NCBI GenBank assembly: GCA_035502855.1
Contig: DATJTX010000015.1
Span: 1-64,000, forward strand
Direction: 5' to 3'
DNA from: Candidatus Baltobacteraceae bacterium
GTDB lineage: Bacteria > Vulcanimicrobiota > Vulcanimicrobiia > Vulcanimicrobiales > Vulcanimicrobiaceae
Length of the DNA: 64,000 bases
Position numbers and translations under genes: made by a program. The notes below the pieces were generated by a model, which worked only from the letters and a program-made list of their open reading frames with translations, had not been told where the DNA came from and ran no database searches. The first letter of the stretch is position 1. The number at the start of each line of letters is the position of its first letter. This document shows positions 1-64,000 of the stretch, piece by piece.

Positions 1-2
1 GC

Positions 3-557
3 CATACTAGGCTTGGTCATCGTGGTTTCCTTTCGTGTCGATTGTTTTCTGCAAAAACAACCTTCGCCGAAAGCCACGGTGGCCGCTCTCATTTATGCGG
101 CCAGGATAGTCCTCTCATACACCACGGCCTGGGACACGATCCCAAGCCACGCCCAACGCAGGGAATTCAGTTTCAGTGCGTCTCCGGCGGTATGCTGCTT
201 ATCATGCTTTGTACTGCGTCTCCGCAAAGCCTGTTCGTGCAGGGATGTCTTGCTGGGGGCGGATACGCCGGATGCGCGTTGGTCGATCTATGCGGGGATG
301 TCTTGGTTAGTCCCGGCCTGGGACCCACCGGATTGTCAATAAGCGGGGGCATGGCATTCCCGCGCCCGGGCAGCAATGCGCTTAATATCTACACCGGGCT
401 GTCCGGCAGTGTCGGGTTCTTCGATGGTGTAGGGGCCCAGGTTTCAGGAAATCAGTACGGCATGACAACATCTGGCGGTTTTGGCTGGGGGCGCTGGGGG
501 ATTTCGGGATCGTATGGCCGCCTGATACACCAGGGGGCGTGTGGAGGGCCAAAATAA
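3..557 (+). CDS. C-terminal part of a glycine-rich protein, cut by window edge
   Basis: The frame is open from the left edge to a stop at 555-557, so the gene probably begins upstream. The last ~90 residues are rich in Gly and Ser with alternating hydrophobic residues (for example SGGMAFPRPG, then GGFGWGRWGISGSYGR), the look of a beta-rich repeat tail. Such tails occur at the ends of RHS/polymorphic-toxin-like secreted proteins, but no RHS core signature is visible here, so that link is only a guess. The first ~60 codons look less protein-like and may contain a frameshift. A small membrane protein follows 60 bp downstream. A TTG at 42 is the only start-like codon near the left end. Confidence 0.35.
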   Translation, partial: HTRLGHRGFLSCRLFSAKTTFAESHGGRSHLCGQDSPLIHHGLGHDPKPRPTQGIQFQCVSGGMLLIMLCTASPQSLFVQGCLAGGGYAGCALVDLCGDVLVSPGLGPTGLSISGGMAFPRPGSNALNIYTGLSGSVGFFDGVGAQVSGNQYGMTTSGGFGWGRWGISGSYGRLIHQGACGGPK

Positions 558-616
558 TTGGCGACCAAAGTCCGCTCTCCACTCGCTTCATCACTCAGAG
601 GACCTAAGGAGCCGTA

Positions 617-883
617 ATGGGCGTACTTTCCAACCCGGCCTTCTGGCTTCTTACGGCAATTTTTGTCGCGGGTCTCGGTTTTGCCCTCGTGCGCTGTCGC
701 GACGTCGTCGCTCCGAAATATCGAGCCGTCTATATGGTCCTTTGGACTCTTGCTTGCGGTTGTATTTGCGTAGGGGCTTACTATCACACCGGCACAACAG
801 CGATCATCTTAATGATCCTCGCTATTATACTTTACGCCCCGCTGAATTTTCTTGAGCGCGATAGTCGCGACGGAGGAAAGTAG
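617..883 (+). CDS. Small membrane protein, 88 aa, unknown
   Basis: The ATG at 617 follows an AGGAGCC motif (606-612) by about 4 nt. The protein is mostly hydrophobic: a first helix at about residues 7-24, then two more at about 38-56 and 59-74, ending in a charged tail (ERDSRDGGK). No family is recognised. It follows the glycine-rich reading frame closely, so it could be a partner such as an immunity or anchoring protein; this is inference. A decayed second copy lies at 1663-1800, which supports this being a real gene, since homology to the copy runs in the same frame through its first ~35 codons. Confidence 0.55.
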   Translation: MGVLSNPAFWLLTAIFVAGLGFALVRCRDVVAPKYRAVYMVLWTLACGCICVGAYYHTGTTAIILMILAIILYAPLNFLERDSRDGGK

Positions 884-1172
884 CCAAAAGGGCGCCCGAG
901 TGACCCTGAAGCCGATTTCGAGGCAGGTGGCGGGGATATCGATCAATGCTGCGATTAGCACGAAGACCGCAGAGCGAGATCTGCGCCCAGTGAAGGGGTG
1001 GCCGCAGCTGCTCGGTGGCGCCATTTTTAGTGCGTTCTGGGTCATTTTCATGTTGAAACCGAACTGGTTCCCGCTACACCGGGTGGGCTCGGACCTGAAT
1101 TGTGTATTCAATTGGCAAAACGGCGTGTCCAGATTGGGATCCATCGACCGGAACTTGGCGGCTCTGCTACAG
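884..1172 (+). other. Stretch without a convincing gene
   Basis: This 289 bp gap is open in one frame on each strand (852-1334 plus and 809-1312 minus), but neither translation resembles a protein family, has a plausible start and ribosome site, or shows domain-like composition. The first bases (AGGGCGCCCGAGTGACCCT, from 893) are similar to the hairpin that ends the decayed copy at 1801-1830, so this part belongs to the same duplicated unit. Nothing else is seen in it. Confidence 0.4.
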
Positions 1173-1602
1173 ATGAGAAGACCTTTCGCTCGCGAAGTGT
1201 TCGGCCTAGCGGTAAGCATGCTTTTTGCTTTTTTCAGGAATCCAAGCGTGGGCGGCGACGGCAACCTCACAAGCCTTAACGAAATCACCGCAAACCGCCA
1301 AGGCTGCGGCAAGGGAGTGGTTCTATCGGTTTAGGTCGGGGAGCATTGATCGCTCGCAGTTGGACCACGAATGCGATTCAGAGCTTACGAGGCCGAGGGT
1401 TTCTGAGATCGCTGCGTCGCTCCGGCCCTACAAGACTCCATCAGCAGTTTTCTTCATGGGTACCTCCCCGGCAGGGCCTGCTTTGGGTTACAATTTCATC
1501 CTGCAATTCCCCAACGGCAGGGTGCTTGAGGCGATTGCGCTTGATCGCTCAGGCACAATCGCGGGCTTCGATTTTCAAACATTCGCGAAATCGCCTCACT
1601 GA
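1173..1602 (+). pseudogene. Secreted protein gene with a frameshift in its signal peptide
   Basis: ATG at 1173 opens a textbook Sec signal start (MRRPFAREVFGLAVSMLFAF). Its reading frame then fails, while the adjacent frame continues with SGIQAWAATATS, completing a signal peptide with an AWA-A cleavage site. The switch falls in a T6 run at 1229-1234; removing one T joins the frames. The mature part (~100 aa) is a single small soluble domain with AREWFYRFRSGSIDRSQL near its start and FPNGRVLEAIALDRSG near its end; I do not recognise the family. A TTG at 1225 could start an intact but signal-truncated version, so a homopolymer sequencing error is a real alternative to a broken gene. Confidence 0.5.
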
Positions 1603-1662
1603 GAAGGGGCGCAAGGCTTTGCCACCGGATGTCCGGTGCCTCGTCGACTGAATACGATTACA

Positions 1663-1800
1663 GTGCGCGTATTTTCAAACCCCGCCTTCTAGTTTCTGGC
1701 GGCGATGTTTGTCGTCGGTCTTGGTTTTGCGCTCGTGCGCTGTCGCGCTGTCGTTGCTGCCAAATATCGAGCGCGATGGTCGCGAGGGAGGCGGGTGGCT
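1663..1800 (+). pseudogene. Decayed copy of the small membrane protein at 617-883
   Basis: Starting from GTG at 1663 the translation reads VRVFSNPAF, stop, FLAAMFVVGLGFALVRCR, closely matching the start of the 617-883 protein. The Trp codon of the intact gene is TAG here (1690-1692). The copy jumps from the equivalent of position 723 to that of 854: a 131 bp deletion between two GAGC tetramers that leaves one GAGC at 1769-1772. Matching then resumes through the end of the gene and into the following hairpin. This is a partial duplication followed by loss. Confidence 0.75.
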
Positions 1801-1830
1801 GAGAGGGGCCCGAGTGATCGGGCCCCTCTC
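1801..1830. terminator. Perfect 13-bp hairpin, likely terminator
   Basis: GAGAGGGGCCCGA pairs perfectly with TCGGGCCCCTCTC around a GTGA loop. It sits 24 bp beyond the stop of the minus-strand SGNH hydrolase gene and at the end of the decayed plus-strand copy, so it can serve both directions. No clear T run follows on either strand. Confidence 0.6.
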
Positions 1831-1853
1831 TTCACTTGCGAAATTCGGTTTCG

Positions 1854-3440
1854 CTAGGGTAACGGGAACGGCGAGTCGGGATCGCCGGCCTTGACCACAT
1901 ATGGATCGTACGGATCGGTTGAGGCGATCCCCGCCAGCTGGAGCGGGCTGAGCTGAGGTATCGTCATTCCGAACGCCGTGTCGGCCGTCGAGATGAACTG
2001 ATTCGCGATGATCGCGTAACCGAGATTCGAGGGATGCAGTCCATCCCAGCTCACCAGCCCGCCGCCGAACTGCAGGCTGAGCGGTGCGGGGAAACCGCCG
2101 ACCGTGTAGCCGGCTTGCGAGGCTTGGGTGAAGAGCGCATTGATCGGAACGAGTGCAACGCTGCTTCCGGACGAGGACGCGACTTCGTCGATCGCCTCGT
2201 TATATGCCGTGTTGACCGCTTGCACTTGCGCCGCGAATGCGGGCGTAAGGTAGACGCTGCCGAGACCGCTCCCCGCCGCGCCCGGATCGAGTTGGGGTGT
2301 GGCGCACGTCGCCGGCGCTTCGCTGCAACCCTCGACGATATCGAGGAAGCCGCTCTCGGTCAGATAACCACCGGCCGTCACGCCGTACTGCGTTCCGACA
2401 TACGATACGATCGCACTCGCGGCAGCCGACGGAATGCCCAGCGCTTCGAGATCCGCGGCGAGTTTGGTCTGCGGGAAGAACTGCGGGACCGGATTCCCGG
2501 TCGTCGGAAGCAGCGTGGGAAGATCTGCGACCAGCACCTTCGATCCGCTCGCCGTCAACGTCTTGATGATCTTGGTGAGATCGGTTGCCATTTGCGTGGG
2601 CGTGTCGCTTGCCGGCGCGGTTGCGGCCGAGAAGATGTACTTGAGCAGATCGTTCGCACCCAGCCACACCGTCGTCAGCTTCGGCGACATTCCGGCCGCG
2701 ACGTTGAGCATGGTGAGATTGCTGCCGTACGCGGGCTCGAACTCACCGAGGATCGGCAGGAAGAGTTGGTTCTCGCTTTCGACCAAACTCTGCAAGCCGC
2801 CCGATGTCGGATCGTTCGCCAGCGTCGCATACCCGCAGCCGCTCGAGGTTTGGGTCGGCGGACCTTCGTACGGACCCGTCATTGCCACCGCTTCGTGCAT
2901 GGTGATGCCGGGAACGCCGAGATCGGCGATGCCGGTCGTCGGGCTGAGGTGGGTTTCTTCCCACGTCGTCGCGCCGAAGGCCGCATCGTTGAACGACGAG
3001 CAGCCCGATTGCGTGTTCGCAAAGAGCGTCGTGGCATTCAGGACGATTTGCGTCCCCAGGCCCGGCGCGTTGATCAACGGCAATACCGCGAGCGACGCGT
3101 TGGTCGTGGCGTAACTCGTGTGATTGCACGTTCCGCCGGTCGAGGTGAGGCAGTCGTACATGATCGCCCACCAGCCGCTGTCCTGTCCGGGGTAGACGGC
3201 GCCGCCGGGATATCCGGAGAGCGAACTTGTCGCCTCCACGCCGAGCAGACCGTCGGCTTGTTCGCCGGCCGTCAAACTATCGCCGACGCCGACCAGAATC
3301 GGGCCGCCGAGCGGCGTGGGCGCCGTCGCGGGGCCCGTTCCTTTGACGAGTTGCGGAACGTTGCCGCCACCGCCGCCGCCGCATGCGGCAAGCGAGGTGA
3401 GGGCAGCGAGTATGAGTAGCGCTATATATTTCTTCATCAT
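1854..3440 (-). CDS. SGNH/GDSL-family hydrolase, lipoprotein
   Basis: The 528-aa protein starts with a lipoprotein signal ending in LAAC (Cys20) and a glycine-rich spacer, so it should be exported and lipid-anchored. The SGNH blocks are all visible: GDSL at 53-56 (nucleophile Ser55), a GANDLL block mid-protein, and DGLHP near residue 470 carrying the Asp and His. At 528 aa it is long for the family (about 200-250 aa catalytic cores), with large insertions between blocks. Likely an esterase or lipase acting outside the inner membrane; the substrate is unknown. It lies 9 bp after the barrel-like protein gene and is probably co-transcribed with it. Confidence 0.85.
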   Translation of the reverse strand: MMKKYIALLILAALTSLAACGGGGGGNVPQLVKGTGPATAPTPLGGPILVGVGDSLTAGEQADGLLGVEATSSLSGYPGGAVYPGQDSGWWAIMYDCLTSTGGTCNHTSYATTNASLAVLPLINAPGLGTQIVLNATTLFANTQSGCSSFNDAAFGATTWEETHLSPTTGIADLGVPGITMHEAVAMTGPYEGPPTQTSSGCGYATLANDPTSGGLQSLVESENQLFLPILGEFEPAYGSNLTMLNVAAGMSPKLTTVWLGANDLLKYIFSAATAPASDTPTQMATDLTKIIKTLTASGSKVLVADLPTLLPTTGNPVPQFFPQTKLAADLEALGIPSAAASAIVSYVGTQYGVTAGGYLTESGFLDIVEGCSEAPATCATPQLDPGAAGSGLGSVYLTPAFAAQVQAVNTAYNEAIDEVASSSGSSVALVPINALFTQASQAGYTVGGFPAPLSLQFGGGLVSWDGLHPSNLGYAIIANQFISTADTAFGMTIPQLSPLQLAGIASTDPYDPYVVKAGDPDSPFPLP

Positions 3441-3449
3441 TGCGTACCC

Positions 3450-4667
3450 TTAGATCGGAAGAACGACGGGTGAACCGACGCCGAATTGTAGTTGAAGTTG
3501 CGTGGCCTTCAATCCGCCGATTGCCGGCACTGTATTGGCGGAGCACGGCAGGGCGTAGCACTGCAGGTAGTTGATGCCGTAGGGGCTATAGTTGGTCGGT
3601 TCGCCGCTATTGAGCACGAGCTGAACGAATTCGTTCTTGCCCAGCCGCTGCGTCGCGCCCAGGAAGTACGCGGCCAGATGCTCGGGATACGGATCGGTCG
3701 GCAGGTAATCGCGCGAACTTTGCGGCTCGAAGAACAGCCGCAGCGTCTTGTTCACGTCGTATTCCAGATAGAGGACTTGATACAGTTGCGCGGTGTTCGA
3801 TTGGTTGACGCCGTTCAGATGCGTGAGCCACGTCGGCGCGACGGTAAACGTTCCGAAGAAGCGCGGTGACTTCAAGAACGGGAAGGTGAACGCGACCGAG
3901 TCATACTGCGCGCTGCGCGTCGGAACGCCGGTCACCGGCAAGCCGTTGACCGGATTGACGAACGGTACGACGTCGCTGCCCGGTTGCCCCGATGCATCGA
4001 TCTGCGACCAGCGCGAAACGTAGGTCGGCGTGACGACTACCGGAACCGGGCGGCCTTTGATATTGCCGAGCAAGAACAATTGCTCGTAGCTGAGCAGTAA
4101 GAACTTGTCCTTGGTCGTCAGATCGAGGTTGGTCGCGGTGCAGCCGCCGGCGGTCGTGCCGTTGAGGTTCGTGCAGCCCGCGGCGGGAAAGCCGGCCGGC
4201 AGATACACCGGAACGGTTCCGCTGTTGAAGCCGTACGGATAGTGCTGCAGTTCGTAATACGATGCGACGACGCGCGAGGTCGGGCTGAATCCGTAGGAGG
4301 CCATGCCGTCCATGCCGCCCTGCAGCCATTTGCCTTGCGCCGTGCCGATATTCCCGAACGGATACGCGACCGAGAGATCGGCGAAATAGGTGAAGCCGGT
4401 CGGGAGTCCTTGTTGCGCGGCGCCGCCGACGGGCTGTTGATTTACGGGGGGCACTTGCGCGACCGTCGACTGCGGACCGTCTTGACGTTTCGTCTGCGTC
4501 TTGGGTTGCGCCGGATGATCCATGGCGTTGCGGATGGCGGTGTTGGCCCCGCTCACCACGCTGTTGACGAGGGCTTCGCTTTGGTCGGCTTGCGCCGGCA
4601 CGACGGATAGACCGAACGAGACGGCGACAAGAAGTGCCGCGCTCGTTCGGGAGAGGCTTTTGAGCAT
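3450..4667 (-). CDS. Secreted, probably outer-membrane barrel protein
   Basis: 405 aa with a clear Sec signal peptide ending near VPAQA (residues 22-26). After a Gln/Pro-rich linker (about 45-90) the protein is made of alternating hydrophobic/polar segments with many aromatic residues and short turns, typical of a transmembrane beta-barrel; it contains TLRLFFEPQSSRDYL and FVQLVLNSGEP near the end. I do not recognise the family. GGAGAG lies 8 nt before the ATG. It is the first gene of a two-gene unit with the SGNH hydrolase, so it may be a porin or secretion partner for that enzyme (inference). Confidence 0.6.
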   Translation of the reverse strand: MLKSLSRTSAALLVAVSFGLSVVPAQADQSEALVNSVVSGANTAIRNAMDHPAQPKTQTKRQDGPQSTVAQVPPVNQQPVGGAAQQGLPTGFTYFADLSVAYPFGNIGTAQGKWLQGGMDGMASYGFSPTSRVVASYYELQHYPYGFNSGTVPVYLPAGFPAAGCTNLNGTTAGGCTATNLDLTTKDKFLLLSYEQLFLLGNIKGRPVPVVVTPTYVSRWSQIDASGQPGSDVVPFVNPVNGLPVTGVPTRSAQYDSVAFTFPFLKSPRFFGTFTVAPTWLTHLNGVNQSNTAQLYQVLYLEYDVNKTLRLFFEPQSSRDYLPTDPYPEHLAAYFLGATQRLGKNEFVQLVLNSGEPTNYSPYGINYLQCYALPCSANTVPAIGGLKATQLQLQFGVGSPVVLPI

Positions 4668-4714
4668 AGATTACTCTCCAAACTCGAGGTCCGGACTATT
4701 AAAAGTATCAGCTT

Positions 4715-4739
4715 CCGGCTGGCCCTGACTTCGGGCCGG
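4715..4739 (-). terminator. Hairpin after the RND gene
   Basis: Read on the minus strand, CCGG and GGCCC arms pair with GGGCC and CCGG around a short loop, 20 bp past the RND gene stop, followed by an AT-rich stretch with TTTT. The stem is interrupted, so termination strength is uncertain. Confidence 0.4.
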
Positions 4740-4758
4740 ACAAGTTTAAAACCCTCGT

Positions 4759-7700
4759 CTATTCGGCGCCGATCGGCGCCTCGACCGCTGTGTCTCCGAA
4801 GCTAGCGCGTTGTCCGCCGTCGCTCCGTCGCACCCCGCGCATCTCGAGCCCCTTGATGATCACGTAGAGCACGGGCGTGATCGCCAGATTGAGGAACGTC
4901 GAGAGCAGCATGCCGCCGAAAACGACGGTGCCGAGCGAGTGGCGCGCGGCGCTGCCCGCGCCGCTGGCAAACACGAGCGGCGTCATCGCGATGACGAATG
5001 CGATCGACGTCATCAGGATCGGGCGCAGCCGCGTCTGCGCGGCGCGAAGCGCGGCGGTCCACACGTCGGCTCCCGCCCGAAGCTGCTGATTCGCGAACTC
5101 CACGATCAAAATTGCGCTCTTGCTGGCCAGACCGATCAACATCACGTAGCCGACCTGCGCATACGCGTCCTGCTGAACGTTCGCGTAGAGAAAAGGCAGC
5201 GGAATGTGCCGAAAGTTCATGAAAAGCAGCGCGCCGAGCAAGGCAGCCGGTACCGCGAGCAACACGATCAGCGGATCGACGAAGCTCTCGTACTGCGCGG
5301 AAAGCACCAAGAACACGAACACCAAGCCGAGCATGAAGATCAGCGCGCTCTGTGCGCCGGCCGCGATCTCGTCGAGCTGCAGTCCCGACCACTCGTAGGT
5401 GATCCCTTTGGGAAGCACGCGCGCGGCAATCTGTTGCGTCGCGTCGATCGCTTCACCCGAGCCGTGACCGGGAGCCGCGCTGCCGTTCAATTCGATGTTG
5501 CGATAGAGGTTGTAGTGCGTGATGACCGGTGCGCCCAGCGTCATCTTCGCGGTGACCATCGCGCTGAGCGGCGTGAGCCCGGTGTTCGCGGCGTTCGTGC
5601 TCGCGGTCGGACTGATCGGCGAGGGCGTGGCGGCCGAGGGAACATAGAGATACTGCAGCGATGCGGGGTCGCTGCGATACGGCTCGTCGGCCTGCACGAT
5701 CACCTGCCACGAACGATTGAGGTAGGTGAAGTTGTTCACGTAGAGCGAGCCGAGGTCGACCTCCATCGTGTTGAACACGTCGGTCAGGCTGGCGCCGACG
5801 GCCTTGACCTTGTTGCGGTCGATGTCGACTTCGAGCTGCGGCGAGTTGATCCGGAATTGGGTGAAAACTTGCGAGAGCCGCGGGTCGTGGGCGGCGGCGC
5901 CCATCATGGCGTACGCCGCGTTCATCAGCGCCGGTAGGCCTAGATTCGCGCGATCTTCCAACTCGAACTGGTAGCCGCCGAAGCTGCCGACGCCGTTGAT
6001 CGCCGGCGGATTTACCGCGAAGATCTGCGCCTCGGGGATGTTCTTGTAGAACATGTAGTTGAGCCGGCCGAGAATCGCCGCCAGCGAGTGCCGCGGTCCC
6101 TTGCGGTCACCCCACGGTTTGAGCAGCGTGAAGATCAGCCCGCGGTTCGGCGCCGAACCGGTAAAGCTGAATCCGCCGACGTTGAAGACGTGCATCACTT
6201 CGGGCTGCGCGAGGATGATGCGCTCGGCTTTGATCGCGACTTGCTGCTCGGCGGCGAGCGAGGTTCCCTCGGGCGCCTGAACCAGCGTGATGAAATAGCC
6301 TTGATCCTCGTCGGGGATGAAGGCCGTCGGCGTCGTTCGGAAGAGGAATCCCGTCAGCAGCAGCGCCGCCACGAATACTCCGAAGACGGCCCAGCGCCGG
6401 CGGAAGAGTTTGGGCAGCGTACGCGCGTACCAGTCGCGGAAGTTGTGCAGGCCGGTATTGAACCAGCGAAAGACGCCCCAATTCGATTCCACGTCGCCGT
6501 GCAGCAGGCGCGCGGCGAGCGCCGGCGCGAGCGTGAGCGCTTGGAAGAGCGAGATGACGATCGCGGCGGTGATCGTCAGCGCGAACTGCTTGTAGAGCTG
6601 ACCGGTCGTGCCCGGGAAGAACGCCACCGGGAAGAACACCGAGAAGAGTACGAGCGAGGAGGCGACGATCGCGCTCTGGATCTCGCGCATCGCCGTTTCG
6701 GTCGGCACGATGCCGTCGGTCTTGTCGGCCTCCATGTGGCGCGCAATGTTCTCGATCACGACGATCGCGTCGTCGACCACCAGTCCGGCGGCGAGCGTGA
6801 GGCCGAAGAGCGTCACCGTGTTGATCGAAAATCCGAAGACCTTCATCGCGAAGAACGCGCCGATCAGGGAAACCGGAATCGTCGCCGCCGGGATCAGCGT
6901 TGCTTTCGGGTCTTGCAAGAACAAGAAGATCACCAGAATGACCAGGACGACCGAGAGGAGCAGCGTGATCACGACCTCTTTGATCGACTCGCTCACGAAC
7001 GCCGTGCTGCTGAACGCCACCTCCCAGTGCACGCCCGAAGGAAAGTTCACCGCGAGCTCGCTGAGCTTTTGCTTGACCGCGTTTGCCACTTGCAGCGCGT
7101 TGGCGTCGGGATATTGGAGAATGCCCATGCCGACCACGCGGGTATGACCGTCGAAGCGCAGGATCGACGAGTAGTCTTGCGCGCCGAGTTCGATCCGGGC
7201 AACGTCGCCCAGCCGGGTGAAACCGCCGTTGGGATTCGCGCGCAGGATGATGTTCGAAAACTGCTGCGGCGTCGAGAGCTGAGTCAGCGCGTCGATCGCA
7301 TAGGTGTACTTCACGTTGGCAGAAGTGGGAGCCGCCCCGACGCTGCCGGCTGCGACCTCGACGTTTTGTTCTTCGAGCGCGTTGACGACGTCGACGGTCG
7401 AGAGCCCCTGGCCGGCCAATTTGCGCGGATCGATCCAGATGCGCATCGCGTACTGGCGCTGGCCGAAGACCCGCACCTGCGAAACGCCGGGGATGCGCGC
7501 CAGATCGTTGACGATATTGAGCTGCGCGTAGTTGCTCAGGTAGAGCGTGTCGTACTTCGGGTTGTCCGAAATGAGTGCGACGCCCATCACGAAGGCGCCG
7601 GAGTTCTTGGCGACCGTGACGCCGACTTGCTGAACGGTCGCGGGCAGCAGGCCGATCGCCGATTGCACCAGGTTTTGCACGTCGGCCGCCGCGATATCGA

Positions 7701-7995
7701 GGTTCACGCCCAGATTAAACGTCGCGGTAATGGTGGAGACGCCTTGGGCGCTGGTCGAGCTGATGTAGCGCAAGCCCTGCGCCGAGTTCACCGCGGTTTC
7801 GAGCGGGTTGGTGACCTGGGCTTCCACCGCTTCCGGGCTCGCGCCGACGTACGATGCGGTAACCGTGACCACCGGCGGCGCGATCTGCGGATATTGATCG
7901 ATCGCGAGCGTGGGCAGCACGATCAGACCACCAAGTAAGATGATGATCGAGCACACGGCGGCGAAGACGGGACGCCGCAGGAAGAAGCTACTCAT
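4759..7995 (-). CDS. RND multidrug exporter, HAE1/AcrB family
   Basis: 1078 aa, the usual length for an AcrB/MexB-type inner-membrane pump. It begins with the family start (SSFFLRRPVFAAV), has the proton-relay Asp pair in helix 4 (GLVVDDAIVVIEN, Asp408 and Asp409) and the matching Lys of helix 10 (GLASKSAILIVEF, Lys959). Two large periplasmic loops give the porter and docking domains. It drives drug or metabolite export with the proton gradient. Its ATG overlaps the lipA stop (TAATG), so it is translationally coupled to lipA, an odd partner. No membrane-fusion or TolC gene is adjacent; those at 42432-45068 belong to an ABC-type system, so partners must come from there or elsewhere. Confidence 0.93.
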   Translation of the reverse strand: MSSFFLRRPVFAAVCSIIILLGGLIVLPTLAIDQYPQIAPPVVTVTASYVGASPEAVEAQVTNPLETAVNSAQGLRYISSTSAQGVSTITATFNLGVNLDIAAADVQNLVQSAIGLLPATVQQVGVTVAKNSGAFVMGVALISDNPKYDTLYLSNYAQLNIVNDLARIPGVSQVRVFGQRQYAMRIWIDPRKLAGQGLSTVDVVNALEEQNVEVAAGSVGAAPTSANVKYTYAIDALTQLSTPQQFSNIILRANPNGGFTRLGDVARIELGAQDYSSILRFDGHTRVVGMGILQYPDANALQVANAVKQKLSELAVNFPSGVHWEVAFSSTAFVSESIKEVVITLLLSVVLVILVIFLFLQDPKATLIPAATIPVSLIGAFFAMKVFGFSINTVTLFGLTLAAGLVVDDAIVVIENIARHMEADKTDGIVPTETAMREIQSAIVASSLVLFSVFFPVAFFPGTTGQLYKQFALTITAAIVISLFQALTLAPALAARLLHGDVESNWGVFRWFNTGLHNFRDWYARTLPKLFRRRWAVFGVFVAALLLTGFLFRTTPTAFIPDEDQGYFITLVQAPEGTSLAAEQQVAIKAERIILAQPEVMHVFNVGGFSFTGSAPNRGLIFTLLKPWGDRKGPRHSLAAILGRLNYMFYKNIPEAQIFAVNPPAINGVGSFGGYQFELEDRANLGLPALMNAAYAMMGAAAHDPRLSQVFTQFRINSPQLEVDIDRNKVKAVGASLTDVFNTMEVDLGSLYVNNFTYLNRSWQVIVQADEPYRSDPASLQYLYVPSAATPSPISPTASTNAANTGLTPLSAMVTAKMTLGAPVITHYNLYRNIELNGSAAPGHGSGEAIDATQQIAARVLPKGITYEWSGLQLDEIAAGAQSALIFMLGLVFVFLVLSAQYESFVDPLIVLLAVPAALLGALLFMNFRHIPLPFLYANVQQDAYAQVGYVMLIGLASKSAILIVEFANQQLRAGADVWTAALRAAQTRLRPILMTSIAFVIAMTPLVFASGAGSAARHSLGTVVFGGMLLSTFLNLAITPVLYVIIKGLEMRGVRRSDGGQRASFGDTAVEAPIGAE

Positions 7996-8867
7996 TAACC
8001 CTCAAAGGCTTGTTCGGCGTGGTACGAGCTGCGTGAGAGCGGGCTCGAGACCACTTGATGGAATCCCTTGGTTTTGGCAAGCGCACCGAGCCGGTCGAAT
8101 TTCGCCGGCGTCACGAACTCGGTGACGGGTAGATGTTTCTTGCTCGGTTGCAAATACTGGCCGATCGTGAAAATATCGACGCCCACATCGCGCGCATCGT
8201 CCATCGCGCGTTCGATTTCCTCCTCGGACTCGCCGAATCCGATCATGATCGACGTCTTGGTGAAGCGTTCGGGCGCGCGCGATTTCGCGTGCTCGAGAAT
8301 GCGCAAGGACTGATCGTAGCCGGCGCGCTTGTCGCGCACGGTGGGCGTGAGGCGCCGCACGGTTTCCAGGTTGTGTGCAAAGACGTCGGGCCGCGCATCC
8401 ATCACGATATCGAGCGCGCGCAGATCGCCATGGTAGTCGCCGCTGAGAATCTCGACCCGCGACCCGGGCGCGCGCTCGTGGATGGCGCGTACGGTGTTGG
8501 CGAAGATCAAGGCGCCGCCGTCGGGAAGATCGTCACGATCGACCGCGGTGAGCACCAGGTATTTCCAGCCGAGCTCGCGGACGGCGTCGGCAACGCGCAG
8601 CGGCTCCATCCAATCGACGATGCCCCTCGGGTTGCCGGTCCGCACGTTGCAGAAGCGGCACCCGCGCGTACACGTCTCACCCAAAATCATGATCGTCGCG
8701 GTACCGGCTCCCCAACACTCGGCGATGTTCGGACAGGCCGCCTCTTTGCACACGGTATTGAGCTGCAGTGCGCTTACCGCCGCGCGCACGCGCGCGTAAT
8801 CCTCGCCCGAGGGCAACGAGACGCGCAGCCATTCCGGCTTGCGGATCAGATCGATCTCAGTTGCCAT
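7995..8867 (-). CDS. lipA: Lipoyl synthase
   Basis: Radical-SAM enzyme that inserts two sulfurs into protein-bound octanoyl groups. With ATG at 8867 it is 290 aa. The auxiliary cluster ligands are Cys40, Cys45 and Cys51 (CKEAACPNIAEC), the radical-SAM cluster is Cys66, Cys70 and Cys73 (CTRGCRFC), and the C-terminal RSSY motif is present. I prefer the ATG at 8867 over the GTG at 8879: GAAGG, from the end of a dispersed repeat, lies about 12 nt upstream and the start overlaps the lipB stop by 11 bp. It works with lipB and lpdA just upstream in the same transcript. Confidence 0.95.
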   Translation of the reverse strand: MATEIDLIRKPEWLRVSLPSGEDYARVRAAVSALQLNTVCKEAACPNIAECWGAGTATIMILGETCTRGCRFCNVRTGNPRGIVDWMEPLRVADAVRELGWKYLVLTAVDRDDLPDGGALIFANTVRAIHERAPGSRVEILSGDYHGDLRALDIVMDARPDVFAHNLETVRRLTPTVRDKRAGYDQSLRILEHAKSRAPERFTKTSIMIGFGESEEEIERAMDDARDVGVDIFTIGQYLQPSKKHLPVTEFVTPAKFDRLGALAKTKGFHQVVSSPLSRSSYHAEQAFEG

Positions 8868-9666
8868 CGTTAACCGCACCCTTCGACAGGCTCAGGGTGA
8901 CAGAGGGGCTGTGGCTCAGGGTGACAGAGGGCGCTGCGCTCGTCGTGACTGAGGACTGCGATATCAACGTGTCAACCTGAGCTTGTCGAAGGATAATTCC
9001 AAACGCCTTTTCGAGTTCTTCGATCAAGACCGGTTTGACCGAGTCGACGCTTACCGCCCTCCCGCACTCGTGCGCGATCGAGGTGATGCCGTGATCGGTC
9101 AATCCGCACGGATTGATCAAGCGATCGTAGTCGAGCGCCGTCGTCACGTTGAGCGCGATACCGTGAAGCGAAACCATCTTCTGTACTGCAAGGCCGACGG
9201 CGCAGATCTGGTTGCGGCCAACCCACACCCCCGCATGCTCCTTCCAACGCTCCGCCGCGATTCCGTACTGCGCGACGGCCTCGATGACGGCACTCTCGAG
9301 GGAGCGCACGAGCGGCACGACCTCGCGGAAGCGCTCCAGACGCCGAATCGGATACACGACCAACTGCCCGGGACCGTGATACGTGACGTCCCCGCCCCGC
9401 TCGATTTCCACCAGGTCGACCCCGCGGGCGGCAAGCGCTTGCGGCGAGAGCAAAACGTTCTCGCGATTGGCTTTGCGGCCGAGCGTGATCACCGGTGTAT
9501 GCTCGACGAAGATCCAGGTGTCGGGCTCGCGCCCCTCGCGCACCGCCTCGTGCAACGCGTGCTGAATCTCCCACACCTCGCGATATGGACGCGTGCCTAG
9601 ATCGAGCAGCCGCGCCGGTTTGGCGCTACTTTGCCGCGACCGCGGTCTTGGGCTTGGGATTGACAA
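8857..9666 (-). CDS. lipB: Octanoyltransferase, with altered active-site lysine
   Basis: Transfers octanoate from acyl carrier protein to lipoyl domains, supplying LipA. 269 aa. The family signature GGDVTYHGPGQLVVYPI (91-107) and the catalytic Cys187 in INPCGLTD are present. The segment that normally carries the catalytic lysine (K-I/L-A-A-I-G) reads RNQICAVGL, with Gln153 in that place. Residues from about 226 to the end are encoded by the inserted repeat and are not part of the family. The ATG at 9666 lies 41 bp inside the end of lpdA; later starts are only TTG/CTG-type. Confidence 0.9.
   Translation of the reverse strand: MSIPSPRPRSRQSSAKPARLLDLGTRPYREVWEIQHALHEAVREGREPDTWIFVEHTPVITLGRKANRENVLLSPQALAARGVDLVEIERGGDVTYHGPGQLVVYPIRRLERFREVVPLVRSLESAVIEAVAQYGIAAERWKEHAGVWVGRNQICAVGLAVQKMVSLHGIALNVTTALDYDRLINPCGLTDHGITSIAHECGRAVSVDSVKPVLIEELEKAFGIILRQAQVDTLISQSSVTTSAAPSVTLSHSPSVTLSLSKGAVNDGN
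8880..8992. repeat. 113-bp element with inverted ends inside the 3' end of lipB
   Basis: The left end (8880-8901) begins CCTTCGACAGGCTCAGG and the right end (8971-8992) is nearly its reverse complement (ends GAGCTTGTCGAAGG): 20 of 22 positions agree. Between them GGCTCAGGGTGACAGAGGG occurs twice as a direct repeat. Related single ends occur at 27993-28016 and 55835-55876. In lipB it is read in frame and produces a low-complexity tail (VTLSLSKG), so it was probably acquired by insertion. Confidence 0.75.
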
Positions 9667-11071
9667 TGTGGATGGCCTTTCCGTGCGCCGCCTCCGCCGC
9701 GTCCATGATGCATTCGGTCAGCGTCGGATGCGGATGCACCGAGAGCCCGATGTCTTCCAGGGTCGCGCCCATTTCGAGCGCGATCACGCCCTCGCCGATC
9801 AGCGATTCGGCCTGCGGCGCGACGATGTGCATGCCAAGGAGCAAGTCCGTCTTTGCGTCGCCGACGAGTTTGACCAGGCCGTCGCTCTCGTTCATCGTAC
9901 GCGCGCGGCCGCTGGCCGCGAGCGGGAACTTGCCGATGCGCAGCTCGTAGCCTTTGGCTTTGGCTTCCTCTTCGGAGAGGCCGATCGTCGCGACCTCGGG
10001 ATCGGTGTACACGCAGTTCGGAATCGCGATCGGATCGAATGCGGCCGACTTATCGCCCGAGATCACCTCGGCCGCGACCACGCCTTGTTTCATCGCGCGG
10101 TGCGCCAGCAACGGTTGACCGGTGACGTCGCCGATCGCGAAGATGCTCGCGACCTTGGTGCGGCACTGCGCGTCGACCGCGATGAAGCCCTTGTCGTCGG
10201 TTGCAAGTCCGGCTGCGGCGAGATTGAGCGTATCGGTCACCGGACGCCGGCCGACCGCGACCAGCACCATGTCGAACTCGCGCGTCTCGTCCTTGCCGTT
10301 CGTGCCCTCGCCGTTGAACGTCGCCTTGACGCTCTTCCCGCTTTTCTCGAGTTTTCCGACTTTGGTCGAGAGCATGATGTCGACGCCCTGCTTTTTGAGG
10401 ATACGTCCGAGCGTTTTGGATATCTCGAGATCGGTTCCGGTGAGGATCTGCGGCAGCGCTTCGATCACCAGCACGTTCGCGCCCACCCGTTTGTAGACGG
10501 TCGCGAACTCTAGCCCAATCACGCCGCCGCCGATGATCAGCATATTTTTGGGGATGCGCTTCATCTGAACCGCGTCGTCGGAGTTGATGATCGTTTCGCC
10601 GTCACGCGGCCAGGCTTTTACGTCGATCGGGGCGCTGCCGGTCGCGATCACGACGTTTTGCGTCTTGATCGTGTCGGTACCGCCCTCTTTGTTTTTGACG
10701 ACGATCGTGCCGGCGTCTTTGAAGCTCGCCTCACCATAAAGAAACTGGACGGTATTGGCCTTGAAGAGCGTCTTGACGCCGTTGACGTTGGCATTGACCA
10801 CGTCGGTCTTGAACTTTGCCACGCCCTCGCGGTCGACGTCGGCCTTGGGCACCTTCAATCCGATCGCGCCGGCATGATCGATCTGCCGGATGATCTCGCC
10901 GACGTGGAGCAGTGCCTTGGTCGGAATGCATCCCCAGTTCAAGCAAACGCCACCGACCTCGTCGCGATCCACGCAGATCACGCTCTTGCCGAGTTGGCCG
11001 AGCCGGATCGCGGCATGGTATCCGCCCGGGCCCGCGCCGATGACGACGGCATCAACTTGATGTTCAGCCAC
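9626..11071 (-). CDS. lpdA: Dihydrolipoamide dehydrogenase
   Basis: FAD enzyme that reoxidises dihydrolipoyl groups in 2-oxoacid dehydrogenase or glycine-cleavage complexes. The start is a GTG at 11071 with AGGAG 11 nt upstream, giving 481 aa; the longer open frame upstream is only the shadow of the next gene. FAD-binding GAGPGGYHAA (12-21), the redox pair Cys43/Cys48 (GGVCLNWGCIPTK), the second nucleotide fold (IIGGGVIGLEFA) and the C-terminal catalytic His-Glu segment (HPHPTLTE) are all visible. It heads the lpdA-lipB-lipA unit, joining lipoate synthesis with lipoate use. Confidence 0.95.
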   Translation of the reverse strand: MAEHQVDAVVIGAGPGGYHAAIRLGQLGKSVICVDRDEVGGVCLNWGCIPTKALLHVGEIIRQIDHAGAIGLKVPKADVDREGVAKFKTDVVNANVNGVKTLFKANTVQFLYGEASFKDAGTIVVKNKEGGTDTIKTQNVVIATGSAPIDVKAWPRDGETIINSDDAVQMKRIPKNMLIIGGGVIGLEFATVYKRVGANVLVIEALPQILTGTDLEISKTLGRILKKQGVDIMLSTKVGKLEKSGKSVKATFNGEGTNGKDETREFDMVLVAVGRRPVTDTLNLAAAGLATDDKGFIAVDAQCRTKVASIFAIGDVTGQPLLAHRAMKQGVVAAEVISGDKSAAFDPIAIPNCVYTDPEVATIGLSEEEAKAKGYELRIGKFPLAASGRARTMNESDGLVKLVGDAKTDLLLGMHIVAPQAESLIGEGVIALEMGATLEDIGLSVHPHPTLTECIMDAAEAAHGKAIHIVNPKPKTAVAAK

Positions 11072-11153
11072 TGCTCTCTCGCTCCTGAAGGATGATGGTG
11101 GGGAAATGGGGGCTTGCCCACTATACCAGGTCTTCGCCGGGCGCTGCGCCGAC

Positions 11154-13328
11154 CTATTCCGCGCCGAGCAGGTCGGCCAGGCGCGAACAGAGCCGGCCGA
11201 GATCCCACCCGGCGACCGTCCGCGATCCCTCGGCCAGCGCGCCCTTCCCCAGCGCCTCGACGATGGCCGCCTCGTCGCTCTCGGTCTCGTGAGCGAAGAT
11301 CCCGAACGCGACCAGCGCGTGCTCACTGCGGGAGCGGCGGGCGGCGGCCGCCGCCAGCGCCGCCGCGCGCGGATTGTGTCCGAAGAGCAGCCGGCGCGTG
11401 GCGACCTCGGCCAAGCGTGCGGTGTAGAACGGCTGCGGCGAGCGCCGCAGCAAATCGCACGCGATCAGCAATTGTTCGTTGGCGGTGGTGAGATAGCCGC
11501 GCGCCAGCGAGCAGCGGGCCAGCGTTTCGTATTGCCAGGCGATCATCGTCGAGCTTGCGCTCGCCTCGAAGCGCTCGATGGCCTCCTGCGCGTGCTCGAC
11601 CGCCGCATCGTATTCGGCCATCGCGTATTCGACTTCGGCCAAATCGCCGAGCGCGATGCCGGTGAGCATGCTCGGACCTTGCTCGGCGAGCATCCGAATC
11701 GCGCGGCGAAAAATCTCGTGAGCGCGCTGGACGTCGCCGTAGCCTTCGAAGAGCACGCTGCCCTGATTGATCAAGGCGGTCGCCACGCCGCGTTGATGGC
11801 CCAGTTGCTCGTAGAAGCGAAGTGCGGTCTCCACGTAGGTCGTCGCTTCGTCCAGCCGTCCGGTGTTGAGCGAGGCCGCCGCCAGCGCGTTGTAGGCGCG
11901 CGCAAGACCGAGGCGATCGCCGGCAATGGTGAACGCCGAGATCGTGAGGGGCCCGTTCTCGAGCATGCGATGATAATCCGAGGCTGCGTGCGCCACGCAC
12001 AAACCAAGGTAGTAGATACGCCCGCGCATCTCGGGCCGCAAACGCTGGGCTACTCCTTCGAGACGCTCCGTCCAGCGCACGCCCTCGGTGTACCGTCCGC
12101 CTTCGGTCCAGATCGTGACCATTGCGGTCAAGACGTCGTCGATGACCGCCACTCGCTCCGCCGGACGTTTGATCGCCCAAATCAGGGTCGTGCAGAAGTC
12201 CGCGTATCGCGATTGCAGCCGCGCCATCGCGCCGGCTGTGTTGTCGCCGCTTCGAATCTGCGACCACAGGTCGCAGGCCAGGTCGTTCATGCGCCGTGCG
12301 AAGGCTTCGTCGAGCGCTTTACGGTTGCGCGCGGTTACGAGCATGCGGGTCGCCACCGCGCGTATCGGCAGCAGCATGCGATAACCGAACTCGGTCGTAA
12401 CAACGAGCGAACTGCGCACGAGATCGTCCAGCGCACCGCGCACGTCGTCGCGGTCCATATCGCCCAATGCGCACAGGTCGTCTTCGTCGAATTCGTCAGC
12501 GAAGAGCGAGGCTTGCGCGAAGGCGCGCTTCGCCCGATCGTCGAGTTGCGAGTGGCTCCAGGCGATCACGTTGCCGATGGTGCGATGGCGGGGCTCCGAG
12601 CCGCGCGTCGATCGCAGCTGATAGGGGCGAAGCTCCTCGAGTTCTTCCGCCAGCAGATCGAGCGAGAGGGAGGCCAACCGCGCCGCGGCCAGATCGAGCG
12701 CGACCGCGAGGCCGTCGACCCGCTCCACGATGCGGGTGACCGTCGAGACGGTCGCGTCGTTGATCTGGGCGGAATCCATTTCGGCGCGCGCCAGAAAGAA
12801 CGCGATGCCGTCGTCGATCGTGAAGGGTTCGAGTTCGAAAACCGTTTCGTCGGTGTAGTCGAGGCGGCGCTGGCTGGTTGCGATGACGGTGAAGTGCGGC
12901 AGCACGCGCAGCGCGTCGATGAGCGCGGACGTCTCATCCGGCGCATGTTCGCAATTATCCAGCGCCAGGATGATCGGGCGATCGCGTAAGCGATCGACCA
13001 GCGTCGCGGTTTGCACGCGCCCGGATTCTTCCGGAATGCCGAGCGCGCTCATCACCGTTCCTACCACGGCTTCCGGCGCGACGCCGGCAAGCGGCAAGAA
13101 GATGCATTCGGCGGCGGAATCGCGCGCGAAACGCGTGATCGCTTCGTGCGCTAGGCGCGACTTTCCGACGCCGCCGGGACCGACGAGCGTGAGAGCGCCT
13201 CCTCGCTTCAAGAAAGCGAGCAGCGCACGAAGTTCGTAAGCGCGTCCCACAAAGGGAACGCGCGTATCCACCGCGTTGTAGTCGAGCACGGTATTATCTA
13301 TGTCGGCAAGCGTCAGGCCGGGGTTCAT
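11154..13328 (-). CDS. NB-ARC-type ATPase with TPR repeats, no DNA-binding domain
   Basis: 724 aa. After a short N-terminus, an STAND-type NTPase begins with FVGRAYELRAL; Walker A is at 50-58 (GPGGVGKSR) and Walker B near 118 (IILALDNCE). From about residue 400 the protein is helical, with TPR-like pairs (ALAAASLNTGRLDEATTYVE and similar). This is the architecture of AfsR/SARP- and LuxR-type (LAL) regulators without the DNA-binding part at either end. Family members sense a signal and couple it to ATP-driven assembly; the partner here is unknown. Its start lies only 18 bp from that of the divergent mocR-like gene, so they may be co-regulated. Confidence 0.75.
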   Translation of the reverse strand: MNPGLTLADIDNTVLDYNAVDTRVPFVGRAYELRALLAFLKRGGALTLVGPGGVGKSRLAHEAITRFARDSAAECIFLPLAGVAPEAVVGTVMSALGIPEESGRVQTATLVDRLRDRPIILALDNCEHAPDETSALIDALRVLPHFTVIATSQRRLDYTDETVFELEPFTIDDGIAFFLARAEMDSAQINDATVSTVTRIVERVDGLAVALDLAAARLASLSLDLLAEELEELRPYQLRSTRGSEPRHRTIGNVIAWSHSQLDDRAKRAFAQASLFADEFDEDDLCALGDMDRDDVRGALDDLVRSSLVVTTEFGYRMLLPIRAVATRMLVTARNRKALDEAFARRMNDLACDLWSQIRSGDNTAGAMARLQSRYADFCTTLIWAIKRPAERVAVIDDVLTAMVTIWTEGGRYTEGVRWTERLEGVAQRLRPEMRGRIYYLGLCVAHAASDYHRMLENGPLTISAFTIAGDRLGLARAYNALAAASLNTGRLDEATTYVETALRFYEQLGHQRGVATALINQGSVLFEGYGDVQRAHEIFRRAIRMLAEQGPSMLTGIALGDLAEVEYAMAEYDAAVEHAQEAIERFEASASSTMIAWQYETLARCSLARGYLTTANEQLLIACDLLRRSPQPFYTARLAEVATRRLLFGHNPRAAALAAAAARRSRSEHALVAFGIFAHETESDEAAIVEALGKGALAEGSRTVAGWDLGRLCSRLADLLGAE

Positions 13329-13346
13329 CGAAAATGGACCACTTCA

Positions 13347-14813
13347 ATGCCCAACATTGGATGGTCTGGACTCCTTCCCGAACTCGACCGGGACTCTATT
13401 GTGCCACTCTACCGGCAAATTTACGAGCATCTGCGGGAGGCCATCCTCGCCGGGACGCTGCCGGAATCGACCCGGCTGCCGCCGGAACGGGCAATGGCGC
13501 AGCGTCTGCGGGTGAATCGCAGCACCGTCGTTCACGCCTACCGTGAGCTGGTCGGCGACGGGCTGATCGAACAGCGGGTCGGGTCCGGATCGCGGGTCGT
13601 GCCGCAGCTTCGGGGAGGGCAGCCCGAGCGAGCGGCCGGGGTGCCGTGGTGGATCACGCTGCCCCCCTGGCGGGTCGGCGAGTTTCCGAATATTCTCGGC
13701 GAGCTGGCAGCCAAACAGGAAGCCGGGCGCATCTCGTTCGTGCAAGGCGTGGCGCCGGACGAACCCTCCCCGCTCGGGGAGCTGGCCAAATCGTTCGAAC
13801 GCGTCGCTCGCGATCCGCGGTTCGTGCTCTCGTACGGCGACTCGGAAGGGTACGAACCGCTGCGCGCCGCGGTCGCCGCTCGGATGAACGCGCGCGGCGC
13901 GGGCACGATCGCGCCCAAGAGCGTCATCGTGCTGACCGGATCGACGCAAGGCATCATGATCGTGGCGCAATCGCTGGCCGAACCGGGCGACGAGATCATC
14001 GTCGAGTCGCCGTCGTATCCCGGCGCGCTGCAGATTTTCCAGATCAACGGTCTGCGCGCGATCCCCGTTCCGGTCGACGAAGAGGGCATGCGCGTCGATC
14101 ACGTCGAGGCGATTCTGCGTACGCGCCGCCCGCGTTTCATCTACACAATGCCCTCGCTGCACAATCCGACGAACACGACGATGAACGCCGACCGCCGCGA
14201 ACGCTTGGCCACGATCGCGCGCCGCGCGGGCGTGCCGATCATCGAAGACGATCCGTACGGTCCGCTCGCGAGCGAGCCGCCGCCTCCGCTGGTCTCACTC
14301 GCTCCCGACCACGTCGTCCACATCTCGACGTTCTCGAAGACGATCGCGCCCTCGCTGCGCGTCGGGTGGCTGGCCGCGCCGCGGATGATTCTCGAGCGGT
14401 TGCTGCTGCGAAAACAAGCCTACGACATGGCGACGAGCCTGTACGTTCAAGCCGCGATCGTCGATTATCTCGAACGCGGCTACGATGCGCACGTCGCGCA
14501 ACTTCGCGAAGAACTGCTGCTGCGGCGCAGGCTGGCCGACGAAGCAATCGCCGCGCATTGGCCGCACGGCGTTCGTGCCGCCGGGCCGCCGGGCGGTTTT
14601 TACCTGTGGGCGACAACGCCGCGCGAAATGCGGGCGCGCCCGTTGCTCGACGTCGCCGAGCGTTTGGGCGCATCGTTTCTTTTCGGCGAAGCGTTCTTCG
14701 CGGACTCCGGCGGCGATCACCATTTTCGTCTGGCGCTGACCGCGGTCACGCGCGAACAGATCGGCGAGGGCATCCGGCGGATCGGTCAAGCCATGGCCAC
14801 CATGCGCCCGTGA
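13347..14813 (+). CDS. MocR-type transcription factor: GntR wHTH plus aminotransferase domain
   Basis: 488 aa. Residues 20-85 form a GntR winged helix (YRQIYEHLREAI, LPPERAMAQRL, VVHAYRELVGDGLI). From about 120 a fold-type I PLP domain follows, with NPTN at 273-276 and the PLP lysine Lys331 in STFSKTIAPSLRVGW. MocR/PdxR proteins bind PLP or an aminated ligand and regulate a neighbouring gene, often divergent. The divergent neighbour is the NB-ARC/TPR protein, with no normal promoter space between them (18 bp). The target pathway is not evident. It could be annotated as a PLP aminotransferase, but the N-terminal wHTH argues for MocR. Confidence 0.9.
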   Translation: MPNIGWSGLLPELDRDSIVPLYRQIYEHLREAILAGTLPESTRLPPERAMAQRLRVNRSTVVHAYRELVGDGLIEQRVGSGSRVVPQLRGGQPERAAGVPWWITLPPWRVGEFPNILGELAAKQEAGRISFVQGVAPDEPSPLGELAKSFERVARDPRFVLSYGDSEGYEPLRAAVAARMNARGAGTIAPKSVIVLTGSTQGIMIVAQSLAEPGDEIIVESPSYPGALQIFQINGLRAIPVPVDEEGMRVDHVEAILRTRRPRFIYTMPSLHNPTNTTMNADRRERLATIARRAGVPIIEDDPYGPLASEPPPPLVSLAPDHVVHISTFSKTIAPSLRVGWLAAPRMILERLLLRKQAYDMATSLYVQAAIVDYLERGYDAHVAQLREELLLRRRLADEAIAAHWPHGVRAAGPPGGFYLWATTPREMRARPLLDVAERLGASFLFGEAFFADSGGDHHFRLALTAVTREQIGEGIRRIGQAMATMRP

Positions 14814-14814
14814 C

Positions 14815-15435
14815 CTACCGCCGCGACCGCGACTTTCGCCTAGCGCCTCCCGTTAGCGAGTAGAGCTCTCTTAAAAACTTGTCGAACGAGCGAGAATTCC
14901 TTGCCATGGTCTCCGGGTTTAGTTCTCGTGCTAAAACCATGGCGTCGATCACCTTGTCGTAATCCTTGACGCAGAGCCTCCGCAAGAGTTCACCAGCATC
15001 GACCGAATCGGCATTTCCCGAGAACCGTATCGAATTGGCGACGTGGCGATGATACCTCTTCGGAAACTTCAGAAAGACGCTAGGATCGGAAACCAGCCAG
15101 TTTTCGAACATCGGATCCTTAACAACCACGCGGACGGCTCTGATCCCATGCTTCCTGCATCGAGGGCGGAGGATCTCCTCAACGCTTCGCGCATACGAAG
15201 GCGGACAAAGCACCTGGCGGTCACGGTCGATGATGACGAGAACTGCCGCTGCCTCATCCGCCGCGAGAGTTGGAAGTTGGCGGGCGATTTCGCCAGCTGT
15301 AAGCTCAGGCTTTGCTTCTGGCGACGCCTTGACTCTGGTGGGTCCGGAGACAGAAGCTGAAGGCACAATACGGCGCAGAAATACGCCCATGCTCCGAAAC
15401 TCGGCGATACCCTCGGTTATAAGGCCAATCCTCAA
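14815..15435 (-). CDS. DUF4276-like protein, probable TOPRIM-type nuclease partner
   Basis: 206 aa. The N-terminus LITEGIAE gives Glu8 and Glu12, and VLVIIDRDRQ gives Asp70 and Asp72, matching the E...DxD pattern of TOPRIM folds as in OLD nucleases. A later KDPMFENWLVSD segment resembles the conserved (F)E-x-W-L-x-x-D block of DUF4276 proteins. The C-terminus is basic (GGARRKSRSRR), suited to nucleic acid. Its start overlaps the stop of the ATPase gene by 4 bp, so the two are coupled. It ends 1 bp from the mocR stop. Role inferred as the effector half of a split OLD-like system; the family itself has no proven function that I can cite. Confidence 0.7.
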   Translation of the reverse strand: MRIGLITEGIAEFRSMGVFLRRIVPSASVSGPTRVKASPEAKPELTAGEIARQLPTLAADEAAAVLVIIDRDRQVLCPPSYARSVEEILRPRCRKHGIRAVRVVVKDPMFENWLVSDPSVFLKFPKRYHRHVANSIRFSGNADSVDAGELLRRLCVKDYDKVIDAMVLARELNPETMARNSRSFDKFLRELYSLTGGARRKSRSRR

Positions 15436-16832
15436 GGAGCAAGTTCCAGCTCGAGTTGCGGCGCCGGAGGAATCGCCTCGACGACGATGCCCGAATTGAT
15501 GGCGTCAAATGTGCTTATTGCACCGCGTTTCCACTGCTTAGCGATACGCGGACTAAGGGTGCTAAGGAGGTCCGTATTCGTTTCGCCGTGTGAACGCCAC
15601 AACACAGTGATGTCATCCGGCGAGAACTCGTCCATGACCACGGGCGAGTGTGACGTGATCGCTATTTGATGATTACGCAACGATTTCCGGCACACTCTGA
15701 TCAAACTCCTTATGATCCACGGATGAACAGAGTTCTCCGGCTCCTCAAGGAAAATGAACGACGGTCCCGGATCGGATATAGCAACAAGGGCAGCAAGCGT
15801 TTGAATTGTTCCATCCGATATCTCGTCGACTGTCCATGGCCTTCGCTCCATGCCGCGTTCGTAGAATACAAGCTCCAGAGTCTTCGAGGCAGTGTTCCGG
15901 ACTTCAATGCGATCGAGCTCTGGCAGTACCTCACGCATCGCAGCGAGAATAGCCTCCCATGCACTGCTTTTTTCCGACTGACGCTGTATTTGTAAGATAA
16001 CGCTTGGGAGGGCTTCGCCGTCGCGTGCTAGCTCGGGCCGCGGATTAGGCGATGCGTATTTGCGAGTCGACGGTGGATGGAGTTGATAGACCCTAATGCG
16101 AGCCAGAATGGTTCGCAGGACGCGAAGCATCGGTATGAATCGCGATAAAGCGCTAGCGGCGAGCTCGTCCTTGTTTATGGGTGGCCGCGCTGTCGCTATG
16201 AGCGGAAATTCGCCGGTGGTGAAAATGAGTCGCTCGAGAAAGCTCGCTGACTTTGGGATGTGAACGCGGAGCGCTCCTTGGTCCACCGTTATTTCTGGAG
16301 CATTAGCGAACTCGACTTTCCCACCCGCGTCTCGAGTGATCGAAAATACTGGCCGCGAAGCGTCGTCCGTTAGGTCAATAAAATCGATCTCCTCTTCGTA
16401 CACTGCATAATCGGCCCGGATCGCCTCGGATGCGGCCTTAATTAGTAGCTTGTATCTGATGGAGAAACGAAGCTGTTGGCGGCGCTGGCTTGGATTAAGG
16501 TAGAATCCGTACCTCGAAACGTCATCCTGGTTCAGATGGATCTCGATCTCAAATCCCAGCGGAGTCTTTGTCCGGCGCTTCTTTCTATGGGCGATGTTTT
16601 CAAAGCCGCCCTTCCGGGCTATCGCAATATCTAGTCCGTCGCGGAAAATCTCGCCGATAAAATCGAACGAGTCGGCCAGGTTACTTTTCCCGGCGCCATT
16701 AGCACCAATTACAAGGCTGAGGCCGCCAGGAAGGAAGGTCACGTCCCGTAGGGATTTGTAGTTAAAGACCTGGACGCGAGAAATGCGCACAGATAGGTAC
16801 TCGGTGCTACAGGGCCACGTTTCCTCTTTCAA
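15432..16832 (-). CDS. ABC/SMC-like AAA ATPase (AAA_21/OLD type), candidate defence gene
   Basis: 466 aa with the RecF/OLD-type layout: N-terminal VQVFNYKSLRDV, Walker A at 43-50 (GANGAGKS), an inserted helical region (about 90-330), a signature-like SDGT at 339-342, Walker B with FLEEPENS (361-368) and the H-loop TSHSP (393-397). Such ATPases pair with a nuclease in OLD, Gabija and PARIS-type antiphage systems. It is followed, with a 4-bp overlap, by the DUF4276-like gene. The start given is a TTG at 16832, only 8 bp from the divergent mutY start; a GTG at 16790 is an alternative that begins just before the conserved fold. Local base composition looks somewhat more AT-rich than the flanks. 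Confidence 0.8.
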   Translation of the reverse strand: MKEETWPCSTEYLSVRISRVQVFNYKSLRDVTFLPGGLSLVIGANGAGKSNLADSFDFIGEIFRDGLDIAIARKGGFENIAHRKKRRTKTPLGFEIEIHLNQDDVSRYGFYLNPSQRRQQLRFSIRYKLLIKAASEAIRADYAVYEEEIDFIDLTDDASRPVFSITRDAGGKVEFANAPEITVDQGALRVHIPKSASFLERLIFTTGEFPLIATARPPINKDELAASALSRFIPMLRVLRTILARIRVYQLHPPSTRKYASPNPRPELARDGEALPSVILQIQRQSEKSSAWEAILAAMREVLPELDRIEVRNTASKTLELVFYERGMERRPWTVDEISDGTIQTLAALVAISDPGPSFIFLEEPENSVHPWIIRSLIRVCRKSLRNHQIAITSHSPVVMDEFSPDDITVLWRSHGETNTDLLSTLSPRIAKQWKRGAISTFDAINSGIVVEAIPPAPQLELELAP

Positions 16833-16840
16833 GGCCCGCC

Positions 16841-17764
16841 ATGGCCTCTACTAGCGGACCTCTGCGAGCTCAGCTGTTGGCGTGGTACGAACGCTGCGGG
16901 CGCCACGCTCTGCCGTGGCGGCGCGTGCGCGATCCGTACTACACGCTGATCAGCGAATTCATGCTCCAGCAGACGCAAGTCGACCGCGTCGTGCCGAAGT
17001 TCGAAGCGTTCGTCGCGCGCTTTCCCTCCGTCGCGATGTTGGCGCAGGCGAGCCTTGCCGACGTGTTGCGGCTTTGGCAAGGACTCGGATATAACTCACG
17101 CGCGGTCCGCCTGCATGCGCTCGCGCGCGTCATCGTCGACCGGTACAACGGTGCGATGCCCTCGGATTCCGGTGCATTGCGCGAACTCGACGGCGTGGGT
17201 CCCTACACCGCCGCCGCGATTCGCGCCTTCGGATTCGATCTGGACGATGCGCCGGTCGACACGAACATCCGGCGCATCATGCATCGCCTCTTCTACGGTA
17301 TCGAGTATCCTCTGCTCGCCGCACATGGTGAACTCGACGAGCGCGCGCGCCGGATCGCGGCTCCGGGCCGCGCGCACGATTGGAATTCGGCGCTGATGGA
17401 CTTGGGTTCGACGATCTGCACGGCGCGCGCACCCAAGTGTTTGATCTGCCCGCTGCGCGGGGCGTGCGCCGCCGCACCGATCGATTCATCGCGCCTCGAT
17501 GCCGCTCGAAAGCGGCATGCCAAAACTCCGTCACCGCAGAACGCGATCCGGTTCGAACGCACAACGCGGTTCGCACGCGGGCGAATCGTCGATCGTTTGC
17601 GCGCGCTTCCGCCGGGCGAACGCATCTCCTTGCTCGACCTGCACGGAGCGTTGCAGCCGGTCCTGCCGGATCGATCGCTGGAGGAGGTGATCGAACTGTT
17701 GGCAATACTGGAGCGTGACGGTCTGATTGCGCGCGATGGGGAGACCGTTGCGCTGCGCGACTAG
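16841..17764 (+). CDS. mutY: A/G-specific adenine glycosylase, short form
   Basis: Removes adenine mispaired with 8-oxoguanine. 307 aa. The catalytic Glu is in SEFMLQQTQVDRV, the HhH motif is LDGVGPYTAAAI and the Asp is in VDTNIRR. The 4Fe-4S loop reads C-x6-C-x2-C-x5-C (CTARAPKCLICPLRGAC). Instead of the MutT-like 8-oxoG-reading domain of E. coli MutY, the C-terminus is a short region like a winged helix (GRIVDRLRALPPGERIS ... LERDGLIARDG), as in actinobacterial MutY. The two-gene ATPase cassette abuts its start. Confidence 0.92.
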   Translation: MASTSGPLRAQLLAWYERCGRHALPWRRVRDPYYTLISEFMLQQTQVDRVVPKFEAFVARFPSVAMLAQASLADVLRLWQGLGYNSRAVRLHALARVIVDRYNGAMPSDSGALRELDGVGPYTAAAIRAFGFDLDDAPVDTNIRRIMHRLFYGIEYPLLAAHGELDERARRIAAPGRAHDWNSALMDLGSTICTARAPKCLICPLRGACAAAPIDSSRLDAARKRHAKTPSPQNAIRFERTTRFARGRIVDRLRALPPGERISLLDLHGALQPVLPDRSLEEVIELLAILERDGLIARDGETVALRD

Positions 17765-17775
17765 CGAGGTTACCG

Positions 17776-19755
17776 ATGCGTTTGATTGGGACTGTTCTCT
17801 GCGTCGCCGTGTGCGCGAGCGCACTTCCCGCCGCAGCATTCGATTTTCCTGACGCGCGGCGGATCGTCGCGCTCAGCGATCCGCAGATCTCGCCGGACGG
17901 CACGCGCGTCGTCTACGTGCGCGGGGTCCGGGATTTCGCGCACGATCGCATCGATCGCCAATTGGTTCTGATCGACGTGCGTACGCACGCGCAGCGTCAA
18001 CTCACCTGGGATCGCAAGGGCGTATCCTCGCCGCATTGGTCGGCGGGCGGCACGGCGATTGCGTTTACGGCGTTGGACGGCGAGACGAAGGATCCGCACG
18101 ACCAAATCTTCGTGTTGCCGATGGACGGCGGCGACGCCCGCCAGATCACGCACGCCAAAAACGGCGTCATCAGCTATGCGTGGAGCCCCGACGGGCGCCG
18201 CTTCGCGTACACGATGCAGGACGATAACCCCAATCCCACCGCGGCCAAGACGCACCTCGATGCGTTCCAGGTACACGACAACGATTATCTGCACCGTGCC
18301 GCCACGCCGCCGGTGCACGTGTGGATCTGCAATGCCGACGGTTCGCACGCGCGGCGTTTGACGAGCGGTCCCTGGAGTGTGGCGGACGTCGATCCCGACG
18401 GCGGAGGCGATCTCTCGTGGTCGCCCGACTCCAAGGCGATCGCGATCGAGCACTTTCCCACGCCCTTCGTCGGTGATTCGCTCACCTCGTACATCGACGT
18501 GCTCGACGCCGCCGGCGGCAACCTGCGGCGTTTGACCCCGCGAGAGTCGATGGAGATGGCTCCGCAGTACGCGCCGCGCGGCGACCTGGTTGCCTACATT
18601 CGCAACACCGGCGGCGACGCGATGAACGGCAACGACGTTTACGTGGTGAACACCGCCGGGAGGCCGCTCGCGGATCTGCGTAAACAACTCGACCGCAACG
18701 CCGACGATGCGTCGTGGAATGCAAGCGGCGACGCGCTCTGGATCGCAACGCCGGACAAGACGCGCACGTCGCTCTGGTATTGGCCGCTGCGCGGGCATAT
18801 CGCACGCGTCGACCTCGGGGCGCTGCAACCCATGTCTTTGGGGAATAGCGCGAGGAACGGCGCGTTCGTTTTCGTCGCGTCTTCGGCGAGCAAACCGTTC
18901 GAGATCTATCTGCTCGCTTCGCCCGGCGCGAAGCCCGTCGCGCTGACCGACGAGAACGCCTTCGCGGGAAAGACGGGTATCGCGCGCGAAGTCGGCGTCG
19001 ACTGGCGGTCGACCAAGGGCAATTTTGCCGAAGACGGCGTGCTGGTGTATCCGCTCCATTACCGCGGCGGCAAGGCGCCGCTCATTTTATTGATCCACGG
19101 CGGTCCGCAAGGCGCATCGACGCTGGGGTGGAACGCCCAAGCGCAAATTTTCGCCGCTCACGGCTTCTTCGTGTTCTCGCCCAACTATCGCGGCAGCACG
19201 AACCTGGGCGATGCGTATCAGCATGCGATCGAAAACGACACCGGCGACGGGCCCGGCAAGGACGTAATGGCGGGCTTGGCAGCGGTCGAGCGTAGGTTCC
19301 CGATCGATACCGCGCGCATCGGCGTCTCGGGCTGGTCGTACGGCGGTTACATGACCTCGTCGCTCATCGGCCACTATCACGTGTGGAAAGCCGCCGTGAG
19401 CGGCGCGTCGCTCGACGATTGGCTCGACGACTACGACGTCGCGTTCTACTACGACACCGACGTGCCGTTTTTCCGCGGCAAACCCTGGAATCCGGCGAAC
19501 ACGGCGGAGTGGTGCGAGCAATCGCCGATCGCCTATGCGCCGCAGGCCACCACGCCCACGCTGATCATGGGCGATATCGGCGACAACAACGTCACGATCA
19601 CGAACTCGTTCAAGCTCTACCACGCGCTCAAGGACAACGGCACGACGGTGAAGTTCATCGCCTACCCGGTTGCGGGCCACTTTCCGTCCGACCCGGTGCG
19701 CGCGGAGGACGTGGAAAAACATTGGCTCGCTTGGCTCGAGCAGTACCTGAAGTGA
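17776..19755 (+). CDS. Secreted S9 family peptidase (acylaminoacyl-/dipeptidyl-peptidase type)
   Basis: 659 aa with a signal peptide (cleavage near ALPAAA). The N-terminal ~400 residues form WD40/TolB-like propeller blades (repeats of SPDG and SADG type), followed by an alpha/beta hydrolase. The catalytic triad is Ser521 (GWSYGGYM), Asp603 (GDIGDNNV) and His635 (AGHFPSDP). It probably trims oligopeptides in the periplasm. It is followed 11 bp later by a close paralogue, so the pair looks like a tandem duplication in one transcript. Confidence 0.9.
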   Translation: MRLIGTVLCVAVCASALPAAAFDFPDARRIVALSDPQISPDGTRVVYVRGVRDFAHDRIDRQLVLIDVRTHAQRQLTWDRKGVSSPHWSAGGTAIAFTALDGETKDPHDQIFVLPMDGGDARQITHAKNGVISYAWSPDGRRFAYTMQDDNPNPTAAKTHLDAFQVHDNDYLHRAATPPVHVWICNADGSHARRLTSGPWSVADVDPDGGGDLSWSPDSKAIAIEHFPTPFVGDSLTSYIDVLDAAGGNLRRLTPRESMEMAPQYAPRGDLVAYIRNTGGDAMNGNDVYVVNTAGRPLADLRKQLDRNADDASWNASGDALWIATPDKTRTSLWYWPLRGHIARVDLGALQPMSLGNSARNGAFVFVASSASKPFEIYLLASPGAKPVALTDENAFAGKTGIAREVGVDWRSTKGNFAEDGVLVYPLHYRGGKAPLILLIHGGPQGASTLGWNAQAQIFAAHGFFVFSPNYRGSTNLGDAYQHAIENDTGDGPGKDVMAGLAAVERRFPIDTARIGVSGWSYGGYMTSSLIGHYHVWKAAVSGASLDDWLDDYDVAFYYDTDVPFFRGKPWNPANTAEWCEQSPIAYAPQATTPTLIMGDIGDNNVTITNSFKLYHALKDNGTTVKFIAYPVAGHFPSDPVRAEDVEKHWLAWLEQYLK

Positions 19756-19766
19756 GAGGAGAGAGA

Positions 19767-21782
19767 ATGAAACGGCTCGTTACTTCACTGCTGCTCGCGC
19801 TGGCGACGGCGGCGACCGGCTCGGCGGCGCCGCGGACGATAACGCTCGACGATCTCCCAAAAATCGCGAGCGTCTCGAACGTTGCGATCTCGCCCGACGG
19901 CAAGCAGATCGCGTTCATCCTCACCCGCGAAAATCTCACGACCGACGAAAACGACGCCACCCTCGAACTCTACGACCTGGCGAGCAAGACGACGCGTCCG
20001 CTCACCTTCGAGCGCAAGCAGCTTTCGTCTCCGGCCTGGTCGCCGGATGGAACCAAGCTCGCGTTTCTGGCCCGCTATGGCAGCGGCGACGATGCGCACC
20101 AGCAAATCTTCGTGATGGACATGCGGGGCGGCGACCCGATCGCCGTAACCGATGCGCCGGAGGGCGTCGAGGAATTTGCCTGGCGTCCGGACGGCGGTGC
20201 GATCGCTTTCGTCGCTCCGGATGAACCGGCTAACAAGAAGTCGATCGCAAAGCACCTCGACTCGTTCACGGTCGGCGATCAAGCCTACACCGATCGCGCG
20301 GCGCCCACCAGCAACCACATCTGGTTGGTCGCGTTCAATGCCGACGGAACGCACGCGTCCAAACGTCTCACCAGCGGAAGCTGGAGTTTGCCGTCGGCGC
20401 AGCCGCCAAGTTCGCCCGGGCCGCCGATCTCATGGTCGGCCGACGGAAGGACGATCGTTTTCACCAAGATGCCCAATGCCTACGACGCCGATTCCGACGG
20501 CGCGGTCATTTGCGCGCTCGACGTGCGTAGCGGCGCAATCCGCACGCTCACGACGCACGGTAAGCTCGAGAGTTTCGGCGAGTACTCGCCGGACGGAAAA
20601 TACGTCGACTACTGGTATCCGCAAGGGGGCGACCCGGCCGCGGTCAACGAGATCTACGTCGCGCCGGCGAGCGGCGGCAACGGTTCGGACGTGACCTCGG
20701 ACGTCATCGATACCAACGTCGTGCGCGCGATCTGGATGCCGGGTTCGAAGAGCCTGCTGATCGCCGGGCACAAGGCCACCGACGCCGCGCTCTGGATCAA
20801 ATCGCTCGACGGCAAAGCAGAACAGCTCGATTTGCACGGTGTCCAGCCCTCGCAGTTTTTCTGGCTCGACGCGTCGGTCTCCAAGACGGGAGCGATCGCG
20901 TTTGCCGGCAGCGAGGCCGATCATCCGAGCGAGCTCTATTACATGCGCGCACCGGATGCGGCGCCGGAGCGCTTGACCGGCTACAACGACGCGATCGCCG
21001 CCTTGAATCTCGGCGCCGTGCACGCGATCGATTGGCACAACGACGGCTACGCCGAAGACGGCGTGGTGACGTTGCCGCCGCAATACGATCCCGCCAAAGC
21101 GTATCCGCTCGTGCTCGTGATCCACGGCGGCCCGAACTCGGCGTCGATCACCGCGTTCAACGGGTTCAATCAGGTGCTGGCCGCGCGCGGGTACGTCGTC
21201 TTCAATCCCAATTATCGCGGCAGCGACAACCTCGGCGCGAAGTATTGGTACGGCATCGTCAATGATTCGGGCGCCGGTCCGGGCCGCGACGTGATGGCCG
21301 GAATTGCCGCGGTCGAGCGGAGCTATAAGGTCGATTCCTCGCGCATCGCCGTATCGGGTTGGTCGTACGGCGGCTACATGACATCGTGGATGATCGGCCA
21401 CTATCACATTTGGAAAGCCGCGGTCTCCGGCGCTGCGGTCGACGATCTCATCGACGAATACGCGCTGGCCGACAACGGCGTCCAGGACCGCTTCCAGATG
21501 TTCGGTTCACCGTTCGTGCGAGGCTTGGCGAAAAATTACATCGCGCAGTCGCCGATCAGCGCGGCATGGTCGGTGACGACGCCGACGCTTATCCTCGCCG
21601 ACGTGGGTGACGATCGCGTGCCGATCGTGCAGTCGTACAAGTTCTTTCACGCGCTGAAGGATCGGGGAACCACCGTGCAGTTCTGGGCCTATCCGGTCTC
21701 AGGACACTTTCCGGGCGATCCCGTTCGGCAGCTGGACGTGTTCCGGCGGTGGTCCGGTTGGATCGAGAGCTACCTCAAGTAG
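19767..21782 (+). CDS. Secreted S9 family peptidase, tandem paralogue
   Basis: The ATG at 19767 follows a GAGAGGAGAGAGA purine run and begins a signal peptide (MKRLVTSLLLALATAATGSA), giving 671 aa; the frame is open further upstream but that is inside the previous gene. Propeller plus alpha/beta hydrolase layout as in the gene before it. The triad is Ser533 (GWSYGGYM), Asp615 (VGDDRVPI) and His647 (SGHFPGDP). Differences in the propeller suggest different peptide preference. Its last 84 bp overlap the end of the convergent FAD gene. Confidence 0.9.
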   Translation: MKRLVTSLLLALATAATGSAAPRTITLDDLPKIASVSNVAISPDGKQIAFILTRENLTTDENDATLELYDLASKTTRPLTFERKQLSSPAWSPDGTKLAFLARYGSGDDAHQQIFVMDMRGGDPIAVTDAPEGVEEFAWRPDGGAIAFVAPDEPANKKSIAKHLDSFTVGDQAYTDRAAPTSNHIWLVAFNADGTHASKRLTSGSWSLPSAQPPSSPGPPISWSADGRTIVFTKMPNAYDADSDGAVICALDVRSGAIRTLTTHGKLESFGEYSPDGKYVDYWYPQGGDPAAVNEIYVAPASGGNGSDVTSDVIDTNVVRAIWMPGSKSLLIAGHKATDAALWIKSLDGKAEQLDLHGVQPSQFFWLDASVSKTGAIAFAGSEADHPSELYYMRAPDAAPERLTGYNDAIAALNLGAVHAIDWHNDGYAEDGVVTLPPQYDPAKAYPLVLVIHGGPNSASITAFNGFNQVLAARGYVVFNPNYRGSDNLGAKYWYGIVNDSGAGPGRDVMAGIAAVERSYKVDSSRIAVSGWSYGGYMTSWMIGHYHIWKAAVSGAAVDDLIDEYALADNGVQDRFQMFGSPFVRGLAKNYIAQSPISAAWSVTTPTLILADVGDDRVPIVQSYKFFHALKDRGTTVQFWAYPVSGHFPGDPVRQLDVFRRWSGWIESYLK

Positions 21783-23087
21783 CGCGGAGGCGATTGCGGC
21801 GGCGTGCCTGCGGATCTCGTTGACGGCGGTCGTCTCGTACCACAAGCCGCGCAGGAGCGGTCCGATCGCGAAGAGATGCGGCTGGGCAGTGCCGTTTGCA
21901 TCGAGCACGCGATACTCGCTCGAGACATCCGCGCCGAGTGCGAGCGGATCGGGACGCATCAGACCGCGGGCGAGTACATTGCGTACGAAGGGATGAGCCG
22001 CCGAACGCAGGTCGGCGTTGGGGCCGGTGCAGTTGATCGCGTAGTCCGCGTGCAAATCGAGCGAACCCGAAGCGGTTGCGATGGTCAGCGTCATCCCGCG
22101 AGCGTCGGTCTTCCCGCCACAAACGCGTCCCCGTAAAAGGTTGATGCGGCCCTCACTTTTCATGCGCGCGTACGCGGCATGCGTGGCCGGCGGCACGCGG
22201 TAGCGGTGAATCGCCCACATCGATTGCAGATGGCGTAAGAAGCGCTTGCGCTCGCGCACGTTCCAGTCGCTCCAGATCGCCGGCGTGATCGGGCGCAAAC
22301 CTTCGACGATCGCGCGCCAGTCACCGGGATGACGGGCGGCTGCGCGGCGCAGCGAGCGAAGCAACGTATATGGCGTACGCGCATCCAAATCGAGCGATGC
22401 CGCATCGACGCCGCGCACGCTGGTGTCTTCGACCAGCGGTAAGAGCCCGTGGCGCGAGACGATATGCACGCGTCCTCGAAACGCACGTTCGTCCAGCAGC
22501 GCGATCGTGTCCATCGCGGTCAAGCGGCTGCCGATCACAATGACCTCGCAGGCGGGATCGAAGCGCGTGATGTCGACCGTCCAAGGATCGCCGGCGTAGC
22601 CGGGATGCGAGCGCACCGGCTCGGGCAGAAAGCGGTCGTCGGGTGGAAGATTGCCGAGCGCGAGCACGACGTTGCGCGCTTCGTAACCACGCCCCCCTTC
22701 GTCGGTGAGGCGATAACCCTCGCCGGCGCGTTCGATATCGACGATCTCGACGCGTTCATGGCGTAAGCCCGCATGCGCCGCGAGCGCGTTCGCACCGGTC
22801 GCGCGCAGATACGCGCCGAAGCGAGCCCGGCAGATCAGCGCATCGCCCGGCTCGTCGACGAGATAACGCGCAAGATGACGATCGTCGCCGGGAACCGCCG
22901 ACATCGCGCGGACGGGGCCGTTCATCAACAGGCTCGCCGACTGGGGCGCGTACGCCGTACCGGGGCCGAGGTCGCCCCGGTTGAAGAAGAGCGCGCGAAA
23001 TGCGGGGCCGGCGCGCGCGGCAAGCGCGCAGGCGAGTGCGGTCGCGGAGAGTCCTCCGCCCACGACGGCGAGGTCGGCCGGCTTCAT
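21699..23087 (-). CDS. FAD/NAD(P)-binding protein (YdhS/hydroxyacylglutathione-independent FAD_NAD_bind type)
   Basis: 462 aa. It starts with a dinucleotide-binding fold (LAVVGGGLSATALACALA, 7-24), then GPGTAYAP and LMNGPVRAMS, which are typical of the FAD/NAD(P)-binding family often annotated as FAD-dependent urate hydroxylase-like or YdhS. A second nucleotide motif follows (EVIVIGSRLTAMDTIALL). The reaction is unknown. The last ~28 residues (from about LDPTGPPPEHV) are encoded antisense to the end of the S9 peptidase gene, an 84-bp convergent overlap. It starts 35 bp downstream of the TPR/ATP-grasp gene and is probably co-transcribed with it. Confidence 0.75.
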   Translation of the reverse strand: MKPADLAVVGGGLSATALACALAARAGPAFRALFFNRGDLGPGTAYAPQSASLLMNGPVRAMSAVPGDDRHLARYLVDEPGDALICRARFGAYLRATGANALAAHAGLRHERVEIVDIERAGEGYRLTDEGGRGYEARNVVLALGNLPPDDRFLPEPVRSHPGYAGDPWTVDITRFDPACEVIVIGSRLTAMDTIALLDERAFRGRVHIVSRHGLLPLVEDTSVRGVDAASLDLDARTPYTLLRSLRRAAARHPGDWRAIVEGLRPITPAIWSDWNVRERKRFLRHLQSMWAIHRYRVPPATHAAYARMKSEGRINLLRGRVCGGKTDARGMTLTIATASGSLDLHADYAINCTGPNADLRSAAHPFVRNVLARGLMRPDPLALGADVSSEYRVLDANGTAQPHLFAIGPLLRGLWYETTAVNEIRRHAAAIASALLEVALDPTGPPPEHVQLPNGIARKVS

Positions 23088-23122
23088 GGTTCTTTAGGTA
23101 TCGGCAGACGGCGCGGGCTCGC

Positions 23123-24382
23123 TCAGCTCGCTTTGCGGCGGTCGATCATCTGTTCGACCGCGCGGTAGATGCGCGGCACAAAGCGATGTTTGTACGGATA
23201 GAGGTCGACCGGATCGCTGGTATGCACCAGCATCGCGGCGTCGGCCTCGAAGACCAGGACGTTTCCGTCGCGATCGATGCCGCAGTCGATACCGAAGTAC
23301 TCGAGCGCGACCGCAGCGCCGATCTTCACCAGCGTTTCGAACCGCGGCCCGTCGAAGACGGTCCGCGGATCTTCGAGAAACACCGCTTCCTCATCGCGCA
23401 TCCACTGGTGCTCGGCCATCGGCGCGTTGTAGTAATGAATCATCCACTGCGGCGAGATTGCGAGGTGTACCGGGTACGGCACACCGTCGACGAAGACCAG
23501 GCGGTACTTGCGGTAATAGCCGTCCGTGCTGGCATAATCGAGAAAGGGGCTCACGAAATAGCGTTCGGCCGGATGCTCCTTCACGTACGGCGACCCGGCT
23601 TCGGGCGCGTCGAGGCGCGCGAGGCCGTGACCGGCGTGCGAACCGACCGGACGCGCGATGACCGGAAAGCCATACGGAAACGGGCCGTTCGCCAGCCGCC
23701 CCCGCTCGACGATCGTTACCGGCGCCACGCGCGCGCCGGTTCCCGCAAGCGTGTCGGCAAGCAGCGGGCGAGCCGTTCGGATCACGTAGGCCGGAGCGTT
23801 GATAACCGGCTTGACTTGCTTGCGGATGAAGTAGTTGGCCAGCGCCAGATACTGCAGCGCTTCGGGCGACTCGGCGATGATGTTCCAAACGACGTCGTAA
23901 CGCGGAACGGTGTCGGAGAGCACGTGCGTTTCGTCGAGCAGATAGAGCTTGTGGACGCTGGTCGTTTCGGGATCGAAGAGGAAATCGACGGGGATATTGG
24001 CTTGCCAATCGCCGGGGGCGCACAGGCAGAGCACGCTGCGCGTTTCTCGCGGGGCAACGCGGGAGAAGAGGCGCTGGGTCCGCAGAGCGGCGCGCTGATG
24101 TTCGAGCGCCGCCGTCCTCTCGCCGGTGATCTGCAACAATTCATAGAGCGCGAGATGCGATGCAGCGCTCTCTCCGATCGAGAGCGCCGCGCGGTGTTCG
24201 GCGATTGCGCCGGCGGTATCGCCGGACTCGTAGAGCATTTGCGCGAGGTTTTGATGAAGGGCGACGACCTTCGAGAACTGCGTCATGGCCTCGCGAAGCG
24301 TGGCGACCGCTTCGGGGAGACGCCCTCGTGCGCGTAGTTCGATAGCTCGAGCGTTTGCCTCGGCCGGTCCCGAAAACGTCAT
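23123..24382 (-). CDS. TPR plus ATP-grasp-like protein, unknown
   Basis: 419 aa. Residues 1-105 form three TPR-like helical pairs (ARGRLPEAVATLREAM, YESGDTAGAIAEHRAAL). The remainder resembles an ATP-grasp/RimK-like domain: FPVIARPVGSHAGHGLARL looks like the nucleotide-binding lysine/glycine loop (with Arg where Lys is common), then KYRLVFVDGVPYPVHLAI and GIDCGIDRDGNVLVFEADAAM, which resembles the metal-binding end of the fold. It may ligate or phosphorylate a small molecule or peptide end. I do not know the substrate. It lies upstream of the FAD protein gene in one unit. Confidence 0.65.
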   Translation of the reverse strand: MTFSGPAEANARAIELRARGRLPEAVATLREAMTQFSKVVALHQNLAQMLYESGDTAGAIAEHRAALSIGESAASHLALYELLQITGERTAALEHQRAALRTQRLFSRVAPRETRSVLCLCAPGDWQANIPVDFLFDPETTSVHKLYLLDETHVLSDTVPRYDVVWNIIAESPEALQYLALANYFIRKQVKPVINAPAYVIRTARPLLADTLAGTGARVAPVTIVERGRLANGPFPYGFPVIARPVGSHAGHGLARLDAPEAGSPYVKEHPAERYFVSPFLDYASTDGYYRKYRLVFVDGVPYPVHLAISPQWMIHYYNAPMAEHQWMRDEEAVFLEDPRTVFDGPRFETLVKIGAAVALEYFGIDCGIDRDGNVLVFEADAAMLVHTSDPVDLYPYKHRFVPRIYRAVEQMIDRRKAS

Positions 24383-24427
24383 TTGGGCATGGGATTCGAA
24401 CTAGAGGCGGAAAAACCGTCTGCGGCT

Positions 24428-25189
24428 ATGGCGAAGATTCCGTTTCCGAAGAAGGTCGTCCCACGCAAGATTGCCGAGCAAGAGCTCGCGATTTTGGAGC
24501 GCACCTACCCGCACGCGGTGACGGCTCTGCACTATACCAACCCCTTCGAATTGCTGGTCTCGGTGATTCTCTCGGCGCAGACCACGGACGCGCGTGTGAA
24601 CATCACCACGCCGGCGCTCTTTGCGAAATATCCGACGGCGCAGGCCCTGGCCAAAGCGAAGGTGTCCGACGTCGAGCGCATCATCAGGTCGACCGGTTTT
24701 TTTCGCATGAAGGCAAAGAACATCGTGAGTATGGCGCGCGATCTGATCGACAAATTCAGCGGCGAAGTTCCGAACGATCGTGAAGCCCTGGAATCGCTTG
24801 CGGGAGTGGGCCGCAAGACCGCCTCGGTCGTGATGTCGGTCGCCTTCGGCGACGCAGCGCTGGCCGTCGATACGCACGTTTTTCGCGTCGCGCATCGGCT
24901 TGGGCTGACGACTGCGACCACGCCGCTCGGCGTAGAAGAATCCCTCACCGCGCTCGTGCCGCGCGAAAAGTGGCGGTTTGCCTCGCATTGGCTGATTCTG
25001 CACGGTCGCGCGATCTGTAAAGCGCCGACGCCGCTCTGCGGTCAGTGTCCGGTGAACGATATCTGTCCGACGCCGCCGATCATCGCGAAGATGAACGCTA
25101 CAACTGCAGCGGGCCGGACCCGCCCAGGTGTGTCGGGCGGGGAAGTTCGGCGTCGTGCGCGATCGACTTCAGCAAAGAAGAAGCGGTGA
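24428..25189 (+). CDS. nth: Endonuclease III
   Basis: DNA glycosylase/AP lyase for oxidised pyrimidines. From the ATG at 24428 it is 253 aa; in-frame ATG 24389 and TTG 24383 would add up to 15 poorly conserved residues. LLVSVILSAQTTDARVN starts the core; the catalytic Lys is in LAGVGRKTASVVM and the Asp in VDTHVFRVAHRLG; the 4Fe-4S ligands are C-x6-C-x2-C-x5-C (CKAPTPLCGQCPVNDIC). A basic tail of ~30 residues (ending SAKKKR) follows and overlaps 92 bp with the convergent gene, which suggests the tail arose by loss of an earlier stop. Confidence 0.93.
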   Translation: MAKIPFPKKVVPRKIAEQELAILERTYPHAVTALHYTNPFELLVSVILSAQTTDARVNITTPALFAKYPTAQALAKAKVSDVERIIRSTGFFRMKAKNIVSMARDLIDKFSGEVPNDREALESLAGVGRKTASVVMSVAFGDAALAVDTHVFRVAHRLGLTTATTPLGVEESLTALVPREKWRFASHWLILHGRAICKAPTPLCGQCPVNDICPTPPIIAKMNATTAAGRTRPGVSGGEVRRRARSTSAKKKR

Positions 25190-25613
25190 CCGCCTCTCCG
25201 TAACCGGCTTCGGTCGAGATCTTGGAGATATTGATGAGCGACGGGACGGGCGAACTCAAGTCGAATTGATATTCGCCGTCGAGGCCCAGGCCGCTGACCT
25301 GCACGAGCTGCTGCACCGGCTCGAGATCGAGCGAAACGCGCTTCTCACCGAAGCGTACCCGTACGCGCAGCGGCCGCTCCAGCCGCACGACCCTCACTGC
25401 GCCCGCGCCGAGGATTGCGTTGAGGCGTTTGGCCCCGTCCTGCAAGCTGCGGTGGAAGAGCGCGAGCGCCGCTTCCGCGTCCTCGGCCGCGGGCAGCTGC
25501 GCGCCGGATTCGGCGTCGATAACCTTGCCGATCTCGCGCCGTGCGCGGATGCGCGATGCGGCTTCGACGATCGGATTCTGGGCGGTGAACTCGGGCTTCA
25601 GAGGGTCGGCCAT
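25098..25613 (-). CDS. Conserved-looking hypothetical protein, 171 aa
   Basis: Soluble protein without signal or membrane segments. The N-terminal half is helical (VEAASRIRARREIGKVID, then ALALFHRSLQDGAKRLNAIL) and the C-terminal half beta-rich (VRVVRLERPLRVRVRFGEK, LDLEPVQQLVQVSGL). No family is recognised. The last 30 codons are antisense to the nth tail. The terminator at 25638-25661 separates it from the small secreted peptide gene upstream, so it probably has its own promoter in or near that hairpin region. Confidence 0.6.
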   Translation of the reverse strand: MADPLKPEFTAQNPIVEAASRIRARREIGKVIDAESGAQLPAAEDAEAALALFHRSLQDGAKRLNAILGAGAVRVVRLERPLRVRVRFGEKRVSLDLEPVQQLVQVSGLGLDGEYQFDLSSPVPSLINISKISTEAGYGEAVTASSLLKSIAHDAELPRPTHLGGSGPLQL

Positions 25614-25637
25614 CGCCTCTAGGCTACCAAAAAATGA

Positions 25638-25661
25638 CGGCGCAGTCGTACGACTGCGCCG
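25638..25661 (-). terminator. 24-bp perfect palindrome plus T run
   Basis: CGGCGCAGTCGT is followed directly by its exact complement. On the minus strand it is followed by TCATTTTTT, a strong rho-independent terminator for the small peptide gene at 25686-25877. Confidence 0.85.
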
Positions 25662-25685
25662 CTATAGGGATGGATGAGAACGGGG

Positions 25686-25877
25686 TTACGGTTTCTTGGT
25701 CGGTTTCGGGGTCGGATGCGTCGACTTCATCGAGTGCATCGAATTCGACTTCATCGAATGCGACGACGAGCTATTCGAGTGGCCCGGTCGATGGCTGGGC
25801 TTGGGCGACGGCGCAGCCAGGGCCGGCACCGTCATGAGGAATGCGGCCGCCAGCAGCGCTGCGAGGGTCTTCTTCAT
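25686..25877 (-). CDS. Small secreted Met/His/Ser-rich peptide, 63 aa
   Basis: The ATG at 25877 has a near-perfect AAGGAGG 7 nt upstream (25885-25892 region), which decides this start over longer frames. Residues 1-20 are a Sec signal peptide (MKKTLAALLAAAFLMTVPAL, then AA). The mature ~40 residues are low-complexity and cationic: Pro/Ser/His at first, then HSMKSNSMHSMKSTH with three SM(K/H) repeats, then PTPKPTKKP. The clustered Met and His recall periplasmic copper-binding peptides, but this is only composition. It has its own terminator just downstream. No relative is recognised. Confidence 0.7.
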   Translation of the reverse strand: MKKTLAALLAAAFLMTVPALAAPSPKPSHRPGHSNSSSSHSMKSNSMHSMKSTHPTPKPTKKP

Positions 25878-25964
25878 GGGAAACCTCCTTCCGTAGCAAA
25901 TTACGGGAGCGTCTTGCGGCGTCCGAACGCCGCACCGAGTCTCCGTCACGTCCTAAAACGCAAC

Positions 25965-25988
25965 AGCGGCCGAAGAAGTTCGGCCGCT
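25965..25988 (-). terminator. Hairpin terminator of the acyl-CoA dehydrogenase gene
   Basis: AGCGGCCGAA and TTCGGCCGCT pair perfectly around GAAG. It begins 6 bp past the gene stop on the minus strand and is followed by GTTGCGTTTT. Confidence 0.8.
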
Positions 25989-25994
25989 TGGCTG

Positions 25995-27176
25995 CTACTT
26001 TCCTTTGCCGACCATGGCGCGGGAGATCACCAGGCGCTGGATCTGCTGCGTCCCCTCGTAAATTTGCGTGATCTTGGCATCGCGCATCATACGCTCGACG
26101 GGGTACTCGGCCGAGTACCCGAAGCCGCCCAGAACCTGCACCGCGTCGGTCGTGACCGACATCGCGACGTCGCCGCATTTCAGCTTGGCCATCGAGGCCC
26201 AGAGCGAAACGTCGGACGCGCCTTCGTCGCACTTGCGCGCCGCTTCGTAGAGCAGCAGGCGCGCGGCCTCGACCTCGGTCTTCATGTCGGCGAGCATGAA
26301 GCCGACGCCCTGATGCTGCCCGATCGGTTTGCCGAAAGCGATCCGCTCTTTGGCATAATTCGTCGCGTAGTCGAGCGCGCCGGCCGCAATGCCGAGCGCT
26401 TGCGCCGCGATGCCGGGCCGCGATTTGTCGAGCACCTTCATCGCGATCTTGAAGCCTTCGCCTTCTTCGCCCAAACGATTCGCGGCCGGTACTTCGCAAT
26501 CGGCGAAGACGAGTTCCACGGTCGGCGAACCGCGGATACCCATCTTTTTCTCTTTCTTCCCGACGCTAAAACCCTTCGTGCCCTTTTCGACGACGAACGC
26601 GGAAACGCCGCGCGATCCCGCTTGCGGATCGGTCACCGCGAAAACGCAGACGACGTCGGCAACGCTGCCGTTGGTAATCCAAATCTTTTGGCCGTTGAGC
26701 AGATAGCTATCGCCCTTGCGTTCCGCGCGCGTGCGCATCGAACCGAGTGCGTCCGAGCCGCTCGAAACCTCGGTGAGCGCGTACGCGGCGATCTTCTTGC
26801 CCGAAGCGATGTCGGGAAGGAAACGCTGCTTTTGCTCTTCGCTGCCCCCGATCAAAATCGGCAGCATCCCCAGCTCCTGAACGGCGACGATCAGCGAACT
26901 CGAGGCACATGCTTTGGCGATCTCTTCGACGACTTTGACGTAGGTCAAAAACGTGCCGCCGAGTCCGCCGTATTCAGCCGGAATCGGAATGCCGAGCAGG
27001 TCGTTCTGCGCGAAGAGTTCTTTGATGTCGGTTGGGAATTCGCCGCTCTCGTCGATCTCAGCGGCGCGCGGAGCGACTTTTTCCGCAACCAGTTCGCGCA
27101 CCATGGCGACGATCATGGCCTCTTCGATCATGGCCTCTTCATCGGAGGCGGTGGTGCGAGGGGGTGCAATGCTCAT
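25995..27176 (-). CDS. Acyl-CoA dehydrogenase
   Basis: FAD-dependent enzyme introducing the alpha-beta double bond of acyl-CoA esters. From the ATG at 27176 it is 393 aa, normal for the family. Visible blocks are YALTEVSSGSDA, KIWITNGSVADV, FGKPIGQHQGVGFMLADM, and the C-terminal QVLGGFGYSAEYPVERMMRD with IYEGTQQIQRLVISR, which carries the catalytic Glu of the short-chain type. It is divergent from the CoA-transferase genes, so both units may serve catabolism of short or branched-chain acids. Chain-length preference cannot be read from the sequence. Confidence 0.92.
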   Translation of the reverse strand: MSIAPPRTTASDEEAMIEEAMIVAMVRELVAEKVAPRAAEIDESGEFPTDIKELFAQNDLLGIPIPAEYGGLGGTFLTYVKVVEEIAKACASSSLIVAVQELGMLPILIGGSEEQKQRFLPDIASGKKIAAYALTEVSSGSDALGSMRTRAERKGDSYLLNGQKIWITNGSVADVVCVFAVTDPQAGSRGVSAFVVEKGTKGFSVGKKEKKMGIRGSPTVELVFADCEVPAANRLGEEGEGFKIAMKVLDKSRPGIAAQALGIAAGALDYATNYAKERIAFGKPIGQHQGVGFMLADMKTEVEAARLLLYEAARKCDEGASDVSLWASMAKLKCGDVAMSVTTDAVQVLGGFGYSAEYPVERMMRDAKITQIYEGTQQIQRLVISRAMVGKGK

Positions 27177-27232
27177 GGAGCAGGTTTCCACGCGGGAGGG
27201 AGCCGTTCCGTCCCTCGGCGCAATAGCCCGTC

Positions 27233-27988
27233 ATGAACAAAGTGTTCCAGAGCTGCGCGGAGGCGGTCGCGGACATTCGAAGCGGTGCCTCGCTTGCCGT
27301 CGGCGGCTTCGGCTTGAACGGCATTCCGCACAACCTGATTCAAGCGCTGTTGGAGCAAGGCGCGAGCAACCTCGTAACGGTTTCGAACAACTGCGGTGTC
27401 GACGGCTGGGGCCTTGGCGTACTGCTCGATCGCAAGCGCATTCGCCGCACGACCGGCTCGTACGTCGGCGAGAATAAGGAGTTCGAACGCCAGTTTTTGA
27501 GCGGCGAGCTCGAGGTGGAACTCGTTCCGCAGGGCACGCTGGCCGAGCGCCTGCGCGCGGGCGGGTGCGGCATCCCGGCGTTTTACACGCCGGCGGGCGT
27601 GGGCACGCCGGTCGCCGACGGCGGACTGCCGTGGAAGTACAATGCCGACGGCTCGGTGGCGCTGCCGTCGCCGAAGAAGGAGACGCGCCGCTTCGGCGAG
27701 CGCGACTACGTGCTCGAGCTCGGCATCGTTTGCGATTTTGCGCTGGTGCGTGCGTCGATCGCCGACACGGCCGGCAACGTGATTTTTCACAAAGCGACGC
27801 GCAACTTCAATCCGCTCTGCGCGATGGCCGGAAAGATCACGATCGTTGAAACCGAGGAGCTGGTTCAGCCGGGCGAGATCGATCCGGAAGCGGTGCACTT
27901 GCCGGGTATCTTCGTGCAGCGAATCGTCAAAGTCGGTCCCGGTGGAAAACGTATCGAACGCGTGACGACACGCAAAAAGCTATCGTGA
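27233..27988 (+). CDS. scoA: 3-oxoacid CoA-transferase, subunit A
   Basis: 251 aa. Type I CoA-transferase alpha subunit: the start matches [28 protein letters not shown], and [14 protein letters not shown] and [16 protein letters not shown] are family blocks. It moves CoA from succinyl-CoA (or acetyl-CoA) to a 3-oxoacid such as acetoacetate. The partner subunit follows after 37 bp filled by a dispersed repeat. The GTCATCCTGAGC repeat replaces what would normally be a short gene junction. Confidence 0.93.
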
Positions 27989-27992
27989 AACC

Positions 27993-28016
27993 TGTCATCC
28001 TGAGCTTGTCGAAGGA
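27993..28016. repeat. Dispersed repeat end, supplies the scoB ribosome site
   Basis: TGTCATCCTGAGC followed by TTGTCGAAGGA: the same sequence as the right end of the 8880-8992 element. Its terminal GAAGGA (28011-28016) stands 9 nt before the scoB ATG and is the only Shine-Dalgarno-like stretch there. Confidence 0.75.
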
Positions 28017-28025
28017 TTCACCACC

Positions 28026-28697
28026 ATGCCTCTAACTAGAACTCAACTAGCCGCGCGCGTTGCGCTCGAACTGGGCGACGGCCAATACGTCAACCTCGGC
28101 ATCGGTTTGCCGACGCTCATTCCCAACTACGTGCCGCCCGGCGTGACGGTCACGCTGCAAAGCGAGAACGGCATCCTGGGCATGGGGCCCTATCCCTACG
28201 AAGGCGAGGAAGACCCCGACTTGATCAACGCCGGCAAAGAGACCGTCACCGTACTGCCCGGCGCGTCGTTCTTCGACTCCGCGCTCTCGTTCGGGATGAT
28301 TCGCGGCGGTCACATCGATCTCGCCGTCCTCGGCGCGATGCAGGTCTCCGAGCATGGCGATCTGGCGAACTGGATGATTCCGGGCAAACTGGTCAAAGGG
28401 ATGGGCGGCGCGATGGATCTCGTCCATGGAGCCAAGCGTGTCATCGTCATGATGGAACACGTCGCCAAGGGCAATGCGCACAAGATCGTGGAGCGCTGCG
28501 ACCTCCCGCTTACCGGCAAGGGCGTGGTGCAGAAGATCATCACCGACATGGCGTCGATCGACGTCGAGCCGCAAGGCTTGGTCTTGCGTGAGGTTGCGCC
28601 GGGCTTGACCGTCGACGACGTGCAAGCCGCGACGGGCGCCAAATTGCACGTGCCGCATCCGCCGCACGAGATGAAGGTGCCGGCCGCAGTCGCCTAA
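28026..28697 (+). CDS. scoB: 3-oxoacid CoA-transferase, subunit B
   Basis: 223 aa. The catalytic Glu is Glu47 in [10 protein letters not shown], which forms the glutamyl-CoA thioester. Other family blocks are [24 protein letters not shown] and [11 protein letters not shown]. It forms the active enzyme with subunit A encoded just upstream. The ribosome site comes from the repeat end 9 nt before the start. A strong hairpin at 28699-28723 follows the stop. Confidence 0.95.
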
Positions 28698-28698
28698 G

Positions 28699-28723
28699 AA
28701 CCCGCCGCAACCGGCGGCGGGTT
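28699..28723 (+). terminator. Hairpin after scoB
   Basis: AACCCGCCGC pairs with GCGGCGGGTT around a 5-nt loop, 2 bp after the scoB stop codon. There is no T run, and the next start codon follows directly, so it may act as an mRNA-processing or attenuation hairpin rather than a full terminator. Confidence 0.55.
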
Positions 28724-29611
28724 ATGAGAGGTATGACACAGCGTAAGATTTCTCTGGTGCTGCCGGCCCAGGACTTCCACGAGGGCGGCGGCTTCTTGGT
28801 CCATCGGCCCTTTCCGGTGGAAGGGGTGATGCAGGTCGATCCGTTCTTGCTGATCGACGAGCTTGGCCCGGTGCAGTATGCACCCGGCGAAGCGATCGGC
28901 GCGCCCGATCATCCGCATCGTGGTTTCGAGACCGTAACCTACATGATCGAGGGCGAGTCCGCGCATGCCGATTCGGGCGGACACCGCGGCGAACTCCACC
29001 CCGGCGACGTTCAGTGGATGACGGCGGGTGCCGGCGTCGTGCACTCCGAGATGCCCTCGAACCGGATGATGCGTGAAGGCGGATGCCAGCACGGCTTCCA
29101 GATCTGGATCAATTTGCCCAAGTCCGACAAGTTCGTGCGGCCGCGCTACCAAGACGTGCGCAGCGCGCAGATTCCGCTTTGGCGCAGTGACGACGGACGT
29201 GCGTGGGCGCGGGTGATCGCCGGCGAGGCGCAAGGTGTCGCGGGCGCCGCGCAAACGCGCATTCCGATCGGCTTCGTTCACTATCGCCTCGAGCCGGGAG
29301 CGCGCATCGAGCATCAGGTCGAAGACGGCTACACCGCGATCGCGTATCTGATGTCGGGCGAGGCGCGATTCGGCGGCGAACGCGTCCATCCGGCGCGTGC
29401 GGCGATCGTCTTCGACCGCGGCGGCGAGCAGATTGCCGTCGAAAACCCGGGCCGGGAGCCGCTCGAGTTTCTGATGCTGACCGGAAAACCGATCGAAGAG
29501 CCCATGGTGCGCTACGGTCCCTTCGTCATGAACGCGCCCGAGGAGTTGCAGCAGGCGTTCGCGGACTTTCGCTCCGGAAAGATGGGCGCGATCGAACCGC
29601 TCTACACATAA
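28724..29611 (+). CDS. Pirin-family cupin protein
   Basis: 295 aa bicupin. The metal-binding block is HPHRGFETVTYM plus GVVHSEMP in the first cupin; GGHRGELHPGDVQWMTAGAG is the pirin signature. The second half is a cupin lacking metal ligands. Bacterial pirins are redox-linked proteins; some act as quercetin dioxygenases, others modulate pyruvate metabolism. The start is uncertain: ATG 28724 touches the scoB hairpin, ATG 28733 is a second choice. There is no clear functional link with the CoA-transferase genes before it. Confidence 0.9.
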   Translation: MRGMTQRKISLVLPAQDFHEGGGFLVHRPFPVEGVMQVDPFLLIDELGPVQYAPGEAIGAPDHPHRGFETVTYMIEGESAHADSGGHRGELHPGDVQWMTAGAGVVHSEMPSNRMMREGGCQHGFQIWINLPKSDKFVRPRYQDVRSAQIPLWRSDDGRAWARVIAGEAQGVAGAAQTRIPIGFVHYRLEPGARIEHQVEDGYTAIAYLMSGEARFGGERVHPARAAIVFDRGGEQIAVENPGREPLEFLMLTGKPIEEPMVRYGPFVMNAPEELQQAFADFRSGKMGAIEPLYT

Positions 29612-29623
29612 ATTACGTGTACG

Positions 29624-31162
29624 TTACGTCGACTCGGCGAGCGCGAATTCGACGCCTCGCCCGCCGATGCGCCACGCCCCGATCGCAAGCGCGAGCGCGC
29701 CTTCGAGGCCGCATACGAGGATCGCTGTCACGCCGCCGACCGTTGCCGAGCGAACCACGATTCCAACAGCGATGCCGATGACACCAGCCGGGATGGCGAC
29801 CGCATACACGATCACCATTCGCAAGATGGCGACGATGCCTCGCTGATCGCCTTTGTTCGGCAAGAAGCTGTAGGTGAGCGCTCCGATTCCGCGCATCACC
29901 AGCGGGATCACACAGGCAGCCACCGCCATCGGAAGCAGCGCGGCCCGGTTCCCGATTGCGCCGCCGATGAGCGCTGCCAACACGAGTGGAACGATCGCCG
30001 GTATCGTGCTTCCGATCGTCCATGCCGCAAGTTTGGAAAACGTGCTGCCGCTACCCATCCACCAGATGGGCTTCGAGAGGTCCGAACCCAGCGAGATGCT
30101 CCAGGTGGAGAGAAACACGGCGACGATCAGCATCACCGTTGAAAAGAGAACGACGCAATTCGCCGGATTGCTCCAGCCGGCGATGCCCGCGACCAGACCG
30201 CACACGATCCCCAGGCCGAACAATATCGCGGTGAACGTCGGGCCACGGCCGCGCCGAAAGAAGATGAGCTGCTTCCAGATCTCGACCCATGGGCCGCTCA
30301 GGCGCGTCGTTCCCGACCTCGCCGGCTTGCCCGCGTACGCGGTGCCGATCTCCGGGATTCCGCGCCGCATGCGCGAGCGCACGCGAGCGGCAAACACGCC
30401 CGACGTATAGAGATCCGGGTAGATGTCGACTGCCAACGCGCAGCCGATCGCCAGCGCCGCGAGCGCGAAGAGATACACGCCGAGGACGATCGCCGGTGCG
30501 CCGTGCCAGAGCGCTAACAGCATGCTGCCGAGGCCGAACGCAACGACGCGGATTTGAAGTGGTGCGAAGCTCGGGGAAAGCAGCGGCGCCACATCGGCTA
30601 GGATAATCAAAAAGCCCGCGGCGGCGATTGCGTAGCAGACGATCGCGAGCCACGGAGCGCGTCGCGCGAGACAGGACAACGGGATGCGCAGCATCTCGAT
30701 GGACAAGAGGACGCCTGCGATGCCCAGGATGGCGCCCGCTACGTGGCTGCGAGCGTAGAATGCGACCATGAACGCCAAGAAAAAGACGCTCAGGCCGAAC
30801 GTCAAGATGAACGAGCGGCCGTAGATCCACGTTGCGACCAGCCGTTCCGGGATCTGCGAACGAACCAGAAATAGCGCGTCGGCCGGTTCGACGAAGCCGC
30901 GGACTCGACCGGTGCGCACGGCCATCGCGCACAAGACGCCGGCGAATACGAGGATCGCGCCGGCGAAACCGGTTGCAAACGGCTCGCCCAAATCGGGAAG
31001 TGCGCCGCCGCTCATCGTCTTCGTGCGCCGCCACAACGTGAAGCCCAGCCAAAGCCCGAAGAAGACCCATGTGATCAGGCGTATGGGTGTGCGCACGATC
31101 GTGCGCGCCAAGTTCAGCGCGCGCCTCGAATCGAGATACCAGAGCGCGCCGAGCGAATTCAC
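29624..31162 (-). CDS. ABC exporter permease
   Basis: 512-aa integral membrane protein with about ten to twelve hydrophobic helices and no signal peptide or ATPase domain. It starts 4 bp inside the end of the ATP-binding gene, so the two are translationally coupled and form an ABC-2-like exporter. The N-terminal block (ALWYLDSRRALNLARTI) and the long internal loop (about 265-300, RVRSRMRRGIPEIG) are reminiscent of bacterial YthQ/putative ABC exporter permeases. The substrate is unknown. Confidence 0.7.
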   Translation of the reverse strand: MNSLGALWYLDSRRALNLARTIVRTPIRLITWVFFGLWLGFTLWRRTKTMSGGALPDLGEPFATGFAGAILVFAGVLCAMAVRTGRVRGFVEPADALFLVRSQIPERLVATWIYGRSFILTFGLSVFFLAFMVAFYARSHVAGAILGIAGVLLSIEMLRIPLSCLARRAPWLAIVCYAIAAAGFLIILADVAPLLSPSFAPLQIRVVAFGLGSMLLALWHGAPAIVLGVYLFALAALAIGCALAVDIYPDLYTSGVFAARVRSRMRRGIPEIGTAYAGKPARSGTTRLSGPWVEIWKQLIFFRRGRGPTFTAILFGLGIVCGLVAGIAGWSNPANCVVLFSTVMLIVAVFLSTWSISLGSDLSKPIWWMGSGSTFSKLAAWTIGSTIPAIVPLVLAALIGGAIGNRAALLPMAVAACVIPLVMRGIGALTYSFLPNKGDQRGIVAILRMVIVYAVAIPAGVIGIAVGIVVRSATVGGVTAILVCGLEGALALAIGAWRIGGRGVEFALAEST

Positions 31163-31854
31163 GCGGTGATCCGCAGGAAAGCGCTTTCGAGGTCTTCGCC
31201 CTCGCCGGCGAGCCCGGCGAGCGATCCGTCGAAAATTTTCGAGCCCGCTTTCAAAATCAGCGTACGCTCACTCATCGCGCGCGCCGCGTCGAGCATGTGG
31301 GTGCTGACGGCGACGGTTTTACCGCCGCGAGCCAGATCCGCGATCACTTCCCGCAGTTCGCGCTGGCCGGCCGGATCCAACCCGATCATCGGCTCGTCGA
31401 AGAGCAACACCGGCGGATCGGCAATCAACGTCGCGACGATGAGTGTTTTTTGTTGCATGCCCTTGGAGAGGCGCGCACCCACCGTATCGCGCTGATCGCT
31501 CAGGTGAAAACGCTCGAGCAACTCCTCCGCGCGCGTTTCCCAACCTCCCGGCACGTTGCAACTGCGCGCTACGAAAACGACGTGCTCCCAAACGGTGAGC
31601 GCACCGTAGACCTCGGGCGTTTCGGGAATCAGCGCGATCGTGCGGCCGCGCTGCGCTCCGATCGCGCTGCCGTTCCAGAGGATCGTCCCGGCGGTGGGGC
31701 GCACGAGCCCGCAGAGCATGAGGAAGGTCGTGGTCTTGCCGGCGCCGTTGGGACCGAGCACGCTGATGATCTCACCCGGCGCGAGTTCGAACGTGAGATC
31801 GGCGACGGCAAGCTGATTGTCGTAGCGTTTGGTAAGGTTGCGAACGCTGAGCAC
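31159..31854 (-). CDS. ABC transporter ATP-binding protein
   Basis: 231 aa. Walker A GPNGAGKTTT (34-43), signature LSKGMQQK (where many have LSGGQ), Walker B PVLLFDEPMIGLDP and the switch His in VSTHMLD. The closest type is the CcmA/YhaQ drug- or Na+-exporter class. It works with the permease encoded immediately downstream (4-bp overlap). Confidence 0.92.
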   Translation of the reverse strand: MLSVRNLTKRYDNQLAVADLTFELAPGEIISVLGPNGAGKTTTFLMLCGLVRPTAGTILWNGSAIGAQRGRTIALIPETPEVYGALTVWEHVVFVARSCNVPGGWETRAEELLERFHLSDQRDTVGARLSKGMQQKTLIVATLIADPPVLLFDEPMIGLDPAGQRELREVIADLARGGKTVAVSTHMLDAARAMSERTLILKAGSKIFDGSLAGLAGEGEDLESAFLRITA

Positions 31855-31866
31855 GCCCGCTCTATT

Positions 31867-33678
31867 TTACGTTGCGATGGCTGTATCCCGGAACTGGGTC
31901 CGATAGAGACGCGCGTAGGGCCCGTTGCGGGCGAGCAGGACGGCGTGTGAGCCGCTCTCGACGACACGGCCGTGCTCGACGACGAAGATCACGTCGGCGT
32001 TGACGATCGTCGAGAGGCGATGCGCGATGACCAGGCTGGTTCGTCCGCGCATCACCACGTCGAGCGCTCCCTGGATTGCCGCCTCGTTATGGGAGTCGAG
32101 CGCGCTGGTCGCTTCATCCAGAATGAGAATACACGGGTCCTTGAGCAGCACGCGGGCGATCGCGAGCCGTTGACGCTCGCCGCCGGAAAGTTTGTGCCCG
32201 CGTTCGCCGACGACGGTCTCGTAGCCCTTGGGCAGCGTTGCGATGAAGTCATGGATGTTTGCGCTGCGCGCGGCGGCGATCAGTTCGTCGTCGGTTGCCT
32301 CGGGTTTGGCGTAGCGCAGATTCGCCGCGATCGTGTCGTGGAAGAGATAGGTCTCCTGCGTCACGACGCCGATGGCGGAGCGCAAAGATTCGAGCGTCAG
32401 GTTCCGCACGTCGTGCTCGTCGATGAGAACGCGGCCGTCCTGCGGGTCGTAGAATCGCGGCACGAGCTGGGTGATCGTCGATTTTCCGGCGCCCGACGGG
32501 CCGACGAACGCCGCGACTTGGCCCGGCTTGATTTCGAACGAGATATTGTGCAGGACCGAGTGATCGGGATCGTAACCGAAGGTCACGCGATCGAAGCGCA
32601 CGTCGCCCCGAATGTCGGTTAACGCGACCGCATCGGGCGGATCGTATTCTTCGGTCTTCATGTCCAAATAGTCGAAGATGCGCTCGAAGACGGCGAGCGC
32701 GCTGACGATCTGCACCTGTATGCCGACGAGCGCGGCCCCCGAGCCGTACAGGCGGCCGCCCACGAACCCGACGAACGCGACGATGACGCCGACCTGGAGC
32801 TCCCCTTTCACGGCAAGCCAGCCGCCGAAGAGCCAGATGATCAGCGGGCCGATCGTCGCCATCGCCTGCAGCGTCGCGAGGAACCAGCGGCCGACGGTGG
32901 CGAGCTGGATTTCGATGTGCATGAGCGCGGTGCCGATCGCGTAGAAGCGCGACTTCTCATAGCGTTCGCGCGTGAAGGATTTGATCAGCGTTATTCCCGA
33001 GATCGAGAGGGTCTCTTGCGTAATCGATTCGATTTGGTCGCGCTTCTCGCGAGTCTGCTTCCGCAATCCGTACATGCGCCGCCCGACCGGGCCCAATTGG
33101 TAAATCATGAAGGGGACGACGGCGAGCGAAATCAAAGACATTCGCCAATCCCATATAAACATCGCGACGACCGTCGAGAGTATCATCACCACGTTCGTGA
33201 TGATCGTCGTAATCGTTCCCGTAACGACGTTGTCGATGTTGTCGACGTCGTTCGAGACGCGGTTCATGATTTCGCCGGTCTTGGTGCCGGTGAAGAACGA
33301 GAGCGGCATCTTGTGGAGATGCGCGACGAGGCTTGTGCGAATATCGCGCATGATGCCTTCGCCGACGAGCGAGTTGAGATACCCTTGCGCAACGTTCAGA
33401 GCCATCGAGACCAGCGTTGCAACGAGCGATATCGCGAGAAAGATGACCAGGTCGCGAAAGCTATGCTTGGGGAGCGCCACGTCGATCAGTTGCGCGGTCA
33501 AGTAAATCGGAACAAGGCCCAGGCTCGACGTCACCACGATAAAGGCGAGGACGAGCGACTGTTCTTTCCAGTACGGCCTGAAGAGCGCGAGGATACGCCG
33601 CCACTCGACGCGGCGCCGAATCTGCGGCTTATCGGACGAGTAAACGTTGGACCACATCAACCCGTGGCCGGCGAACAT
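31867..33678 (-). CDS. ABC exporter, fused permease and ATPase (MsbA/LmrA type)
   Basis: 603 aa. Six helices in about the first 320 residues, then an ATPase with Walker A GPSGAGKST, signature LSGGERQRLAIAR, Walker B CILILDEATSALD and His in IAHRLST. Homodimeric exporters of this kind move lipids, peptides or drugs. It ends 12 bp before the ABC pair downstream, so the three genes may be one operon. A second Met (33657) is an alternative start. Confidence 0.93.
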   Translation of the reverse strand: MFAGHGLMWSNVYSSDKPQIRRRVEWRRILALFRPYWKEQSLVLAFIVVTSSLGLVPIYLTAQLIDVALPKHSFRDLVIFLAISLVATLVSMALNVAQGYLNSLVGEGIMRDIRTSLVAHLHKMPLSFFTGTKTGEIMNRVSNDVDNIDNVVTGTITTIITNVVMILSTVVAMFIWDWRMSLISLAVVPFMIYQLGPVGRRMYGLRKQTREKRDQIESITQETLSISGITLIKSFTRERYEKSRFYAIGTALMHIEIQLATVGRWFLATLQAMATIGPLIIWLFGGWLAVKGELQVGVIVAFVGFVGGRLYGSGAALVGIQVQIVSALAVFERIFDYLDMKTEEYDPPDAVALTDIRGDVRFDRVTFGYDPDHSVLHNISFEIKPGQVAAFVGPSGAGKSTITQLVPRFYDPQDGRVLIDEHDVRNLTLESLRSAIGVVTQETYLFHDTIAANLRYAKPEATDDELIAAARSANIHDFIATLPKGYETVVGERGHKLSGGERQRLAIARVLLKDPCILILDEATSALDSHNEAAIQGALDVVMRGRTSLVIAHRLSTIVNADVIFVVEHGRVVESGSHAVLLARNGPYARLYRTQFRDTAIAT

Positions 33679-33708
33679 CCTAAGGCGCTCCGCCCCAGGC
33701 TACGCGCC

Positions 33709-33723
33709 CCCCACTTCGTGGGG
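33709..33723. other. Short hairpin in the spacer between the ABC exporter and VOC genes
   Basis: CCCCAC and GTGGGG pair around TTC inside a GC-rich 150-bp spacer (33679-33828). There is no T run. It may form part of the VOC gene transcript end or the ABC gene leader; nothing else is recognised in the spacer. Confidence 0.3.
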
Positions 33724-33828
33724 CCCCCAAATTATGGGCCGCATAAACATCGTCGGCGGGCCGAGATTCCCCGTGGGCGGCCCTAACCAATGTTATCTCG
33801 TGTGCCAAGCTGGGTATCGGGACCTCGC

Positions 33829-34191
33829 CTATCTTGTTCTCTGATGCAACGTGACCTTGTTGCCTTCGGGGTCTTCGAACGAGGTAACTTTGCACACGGG
33901 GGTAGTGTAAATATCTTCGACCGCAACACCGGCATTGCGTAGCGCGTTGGCGGTGGTCTCGATGTCGTCGACTTCGAAAGTAACGCCGACGCCGGTGCCC
34001 GGCTCGCGAGCAAGCCATTGTGACTTCATAAGCGCAAAACACGCCGGTCCGACGTTGGCCTCGTTGTATTGTTCGATGCCGTCTTCTTTGAAACCGCTGG
34101 CGAACCTGAGCCCGAGCATCTTCTCGTACCACTCGCGCGTCGATTTCACGTTGTTCGACGGGTAAGCAGTGAACGCAATGTCTGTAATCAC
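33829..34191 (-). CDS. VOC/glyoxalase-like protein
   Basis: 120-aa single vicinal-oxygen-chelate module: starts ITDIAFTAYPSNNVKSTREWYEKMLGLRF and ends SFEDPEGNKVTLHQ, the two family blocks. The metal-ligand positions are not all canonical (Ala and Thr where His is common in the first strand), so it may be a binding rather than catalytic member. It lies 18 bp upstream of dnaJ's end on the same strand and may be the last gene of the dnaK-grpE-dnaJ transcript. Confidence 0.82.
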   Translation of the reverse strand: MITDIAFTAYPSNNVKSTREWYEKMLGLRFASGFKEDGIEQYNEANVGPACFALMKSQWLAREPGTGVGVTFEVDDIETTANALRNAGVAVEDIYTTPVCKVTSFEDPEGNKVTLHQRTR

Positions 34192-34209
34192 GGCAGATCC
34201 TCTCTCGAG

Positions 34210-35241
34210 CTACGAACTCTTCTTTCCATTGCGCAAACCGGCCAACTCCTTGAAGAGTTTCTTCTCTTTATCGGAGAGACTCTGAGGAAGCTGCCCGATG
34301 AGGCGGACGAACTGATCGCCCGCGCCGCTGCCCTTCACCTTCGGCATCCCTTTGCCGGCCAGGCGGAGCAAGCGATTGTTCTGCGTGCCTTCGGGAATCG
34401 TCATCGCGACTTGGCCGGCCATCGTCGGCACCTTGACCTCACCGCCGAGCACCAGGTCGTAAATGCTGACCGGAAGATCGACGTAAAGATCGTCGCCTTT
34501 GCGCCTGTAGGTCGAGTCGTCGAGCAGCTTGACGATCAGGTACAGATCGCCGTTGGGGCCGCCGTTGAGTCCGACGCCGCCTTGTCCCGCGAGCCGGATG
34601 CGCTGGCCGTCGCCGATCCCTTTGGGAATGGAGACCTCGAATTTTTTCGTGACCAGCACGCGCCCCGTGCCGCTGCACTGCGGACACAGCCGTCCGTTGA
34701 GCGTCCCCGTGCCGTGGCAACTCGGGCAGAGATCTTCGACCTGCAGCGCGACCGCTTTCTTGCCGCCGTCGTACACGTCGCGCAGCCCGAGTTCGATCGT
34801 CGTCTCGAGATCTTGCCCGCGCTGCGAGAAACTGGCGTGATGCTGTGTCGTGCTCTGGCGGCGACCGATGCCGGAGAAGAACATATCGAAGAAATCGGAG
34901 AAGCCGCTCGGTCCGGCGCCCGCGCCGGTTCCGGCGTTGCCGAAATCGAACGAGAAATCTTGCTCGCCGTATCGGGTCCGGTATTGGCGCTGCTGCTCGG
35001 CCTGCTGCGCCGCGCGCTGCCAATCCGATCCCAAGGCGTCGTATTTCTTTCGCTTCTCGGGATCGCCCAGAACCTCGTACGCCTCGGAAATCTCCTTGAA
35101 CTTTTCTTCGGCCGCCTTGGCGTTGTCCGGATTCGCATCGGGATGCCATTTGCGTGCCAGCTTGCGATAGGCCGACTTGATGTCTTTCTCGGCCGCGCCC
35201 TTCGGAACGCCAAGGACCGCGTAATAGTCTTTGTAGTTCAT
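34210..35241 (-). CDS. dnaJ: DnaJ co-chaperone with a reduced zinc finger
   Basis: 343 aa. The J domain has HPD at 33-35 (KWHPDANPD), followed by a Gly/Phe-rich region (about 95-125). Only two CxxCxG motifs are present (Cys172/175 and Cys186/189) where classical DnaJ has four, so only one zinc site can form. Two beta-rich substrate-binding domains follow. It stimulates DnaK ATPase and delivers unfolded clients. Overlaps the grpE stop by 4 bp, consistent with a dnaK-grpE-dnaJ operon. Confidence 0.92.
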
Positions 35242-35771
35242 CCGTATTTTTTGGCGACGAGCACCTTGGCCGGGCGCAGCAGTTCATCGCCGATCGTGTA
35301 GCCCTTTTCCGCAACTTCCAAGACCGTGTCGTCGTCGACGCCGGGCGGCGCAGGCAGCGTGCCGATCGCCTCGGCGATGCGCGGATCGAACGGTTTGTTC
35401 TTTACGTCGATCGCTTTGACGCCTTCGCCGGCCAGAATCGATTCGAATCCGCGCAGCGTCTGTTCGATTCCGCCGCGCAGCTTGTCGCCGCCGCTCGTGT
35501 CGAACGCGAGCGCGCGCTCGAGGTTATCCATCACCGGCAGAAAGCGCTCGAGCAACTTGCGCCGATGCGACGTGACGATCGATTCGATGTCGCGCTGCAT
35601 GCGTTTCTTGTAGTTCTCGAAATCGGCCATCGCCAGCAGAAACTTCTGATAATTCTCGTCGGCCCTGGCGTTGGCCGCATCGAGTTGGGCGCGCAGGTCG
35701 CCGTTCGACGTCGCCGGCCCGTCGAGCATCGCCTCGCCCGCTTCGGTAAATAATTCGTTATCGTTCATCAT
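35238..35771 (-). CDS. grpE: GrpE nucleotide exchange factor
   Basis: 177 aa. A long N-terminal helix ([19 protein letters not shown]) is followed by [13 protein letters not shown], the core [16 protein letters not shown] and C-terminal beta domain with [20 protein letters not shown]. It releases ADP from DnaK. A long structured spacer (35794-35881) separates it from dnaK, while it overlaps dnaJ by 4 bp. Confidence 0.95.
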
Positions 35772-35793
35772 AAATATTTTCGTGAAATGGCAA

Positions 35794-35881
35794 GTAGAGG
35801 GGATGAAGTGCGAGGAGAGGATGGTGCAGCGCTAGTACGCTAGGCTGCACCAATCCTCGACGAAGCAATTCACCCCTCTAC
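35794..35881 (-). promoter_or_regulatory. Long stem-loop between dnaK and grpE
   Basis: An 88-nt region that folds on itself almost end to end. Outer arm GTAGAGGGG (35794-35802) pairs with CCCCTCTAC (35873-35881); a middle part (TGAAGTGC against GCAATTCA) pairs imperfectly; inner arm GAGGATGGTGCAGC (35817-35830) pairs with 35844-35858 with one bulge; the tip is CTAG/CTAG. It begins 4 nt past the dnaK stop. Likely role: stabilising the dnaK 3' end or partial termination, to keep DnaK above GrpE/DnaJ; a heat-responsive element is also possible. These roles are inferred. Confidence 0.7.
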
Positions 35882-35885
35882 GCTG

Positions 35886-37742
<1,857 letters not shown>

Positions 37743-37924
37743 AAATGTTCTTACCTCTCAGTATGATCTGCCTAAGCCCCGGACCAGCTTCTCTTGCAGT
37801 CGCTCGTCGCAACCTTAGCCGAGGCGCCCGTACACCGAGGTGAGTGCAGCGGTCGCGAGGATCCGGCGATGCGAACGAGGGCGAAGATCTGCCTTGCCGC
37901 TTACGGGCTGGTGCAGTAGTTACT

Positions 37925-37950
37925 CCCGACCATCATACACGATGGCCGGG
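37925..37950. promoter_or_regulatory. Imperfect inverted repeat upstream of dnaK
   Basis: CCCGACCATC and GATGGCCGGG are complementary at 9 of 10 positions around a 6-nt spacer, about 180 bp before the dnaK ATG. On the dnaK strand TATGAT lies within the spacer/arm. It could be an operator or promoter-linked hairpin, or the end of the htrA transcript. The remaining 37743-37924 stretch shows no open reading frame or motif that I recognise. Confidence 0.35.
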
Positions 37951-37975
37951 TCTATAGCTTCCAACCCGCACCAAA

Positions 37976-38001
37976 GGAGGCCGGTTGCAGGACCGGCCTC
38001 C
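37976..38001 (-). terminator. Terminator of the HtrA gene
   Basis: GGAGGCCGGT and ACCGGCCTCC pair perfectly around a 6-nt loop; on the minus strand CTTTGGTG follows. It starts 18 bp beyond the htrA stop. Confidence 0.75.
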
Positions 38002-38019
38002 AGGGCTTGTAGCAGCAAG

Positions 38020-39237
38020 TCAGGGCTGCTGCTGGGGCTGGCCGGGTTGCTCGGCCGGGCGTTCCTCGAGCGTGATCGCGACGAACTTTTTTACCCCCTG
38101 GGACCAGACGTCCAGCCGCAACACGTCGCCCGGCTTCTTGCTGCCGATGTACTTGCGCAGCGCGGCGGCAGTGTTGAACGCCTTGCCGTCGGCCTGGAGG
38201 ATCACGTCGCCCGGTTCGAGTCCGGCCTTATCGGCGGGCGTGCCGGGCTCGACTTCGACTACCGCCAGGCCGCCCCGGCCGTTGTAGCCGATCTGGTTGC
38301 GCAATCCCGGCGTCAGATCGGCCGGGGCGAACCCGGCAAAACCGGTATCGGTCCCTTGGTGGACGCCCGGGTTGCTCAGAAGCTGCGGGATGACCCTCTT
38401 CACCGTATTGGAGGGAATCGCGAACCCGATGCCCTGTGCAGCCTCGTCGGTGAGCTGGTTCACGCCGATCACGCTGCCGTCCATGTCGATGAGCGGGCCA
38501 CCCGAGTTGCCGGGGTTGATCGGCGCCGAGGTCTGGAGCAGGCCGGTGAAGTCGAAGTAGCCGGCTCCGCCGCCCTCGGCCTGGACCTCCTCTTTGCGGT
38601 TGAAGGCGGACACCACGCCCAGCGTTACCGTCTGCTGCAGTTCGTACGGTTCGCCGATCGCGATCGCCCACTGGCCCTGCTCGAGTTTGTCCGAATCGGC
38701 CAGGTGGAGCGGGGGCGGCAGCTTGCGGTAGTTGTCTACCCGGATGATCGCCAGATCGGCCCCGATATTCATCGCCACGACGTGCGCCGGCACATGGTCG
38801 CCGTTGGCAAAGATCACGGTCAGGTTCGAAAGCTTTGCATTGCTCGGCGGGTTCACGACGTGCGCATTGGTGACGATGTCGCCGCGGTCGTCGTACACGA
38901 AGCCCGAGCCGGAGGCCTGGCCCTTATAGTGTTGGACGACGCCCGGTCCTTGCTGCCCGAAGAACTGCTGAATCAGCGGGTCGATCGGGACGACCTCCTG
39001 ACCGTTGACCTGCTCGGTGATTGCAACCACCGAAGCCTTGGTGCGCTTGACCGCGCTCACGATCCGGTCTTGATCGCTCACGCCGGTCAGCGGAGCAGCA
39101 GCGACGGCCGGCGGCGTATGATTCGGCCCGGCGATGTCGGGGAAGTGCGTGCTCGCGTAGAGCATCATCACGAAGCTGCCGATGATTGCGCCCACCAAAC
39201 CGACGATGACCGTGGGCAAAAACCGATTTTTCACCAT
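38020..39237 (-). CDS. HtrA/DegP-type serine protease, membrane-anchored
   Basis: 405 aa. A single N-terminal helix (about 9-27) anchors it with the bulk outside the cytoplasm. The catalytic triad is His126 (TNAHVV), Asp161 (ADLAIIRV) and Ser245 (PGNSGGPL). One C-terminal PDZ domain (about 300-390, GLEPGDVILQADGK) is followed by a Pro/Gln tail (PAEQPGQPQQQP). It degrades or refolds damaged envelope proteins. It is next to the dnaK operon, as expected for stress functions, but has its own terminator. Confidence 0.93.
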   Translation of the reverse strand: MVKNRFLPTVIVGLVGAIIGSFVMMLYASTHFPDIAGPNHTPPAVAAAPLTGVSDQDRIVSAVKRTKASVVAITEQVNGQEVVPIDPLIQQFFGQQGPGVVQHYKGQASGSGFVYDDRGDIVTNAHVVNPPSNAKLSNLTVIFANGDHVPAHVVAMNIGADLAIIRVDNYRKLPPPLHLADSDKLEQGQWAIAIGEPYELQQTVTLGVVSAFNRKEEVQAEGGGAGYFDFTGLLQTSAPINPGNSGGPLIDMDGSVIGVNQLTDEAAQGIGFAIPSNTVKRVIPQLLSNPGVHQGTDTGFAGFAPADLTPGLRNQIGYNGRGGLAVVEVEPGTPADKAGLEPGDVILQADGKAFNTAAALRKYIGSKKPGDVLRLDVWSQGVKKFVAITLEERPAEQPGQPQQQP

Positions 39238-39315
39238 TCTCCTAAACTTTAGTGCGTTTGTTTCTTTGAGGGTATCCTCTACCGGAATAACGGTGATGAG
39301 GTTGCATGGCGTTCC

Positions 39316-40038
39316 TCACTTGCCGGTAAAAGAGCGAGGGCTTGCCGTGCTCTCGTCGGCGACGACCAGTCCGTCGAGCAGCCGCACGATCCGGCGTGCG
39401 TTACGGGCCACGTTCTCATCGTGCGTCACCATGATGATCGTCCGCCCGCCTTGGTGTAACTGGTCGAAAAGGGCCATCAGGCCGGCACTGGTCTTGGTGT
39501 CAAGGTTCCCCGTCGGCTCGTCGGCTAAAAGGACCGCCGGGTTGTTGACCAGCGCACGGGCGATCGCGACGCGCTGCTGCTGGCCGCCTGAGAGTTCGCT
39601 GGGTTTGTGGTGCGCGCGGTCCGCCAGTCCAACCTCCTCGAGCGTCGTCATCGCGCGCCGCGCGCGCTCGCGCGCCCCCACCCCCGCATAAAAGAGCGGG
39701 AGGCCGACGTTTTTGAGCGCGTCGGTTCGCGCCAGAAGGTTGAACCCTTGAAACACGAACCCGAGTTTGCGCAAGCGGATCGCCGCCAGCGCGTTATCGT
39801 CGAGGTGCGAAACGTCCTCTCCGTCCAGATGATACGTGCCGCTGCTCGGACGGTCGAGACAGCCGACCAGATTCATCAGCGTCGACTTTCCGGAGCCCGA
39901 CGGACCCATGATCGCGACGTATTCGCCGCGCTGAACGCGCAGATCGATGCCGCGCAGCGCTTGTACTTCGAGCGAACCCATCTCGTAGGTTTTCGTGATA
40001 CGCTGCAGCTCGATGGCGAGCGGCATCCCCTCACTCAT
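39316..40038 (-). CDS. ABC ATPase of a MacB/LolD-type system
   Basis: 240 aa from ATG 40038, whose codon overlaps the stop of the permease gene before it (ATGAGTGA). Walker [10 protein letters not shown], signature [13 protein letters not shown], Walker [14 protein letters not shown] and His in VTHDEN. Energises the two MacB-like permeases encoded upstream in the same transcript. The longer frame (to 40074) is not needed. Confidence 0.93.
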
Positions 40039-41226
40039 ACCGAAGTGCCTCGATCGGATCGAGCGACGCGGCACGGTACGCCGGGTACAGCCCGAATGCG
40101 AACGTCACGACCGCGGCGAAACTCAGTGTGATCAAGAGGGCTTGAACGTACGGCGGCGACGCGGTGTATCCGGTGAGCTTTACGATATAGAGTTGGTTGA
40201 TCGTGCCGCCGACGATGAGGCCGGCGGCCATTCCGATGAAGCATCCGAGACTGCTCATCAGGGCTGCCTCGATCAGGAATTGCCACAAGATCTGGCCTCG
40301 GCGCGCTCCGATCGCCTTTCGCGTCCCGATCTCTCGCGTTCGCTCGGCGATGGAAACGAGCATGATGTTCATTACGCCGATGCCGGCGACGAGCAGCGAA
40401 ACGGCTCCGATCAGCGCGACCACCAAGGTGATGCCGCCGAATATCCCGTTGACGCGCTGCGTGAACTGCGCCTTGTCGAAGGTTTGATAGCGAACGTTTC
40501 CGCCAACCTGACGCAACGCGCGGATCTTGTCGATCACCGCGACTTCCGTCGCGCTCATCGTGTCGCTGTTCGCGACCGTGAAGCGCGCGGCGAAGATTCG
40601 GTTTCCGTGCACGTACTTGCGCAGATACGTCGTGTACGGGATCGCGACGTCGCCGCCGAACGTTGCGTTGATCGCGCCTTGACGAGGCTGCGCGAGCACG
40701 CCGACGATCACGTAGCGATACGGTCCCGCGTAAAGGCTCTCTCCGGTGGGATCGCCGCCCTCGGGGAAGAGGCGCTGATAGGTCTTCCAGTTGATGACGC
40801 AGACATCGGCGTCATTCGAGATCTCGTCGGGGCTCAAATTGCGGCCGTAGGCGAGCGGCTGCCGCGCGAACGGATCGCTCGAGTCACTGAACAGGATGAG
40901 GTTCCCGAGGTTGTGATCGTGCCGCATCAGGACGCGAGTTCCGCCCACGGGTACGGCCGCGGTAATGTTGGGGACCTCGGCCACGATCGCGCTCAAGTCC
41001 GAGAGCCGCAGCGCCGCCTTTGTGAAGTCGCGCTGGAACGAGCCAGGAAAGATGATGAAGCTATTGTCGGCCAATGCGCCGAGGGATTCGTCGATCGATC
41101 CCGCCATGCTGTGGCCCAGCACTTCGATCGAAATGACGGCGAACACACCGATGATCAGCCCGATGATCGTGAGGAACGTTCGCGCTTTATTCGCGAGCAG
41201 CACGCGAATCGCCTCATCGAAATACA

Positions 41227-41230
<4 letters not shown>
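40031..41230 (-). CDS. MacB-type ABC permease (FtsX fold), second copy
   Basis: 399 aa. One N-terminal helix (about 16-40), a large periplasmic domain (45-270), then three helices beginning with [21 protein letters not shown] and ending near [20 protein letters not shown]. The MacB signature [19 protein letters not shown] is present. It lacks the ATPase that E. coli MacB carries; that is encoded separately. Paralogous to the gene upstream and overlaps it by 4 bp, so the pair may form a heterodimer. Confidence 0.9.
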
Positions 41231-42420
<1,190 letters not shown>

Positions 42421-42431
42421 CGAACGAACGC

Positions 42432-43721
42432 TCAGGGTGAGCTGGAAGGGGAGGGCATCGGTGTGACGCGTGCGCCTGCGGCCAGAGCGGGTACCTTGGC
42501 GGCGACGATGACGTCGCCGGGTGCCAGCCCGGAGAGCACCTGGGTCATGCCGTTGCCGACGCGACCGGTCGAAATCGTACGCTTCGTTGCGACGCCGTCG
42601 TTCACGAGGTAGACGAACGACATCTTGCCCGTCTTTTGGATCGCCTCGGTCGGGACGGCGATGGCGTGCGGGATATCGGTCGTGAGGATGTCGATGTCGG
42701 CGTTCATGCCGTCTTTGAGAAACGAAGGCGAGCGGTCGAGGGAGATCGTGGTCAGAACTTGCATCGAGGTGCTCGAAGCATCGGTCGACTTCTGCGCAGC
42801 CGGATCGATCCGTACCACGTGACCGAGTATGACGTGACCGGGGAAGTCTTGCCCGCTGATCTTCGCGGTCTGCCCGAGATGTACGTTGATGATGTCCTGC
42901 TCGTCGACCTGTGCCTTGACGACGAAGCGGTTCTCGGCGGCGATCGTGAAGAGGCCTTCTCCGGCTGTTACCACGTCGCCGGGTTGCATCGTGCGCAGCG
43001 GGTTGCTGCTTTGCGCCGCCACCGTCTGTACGATACCGTTCATCGGGGCGACGATGCGGGTGAACGCAACCTGCTGTTGGTTCTGGGCGTTGATGATCTT
43101 GCTCTTCTCGGCATTTGCTTGCGCCGCTTGAACGCTGTCGATACCGTATCCCGAGACGGCGCCGAGCCGCAGTTGTTGCACCGCCTGGTCGTAGGCGACT
43201 TGTGCTTGGTCGAGTTTAGCCTTGTCGGCGTCGACCTGGCTGCGCGCGATCGCCTTTTGCGCGAGAAGCGCTGCGTCCGCCTCGTACACGCGGCGCGCTT
43301 CATCGAGCGCGCTCTTGGTGGTATCGACCTGTGCGAGATACTGCACGCGGGCGTTCTGCTCGTCGATACGGGCGGTCGAGACGTTCGCAACCGCGTTGGT
43401 GTAGTCGGCCTGCGAACTTGCCGCATTATAGTCGAGCGTCGGATTTTCGATCGTCGCGAGCAACTCGCCCGCGCTGACGCGGCTTCCCGCCTTCACATAA
43501 ATCTGACCGAGGTTCCCGGCGACCAGCGTCGGCACCGTTACCGTCGTCGGGTTCATGACGACACCTTCTTCGGGGAGCGTTATGGTGAATGCCGAATAGG
43601 CGATCTTCTGCAGTTTGACCGGAAGTGCCGAGTCGTGGCCGTGCCGTCCGGCAAAGACGGCGAGAGCGACGATTGCGGCGATTGCTCCGACGACGATCAA
43701 CGTGTTGCGCGTACGATTCAT
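42432..43721 (-). CDS. MacA-like periplasmic adaptor (membrane fusion protein)
   Basis: 429 aa. One N-terminal helix, a lipoyl half-motif (about 75-95, IYVKAGSRVSAGELLATIE), a long coiled-coil hairpin (100-200, with ARRVYEADAALLAQKAIARS), then beta-barrel and membrane-proximal domains. It connects the MacB-like permeases with the TolC-like channel encoded next to it. Ends in a Pro/Ser tail. Spacing to both neighbours is short (11 and 18 bp), as in one operon. Confidence 0.92.
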   Translation of the reverse strand: MNRTRNTLIVVGAIAAIVALAVFAGRHGHDSALPVKLQKIAYSAFTITLPEEGVVMNPTTVTVPTLVAGNLGQIYVKAGSRVSAGELLATIENPTLDYNAASSQADYTNAVANVSTARIDEQNARVQYLAQVDTTKSALDEARRVYEADAALLAQKAIARSQVDADKAKLDQAQVAYDQAVQQLRLGAVSGYGIDSVQAAQANAEKSKIINAQNQQQVAFTRIVAPMNGIVQTVAAQSSNPLRTMQPGDVVTAGEGLFTIAAENRFVVKAQVDEQDIINVHLGQTAKISGQDFPGHVILGHVVRIDPAAQKSTDASSTSMQVLTTISLDRSPSFLKDGMNADIDILTTDIPHAIAVPTEAIQKTGKMSFVYLVNDGVATKRTISTGRVGNGMTQVLSGLAPGDVIVAAKVPALAAGARVTPMPSPSSSP

Positions 43722-43739
43722 GCGATCCTTACTTCCACA

Positions 43740-45068
43740 CTAAAGGTCGGCGACCGCGCTCGTCGCCGTATACGTACCGAGCGAGACGCGCAGCTTGACG
43801 ATGGCCTCGACGTAATTGACCCGGGCGCTGACCAAGTCGTATTGCGCCGTGACCGATTGCTGCTGGGTTTGAATGACGTCCGCGAGGGCGATGAGGCCGT
43901 GCTGGTATTGCAGTTCGGCGATGCGGGCCGACTCCGTCCCGAGCCGTGACTCGTCGCGCGCATAGCTCAGCTGGGCAAGCGCCGTTTGCGCCGATCGATA
44001 GCTCTGGCGGACGTCGATTTCAACCTGCGTGCGCGCCTGGTCGAGCGCACGCTCCGCCGAGGTTATCTGTGCGTCGTCGTTGACGCGTTCCGCGTGGCGC
44101 TGTCCGTAATCGACCAGCGGCAACGTAAACGTCGAGGTCGCCGAGAGCGTCCAGAATCCCGGCGCGCCGCGCGGGAGCGTCACCAGTGCCCCGGTGCTGG
44201 TAACTCCGATCACTTCGCCCGCCAGCGTCGGAGCGAATTGATTGCCGAATGCGGCGCCGATCTGGATCTGCGGAAAGAGTTCGCGGTTCCATCCCTTGCG
44301 CGTGTCCTGCGCGGCAAGGACCGCGTCGTCGGCGGCCCTGACGTCGGGACGCTCGTTCAGCGCGATGTTTTCGAGTGTGCTCACCGGCTGCGCCGGAAGA
44401 TTCGGCTGCGCGATCGTTTGCGGAAACGCGAAGGTTTGATCGAGCGGTGCGCCGATCGTTTGCGCCAGGTCTTCGGTCGCATCCGCCACGTCGGCGCGTG
44501 CGCCGATCAACGTCGAGGCGCTCTTCGCCTGTCCGACCTCGGCCTTGAGAACGTCGACGCCGGCTGCGACGCCCGCCTGCGCTTTGGCCTTCGCGGCTTC
44601 GACGAGGACGTTTTGATAGTTCAAGTCGGACGCGTCAACCGATACGATCGCTTGTTTCTGCACGACTGCGTAGAACGCGTTCGTCACGTTGGCGGCGACT
44701 TGGTCTTCGGTATTCGCGAGGGTCTCTTCGGCTTGTGAGGCCTGTGCCCGCGCCGACGCGAGTTGCAGGAACGAGAGGCCGCCGGTATCGAGGGTGTAGT
44801 TCGTTCCGATCTGCGCGGTATTTTGACTGAACACACTTTGTTGCTGCTGGCCGATGATCTCGTAGATACCGCCGTAATTCGAGTTCTTCTGCGCGTAATT
44901 CTGCAGTTCGCCGTTGACGGTAGGAAATGCGTTGGCGCGCGCTTGAGCAAGCGCATGCTGCGCCGCCGTCACCGACGCGTACTGCTGCGCCACCGTCGGG
45001 TTGTGGTTGAGCGCGTACGCGATCGCGCCGGGAAGCGTCATCGCGATCGCGAGGAGACTAGCGAGCAA
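43740..45068 (-). CDS. TolC-family outer-membrane factor
   Basis: 442 aa with an N-terminal signal peptide (cleavage near GAIAYA). Two repeats of the OEP family are visible: paired long helices (GTNYTLDTGGLSFLQLASAR) and ERPDVRAADDAVLAAQ, with strand pairs TSTFTLPLVDYGQR near the second half. It is the channel for the MacA/MacB-type complex in the same operon, and might also serve the RND pump at 4759-7995. The start overlaps the Yip1 gene end by 11 bp. Confidence 0.9.
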   Translation of the reverse strand: MLASLLAIAMTLPGAIAYALNHNPTVAQQYASVTAAQHALAQARANAFPTVNGELQNYAQKNSNYGGIYEIIGQQQQSVFSQNTAQIGTNYTLDTGGLSFLQLASARAQASQAEETLANTEDQVAANVTNAFYAVVQKQAIVSVDASDLNYQNVLVEAAKAKAQAGVAAGVDVLKAEVGQAKSASTLIGARADVADATEDLAQTIGAPLDQTFAFPQTIAQPNLPAQPVSTLENIALNERPDVRAADDAVLAAQDTRKGWNRELFPQIQIGAAFGNQFAPTLAGEVIGVTSTGALVTLPRGAPGFWTLSATSTFTLPLVDYGQRHAERVNDDAQITSAERALDQARTQVEIDVRQSYRSAQTALAQLSYARDESRLGTESARIAELQYQHGLIALADVIQTQQQSVTAQYDLVSARVNYVEAIVKLRVSLGTYTATSAVADL

Positions 45069-45777
45069 ATGCAGCGCCTATGAGCACCGGCACGAGGAAG
45101 GCCGCGATACCGCCGAGCCAGGCCGGCACGCGTGGAACGCGGCCGACGAACGAGATCGCCGCGATGCCTAGGCCGGTCGCCCACAGCGAAAACGGAGATA
45201 TCGAGGCCAAGATGACGGCGAGCTTCGGCCCGGCTTGAGGTGCGAGCATGATGAGCGAGGGCATCGCCGCCGGAACGTCGATCGGCTTGGCGAAGCTGTC
45301 GGCGCCGCGAATGAGCACGATGAGCGCGTTTACGACGATACCCAAGCCCGGGATCACCGCGATGTTGCACGCGGCCGCCCAGTATTTGCCGAACGACCCC
45401 TCGCCATGTCCGATCCGATCGAAAATCAAGTAGACGACCGCCGAGATCAAGATGCCGATCGGCACGAAGATGATCGCGAAGATCCAGCCGTAGGCGCTGA
45501 TCGCGAGCACGGTCTGGAGGCGTTCTTGCTGCTCGGCGCTGCTCAGTCCGGCGATGATCGGATTTTGGGCGACCATGTTCGGCCAATCGGTTGCAAGCGC
45601 GTGCTGGTTGGCGGGAACCATGAGGTAATAGCCGATCCCAAATAAGACGAGTGCAATCAACAAGGCCCAGCCCCAAGTGGGCGCGATGCGAATCGATTCG
45701 AACGCCGCCTTGGGGGCAACGACCGTGTCCCACGCGGTCTTCAGACCGTTGGCGGGTGGTGGACTCTCTACAGCCAT
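45058..45777 (-). CDS. Yip1-domain membrane protein
   Basis: 239 aa with about five to six helices: WGWALLIALVLFGIGYYLM, then FAIIFVPIGILISAVVYLIF, IPGLGIVVNALIVLIRG and two more. The N-terminus has the Yip1-type start (LKTAWDTVVAPKAAFESIR). Function in bacteria is unknown. It heads the TolC-MacA-MacB operon, overlapping tolC by 11 bp, so it may help assembly of the exporter. Confidence 0.75.
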   Translation of the reverse strand: MAVESPPPANGLKTAWDTVVAPKAAFESIRIAPTWGWALLIALVLFGIGYYLMVPANQHALATDWPNMVAQNPIIAGLSSAEQQERLQTVLAISAYGWIFAIIFVPIGILISAVVYLIFDRIGHGEGSFGKYWAAACNIAVIPGLGIVVNALIVLIRGADSFAKPIDVPAAMPSLIMLAPQAGPKLAVILASISPFSLWATGLGIAAISFVGRVPRVPAWLGGIAAFLVPVLIGAAFAR

Positions 45778-45811
45778 TCTGGCACCTCTTTCAATGAAGC
45801 GTCGTAATCGG

Positions 45812-46150
45812 CTACAAACACTTGCTAGTGCTCGCGATGCGCAAATGTTTCAGGCGCGGGTCGTCCGAGCCTTCGACCACCGCCGCGTCGTCGGGCAGCG
45901 CCAGTAACTGATCGATCGTCGCCCGATGTTCGATCGCGGCCTGCACGGCGGCGAGCCGCCGGCGCCGCGCTTCGAGCAGGCGCAATTGGAGCAGCGTGCG
46001 CAGACGGCGCAGTGCGCGCGCGGAATAAAGCTGCGTTCGCACGCCCGAGCACGCGCCGGGTGTGAACGTCGGCGCCGGTGCGGCCGCCGCAAGGGAGGCG
46101 GCTAAGGCGAGCGAGGTCAGGACGACCCGCACGAGGTAACGGTTGAGCAT
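45812..46150 (-). CDS. Small secreted hypothetical protein, 112 aa
   Basis: Sec signal peptide (LTSLALAASLAAAAPA, residues 12-27) followed by a strongly basic helical region (RALRRLRTLLQLRLLEARRRRL). Two Cys flank the mature part. No family is recognised. Divergent from RNase J (45 bp between starts) and 34 bp upstream of the Yip1 gene, so it could be the first gene of the exporter operon. Base use is very GC-rich, so a chance frame cannot be excluded. Confidence 0.45.
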   Translation of the reverse strand: MLNRYLVRVVLTSLALAASLAAAAPAPTFTPGACSGVRTQLYSARALRRLRTLLQLRLLEARRRRLAAVQAAIEHRATIDQLLALPDDAAVVEGSDDPRLKHLRIASTSKCL

Positions 46151-46194
46151 GAACTCCCATCACGCGCCGGGCCCGGCGCGGAAAGTGGCTCCGT

Positions 46195-47889
46195 TTGAAT
46201 CCTGACACGTTGATCGTGCCCGCCCCGCCCGGCGAGCCCTACACCCGGGTCGTTCCGCTCGGCGGCTGCGGCGAGATCGGCCGCAACATGACCGTGATCG
46301 AGACCAATGACGACTTGGTGGTGGTCGATTGCGGATTGATGTTCCCCGACGAGGAGATGTACGGCGTCGACATCGTGATCAGCGACTTCACCTACGTGCG
46401 CGAGCGCGCGCACAAGCTGCGCGCCGTGCTGGTGACGCACGGTCACGAAGATCACATCGGCGGTCTGCCCTACTTCATCAAGGAATTTCCGCACGTTCCG
46501 ATCGTCGGCACGGCGCTCACCATCGCCCTCATCAAGGCCAAGTCGCGCGAGCACAAATTCGGCGAGATCGAATTCGTAACCGTCGAACCCGGCGCGCGCG
46601 TGCGGCACGGTTCGATCGAAACCGAATTCATCCACATCAATCATTCGGTTTCCGGGGCGTGCTCGCTCGCGCTGCGTACGCCGGTCGGCACGATCTTTCA
46701 CACCGGAGATTTCAAGTTCGATCAAACGCCGATCGATGGCCGGCCCGCCGATTTTGCGCGCATCGCGCGCGTCGGAGAGGAGGGCGTCTTGTGCATGCTT
46801 TCCGATTCGACCAACGCCGAGCGGCCCGGCCACACGCTCTCCGAGCGGATCGTGGGCGAAGCGTTCACGGCGATCTTCCAGCGCGCGAAGGGCCGCATCG
46901 TCATCGCGTCCTTCGCATCGAACGTCCCGCGTATCCAGCAGGCCGTCGACCACGCCGTGCGCTTCGACCGCAAGATCGCCTTCCTCGGGCGTTCGATGCA
47001 GAACGTCGTGCACTTCTCGAGCGAACTGGGCTACCTGCGGATCCCGCCCGACACGGCAATCAAAATCGAGGACGTCGATAATTTTCCGCCCGAGCGCATC
47101 GCGGTGATGACGACCGGCTCGCAGGGCGAGCCGATGAGCGGGCTCGCGCGGATGTCGGTGCGCGATCACAAACGCTTTCGTATCGTCCCCGGCGACACGG
47201 TCGTGGTAAGCGCGACCCCGATTCCGGGAAACGAGCGCAGCGTCTACCGGACGATCAACAACCTCTCGAAGCTCGGCGCAACCGTGATTCACGGTACCGA
47301 CGGGCGATCGCACGTCTCCGGACACGGCTCGCAAGAAGAGCTCTTGCTGATGCTCAATCTCGTTCGGCCGGAATTCTTCATCCCGGTGCATGGCGAATAC
47401 CGCATGCTCATGCAGCACGGGAAGCTGGCGGTGCAGACCGGTGTCGAAGCCGGTAATGTCTTCGTCTCCGAGGACGGCGACGTGCTCGAGTTCACCCGTG
47501 AATACGGCGATAAGATCGGCAAGACGTACGGCGGCAACGTGTTGGTCGACGGGTCGGGCATCGGCGACGTCGGTGAAGCGGTGTTGCGCGATCGCAAAGC
47601 ACTTTCGAACGACGGCATCGTGATTGTGGTCGTTGCTATCGACGCCGAGGAAGCGCACGTCATCGGCGAACCGGATCTCATCTCGAAGGGCGTCTTCTAC
47701 TTGCCCGAATCCGATGGGGTTCTCGATCAACTGCGCGCCGAGTTGCGCAGCGCGATCGCGGAAGTCTCCGTCGATGCCCTCCGCGACGTCAACACGATGA
47801 AGGAACACATTCGCAGCACGCTCACCCGCGCGATCCACGCGCGCACGAAGCGCCGCCCGGTCGTCATCCCGGTGGTGATGGAGGTCTAG
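46195..47889 (+). CDS. rnj: Ribonuclease J
   Basis: 564 aa metallo-beta-lactamase/beta-CASP RNase with 5'-3' exo- and endonuclease activity. Starts with TTG at 46195. The PLGGCGEIGRNM block, the zinc motif His82-x-His84-x-Asp86-His87 (THGHEDHIGG), GTIFHTGDFKFD and the beta-CASP blocks (CMLSDSTNAERPG, IASFASNVPRIQ, HVSGHGSQEEL) are intact. In bacteria without RNase E it sets mRNA turnover. It ends with TAG, in the same frame as the EamA gene that follows. Confidence 0.93.
   Translation: MNPDTLIVPAPPGEPYTRVVPLGGCGEIGRNMTVIETNDDLVVVDCGLMFPDEEMYGVDIVISDFTYVRERAHKLRAVLVTHGHEDHIGGLPYFIKEFPHVPIVGTALTIALIKAKSREHKFGEIEFVTVEPGARVRHGSIETEFIHINHSVSGACSLALRTPVGTIFHTGDFKFDQTPIDGRPADFARIARVGEEGVLCMLSDSTNAERPGHTLSERIVGEAFTAIFQRAKGRIVIASFASNVPRIQQAVDHAVRFDRKIAFLGRSMQNVVHFSSELGYLRIPPDTAIKIEDVDNFPPERIAVMTTGSQGEPMSGLARMSVRDHKRFRIVPGDTVVVSATPIPGNERSVYRTINNLSKLGATVIHGTDGRSHVSGHGSQEELLLMLNLVRPEFFIPVHGEYRMLMQHGKLAVQTGVEAGNVFVSEDGDVLEFTREYGDKIGKTYGGNVLVDGSGIGDVGEAVLRDRKALSNDGIVIVVVAIDAEEAHVIGEPDLISKGVFYLPESDGVLDQLRAELRSAIAEVSVDALRDVNTMKEHIRSTLTRAIHARTKRRPVVIPVVMEV
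47880..47885 (+). promoter_or_regulatory. Ribosome binding site deciding an ATC start
   Basis: GGAGGT, a near-perfect Shine-Dalgarno sequence, lies inside the end of the RNase J gene and 10 nt before ATC at 47896. No ATG, GTG or TTG is present between it and the first membrane helix of the transporter. Confidence 0.6.
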
Positions 47890-47895
47890 CGAGCC

Positions 47896-48735
47896 ATCGG
47901 CGGGATTGCGCTGAGCCTGCTCGCGGCGTTCACCTATGGCGCCGCGGATTTTTTGGGCGGTCTTGCGACCCGCCGCACGCCGATGATCGCGGTCGTGGTC
48001 ATTTCGCAGGCGTTCGGTTTCGTGTTGCTGCTGGCCGTGCTGCCGTTCACGCCGGCGCACGTCGTGCCGAGCGATTATCTCTTCGGCGTGCTGGCCGGCA
48101 TCTTCGGAGCGCTCGGGATCGCGCTGCTCTATCACGCGCTCTCAGTCGGAAAGATGGGGGTCGTTTCACCGGTCACGGCGGTTATCGCACCGATATTGCC
48201 GCTCGTCGTGGGGATCGTTCGCGGCGAGCATCTGACGCCTGCTCAGATTCTCGGCTTGCTCTTCGCGCTCGTCGCGATCGTGCTGATCTCGCTTTCGACC
48301 GAAAATTCGGGCGAACGCGAGATCGTCACCGCCGGCGTGCGTGAAGCGGTCGTGGCCGGCTTTGCCTTCGGCGCCTTCTTCATTCTGCTTTCCTACACGC
48401 ACCCGGCGGCAGGCTTGCACAATTTGGTCGGCGCGCGCATCGCCTCGATTGCGTTGTTGATCGCCGCGGGATTGATCACGCGGACGAGCTTCGTACCCAC
48501 GCGCGGCGACTGGCCGCTAATTCTCGGGGCGGGGACACTCGATATGAGCGCCAACGTTCTCTACGTCCTGGCGACCTTCCACAGCTATCTTGCGATCGCC
48601 GCCGTGCTCACCTCGCTGTATCCGGCGAGCACCGTGTTCCTCGCGCGCTTCGTGCTCGACGAACGCCTGTCAGGGACGCAAAAAACCGGCGTCGCGGTGG
48701 CGCTCGCCGGTGTCCTGCTGATCTCGATACGGTAA
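47896..48735 (+). CDS. EamA/DMT-superfamily transporter with apparent ATC start
   Basis: Ten-helix metabolite transporter, 279 aa if begun at ATC 47896 (or 276 from ATT 47905). The conserved N-terminal helix (ALSLLAAFTYGAADFLGG) lies upstream of the first ordinary start (TTG 47953), which would remove half of it. The two EamA halves run to about residues 135 and 270. It likely moves an amino acid, sugar or metabolite; the substrate is unknown. Because its frame is the same as that of RNase J with only one TAG between, stop readthrough making a fusion is a second possibility. Confidence 0.8.
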   Translation: MGGIALSLLAAFTYGAADFLGGLATRRTPMIAVVVISQAFGFVLLLAVLPFTPAHVVPSDYLFGVLAGIFGALGIALLYHALSVGKMGVVSPVTAVIAPILPLVVGIVRGEHLTPAQILGLLFALVAIVLISLSTENSGEREIVTAGVREAVVAGFAFGAFFILLSYTHPAAGLHNLVGARIASIALLIAAGLITRTSFVPTRGDWPLILGAGTLDMSANVLYVLATFHSYLAIAAVLTSLYPASTVFLARFVLDERLSGTQKTGVAVALAGVLLISIR

Positions 48736-48827
48736 GCCGCACGACGCGGCCGAATCGTCCGCCGCACGATGCGGCTGAAGGTTCGGAGCACAGGATGTGC
48801 GACCGGCCGAAGGCCGGCCGAACCGTC
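48736..48827. repeat. Cluster of structured repeats between convergent genes
   Basis: 48736-48754 and 48761-48779 are near-identical copies (GCCGCACGAYGCGGCYGAA), each a small hairpin. 48780-48824 is a three-stem unit: outer GGTTCGG/CCGAACC; inner GCAC-AGGAT-GTGC; inner CCGGCC-GAA-GGCCGG. A unit with the same architecture but different stem bases lies at 62112-62152. The block separates the EamA gene from the PilZ pair and may end both transcripts. Confidence 0.7.
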
Positions 48828-49724
48828 CTATTTGCTGCGGATCTTCGAGAGTTGAACCGCGTGGGTGAAGCGCGCGATCTCTTCGCGCTGATAGCCGTCG
48901 ATTTCGATGAAGGCGACGCCGTAGACTTCGCGCTCGCGCACCGGTTGGAACCGGGTGACCACGCGTCCGCGTAGCCGCATCTCTTCGAACGGGCGGCGCA
49001 TGTCGGCGCGACCGCCGACGCGGCGCGGAACGCCTTGCGAGATATCGAGCACCGCGGTCTCCTCGGGGTACACGTCGAGCACGCTGGCCGGTAGGGTCAA
49101 TCGCATGTCGAGCACGGTTCCGATTGCGATCAGCTCCGCACAGGTCAAACGGATCCCGGTTGCCGAGATGTCGCCGACCTTGCCTTCATTCCACTCATCG
49201 CCTTCGCGCCGGAAGTGAACCGGGAATGCGGTGAGCGCGCGATAGCTGCCGCGCCGTTCGCGATCGGTCGTCGGAATCGCATCGAGCGAGCGTTGAATCG
49301 AGCGCGTGGCGGCGGCGCGGCGATCGAGGTCGCCGACTGCGCGCGCGAGCGCGTCGACCTGCGGTTCGGCCATCGTTTCGAACGAGAGAAGATATTCGAA
49401 GCGCGCGCCCGAGGAGGCGTTGCGCCGTCCTTCCACGCGGCCGTTGACGGTGATCGGCGCATTGCCGGCAAGGCTGAGGTCGAACTCGACTTCCGTTCCG
49501 CGCTCCATCAGTACGAGCGAGCGAATCCGGGCGCCGTTCGCGTTGACTTCCATGAGCGTTCCATAAACCGGAGCGGGTAGACGGCGTACGCTCATCACCA
49601 CCGGCATCTCGAGAGAGAAGCCTTGCAAGCGCGGCTTGGCCAGCGTCAACGCGGCGGGCGCCGCGGCGGTCGCGCTCGGAACGAATGCGCTCGCGGTGGT
49701 CGGCTTCTTGGGAATCCAGCTCAT
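48828..49724 (-). CDS. Tandem PilZ-domain protein, one intact c-di-GMP site
   Basis: 298 aa. An Ala/Pro-rich N-terminus is followed by two PilZ-like domains. The C-terminal one (155-295) has the c-di-GMP motif R158-x3-R162 (RRGSYR) and D185-x-S187-x2-G190 (DISATG). The N-terminal one (38-125) lacks the arginine motif. It lies 16 bp after a longer paralogue, both on the minus strand. Probably a c-di-GMP receptor for motility or surface behaviour; no partner is adjacent. Confidence 0.85.
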   Translation of the reverse strand: MSWIPKKPTTASAFVPSATAAAPAALTLAKPRLQGFSLEMPVVMSVRRLPAPVYGTLMEVNANGARIRSLVLMERGTEVEFDLSLAGNAPITVNGRVEGRRNASSGARFEYLLSFETMAEPQVDALARAVGDLDRRAAATRSIQRSLDAIPTTDRERRGSYRALTAFPVHFRREGDEWNEGKVGDISATGIRLTCAELIAIGTVLDMRLTLPASVLDVYPEETAVLDISQGVPRRVGGRADMRRPFEEMRLRGRVVTRFQPVREREVYGVAFIEIDGYQREEIARFTHAVQLSKIRSK

Positions 49725-49740
49725 GGTGGGTAGCCTCTCC

Positions 49741-50619
49741 TTAGTTGTCCCGGTCTAATTCCAGCCGGAGTTTGGCGAGTTGAACCGCGTGCGTAAAGCG
49801 CGCGACCTCTTCGCGTTGGTAGCCGTCGATGTCGGTAAACTGCACGCCGTAGACTTCGCGGCCGCGCTGCGGCGCGAAACGCGAAACGACCCGGCCCCGC
49901 ACGACCATCTCTTCGAACGGACGGCGGTTGTCGGGAATGCGAATCCGGCGTGGGCCAAAGGGCGTAATCTCGGTGCGCTCCTCGGCCGGCGGATAAACCC
50001 AGAGCATATGGCCCGGCAGCGTGAAGCGCAGCTCGACCATCACGCCGAGCTCCAGTTTCTCTTCCGTGATCAGCCGCAGCCCGCCCATCGAAACGTCGTT
50101 GGCTTCGGCCGCGACATTTGCCTTACCCGAGAGGCGGAAGCGGACCGGGAACCCGACCAACGTGCGGACGCTGCCGCGGCGTTGCTTACCGGTCGCCGCT
50201 TGGGGCGCCGGCGTTGCCGTGCGCGCCTCGGCTCGCGCCGCGGCCTCGCGGCGCTGCATCTCCTGGATCTCCCGCAGAAGGATCTCGCGGTCGGACTTGG
50301 GGAGCGCAAAGGTGACGCCATACTCGAAACCGCCGCCGGACGGCGGGGTGCTCCGGCTGACGATACGGCCGCGAAGCAAAAGCGCCCGGTGACCGGGGCG
50401 CTTGAGTTCGAAGCTGACATCGCGGTCGCGGTCGATCAGAATGAGCGAGCGCAGCCGGCAACCGGTCTCCGAAATGTTGACTAGGGTTCCATATACCGGT
50501 GCAGGCAGTCCCGCGACCTCGACCGCGATCGGGAGTTCGATCGACTGCCGATATGTACGCCGCTGATTGTTTCGCTCAATCGCTTGCTCGGTACGGCGTC
50601 CCCAGGCCATAAGCATCAT
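49741..50619 (-). CDS. Tandem PilZ-domain protein with two intact c-di-GMP sites
   Basis: 292 aa. First domain: R20-x3-R24 (RRTYR) and N48-x-S50-x2-G53 (NISETG). Second domain: R148-x3-R152 (RRGSVR) and D175-x-S177-x2-G180 (DVSMGG). A helical linker (105-140) separates them. It is paralogous to the following gene, including the shared ends (YQREE(V/I)ARFTHAVQL), so a duplication is likely. Binding of two c-di-GMP dimers per protein is expected from the motifs. Confidence 0.87.
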   Translation of the reverse strand: MMLMAWGRRTEQAIERNNQRRTYRQSIELPIAVEVAGLPAPVYGTLVNISETGCRLRSLILIDRDRDVSFELKRPGHRALLLRGRIVSRSTPPSGGGFEYGVTFALPKSDREILLREIQEMQRREAAARAEARTATPAPQAATGKQRRGSVRTLVGFPVRFRLSGKANVAAEANDVSMGGLRLITEEKLELGVMVELRFTLPGHMLWVYPPAEERTEITPFGPRRIRIPDNRRPFEEMVVRGRVVSRFAPQRGREVYGVQFTDIDGYQREEVARFTHAVQLAKLRLELDRDN

Positions 50620-50719
50620 CCTTTTGATAAAATCGGTCTCTGGTTGACGGCTGCTTAACCATAGACGAAGGAATCATGGGTCGGGAGTCCTGGTTTTGGC
50701 GAAACTTTACAGTCCCCGG

Positions 50720-51796
50720 CTAGAGCGTCGACCACACGTCGAGCTTACGCTTGACGCCTTCGATCACCGCATCGGTAAATTCGCTCGTCGTCGACTGTCC
50801 ACCCAGGTCCGCGGTCGCAATTCCTTCGGCAACGGCTTCCAGAGCAGATTCGTAGATGGCGCGTGACGCATTGGCGGCACGACGATCGTCGATGTACGAA
50901 AGAAGCGCCGCCGCAGCGAGGATCATCGCCATCGGGTTCGCGACGTTCTTTCCAAACAGCCGCGGCGCGGTGCCGTGCGGCGCCTCGGCCATCACCACCC
51001 TCGGCCGCAGTTCTTCATCGAACGAGAGCAGCACCGATTCCGCGCCGGCGATCGAGCCGAAGAGCTGCATGACGAAATCGGAGAGACAATCGCCGTCGCG
51101 ATTGAGCGCCGGAATGACCAACGGATTGTCGCCGGCGTTCGATATCAAGAGCGCATAGGTCGCGTCGATCAATTGCGGTTCGTACGGAATGTCGGGGTGT
51201 CGTGCCGCCGCAGCGTCCATCTCTTCCTTGAGCATGCCCTCGTAAATCTGACTGACCGTGTATTTCGGTCCGCCGAAGACGCGCGCGTGCATTTTTTTGG
51301 CGTGAATGAATGCGTATTCGGCCACGTAGCGGCAGACGCTGCGCGAGATGGCTTCCGTACGATAAGCGACCTCCTCGAGACCCGCGCCTTCTCGCCACTC
51401 TTTGGCGCCGTAGGCATCTCCGACCGCCATGCGAACGATCGAGATCGGTGCGTGAATGCCGGCCACGGGCCGTACGCGCGGCAGCTTACGTCCGGTACGC
51501 ACGATGACCTTACCGTCGATTTCAGCGCGTAGGATCGCGTTGGGCGAGCCGACGTCGCCATGTTGCTCGGGAGTGATCGTCGCAGCTTTGAGACCGAGGC
51601 CATGCGCCAGCATGGCGCCGGCCGCCTCGTGAACGACGGCGTTGTCGGTGACGCGGCGATTCTCGAGCGAAAGATCGTAGTGCTCGAACGTCAACTCGAC
51701 GTCGATGACGGACTTGTCGAGTACGCGCAGCGACTCCACGAGCAACTCTTCTCCGGTTTGGTCGCCGTCGAGGACGACGATGGTGGGACTCTGCAA
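50720..51796 (-). CDS. Isocitrate/isopropylmalate dehydrogenase family protein
   Basis: 358 aa from a TTG start at 51796 with GAGGAG 5 nt upstream; the open frame continues further but that part is not protein-like. VVLDGDQTGEEL and the (E)HYDLSLENRRVTDN, AATITPEQ blocks match the NADP-isocitrate dehydrogenase subfamily II, and SVLLSFDEELRPRVVMAEAPHGTAPRLFGK carries the family's cofactor region. The substrate loop reads SPNAILRAEIDGKVIVRTG where typical enzymes have SPNGTIRNILGG, so the substrate may not be isocitrate. It diverges from ftsK with a 36-bp gap. Confidence 0.82.
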   Translation of the reverse strand: MQSPTIVVLDGDQTGEELLVESLRVLDKSVIDVELTFEHYDLSLENRRVTDNAVVHEAAGAMLAHGLGLKAATITPEQHGDVGSPNAILRAEIDGKVIVRTGRKLPRVRPVAGIHAPISIVRMAVGDAYGAKEWREGAGLEEVAYRTEAISRSVCRYVAEYAFIHAKKMHARVFGGPKYTVSQIYEGMLKEEMDAAAARHPDIPYEPQLIDATYALLISNAGDNPLVIPALNRDGDCLSDFVMQLFGSIAGAESVLLSFDEELRPRVVMAEAPHGTAPRLFGKNVANPMAMILAAAALLSYIDDRRAANASRAIYESALEAVAEGIATADLGGQSTTSEFTDAVIEGVKRKLDVWSTL

Positions 51797-51832
51797 GTGA
51801 TCTCCTCGTAGAACGACGAAACAAATCAATCG

Positions 51833-54013
51833 ATGGCCAGGGTACGCCGTAAGGCGAGCGCAAGGAAGCTCAATCTCGAGATCGTCGGGATCACCGCCCT
51901 CTCCGTGGCGCTCCTTCTTGGCATCGCGCTGGCAACCCCGGGCCACGCGGGCAACGCCGGCCGCGCGGTGGCGAGCGGGCTGCGCGGTCTCTTTGGAGGG
52001 GGCGCGCCGCTATTCCCGGTGCTGATCGCTCTTCTCGGCGCGATCGTCTTCCTCGAGATCAACGTGCCGCGGATGGTCGCCAACCTTGGAAGCTCGGCGC
52101 TTTCTTATTTTTTGATGATCGACGCGGCGCTGGGTGCGGCGGGCCCGCGCGGCGGCGGTATCGTCGGAGCCGGAATTTGGTTCGCGCTCCACGCGCTGCT
52201 CGGTACCGCGGGCGCGTGGGTCGTGCTTGGGCTCGGAGCGCTCACGCTTGCGCTCTCGCTGACGCAGGTGAGCCTGAAGAAACTGATCGGGCTCGTCCTC
52301 GGCGTGTTCGCGCGCATTCGTCTGCCGAAGATTCCGAAGATAGCGCTGCCTGAAGGACACGCCTCGCTGCGCGACGCCTTTGCGCTGCCCAAGACCGACA
52401 TGGCGCGTCCGCCGGAGCCGCTGCCGCGCGCGTTCGATACGTCGGCCGGCACGGGTCAGGCGGCGTTCGACGTGGTAGAGGAGGAAGAAGAACCGCCGTT
52501 GATCCTGGTGCCGACGACACCTGCGCCGCGGCCGGTCGCCGGCGACTACGAATCGGCCGATCTGGTCGCGGCAACGCGTTCGTACCGTCTTCCCGATCTC
52601 GCGCTCTTCGATCCGCCGCAAGCGCAAATCGTCGATGATTCGAATCGCGCCCACGTGCTGGAGGATACGCTGGCGAGTTTCGGCGTCGGCGCAAAGGTCA
52701 CGCACATCGAGCGCGGGCCCTCGATCACGCGTTATGAACTGCGGCCTGAACGCGGGGTGAAGATCTCGAAGATCGCCTCGCTCGCCGACGACCTCGCACT
52801 TGCGCTCGCCGCCACCAGCGTGCGTATCGAAGCGCCGATTCCCGGCAAGTCCGCGGTGGGGATCGAGGTCCCGAATTCGACCGTCGCGATCGTGGCCGTT
52901 CGCGAGATTCTCGATGCGATGCCCAATCGCGGAACGATCCCGCCGCTGTGGATGGCGCTGGGCAAAGACATCACCGGGCGCCCGGTCTTCGGCGACCTCG
53001 GCAAGATGCCGCACCTGCTCGTCGCCGGCGCGACGGGCTCGGGAAAATCGGTCTGCTTGAATACGATCATCGCTTCGTTGCTGGTCTCGGCAACGCCCGA
53101 CCAAGTGCAACTCCTGATGATCGACCCCAAACGCGTCGAGCTCACCGTGTACAACGGTATTCCGCATCTGATCAAAGACGTGATCACCGACGCGCGCATG
53201 GCGGCCGGCGCGCTCTTCGAGATGACCAAGGAGATGGATTCGCGTTACGAGCGCTTCGCCAAGGCCGGCGTTCGCAAGATCGAAGAGTACAACGCCAAGT
53301 TCCCGGAGGAGAAGCTTCCGTTTGTCGTCATCGTGATCGACGAGCTTGCCGATCTGATGCTGGTCGCGCCGGCGAAAGTCGAGACGACGATCATGCGGCT
53401 GGCGCAGCTGGCGCGCGCGACCGGCATCCATCTGATCGTCGCGACGCAGCGTCCGTCGGTCGACGTGATCACGGGGCTCATCAAAGCGAACATCCCTTCG
53501 CGCATCGCCTTCGCGGTCAGCTCGCAGGTCGACTCGCGCACGATTCTCGACATGAACGGGGCAGAGCGGTTGTTGGGGCGCGGCGACATGCTCTACCTGC
53601 CGATCGACGCTCCCAAACCGATCCGTGCGCAGGGCGCGTTCATCACTGGCCACGAGGTGAACCGGCTCGTCGATTTCTGGGCGAAACAGGCGCGCCCGGA
53701 GAACTTGCTCAACGTCGAAGTTCAGCCGGTTACCGACGAGGACGAGCGCAACGGCAAGGGCGCCGACCCGCTCTGCTACGAGGCGGCGAAATTCATCATC
53801 GAAACGCAGTATGCGTCGACAGCGCAGCTGCAATCGCAATTCTCGATCGGCCATCCGCGCGCGGTGCGGGTGATGAAGCAGCTCGAGGAGTTCAAAGTCG
53901 TCGGTCCGCACGAGGGCACGAAGCCGCGCAAGATCTTACTTGGACTCGCCGAGTTGGAAGTGATCGCCCCGCGCCTCGGAAAGTCCGAGGACGCGCAACA
54001 AGAGCTCTTTTGA
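51833..54013 (+). CDS. ftsK: FtsK/SpoIIIE DNA translocase
   Basis: 726 aa, shorter than E. coli FtsK because the Pro/Gln linker is brief. Four N-terminal helices (about 17-150), then the alpha and beta motor domains with Walker A at 399-406 (GATGSGKS), Walker B (FVVIVIDELADLML), IATQRPSVDVITGLIK and the C-terminal gamma winged helix (AAKFIIETQYASTAQLQSQF ...) that reads KOPS-like sites. It pumps the chromosome terminus through the septum. Followed by the PAP2 gene. Confidence 0.95.
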   Translation: MARVRRKASARKLNLEIVGITALSVALLLGIALATPGHAGNAGRAVASGLRGLFGGGAPLFPVLIALLGAIVFLEINVPRMVANLGSSALSYFLMIDAALGAAGPRGGGIVGAGIWFALHALLGTAGAWVVLGLGALTLALSLTQVSLKKLIGLVLGVFARIRLPKIPKIALPEGHASLRDAFALPKTDMARPPEPLPRAFDTSAGTGQAAFDVVEEEEEPPLILVPTTPAPRPVAGDYESADLVAATRSYRLPDLALFDPPQAQIVDDSNRAHVLEDTLASFGVGAKVTHIERGPSITRYELRPERGVKISKIASLADDLALALAATSVRIEAPIPGKSAVGIEVPNSTVAIVAVREILDAMPNRGTIPPLWMALGKDITGRPVFGDLGKMPHLLVAGATGSGKSVCLNTIIASLLVSATPDQVQLLMIDPKRVELTVYNGIPHLIKDVITDARMAAGALFEMTKEMDSRYERFAKAGVRKIEEYNAKFPEEKLPFVVIVIDELADLMLVAPAKVETTIMRLAQLARATGIHLIVATQRPSVDVITGLIKANIPSRIAFAVSSQVDSRTILDMNGAERLLGRGDMLYLPIDAPKPIRAQGAFITGHEVNRLVDFWAKQARPENLLNVEVQPVTDEDERNGKGADPLCYEAAKFIIETQYASTAQLQSQFSIGHPRAVRVMKQLEEFKVVGPHEGTKPRKILLGLAELEVIAPRLGKSEDAQQELF

Positions 54014-54018
54014 GGACC

Positions 54019-54054
54019 CCTGCCATCCCGAGAGTAGCGAAGCGGAGTCGAGCG
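54019..54054. repeat. Dispersed repeat, second type, before the PAP2 gene
   Basis: CCATCCCGAGAGTAGCGAAG followed by CGGAGTCGAGCG: a widely seen type of bacterial intergenic repeat. It ends exactly at the PAP2 ATG, and its GGAG (54044-54047) is the only ribosome-site-like stretch, 7 nt before the start. Confidence 0.65.
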
Positions 54055-54669
54055 ATGCGCATCGCGCTTGCGCTCGCTGCCTTGGTTCTCGTCATGGTTT
54101 TGGGGCACGCCGTCGATCATGCGCCCGATCCGGCGTGGTTGATGACGTACGAAGCGGCCTGGGTGAATCATTCGACGCTGATCGCGTGGTGGATCACGTG
54201 GTTCGGTTGGATCGACGTTCTCTTGCCGCTCTGCATCGTGCTGGTCGTTCTCGCGATCCGCTTTCCGGCGTGGCGCTCGCGTGTGACCTTTGCGATTCTC
54301 TGCCTGCTGATCGCCTGGCGCGGCACCGATCTCTTGCAGCGATTCTTCGCGCGGCCGCGGCGGCTGGACTGGGTGGTGAAACACGAGGCCTCGTTTTCGT
54401 ATCCGAGCACGCACGCGACGATTGCGACCGCGTTTTATCTTTTGCTCGCGGCCTTCGTCTTCCGCAGCACTCTGCCGGGCAGAGCATGGATCGGCTCCGC
54501 CGTTGCCGTGTTGGCGGTCGCCATCATGTGGTCCAGGCTCGACCTCGGCGCGCACTACCTCACCGACATCGTGGGAGGGGTCCTCTGGGGCTGTGCGATC
54601 GTGGCGGCTTTGGCCGCTTGCTGGCCCACCAATATCCTTGAGGGGCAGGCGCGCTCAACTTTAGAATAG
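54055..54669 (+). CDS. PAP2-family membrane phosphatase
   Basis: 204 aa with about five helices. The phosphatase blocks are present: ARPRR as the first, PSTH (where most have PSGH) in the second, and SRLDLGAHYLTDIVGG with the catalytic His-Asp. The Lys of the first block is replaced by Leu in its usual spacing. It may dephosphorylate undecaprenyl or phosphatidyl-glycerol-type phosphates. It follows ftsK and precedes mqnE without a terminator. Confidence 0.85.
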   Translation: MRIALALAALVLVMVLGHAVDHAPDPAWLMTYEAAWVNHSTLIAWWITWFGWIDVLLPLCIVLVVLAIRFPAWRSRVTFAILCLLIAWRGTDLLQRFFARPRRLDWVVKHEASFSYPSTHATIATAFYLLLAAFVFRSTLPGRAWIGSAVAVLAVAIMWSRLDLGAHYLTDIVGGVLWGCAIVAALAACWPTNILEGQARSTLE

Positions 54670-54676
54670 GGCGACG

Positions 54677-55813
54677 ATGGCATACCCGATGGATCCCGCC
54701 CTGGTCGAGATCGAGCGCAAGGTCGAGGCCGGCACGCCGCTCTCGATGGAAGACGGGCTCACGCTCTACCGCACGCGCGACATCCACAATCTCGGTCGGA
54801 TCGCGCGCAGCGCCAAGGAACGCAAGAGCGGGAAGAATGTCTTCTACGTCCTCAACCGCTACATCAACTCGACCAACGTGTGCTTTGCGAACTGCAAGTT
54901 CTGCTCGTTTGCGGCGGACGAGTTCAAGGAGCCCGAGCGCGTCTTTCGGATGACGGCCGATCAGGTCTGGACGAAGGCGATCGAGACCGGCACCAACTTC
55001 AACCAGCTCCACATCGTCGGCGGACACGATCCGCGCCAGCTCTCGCTCGATTACTGGCTGCCGCTGATGCGCCGCTTCAAGGAAGCGCTGCCGCACGTGC
55101 AGCTCTCGCTCTTCACCGCCGCCGAGATCGAATACATGGCCAAGCGCCATCGCCTGAGCTTCCCCGATATCATCGCAGCGCTCAAAGAAGCCGGCTTGGA
55201 CAACGTCAACGGCGGTGCAGCCGAAATCTTGGGTGAGCCGACCCGCTCGAAAATCTGCGCCAATAAAGTCTCGGGCGAAAACTGGTTGGTGATCCACGAA
55301 GAACTGCACCGCCAGGGGATCGCCTCGAACGCGACCATCCTCTACGGGCACGTCGAATCGCTCGAAGACCGCGTCGATCACTTCATCAAGCTGCGGGAAT
55401 CGCAGGAACGCTCGCCGGGCTTCAACGCGTTCATTCCGCTCGCGTTTCATCCCGACGGCAACGAACTCTCGTACTGCGGCTGGACCAGCGGCCTCGACGA
55501 TCTGCGCACGTTCGCGGTCGCGCGGCTGATGCTCAACAATTTCGACCACATCAAAGCCTACTGGATGATCCAGGGTTTGAAAGTCTGCCAGGTGGCGCTC
55601 CACTACGGCGCCGACGACATGGACGGCACGCACGGGTCGACCGACGAGGAGATGATCTATCACTCGGCCGGCACGCAGTCGGGTCAATACGTCGACGACC
55701 GCGAGTTCCGCCGTCTGATCGAAGCCGCGGGCTACGTTCCGGTCCGCCGCAACAGCACCTACGAAACATTCCCGTACGACTGGACGCCGCCGAAAGAACT
55801 GGTGACCGCGTAG
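54677..55813 (+). CDS. mqnE: Aminofutalosine synthase (radical SAM)
   Basis: 378 aa. Second enzyme of the futalosine menaquinone route: joins chorismate-derived enolpyruvoyl benzoate to S-adenosylmethionine. The radical-SAM cysteines are Cys69, Cys73 and Cys76 (CFANCKFC), with GG-HDP (HIVGGHDPRQLSLDYW) and NGGAAEIL as family blocks. It is followed by mqnA and mqnC. MqnB and MqnD are not in the window. Confidence 0.95.
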   Translation: MAYPMDPALVEIERKVEAGTPLSMEDGLTLYRTRDIHNLGRIARSAKERKSGKNVFYVLNRYINSTNVCFANCKFCSFAADEFKEPERVFRMTADQVWTKAIETGTNFNQLHIVGGHDPRQLSLDYWLPLMRRFKEALPHVQLSLFTAAEIEYMAKRHRLSFPDIIAALKEAGLDNVNGGAAEILGEPTRSKICANKVSGENWLVIHEELHRQGIASNATILYGHVESLEDRVDHFIKLRESQERSPGFNAFIPLAFHPDGNELSYCGWTSGLDDLRTFAVARLMLNNFDHIKAYWMIQGLKVCQVALHYGADDMDGTHGSTDEEMIYHSAGTQSGQYVDDREFRRLIEAAGYVPVRRNSTYETFPYDWTPPKELVTA

Positions 55814-55882
55814 ATGAGTTTGCGCTGCGGTCGTCCTTCGACTACACTCGCTGCGCTCGTTACGCTCAGGATGACAAGATGA
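55814..55882 (+). CDS. 22-codon upstream reading frame repeating the mqnA start
   Basis: ATG at 55814, one base after the mqnE stop, encodes MSLRCGR, the same seven residues that start mqnA, then repeat-derived residues (PSTTLAALVTLRMTR) and a stop TGA overlapping the mqnA ATG as ATGA. The two seven-codon stretches differ only at third or synonymous positions (AGT/AGC, TTG/TTA, CGC/CGT, CGT/AGG). It looks like the original 5' end of mqnA, separated from the gene by the repeat and kept as a coupled leader. Whether it is translated is unknown. Confidence 0.55.
   Translation: MSLRCGRPSTTLAALVTLRMTR
55835..55876. repeat. Dispersed repeat, before mqnA
   Basis: CCTTCGAC, an insert CTACACTCGCTGCGCTCGTT, then CTCAGGATGACA: the longer form of the repeat family seen at 8880-8992 and 27993-28016. 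The AGGA (55868-55871) stands 7 nt before the mqnA ATG. Confidence 0.75.
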
Positions 55883-56715
55883 GCTTACGTTGCGGTAGGA
55901 TAGTGTACACGAACGATTTGCCGGTCTACACGGCCTTCGATGCGGGCGTCATCGACTATCCGGGGACGCTGCATGCCGACGTGCCGGCGCGCCTGAACGC
56001 GATGCTGATCGGCGGCGACCTCGACTTGAGTCCGGTCAGCGCGTTCGCCTGGGCGCAACATGCCCAGGAGCTGGTGCTGCTCCCCGATCTGTGCATCGGC
56101 GCGCGCGACGAGGTGGTGTCGGTGGTCCTGGTTTCGCAAACGCCTCCCGCGCTGCTCGGCGGCGTCGAGGTTGCGCTCACCAGCGAGTCGGCCAGCGGAC
56201 GCAATTTGTTGCGGGTCTTGCTCGAGCGGCGCTATGGAGTGCAGCCGCGATATGCCGACGAGGCCCTTCCGTTGGAAGTCGCCGCGTCCGGTCGTCCGGC
56301 GCTGCTCATCGGCGACTCGGCGATCGACGCGCTCGAACGCTTCCCGCGCGAGCACGTCTACGACCTGGGAACGCTGTGGCATGAGTGGACCGGACAGCAA
56401 ACCGTCTTCGCCGTTTGGGCGGCGCGCCGTGACGCGTACGAGCGTGATCCCGAGGCGATTCGAGCCTGCATGCACGCGCTGACCGATAGCTACACCTGGT
56501 CGCGTTCGCACATGAGTGAGGTGATCGCCACGGCGCAGCGGACCAAAGCGCGCCCACCCGGATTCTACGAAGCCTATTACGGCAAATTGAACTTCACGTT
56601 CCACTCGGCCGCTCAGAGCGGTCTGAGCGCGTTTTGTCGCGAGCTGCACGCGATCGGAGCGATCCCGTCGGTTCCGCATTCGCTTCCGGAGGTCATCGGT
56701 GTCGTCTCTCGCTAG
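55879..56715 (+). CDS. mqnA: Chorismate dehydratase
   Basis: 278 aa. First enzyme of the futalosine pathway, dehydrating chorismate to 3-enolpyruvoyl benzoate. Family blocks are RIVYTNDLPVYTAF, DLDLSPVSAFAWAQ and a periplasmic-binding-protein-like fold. Its end overlaps the mqnC start by 17 bp. The repeat and the 22-codon leader sit at its start. Confidence 0.92.
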   Translation: MSLRCGRIVYTNDLPVYTAFDAGVIDYPGTLHADVPARLNAMLIGGDLDLSPVSAFAWAQHAQELVLLPDLCIGARDEVVSVVLVSQTPPALLGGVEVALTSESASGRNLLRVLLERRYGVQPRYADEALPLEVAASGRPALLIGDSAIDALERFPREHVYDLGTLWHEWTGQQTVFAVWAARRDAYERDPEAIRACMHALTDSYTWSRSHMSEVIATAQRTKARPPGFYEAYYGKLNFTFHSAAQSGLSAFCRELHAIGAIPSVPHSLPEVIGVVSR

Positions 56716-57784
56716 TCTGCTCGAGCACGCCGCAGCCGGCGGCCGCCTTTCATTTGACGAAGGGCTGCGGCTCTACCGTGAAGCCGACTTGCACGAATTG
56801 GGTATGGCTGCGCACGCGCGCCGGATGCAGCTCCACGCGCCCGACGTCGTGACCTACGTGATCGACACGACGATCGATTACACCAACGTCTGCAACGTCC
56901 ATTGCACCTTCTGCGCGTTCTTCCGGCCCGAACATCACAAAGAAGGCCGCACGCTCTCGCACGAGCAGGTGCTCGCGCGCGTGAAATACGCGGCCGATCA
57001 GGGCGCGACGCAGATCATGATCCAAGGCGGCGTGAATCCCGATCTACCGCTGAGCTGGTACGAAGAACTCTTCATCTGCGTGCGGACCGAGTTTCCGAAC
57101 GTGGATATTCATTCGCTCTCGGTCTCCGAGATCACGGGCCTTGCGAAAGTCGAGGGAATGACGCCTCGCGCCGTGCTCGAGCGATTGAAGGCCGCCGGGC
57201 TGAAGTCGCTTCCGGGCGCGGGAGCCGAAATTCTCGTCGAGCGCGTACGCAAGCGGATTTCGGCGCGCAAGGTGACGCCCGCCGAATGGCTCGACGTGAT
57301 GCGTCAGGCGCACCATCTCGGCATGCCGACCACTGCGACGATGATGTACGGCTCGATCGAGACCGATGAAGAACGTATCGAGCATATGCATGTACTTCGC
57401 GACCTGCAAGATGAGACAGGCGGCTTCACCGCCTTCATTCCGTGGTTCTACGTGCCGTTCAAGACGCCGCTGCGCGGAAAGGAAGCGACGGCGCTCGAGT
57501 ACTTGCGTGTGCTCGCGATCTCGCGCCTCTATCTAGACAACTTCGCCCACCTTCAAGCATCCTGGCTCACGCCGGGCCTGAAGATGGGGCAGCTCGCTCT
57601 CTTTTACGGGTGCGACGATATGGGCGGCGTGATCATCGAGGATCGCGTGGTTCGCGACGCGGGAGCAACCAACGAAGCGACCCGGCGCGACCTCGAGCAG
57701 GCCGTTATCGGTGCGGGCTTCCGCCCGGTCATTCGCGACACGTATTGGAACGTGCGTCGCGATATGGCCCTCGCGACGGCTTAG
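56699..57784 (+). CDS. mqnC: Cyclic dehypoxanthinylfutalosine synthase (radical SAM)
   Basis: 361 aa. Cyclises dehypoxanthine futalosine. Cys65, Cys69 and Cys72 (CNVHCTFC) hold the 4Fe-4S cluster; QIMIQGGVNPDLPLSW and LPGAGAEIL are family blocks. The start ATGTCGTC (or an internal one) overlaps mqnA. The stop overlaps the end of the convergent PAS gene by 4 bp. Confidence 0.95.
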   Translation: MSSLASLLEHAAAGGRLSFDEGLRLYREADLHELGMAAHARRMQLHAPDVVTYVIDTTIDYTNVCNVHCTFCAFFRPEHHKEGRTLSHEQVLARVKYAADQGATQIMIQGGVNPDLPLSWYEELFICVRTEFPNVDIHSLSVSEITGLAKVEGMTPRAVLERLKAAGLKSLPGAGAEILVERVRKRISARKVTPAEWLDVMRQAHHLGMPTTATMMYGSIETDEERIEHMHVLRDLQDETGGFTAFIPWFYVPFKTPLRGKEATALEYLRVLAISRLYLDNFAHLQASWLTPGLKMGQLALFYGCDDMGGVIIEDRVVRDAGATNEATRRDLEQAVIGAGFRPVIRDTYWNVRRDMALATA

Positions 57785-59574
57785 CGCGCATCGAGCGCAG
57801 CCTCGATCGAAAAACGAAGCGCCGTCAACGCGAGCGAATCCATCGTGTATGCCCACGTGACTCGAGCGGCACGTCCGCGATATGCAAAGGTCGCCGAGCG
57901 CGCGCGTTCGTCGATCCGCACCGGGCCGTACGCATCCGTATCCCCGATGACCAGCGAGGCTTCGAAGGTCCGGCGCAGCAGAGCGCGCAGAGCCTCGAGC
58001 CGTTCGCCGGCATCGGTCGCGCGCTCCACGGCCGGCAACATCACCGCCAGATTGACCAACCGCGAGTGCGCGCTCCGTTCCGCGTTCGCCGCGTGCGCCG
58101 AGAGCACGCGCTCTTGCGTGAGGATCGCCTCCAACCGGCTCTCGTTGCGGACCGGGCGTGCGCTCATCTGAATCAGCTCCGGTCCGTCATCGCCCGACGC
58201 GGCGTACGTTGCGATCACCATCTCGCCGCGCTCGAGCTGCGTGCGGACGTTCCGCGCATCTTCGTCGTGACCGCCCCACAGCGAAAGCAGATGATAGTGC
58301 CCGCGTTTCGACGCCGCCTCGTTCTCGTACGAGATCGAAAGGCCGCCGGCGGCGTCGGGTTCGTAGATCACGATCGGCGTGGAGGCTTGTTCGGTAGCTG
58401 CGAACAGCAGCGAAAGCTGATTCGACGACCGTCGCCGCGCGCTGATGTCGCGCCCGACCAGCAAGCGTAAATGCCGTCCGTGTCGCGTGGTAAAGGGACG
58501 ATCGACGAATTCGATCCAAAATTCGCCGCCGTCTTTTCCCGCGACCAAGGCCTCGCGTTCGTTCGTGCGCCGCTCCTGGATCTCGCCGCGAATCGACTCC
58601 ATGAGCGAGGGTGGGTTGTTGGGCGAAAAGAGCACGGCATAGGGTTGGCCGGTCAGCTCGTCTTCTCGATATCCGGTCGCGTCCAGGAACGAGCGATTCA
58701 CATAGAGGATCTTCGGGCCGCCTTGGTCGAGCGGTGTGTCGTCGCTAACCACGATGAAGTCGCTGGCTTGGGCGATGCCCTCAGAGAGCAGGCTCATCGC
58801 ATCCTGCGCGGCGCGCCGTTCGGTGGTGTCGTGAATCGTTATCGCGCAGTGGATGATCGGCGATTCGAGCGGATGCGCGCTCATGTCTGCCCAGAACGAG
58901 CTGCCGTCTTTGCGATAGAGCTGTACTTCGCCGACGACGGGCTCGCCTCGCAGCAGCGCCTCGGCGCGCGCACCGATCAAGACGCGATCCGTTCCCTCGC
59001 CGAAGAGCCGCGGATAGATTCCGCTTGCGAGGTTATCCGCGGTGTATCCCGTCATTCGAAAAAATGCGGGATTCGCGTACACAACCGGCGGAGAGAGCGG
59101 GTTTTGGCCGCGTAGGCGCACGATGAAGACGCCGTCGGGCTCGTTGTCGATCGTCGCGCTCAAGAGGCGTGCAAAGTGCTCGTGCTCTTTACGGCGGTCG
59201 ATGACGTGCGTCGCGCAGACGAAGCGTAGCGCACCGTTCGGTGCCGGCGCGAGCGGTTGTACCACGCACTCGATCCAATACGCCGATCCGTCCTGGTTGA
59301 CGAGTTCGATCTCGAACGGAGAGGGGTCCGCACTCTCGGCGCGGCTGCGGGCAACATCGACAAGACGTACGTTGTCGCCGAGCATGAGAAAGGTCGGCGT
59401 TCCGCCCAGCAGCTCATCACGATCGACCTTCGTTCGGGCGACGACCGCATCGTTCACCCACTCATAACGCGGATAGCGCTCGCCCGACTCCCAGCGGAAA
59501 ACGGCAAACCCGTACTCGGCGAGGCGCGCCGCCGCGTCGAGGATTTCGAGGTAGTTTTCCTTTTCGATCCGCAA
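57781..59574 (-). CDS. Multi-PAS protein without a recognised output domain
   Basis: 597 aa from a TTG start at 59574 (AGG 8 nt upstream); the open frame continues through mnmA antisense but that is not coding. Three PAS domains with PAC motifs can be seen: about 15-130, 145-260 (MTGYTADNLASGIY ... KDGSSFWADMSAHPLE) and 280-400 (ATGYREDELTGQPYAVLF ... GGEFWIEFVDRPF). The C-terminal ~180 residues are mixed, with a possible further PAS-like/GAF-like segment, but no kinase, GGDEF, EAL, HTH or phosphatase motif. Perhaps a partner-type sensor or a decayed histidine kinase. Convergent with mqnC (4-bp overlap). Confidence 0.7.
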   Translation of the reverse strand: MRIEKENYLEILDAAARLAEYGFAVFRWESGERYPRYEWVNDAVVARTKVDRDELLGGTPTFLMLGDNVRLVDVARSRAESADPSPFEIELVNQDGSAYWIECVVQPLAPAPNGALRFVCATHVIDRRKEHEHFARLLSATIDNEPDGVFIVRLRGQNPLSPPVVYANPAFFRMTGYTADNLASGIYPRLFGEGTDRVLIGARAEALLRGEPVVGEVQLYRKDGSSFWADMSAHPLESPIIHCAITIHDTTERRAAQDAMSLLSEGIAQASDFIVVSDDTPLDQGGPKILYVNRSFLDATGYREDELTGQPYAVLFSPNNPPSLMESIRGEIQERRTNEREALVAGKDGGEFWIEFVDRPFTTRHGRHLRLLVGRDISARRRSSNQLSLLFAATEQASTPIVIYEPDAAGGLSISYENEAASKRGHYHLLSLWGGHDEDARNVRTQLERGEMVIATYAASGDDGPELIQMSARPVRNESRLEAILTQERVLSAHAANAERSAHSRLVNLAVMLPAVERATDAGERLEALRALLRRTFEASLVIGDTDAYGPVRIDERARSATFAYRGRAARVTWAYTMDSLALTALRFSIEAALDAR

Positions 59575-59591
59575 ATTGACCTGAATACACG

Positions 59592-60680
59592 TTAGACCAC
59601 GCTCCGGATCGTTCCCGCGCCCAGCACCTCGTCGGCGTCGTCCAGAAAAGCCACCAGCTGTCCCGGAGTTACGGCACGTACCGGCTGCTCGAACGCAAGC
59701 GACAGCGAGCCGTCCGCCTCGACGGTGGCGCGCGCGGCGGCGGGGGTCGCGCGATAACGCACCATCACGCGCACGGCGGTGGGACCGCCGGCGAAGCGCT
59801 CGGGGCGAATCAGGTTCACGTCTTCGGCGCGCAGCCCATTTGCAAACAGCTCGTCCTCTCGGCCGATGACGATCGTATTGCTCTCCGGTTCGATCCGCGT
59901 AACGTATCGCGCGCCGTCGCTTCCTGCCGGGAGCCGGGCGCGCTGACCGATGGTGTAGTTCGCGATCCCGGCGTGCGCGCCAAGGATAGCACCGCTCTCG
60001 TCGCGGATCGGTCCCTCGCGATTCATCTGCGGCCGCAGCCTCTCCAAGACATCGCGGTAATCGCCGCCTTCGACGAAGCAAATGTCCTGCGATTCGCTCT
60101 TCTCGTGAACGGGCAGTCCCAGCCGCCTTGCGTGCTCGCGCGTTTGTGCCTTTTCCATCGTTCCCACCGGGAGCAACAAACGACGAAGCTGTTCGCGTGA
60201 GAGTTGCGCGAGAGCGTAAGACTGGTCTTTTGCGCTTGCCGACCGGTAGAGATGGGGACCGTCCTGCGCATGTTCGAGACGGCCGTAGTGCCCGGTCGCG
60301 ACATACTGCGCCCCGAGCCGCTGCGCGTATTGCGCGAGCGTTCCGAGTTTGACGAAATTGTTGCACGAAACGCACGGATTCGGCGTTCGGCCGCGTGCGT
60401 AGTCGTCGACGAACCGGTCGATGACATGGCGGCGAAACGTTTCTTCGAAATTCAAGACGTAATGCGGGATTCCGAGAACCGCGGCGCTGCGACGCGCGTC
60501 GTCGTAGTCGTCGACGCCGCAACAGCTCTTGGCGTGCGGCGCGCGCGTCGGCGTATACATCTTCATCGTGACGCCGACGACGTCATAGCCGGTCTCGACC
60601 AAGAGGCCGGCGGCCACCGCCGAGTCGACTCCGCCGCTCATTGCCGCGATAACCCGAGGAAGACTCTTAGTTTTGTTCAT
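59592..60680 (-). CDS. mnmA: tRNA-specific 2-thiouridylase
   Basis: 362 aa from the ATG at 60680; the frame is open longer only because of GC bias. The PP-loop [10 protein letters not shown] (15-24), catalytic pair in NPCVSC and a later Cys in [10 protein letters not shown], and [13 protein letters not shown] near the end are family blocks. It sulfurates U34 of tRNAs for Lys, Glu and Gln. Divergent from rodZ with 48 bp between starts. Confidence 0.95.
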
Positions 60681-60728
60681 ATTCCGTTGCACAGGATAAC
60701 AGGGGAAATGGACTAACTCAAAGCCCCA

Positions 60729-61538
60729 ATGCCAGCGCTGGGTGAGCGGTTTCGCGCCGCACGCGAGGCTCGCGGCCTCACGCTCTCGGACGTGGCCGAG
60801 CACATTCGTATCCGCTCGGTCTACCTCGCCGCTATCGAAGACGAGAGTTGGAGCGCGATCGGCGCTCCGGTGTACATTCGAGGCTTCTTGCGCACCTATG
60901 CGCGTTTCCTCGGCCTGGACTCCGAAGAGGTGGTCGCGGAGTTCAATAGCCAGGAATCGGCGCCTGCCGCCCCGGTCCCGGCCGCTCCCGGTTCGCCGCC
61001 CAAGACCACCTATCTGGCCGATGAGGAACCGGCGGCCCGATATCTCTCCCCGTTGATCTGGATCGCCTCGATCATCGCCGTCGTCTTGATCGCCGTCGTC
61101 GTCTACAACGAGGCGACGCTCCGTGCCCGGCAGACCGCAAGCGCGCTTCCTTCTAATACCGCGGCCGAACTGGCGGCGAGCCCGGCCCAAGCCGCGACGC
61201 CCCCGGCACTGAGTGCTTCACCCGGTTCACTTCCGGGCGGGTCGCCGAGCACGTTGCCGAGCGCCTCGCCAAGCGCGTCGCCGACCGGGACGGCTGCGCC
61301 CGACGCACTTGCGACACTGGAGCTGCGTTTATCCGCTCCTTCTTGGCTTAGGGTGACGGTTGACGGGAATGTTAGCATGGAGGGTACGTTTCCGGCCGGG
61401 ACGGTTCGCCAGTTCCACGGAAAGATAGCGAGCCTGCGCATCGGCAATGCCGGCGGTGTCGAGGTCATCGTCGACGGCAAGAGCTTGGGTCGGCTGGGCC
61501 CTTCCGGTGAGGTCGTCGAGCGCAGCTTCACGCTGTAA
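60729..61538 (+). CDS. rodZ: RodZ-like HTH/transmembrane protein
   Basis: 269 aa. An N-terminal Xre-type HTH ([25 protein letters not shown], 4-28, then [19 protein letters not shown]), a linker with Pro/Ala, one transmembrane helix (about 103-125), a Ala/Ser/Pro-rich periplasmic stretch and a small beta domain (about 195-265; DUF4115). RodZ links MreB to the cell-wall machinery and shapes rod cells; no mreB is seen here. It heads a run of housekeeping genes (yajQ, rimO). Confidence 0.87.
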
Positions 61539-61558
61539 CCTAGAGCAAAGGAACACCA

Positions 61559-62050
61559 GTGCCGAGCGATTCCTCGTTCGATATCGTGTCGCGCATCGAT
61601 CAGCAAGAGCTGGACAATGCGCTCAACCAAGCACGCCGTGAAATCGAAAACAGGTTCGATTTCAAGCATTCCAAAACGTCGATCGAAAGCGACGGTAAGA
61701 AGATCACGATCGTTTCCGATGACGAGATGAAGATGCGCAACGTCATCGACGTCCTTCAAAGCAAAGCGGTCAAGCGCGGGATCGACATCAAAGCCTTTGA
61801 CATCGGTGAGCTTGAACCGGCCGCGAGTGGAACCGTACGCCGCGTCATCACGCTGCGCAGCGGCATCCCCAAGGATAAGAGCAAGGCGCTGATGGAGCGG
61901 ATCAAGGCGCTCAAAGTCAAGGTGAACGCGCAGTACCAAGACGAGCAGATTCGCGTCAGCGGCAAAAGCCGCGACGATTTGCAGAAGGTCATCGCGGATT
62001 TGAAGGCCATGGATTACGAGCTGCCGCTGCAGTTCGTAAATTATAGGTGA
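61559..62050 (+). CDS. yajQ: YajQ-family nucleotide-binding protein
   Basis: 163 aa with a GTG start at 61559. The family blocks SFDIVSRIDQQELDNALNQA, RFDFKHSKTSIE and the end DYELPLQFVNYR are visible. YajQ proteins bind cyclic-di-GMP and GTP or nucleic acid. The gene lies 20 bp after rodZ and probably shares its transcript. Confidence 0.93.
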   Translation: MPSDSSFDIVSRIDQQELDNALNQARREIENRFDFKHSKTSIESDGKKITIVSDDEMKMRNVIDVLQSKAVKRGIDIKAFDIGELEPAASGTVRRVITLRSGIPKDKSKALMERIKALKVKVNAQYQDEQIRVSGKSRDDLQKVIADLKAMDYELPLQFVNYR

Positions 62051-62087
62051 GTATGTTTCGGCGCCCCCAGGGAAATCACGAACGGGC

Positions 62088-62152
62088 GTGCCGGCAGGAT
62101 GCCGGCACAATGGCCGAGCGCAGGATGCGCGACGGCGCCGTGCGCCGCGGCC
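62088..62152. repeat. AGGAT-loop hairpins before rimO
   Basis: 62088-62108: GTGCCGGC-AGGAT-GCCGGCAC, a perfect 8-bp hairpin. 62112-62152: outer GGCCG/CGGCC enclosing GCGC-AGGAT-GCGC and GGCGC-CGT-GCGCC, the same three-stem plan as 48780-48824 with other stem bases. The rest of 62051-62183 has no gene. Confidence 0.65.
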
Positions 62153-62183
62153 TAAGCGCGGGCTGGGCCGGAGCGCCTTTAAA

Positions 62184-63569
62184 ATGAGCAGCGTTTCTTT
62201 TGTCAGCTTAGGCTGCGCCAAAAACTTGGTCGACACCGAGGTGATGATCGCGAAGCTCGGTGCCGCGGGATACGAGCTCGTGCCCGAGTCGGACGGCGCC
62301 GACACGGTGGTGATAAACACGTGCGCGTTCATCGACCCGGCGAAGGCCGAGTCGACGCAGGTCATTCTCGAGCACGCGCAGCGTAAGCGCCGCGGTCAGC
62401 AACTCGTCGTTGCCGGGTGTCTGGCCCAGCGCTACGGCGAGCAGCTGCGCTCGCTCGTGCCGGAGATCGACGGAATCGTGGGCACCGGCGCGTATGCCGG
62501 CATCGTTGAATTGCTCGACGACGTGCGCGCCGGGATGCGGCCGATTCGACTCGCGTTCGAGGAGGAACCGGAACACGACTTTCTCCCGCGGCTCGTGACG
62601 ACGCCGCGCGCTACCGCGTATCTGAAGATAGCCGAAGGCTGCGATCACCCTTGTACGTTCTGCATCATTCCGAAACTGCGCGGCAACTTCCGCAGCCGCA
62701 GCGAGGAGTCGATACTCAAGGAAGCGCGCGCACTGGCACAGGGCGGCGCGAAAGAATTGATCTTGATTGCGCAAGACACCTCGATGTACGGACGCGATCG
62801 AGGCGTACGCCGCGGCGGACTCGCACGTTTGTTGGAGTGTCTGCATGAGATCGACGGTGTCGAGTGGATTCGGCTGCTCTATCTCTATCCGGCAACCGTC
62901 GACGGGGAGCTGATCGACGCGATGGCGGCGCTCCCGAAGGTGTGCAAGTACATGGACATGCCGCTGCAGCATGCGCATCCGGACGTCTTACGCGCGATGC
63001 TTCGCCCTTCGAACGGCGAGCGATATCTGGAGATCATCGACGATTTCCGTCGGCGCGTGCCGGGAATCACGATGCGCTCGACCTTCATCGTCGGCTTCCC
63101 AGGCGAGACCGAGGAACACGTGGCATATCTCCAGGAGTGGATCGAGCGAGCGCAACTCGACCGGGTCGGGTTCTTCGAATACAGTGCGGAGGAAGGCACG
63201 CCCGGTGCAAAACTCGCCGGAAAGATACCGGCGCGTGAACGCCGCAAGCGGCTGGTGCGGCTGCGCGAAGCGCAGCGCATCGCCTCCGAACGCGCGCGAA
63301 GCAAACGGATCGGAAGCAGCGTTCGCGTGCTGACCGAAGAAGGGCGGCGTCTGCCCAAGAGCGATCCGTTCCGCGCCGCGCTCGGTATCTCCGACGTCTG
63401 GTTCGGGCGTTCGGAGGGAGAGGCGCCGGGCGTTGACGGCGGCGTCTACTTTTCCGGCGAAGCCGCAGTCGGCGATTTCACCGAGGTCATGCTGGATGGT
63501 CATGGGCCATTCGATTTCTACGGGCACGCGTGCGTGCGGGAGACGGTGAGAGGCCACTCGATTGGGTAG
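62184..63569 (+). CDS. rimO: Ribosomal protein S12 methylthiotransferase
   Basis: 461 aa from the ATG at 62184 (the frame is open further but lies in the repeat). The N-terminal MTTase part has SLGCAKNLVDTE and INTCAFI; the radical-SAM cluster is CDHPCTFC; the end resembles the TRAM-type domain with VLTEEGRRLPKS. It adds methylthio to Asp88 of ribosomal protein S12. The neighbour downstream is the LCP gene, 4 bp apart. Confidence 0.95.
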   Translation: MSSVSFVSLGCAKNLVDTEVMIAKLGAAGYELVPESDGADTVVINTCAFIDPAKAESTQVILEHAQRKRRGQQLVVAGCLAQRYGEQLRSLVPEIDGIVGTGAYAGIVELLDDVRAGMRPIRLAFEEEPEHDFLPRLVTTPRATAYLKIAEGCDHPCTFCIIPKLRGNFRSRSEESILKEARALAQGGAKELILIAQDTSMYGRDRGVRRGGLARLLECLHEIDGVEWIRLLYLYPATVDGELIDAMAALPKVCKYMDMPLQHAHPDVLRAMLRPSNGERYLEIIDDFRRRVPGITMRSTFIVGFPGETEEHVAYLQEWIERAQLDRVGFFEYSAEEGTPGAKLAGKIPARERRKRLVRLREAQRIASERARSKRIGSSVRVLTEEGRRLPKSDPFRAALGISDVWFGRSEGEAPGVDGGVYFSGEAAVGDFTEVMLDGHGPFDFYGHACVRETVRGHSIG

Positions 63570-63573
63570 ACAT

Positions 63574-64000
63574 TTGAATCTTACGCCCCAGAAGCGCCCG
63601 CCGCGCGCACCGTTTTGGCTGCGGCGGACCGCACTGGTCTTGGGGATGATACTCCTCGGGGCCGGGTCGGCGATGGCAGGCTTCGCGATCTTCACCCATC
63701 GCAATCCGATCGAGGCGATCGCCCAAGTGTTCGTTCCGACGCCCCAGGAGGTGTTCGGCAAATCGAATCTCCTGGTGCTGGTAGAGGGAATCGATTACGA
63801 CTACACCGACAACGACGTCGAATACTCGAGCGAGTCGCGCAGCGATATGATCAAAGCGGTCAATCTCGATTTCGACGACAAGAACGTCTACGCGCTCTCG
63901 ATCTTGCGCGACATGGAGGCGACGATGCCCAACGGCAGCGTGCGCAAGATCAACCAGGCGCAGTCCGACGGAGGGCCGGCCGAAGCGCAGAAAGTCATCG
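63574..64000 (+). CDS. LytR-CpsA-Psr family protein, cut by window edge
   Basis: Starts at TTG 63574, just after the rimO stop. One transmembrane helix (about residues 20-42) is followed by the LCP core: SNLLVLVEGIDYDYTD, SRSDMIKAVNLDF, then YALSILRDMEATMPNG, where most members have LSIPRDT (Leu replaces Pro here). LCP enzymes attach glycopolymers to the cell wall. Presence in a diderm is unusual but known for some lineages. The C-terminus lies beyond the window. Confidence 0.8.
   Translation, partial: MNLTPQKRPPRAPFWLRRTALVLGMILLGAGSAMAGFAIFTHRNPIEAIAQVFVPTPQEVFGKSNLLVLVEGIDYDYTDNDVEYSSESRSDMIKAVNLDFDDKNVYALSILRDMEATMPNGSVRKINQAQSDGGPAEAQKVI

Follow-up and report, generated by a model that had tools for sequence, protein, structure and literature searches.

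Background

In translational coupling, the stop codon of one gene adjoins or overlaps the start codon of the next, whose expression depends on the first being translated. A different body of work concerns short palindromic repeats that are dispersed over bacterial genomes, of which the Rickettsia palindromic elements (RPEs) are found in frame inside unrelated protein genes (PMC10969869, PMC3733652). The CGTC-tagged REPs (Di Nocera et al. 2013) are marked terminally by CGTC, or else by TGTC or CCTC, and fold into a stem of 8-9 bp with a 4-5 nt loop, followed by a few unpaired bases, mostly CCA; they come without a dedicated transposase and reportedly have no known mover (PMC3733652). The IS200/IS605 elements, which are relatives of the RAYTs, make no large target duplications (PMC2817692). 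Here I describe a gene start at which a dispersed palindromic repeat lies between two copies of the first codons of mqnA.

Results

The window, i.e. the whole stretch of 64,000 nucleotides that was analysed, is part of contig C15 of a genome assembly of 3.33 Mb with a completeness of 96.6%; its family relatives are carried as Candidatus Eremiobacterota in public records. On the forward strand it contains a tight mqnE-mqnA-mqnC operon, consisting of mqnE (aminofutalosine synthase homologue, a 378-aa ORF, 54677..55813, with its TAG stop at 55811-55813), mqnA (chorismate dehydratase homologue, 278 aa, 55879..56715), which is a gene of the menaquinone (vitamin K2) pathway, and mqnC as the next gene (56699..57784). 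Orthologues of mqnE in the relatives are 77-92% identical and lie immediately 5' of mqnA. As no alternative in-frame start codon exists in the 400 nt upstream of 55879, I take this position as the start of mqnA.

The 65 bases between the mqnE TAG and the mqnA ATG are made up of the duplicated first codons of mqnA and one dispersed repeat. The original prediction had pointed out that MSLRCGR is encoded at 55814-55834 and again at 55879-55899, and both are present in the sequence. Alignment of the repeat flanks delimits the duplication to 20 nt, comprising the MSLRCG codons and two bases from the TAG of mqnE and stopping short of codon 7. The first copy (AGATGAGTTTGCGCTGCGGT, 55812..55831), at which mqnA of the relatives starts, and the second (AGATGAGCTTACGTTGCGGT, 55877..55896), the present mqnA start, are identical at 17 of 20 positions and abut both ends of the repeat. 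When up to three mismatches are allowed, the window has two occurrences of the joint pattern where 0.07 would be expected, and none of 100 shuffles had two. The differences had been described as synonymous only, in four codons; they are synonymous, but number three, all of them transitions (AGT/AGC, TTG/TTA and CGC/CGT). The fourth synonymous codon probably lies outside the duplication, since many other copies of the repeat begin on the left with CGTCCTTCGA, so that the CGT of codon 7 in the first copy is most likely repeat sequence; judged from this alignment, its match to Arg7 of mqnA is most likely coincidental.

Starting in the first copy, a leader ORF of 22 codons (MSLRCGRPSTTLAALVTLRMTR*, 55814..55882, forward strand), read from the sequence and putatively translated, runs through the repeat. 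Its ATG directly adjoins the mqnE stop (TAG-ATG at 55811-55816), and, as had been predicted, its TGA (55880-55882) overlaps the ATG of mqnA (55879-55881), giving ATGA at 55879-55882. Taken alone this overlap is unremarkable, because any gene starting with ATGA gives it in one of three frames.

That the stretch between the copies (CGTCCTTCGACT...GCTCAGGATGACA, 55832..55876, forward strand) is a dispersed repeat, as originally proposed, is borne out by genome-wide counts and by alignment with other copies: the core CTCAGGATGAC has 65 exact occurrences in the genome versus none for the reversed control, and the looser core CTCRSGRTGAC 184 versus three. Further cores are situated within the window at 8891-8901, 8915-8925 and 27994-28004. 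On the opposite strand, one copy (L042, contig C15, ~28.0 kb) has AAGGA ~9 nt upstream of what is likely the ATG of a CoA-transferase-subunit-like ORF, possibly a ribosome-binding site supplied by the repeat. For the survey 144 copies were read, piecewise. The junction copy folds with a 7-bp outer stem and a branched interior of ~30 nt, and other copies have a core of 22-45 nt between their ends. Five copies lie in frame within protein genes of this genome, namely those of thiolase (L048), RecF (L040), dihydrolipoyl acyltransferase (L044) and IleRS (L050) and another long ORF (L121), with ~8-12 residues gained in each; insertions also occur outside genes. The copy in the acyltransferase is situated in its linker, and similar repeats at different positions are seen in the same linker of three relatives (G041, G066, G064; L156, L157, L159), a pattern that suggests repeated insertion into flexible linkers. 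The Y1_Tnp domain (PF01797) had no match in this 96.6% complete genome and did have matches in five control genomes. An Rfam scan of the mqnE/mqnA junction was without a match, and a known RNA element at this place was dropped as a candidate. A literature search for the core TCATCCTGAGC and for repeats in Eremiobacterota returned nothing relevant.

The mqnE/mqnA junction was resolved for 54 further members of the family. The start of mqnA usually overlaps or abuts the mqnE stop, as TAGTG in G001, G055 and G056, as TAG-ATG in G066 and as ATGA in G004; in G066 the junction reads TAG-ATGAGC, with mqnA starting at the place of the first copy. As the single mqnA start of the relatives usually lies against the mqnE stop, the first copy is, by this comparison, the ancestral position of the start. 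The doubled start is found in none of the 54 junctions and the leader ORF in no other genome compared; a leader without the repeat, the finding that the original prediction had named as contrary to it, was not found among the relatives. Eight relatives (G005, G009, G011, G013, G015, G019, G020 and G078) also have a repeat of this kind between mqnE and mqnA, but placed differently and with the mqnA start not doubled. In several of these mqnE takes its end from the repeat, and each of the eight has a repeat-derived, purine-rich AAGG/AGGA/AGGG motif 3-13 bases before the mqnA start. In three more genomes (G041, G061 and G003; L017, L099 and L105) a different GC-rich palindrome, of the CCCGC..GAAGCGGTCGGGGCCCCC type, lengthens the C-terminus of MqnE in frame.

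The flanks of the 59 solitary repeat copies with both ends were compared, with 3,422 mismatched flank pairs as control. Two copies exceed all mismatched pairs (maximum 12): the mqnA junction, with a score of 14, and a copy beside tRNA-Glu(TTC) (L056, contig C23, ~36.0 kb), with a duplication of 16/16. The latter (1452-1467 and 1544-1559) copies the 5' end of the tRNA, with the repeat upstream of tRNA-Glu(TTC), and its target is single copy in six other genomes. A candidate for a third long duplication (L187, 13/15) was dropped, with only partial matches in the relatives. In the thiolase gene, at a site that is empty in relatives, the insertion replaced ~10 bases and made no duplication; an 11-nt flanking repeat there was rejected as a target duplication and put down to coincidence, because its second copy consists of conserved codons (EPSA) that are also present in relatives. 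As most solitary copies lack a flanking duplication and the thiolase insertion replaced bases, a fixed duplication is no rule for this repeat. Judging from the flanks, some of its insertions come with long target duplications of variable length. Such size and variability are unusual for something made by transposition and, like the lack of a known mover, count against insertion with target duplication.

With respect to translation, a candidate ribosome-binding site, AGGA, is located within the repeat at 55868..55871, 7 nt before the mqnA ATG, and its predicted duplex amounts to -4.1 kcal/mol versus only -2.8 for the leader start. A 5-bp hairpin, GCTCA/TGAGC (55864..55884, fold -4.6 kcal/mol), built from the repeat and the second target copy, is predicted over the mqnA start codon. 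The idea that the codons of the second copy were selected for an open start was rejected: they are not less structured than those of the first copy, and their structure is not unusual among random synonymous variants. Divergence of the copies was simulated with two 18-nt sequences, of which the one in mqnA was limited to synonymous change. With the first copy free, all three differences come out synonymous in 3-6% of the runs (P about 0.03-0.06, a value that rests on three transitions and on a pattern picked after the fact), and with the first copy held they always are. The synonymous-only pattern thus weakly favours some coding constraint on the first copy.

Discussion

The single start in the relatives, the ancestral position of the first copy, the exact abutment of both copies on the repeat and the 16-nt duplication at tRNA-Glu together support insertion with target duplication, an explanation that was already part of the original prediction and that now stands on good ground. 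It is probable, though by no means certain, that an insertion of the repeat with a target duplication of ~20 bases made the leader, and that the leader keeps mqnE and mqnA coupled. The repeat would have landed a short way into the 5' end of mqnA, with the target duplicated from the mqnE stop up to and including the sixth mqnA codon. Of the two copies, the downstream one would have become the mqnA start, with the AGGA of the repeat as its ribosome-binding site, whereas the upstream copy would have kept the old start beside the mqnE stop and opened the ORF through the repeat. Ribosomes ending mqnE would then meet the leader ATG directly and restart there; on crossing the repeat they would open the predicted hairpin over the mqnA start, and at the ATGA the same or new ribosomes would start mqnA, aided by the AGGA seven bases upstream. 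In this way the leader would preserve the old, tight coupling of both genes over 65 inserted bases.

Alternatively, the repeat and the duplicated start may initially have extended the N-terminus of MqnA in frame, both copies drifting synonymously within one protein, until a change of a single base reduced their spacing from 66 to 65 and made the leader. The occurrence of the repeat in frame inside five other ORFs of this genome, the synonymous nature of all differences and a spacing that misses a multiple of three by a single base are in line with such a history. However, its intermediate is not seen, the single-base step has to be assumed and the repeat also inserts outside genes, for which reasons I consider it unlikely. 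A joining of two diverged alleles, in which recombination at the repeat set a foreign mqnA behind a resident stub, is more unlikely still. In that case the synonymous differences would simply be differences between orthologues, and in some relatives the repeat indeed lies just upstream of mqnA. The identity ranks of mqnA, which differ from those of mqnE and mqnC, are in line with a joining and had prompted the related idea that mqnA was replaced by a foreign copy. The trees do not support this: G001 is the sister of this genome in the mqnA tree as well as in that of mqnC, and the AU test accepts this placement (p 0.62). The two shared bases before the ATG and the exact abutment, furthermore, are predicted by a duplication, not by a joining.

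The original prediction had it that retained identity at the protein level implies translation of both copies. Identity does not imply this with any force, because an in-frame extension or a joining of alleles would preserve it as well; what stands is the mild preference for coding constraint in the simulations (P 0.03-0.06). From the anatomy of the junction, the leader is nevertheless likely to be translated today. Any selection on it beyond its start and stop is at most faintly indicated, and selection on the peptide itself is unlikely. That the leader is a regulatory peptide of which the sequence matters, e.g. by stalling, would account for the synonymous-only pattern, which is improbable with the first copy free to change, but the peptide is conserved in no relative, its remainder is simply one reading frame of the repeat and its likeness to the mqnA start is explained by descent, which makes this a very improbable reading. 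Finally, that the assembly falsely joined two strains at the repeat is hardly credible: the named near relatives are metagenome assemblies and repeats do mislead assemblers, but the source would already need a repeat right after codon 6 of mqnA, and the clean anatomy of a target duplication is repeated at another site.

Insertion with target duplication, the preferred explanation, shows in a concrete case how a gene, hit by a small repeat, may continue from a duplicated start, its former start now opening a coupled leader ORF. As such it is a clear example of dispersed repeats reshaping gene starts, although an importance of the leader peptide itself is doubtful. It also points to a repeat family in Eremiobacterota that enters proteins in frame and can leave long target duplications; no description of this family was found. 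Tentatively, and with more doubt than confidence, this could be generalised to a family that moves without a RAYT and leaves target duplications of ~15-20 nt, thus duplicating functional gene ends; since the ends of the repeat carry AGGA, it could act as a portable ribosome-binding site at gene junctions and give rise to coupled leader ORFs de novo. As repeats of the CGTC type reportedly lack a known mover (PMC3733652), pairs of filled and empty sites like those described here are the sort of data required for finding one.

With the GTAG-tagged REPs and their RAYTs the repeat shares its abundance, short length and palindromic nature, but its consensus has no GTAG tag and the genome no Y1_Tnp (RAYT) gene. 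It is like the CGTC-tagged REPs in that the junction copy and many others start with CGTC (CGTCCTTCGA) and have a palindromic core; the loops, however, are variable and mostly longer, the stem is short and the CCA tail is absent. As to a dedicated transposase, the search covered Y1_Tnp and gave no match. Like the RPEs, it is a small dispersed palindromic repeat found in frame inside unrelated protein genes, but it measures ~22-50 nt versus ~150 bp in the first described RPEs, differs in sequence and phylum, and at this junction goes with a doubled gene start and a separate leader ORF instead of a fused protein. The element acts in the manner of both RPEs and CGTC-type REPs, but as it departs from the stem-loop dimensions of the CGTC type and its genome has no RAYT, I file it under neither. 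Least to be expected were the long target duplications, the IS200/IS605 elements making no large ones. The junction itself resembles known cases of translational coupling, with the stops and starts of mqnE, leader and mqnA adjacent or overlapping, and with relatives linking mqnE and mqnA directly via ATGA or TAGTG. It differs from the usual arrangement in that the two putatively coupled genes are separated by a leader that arose through duplication, and its mode of action would be that of ordinary translational coupling, kept after an insertion.
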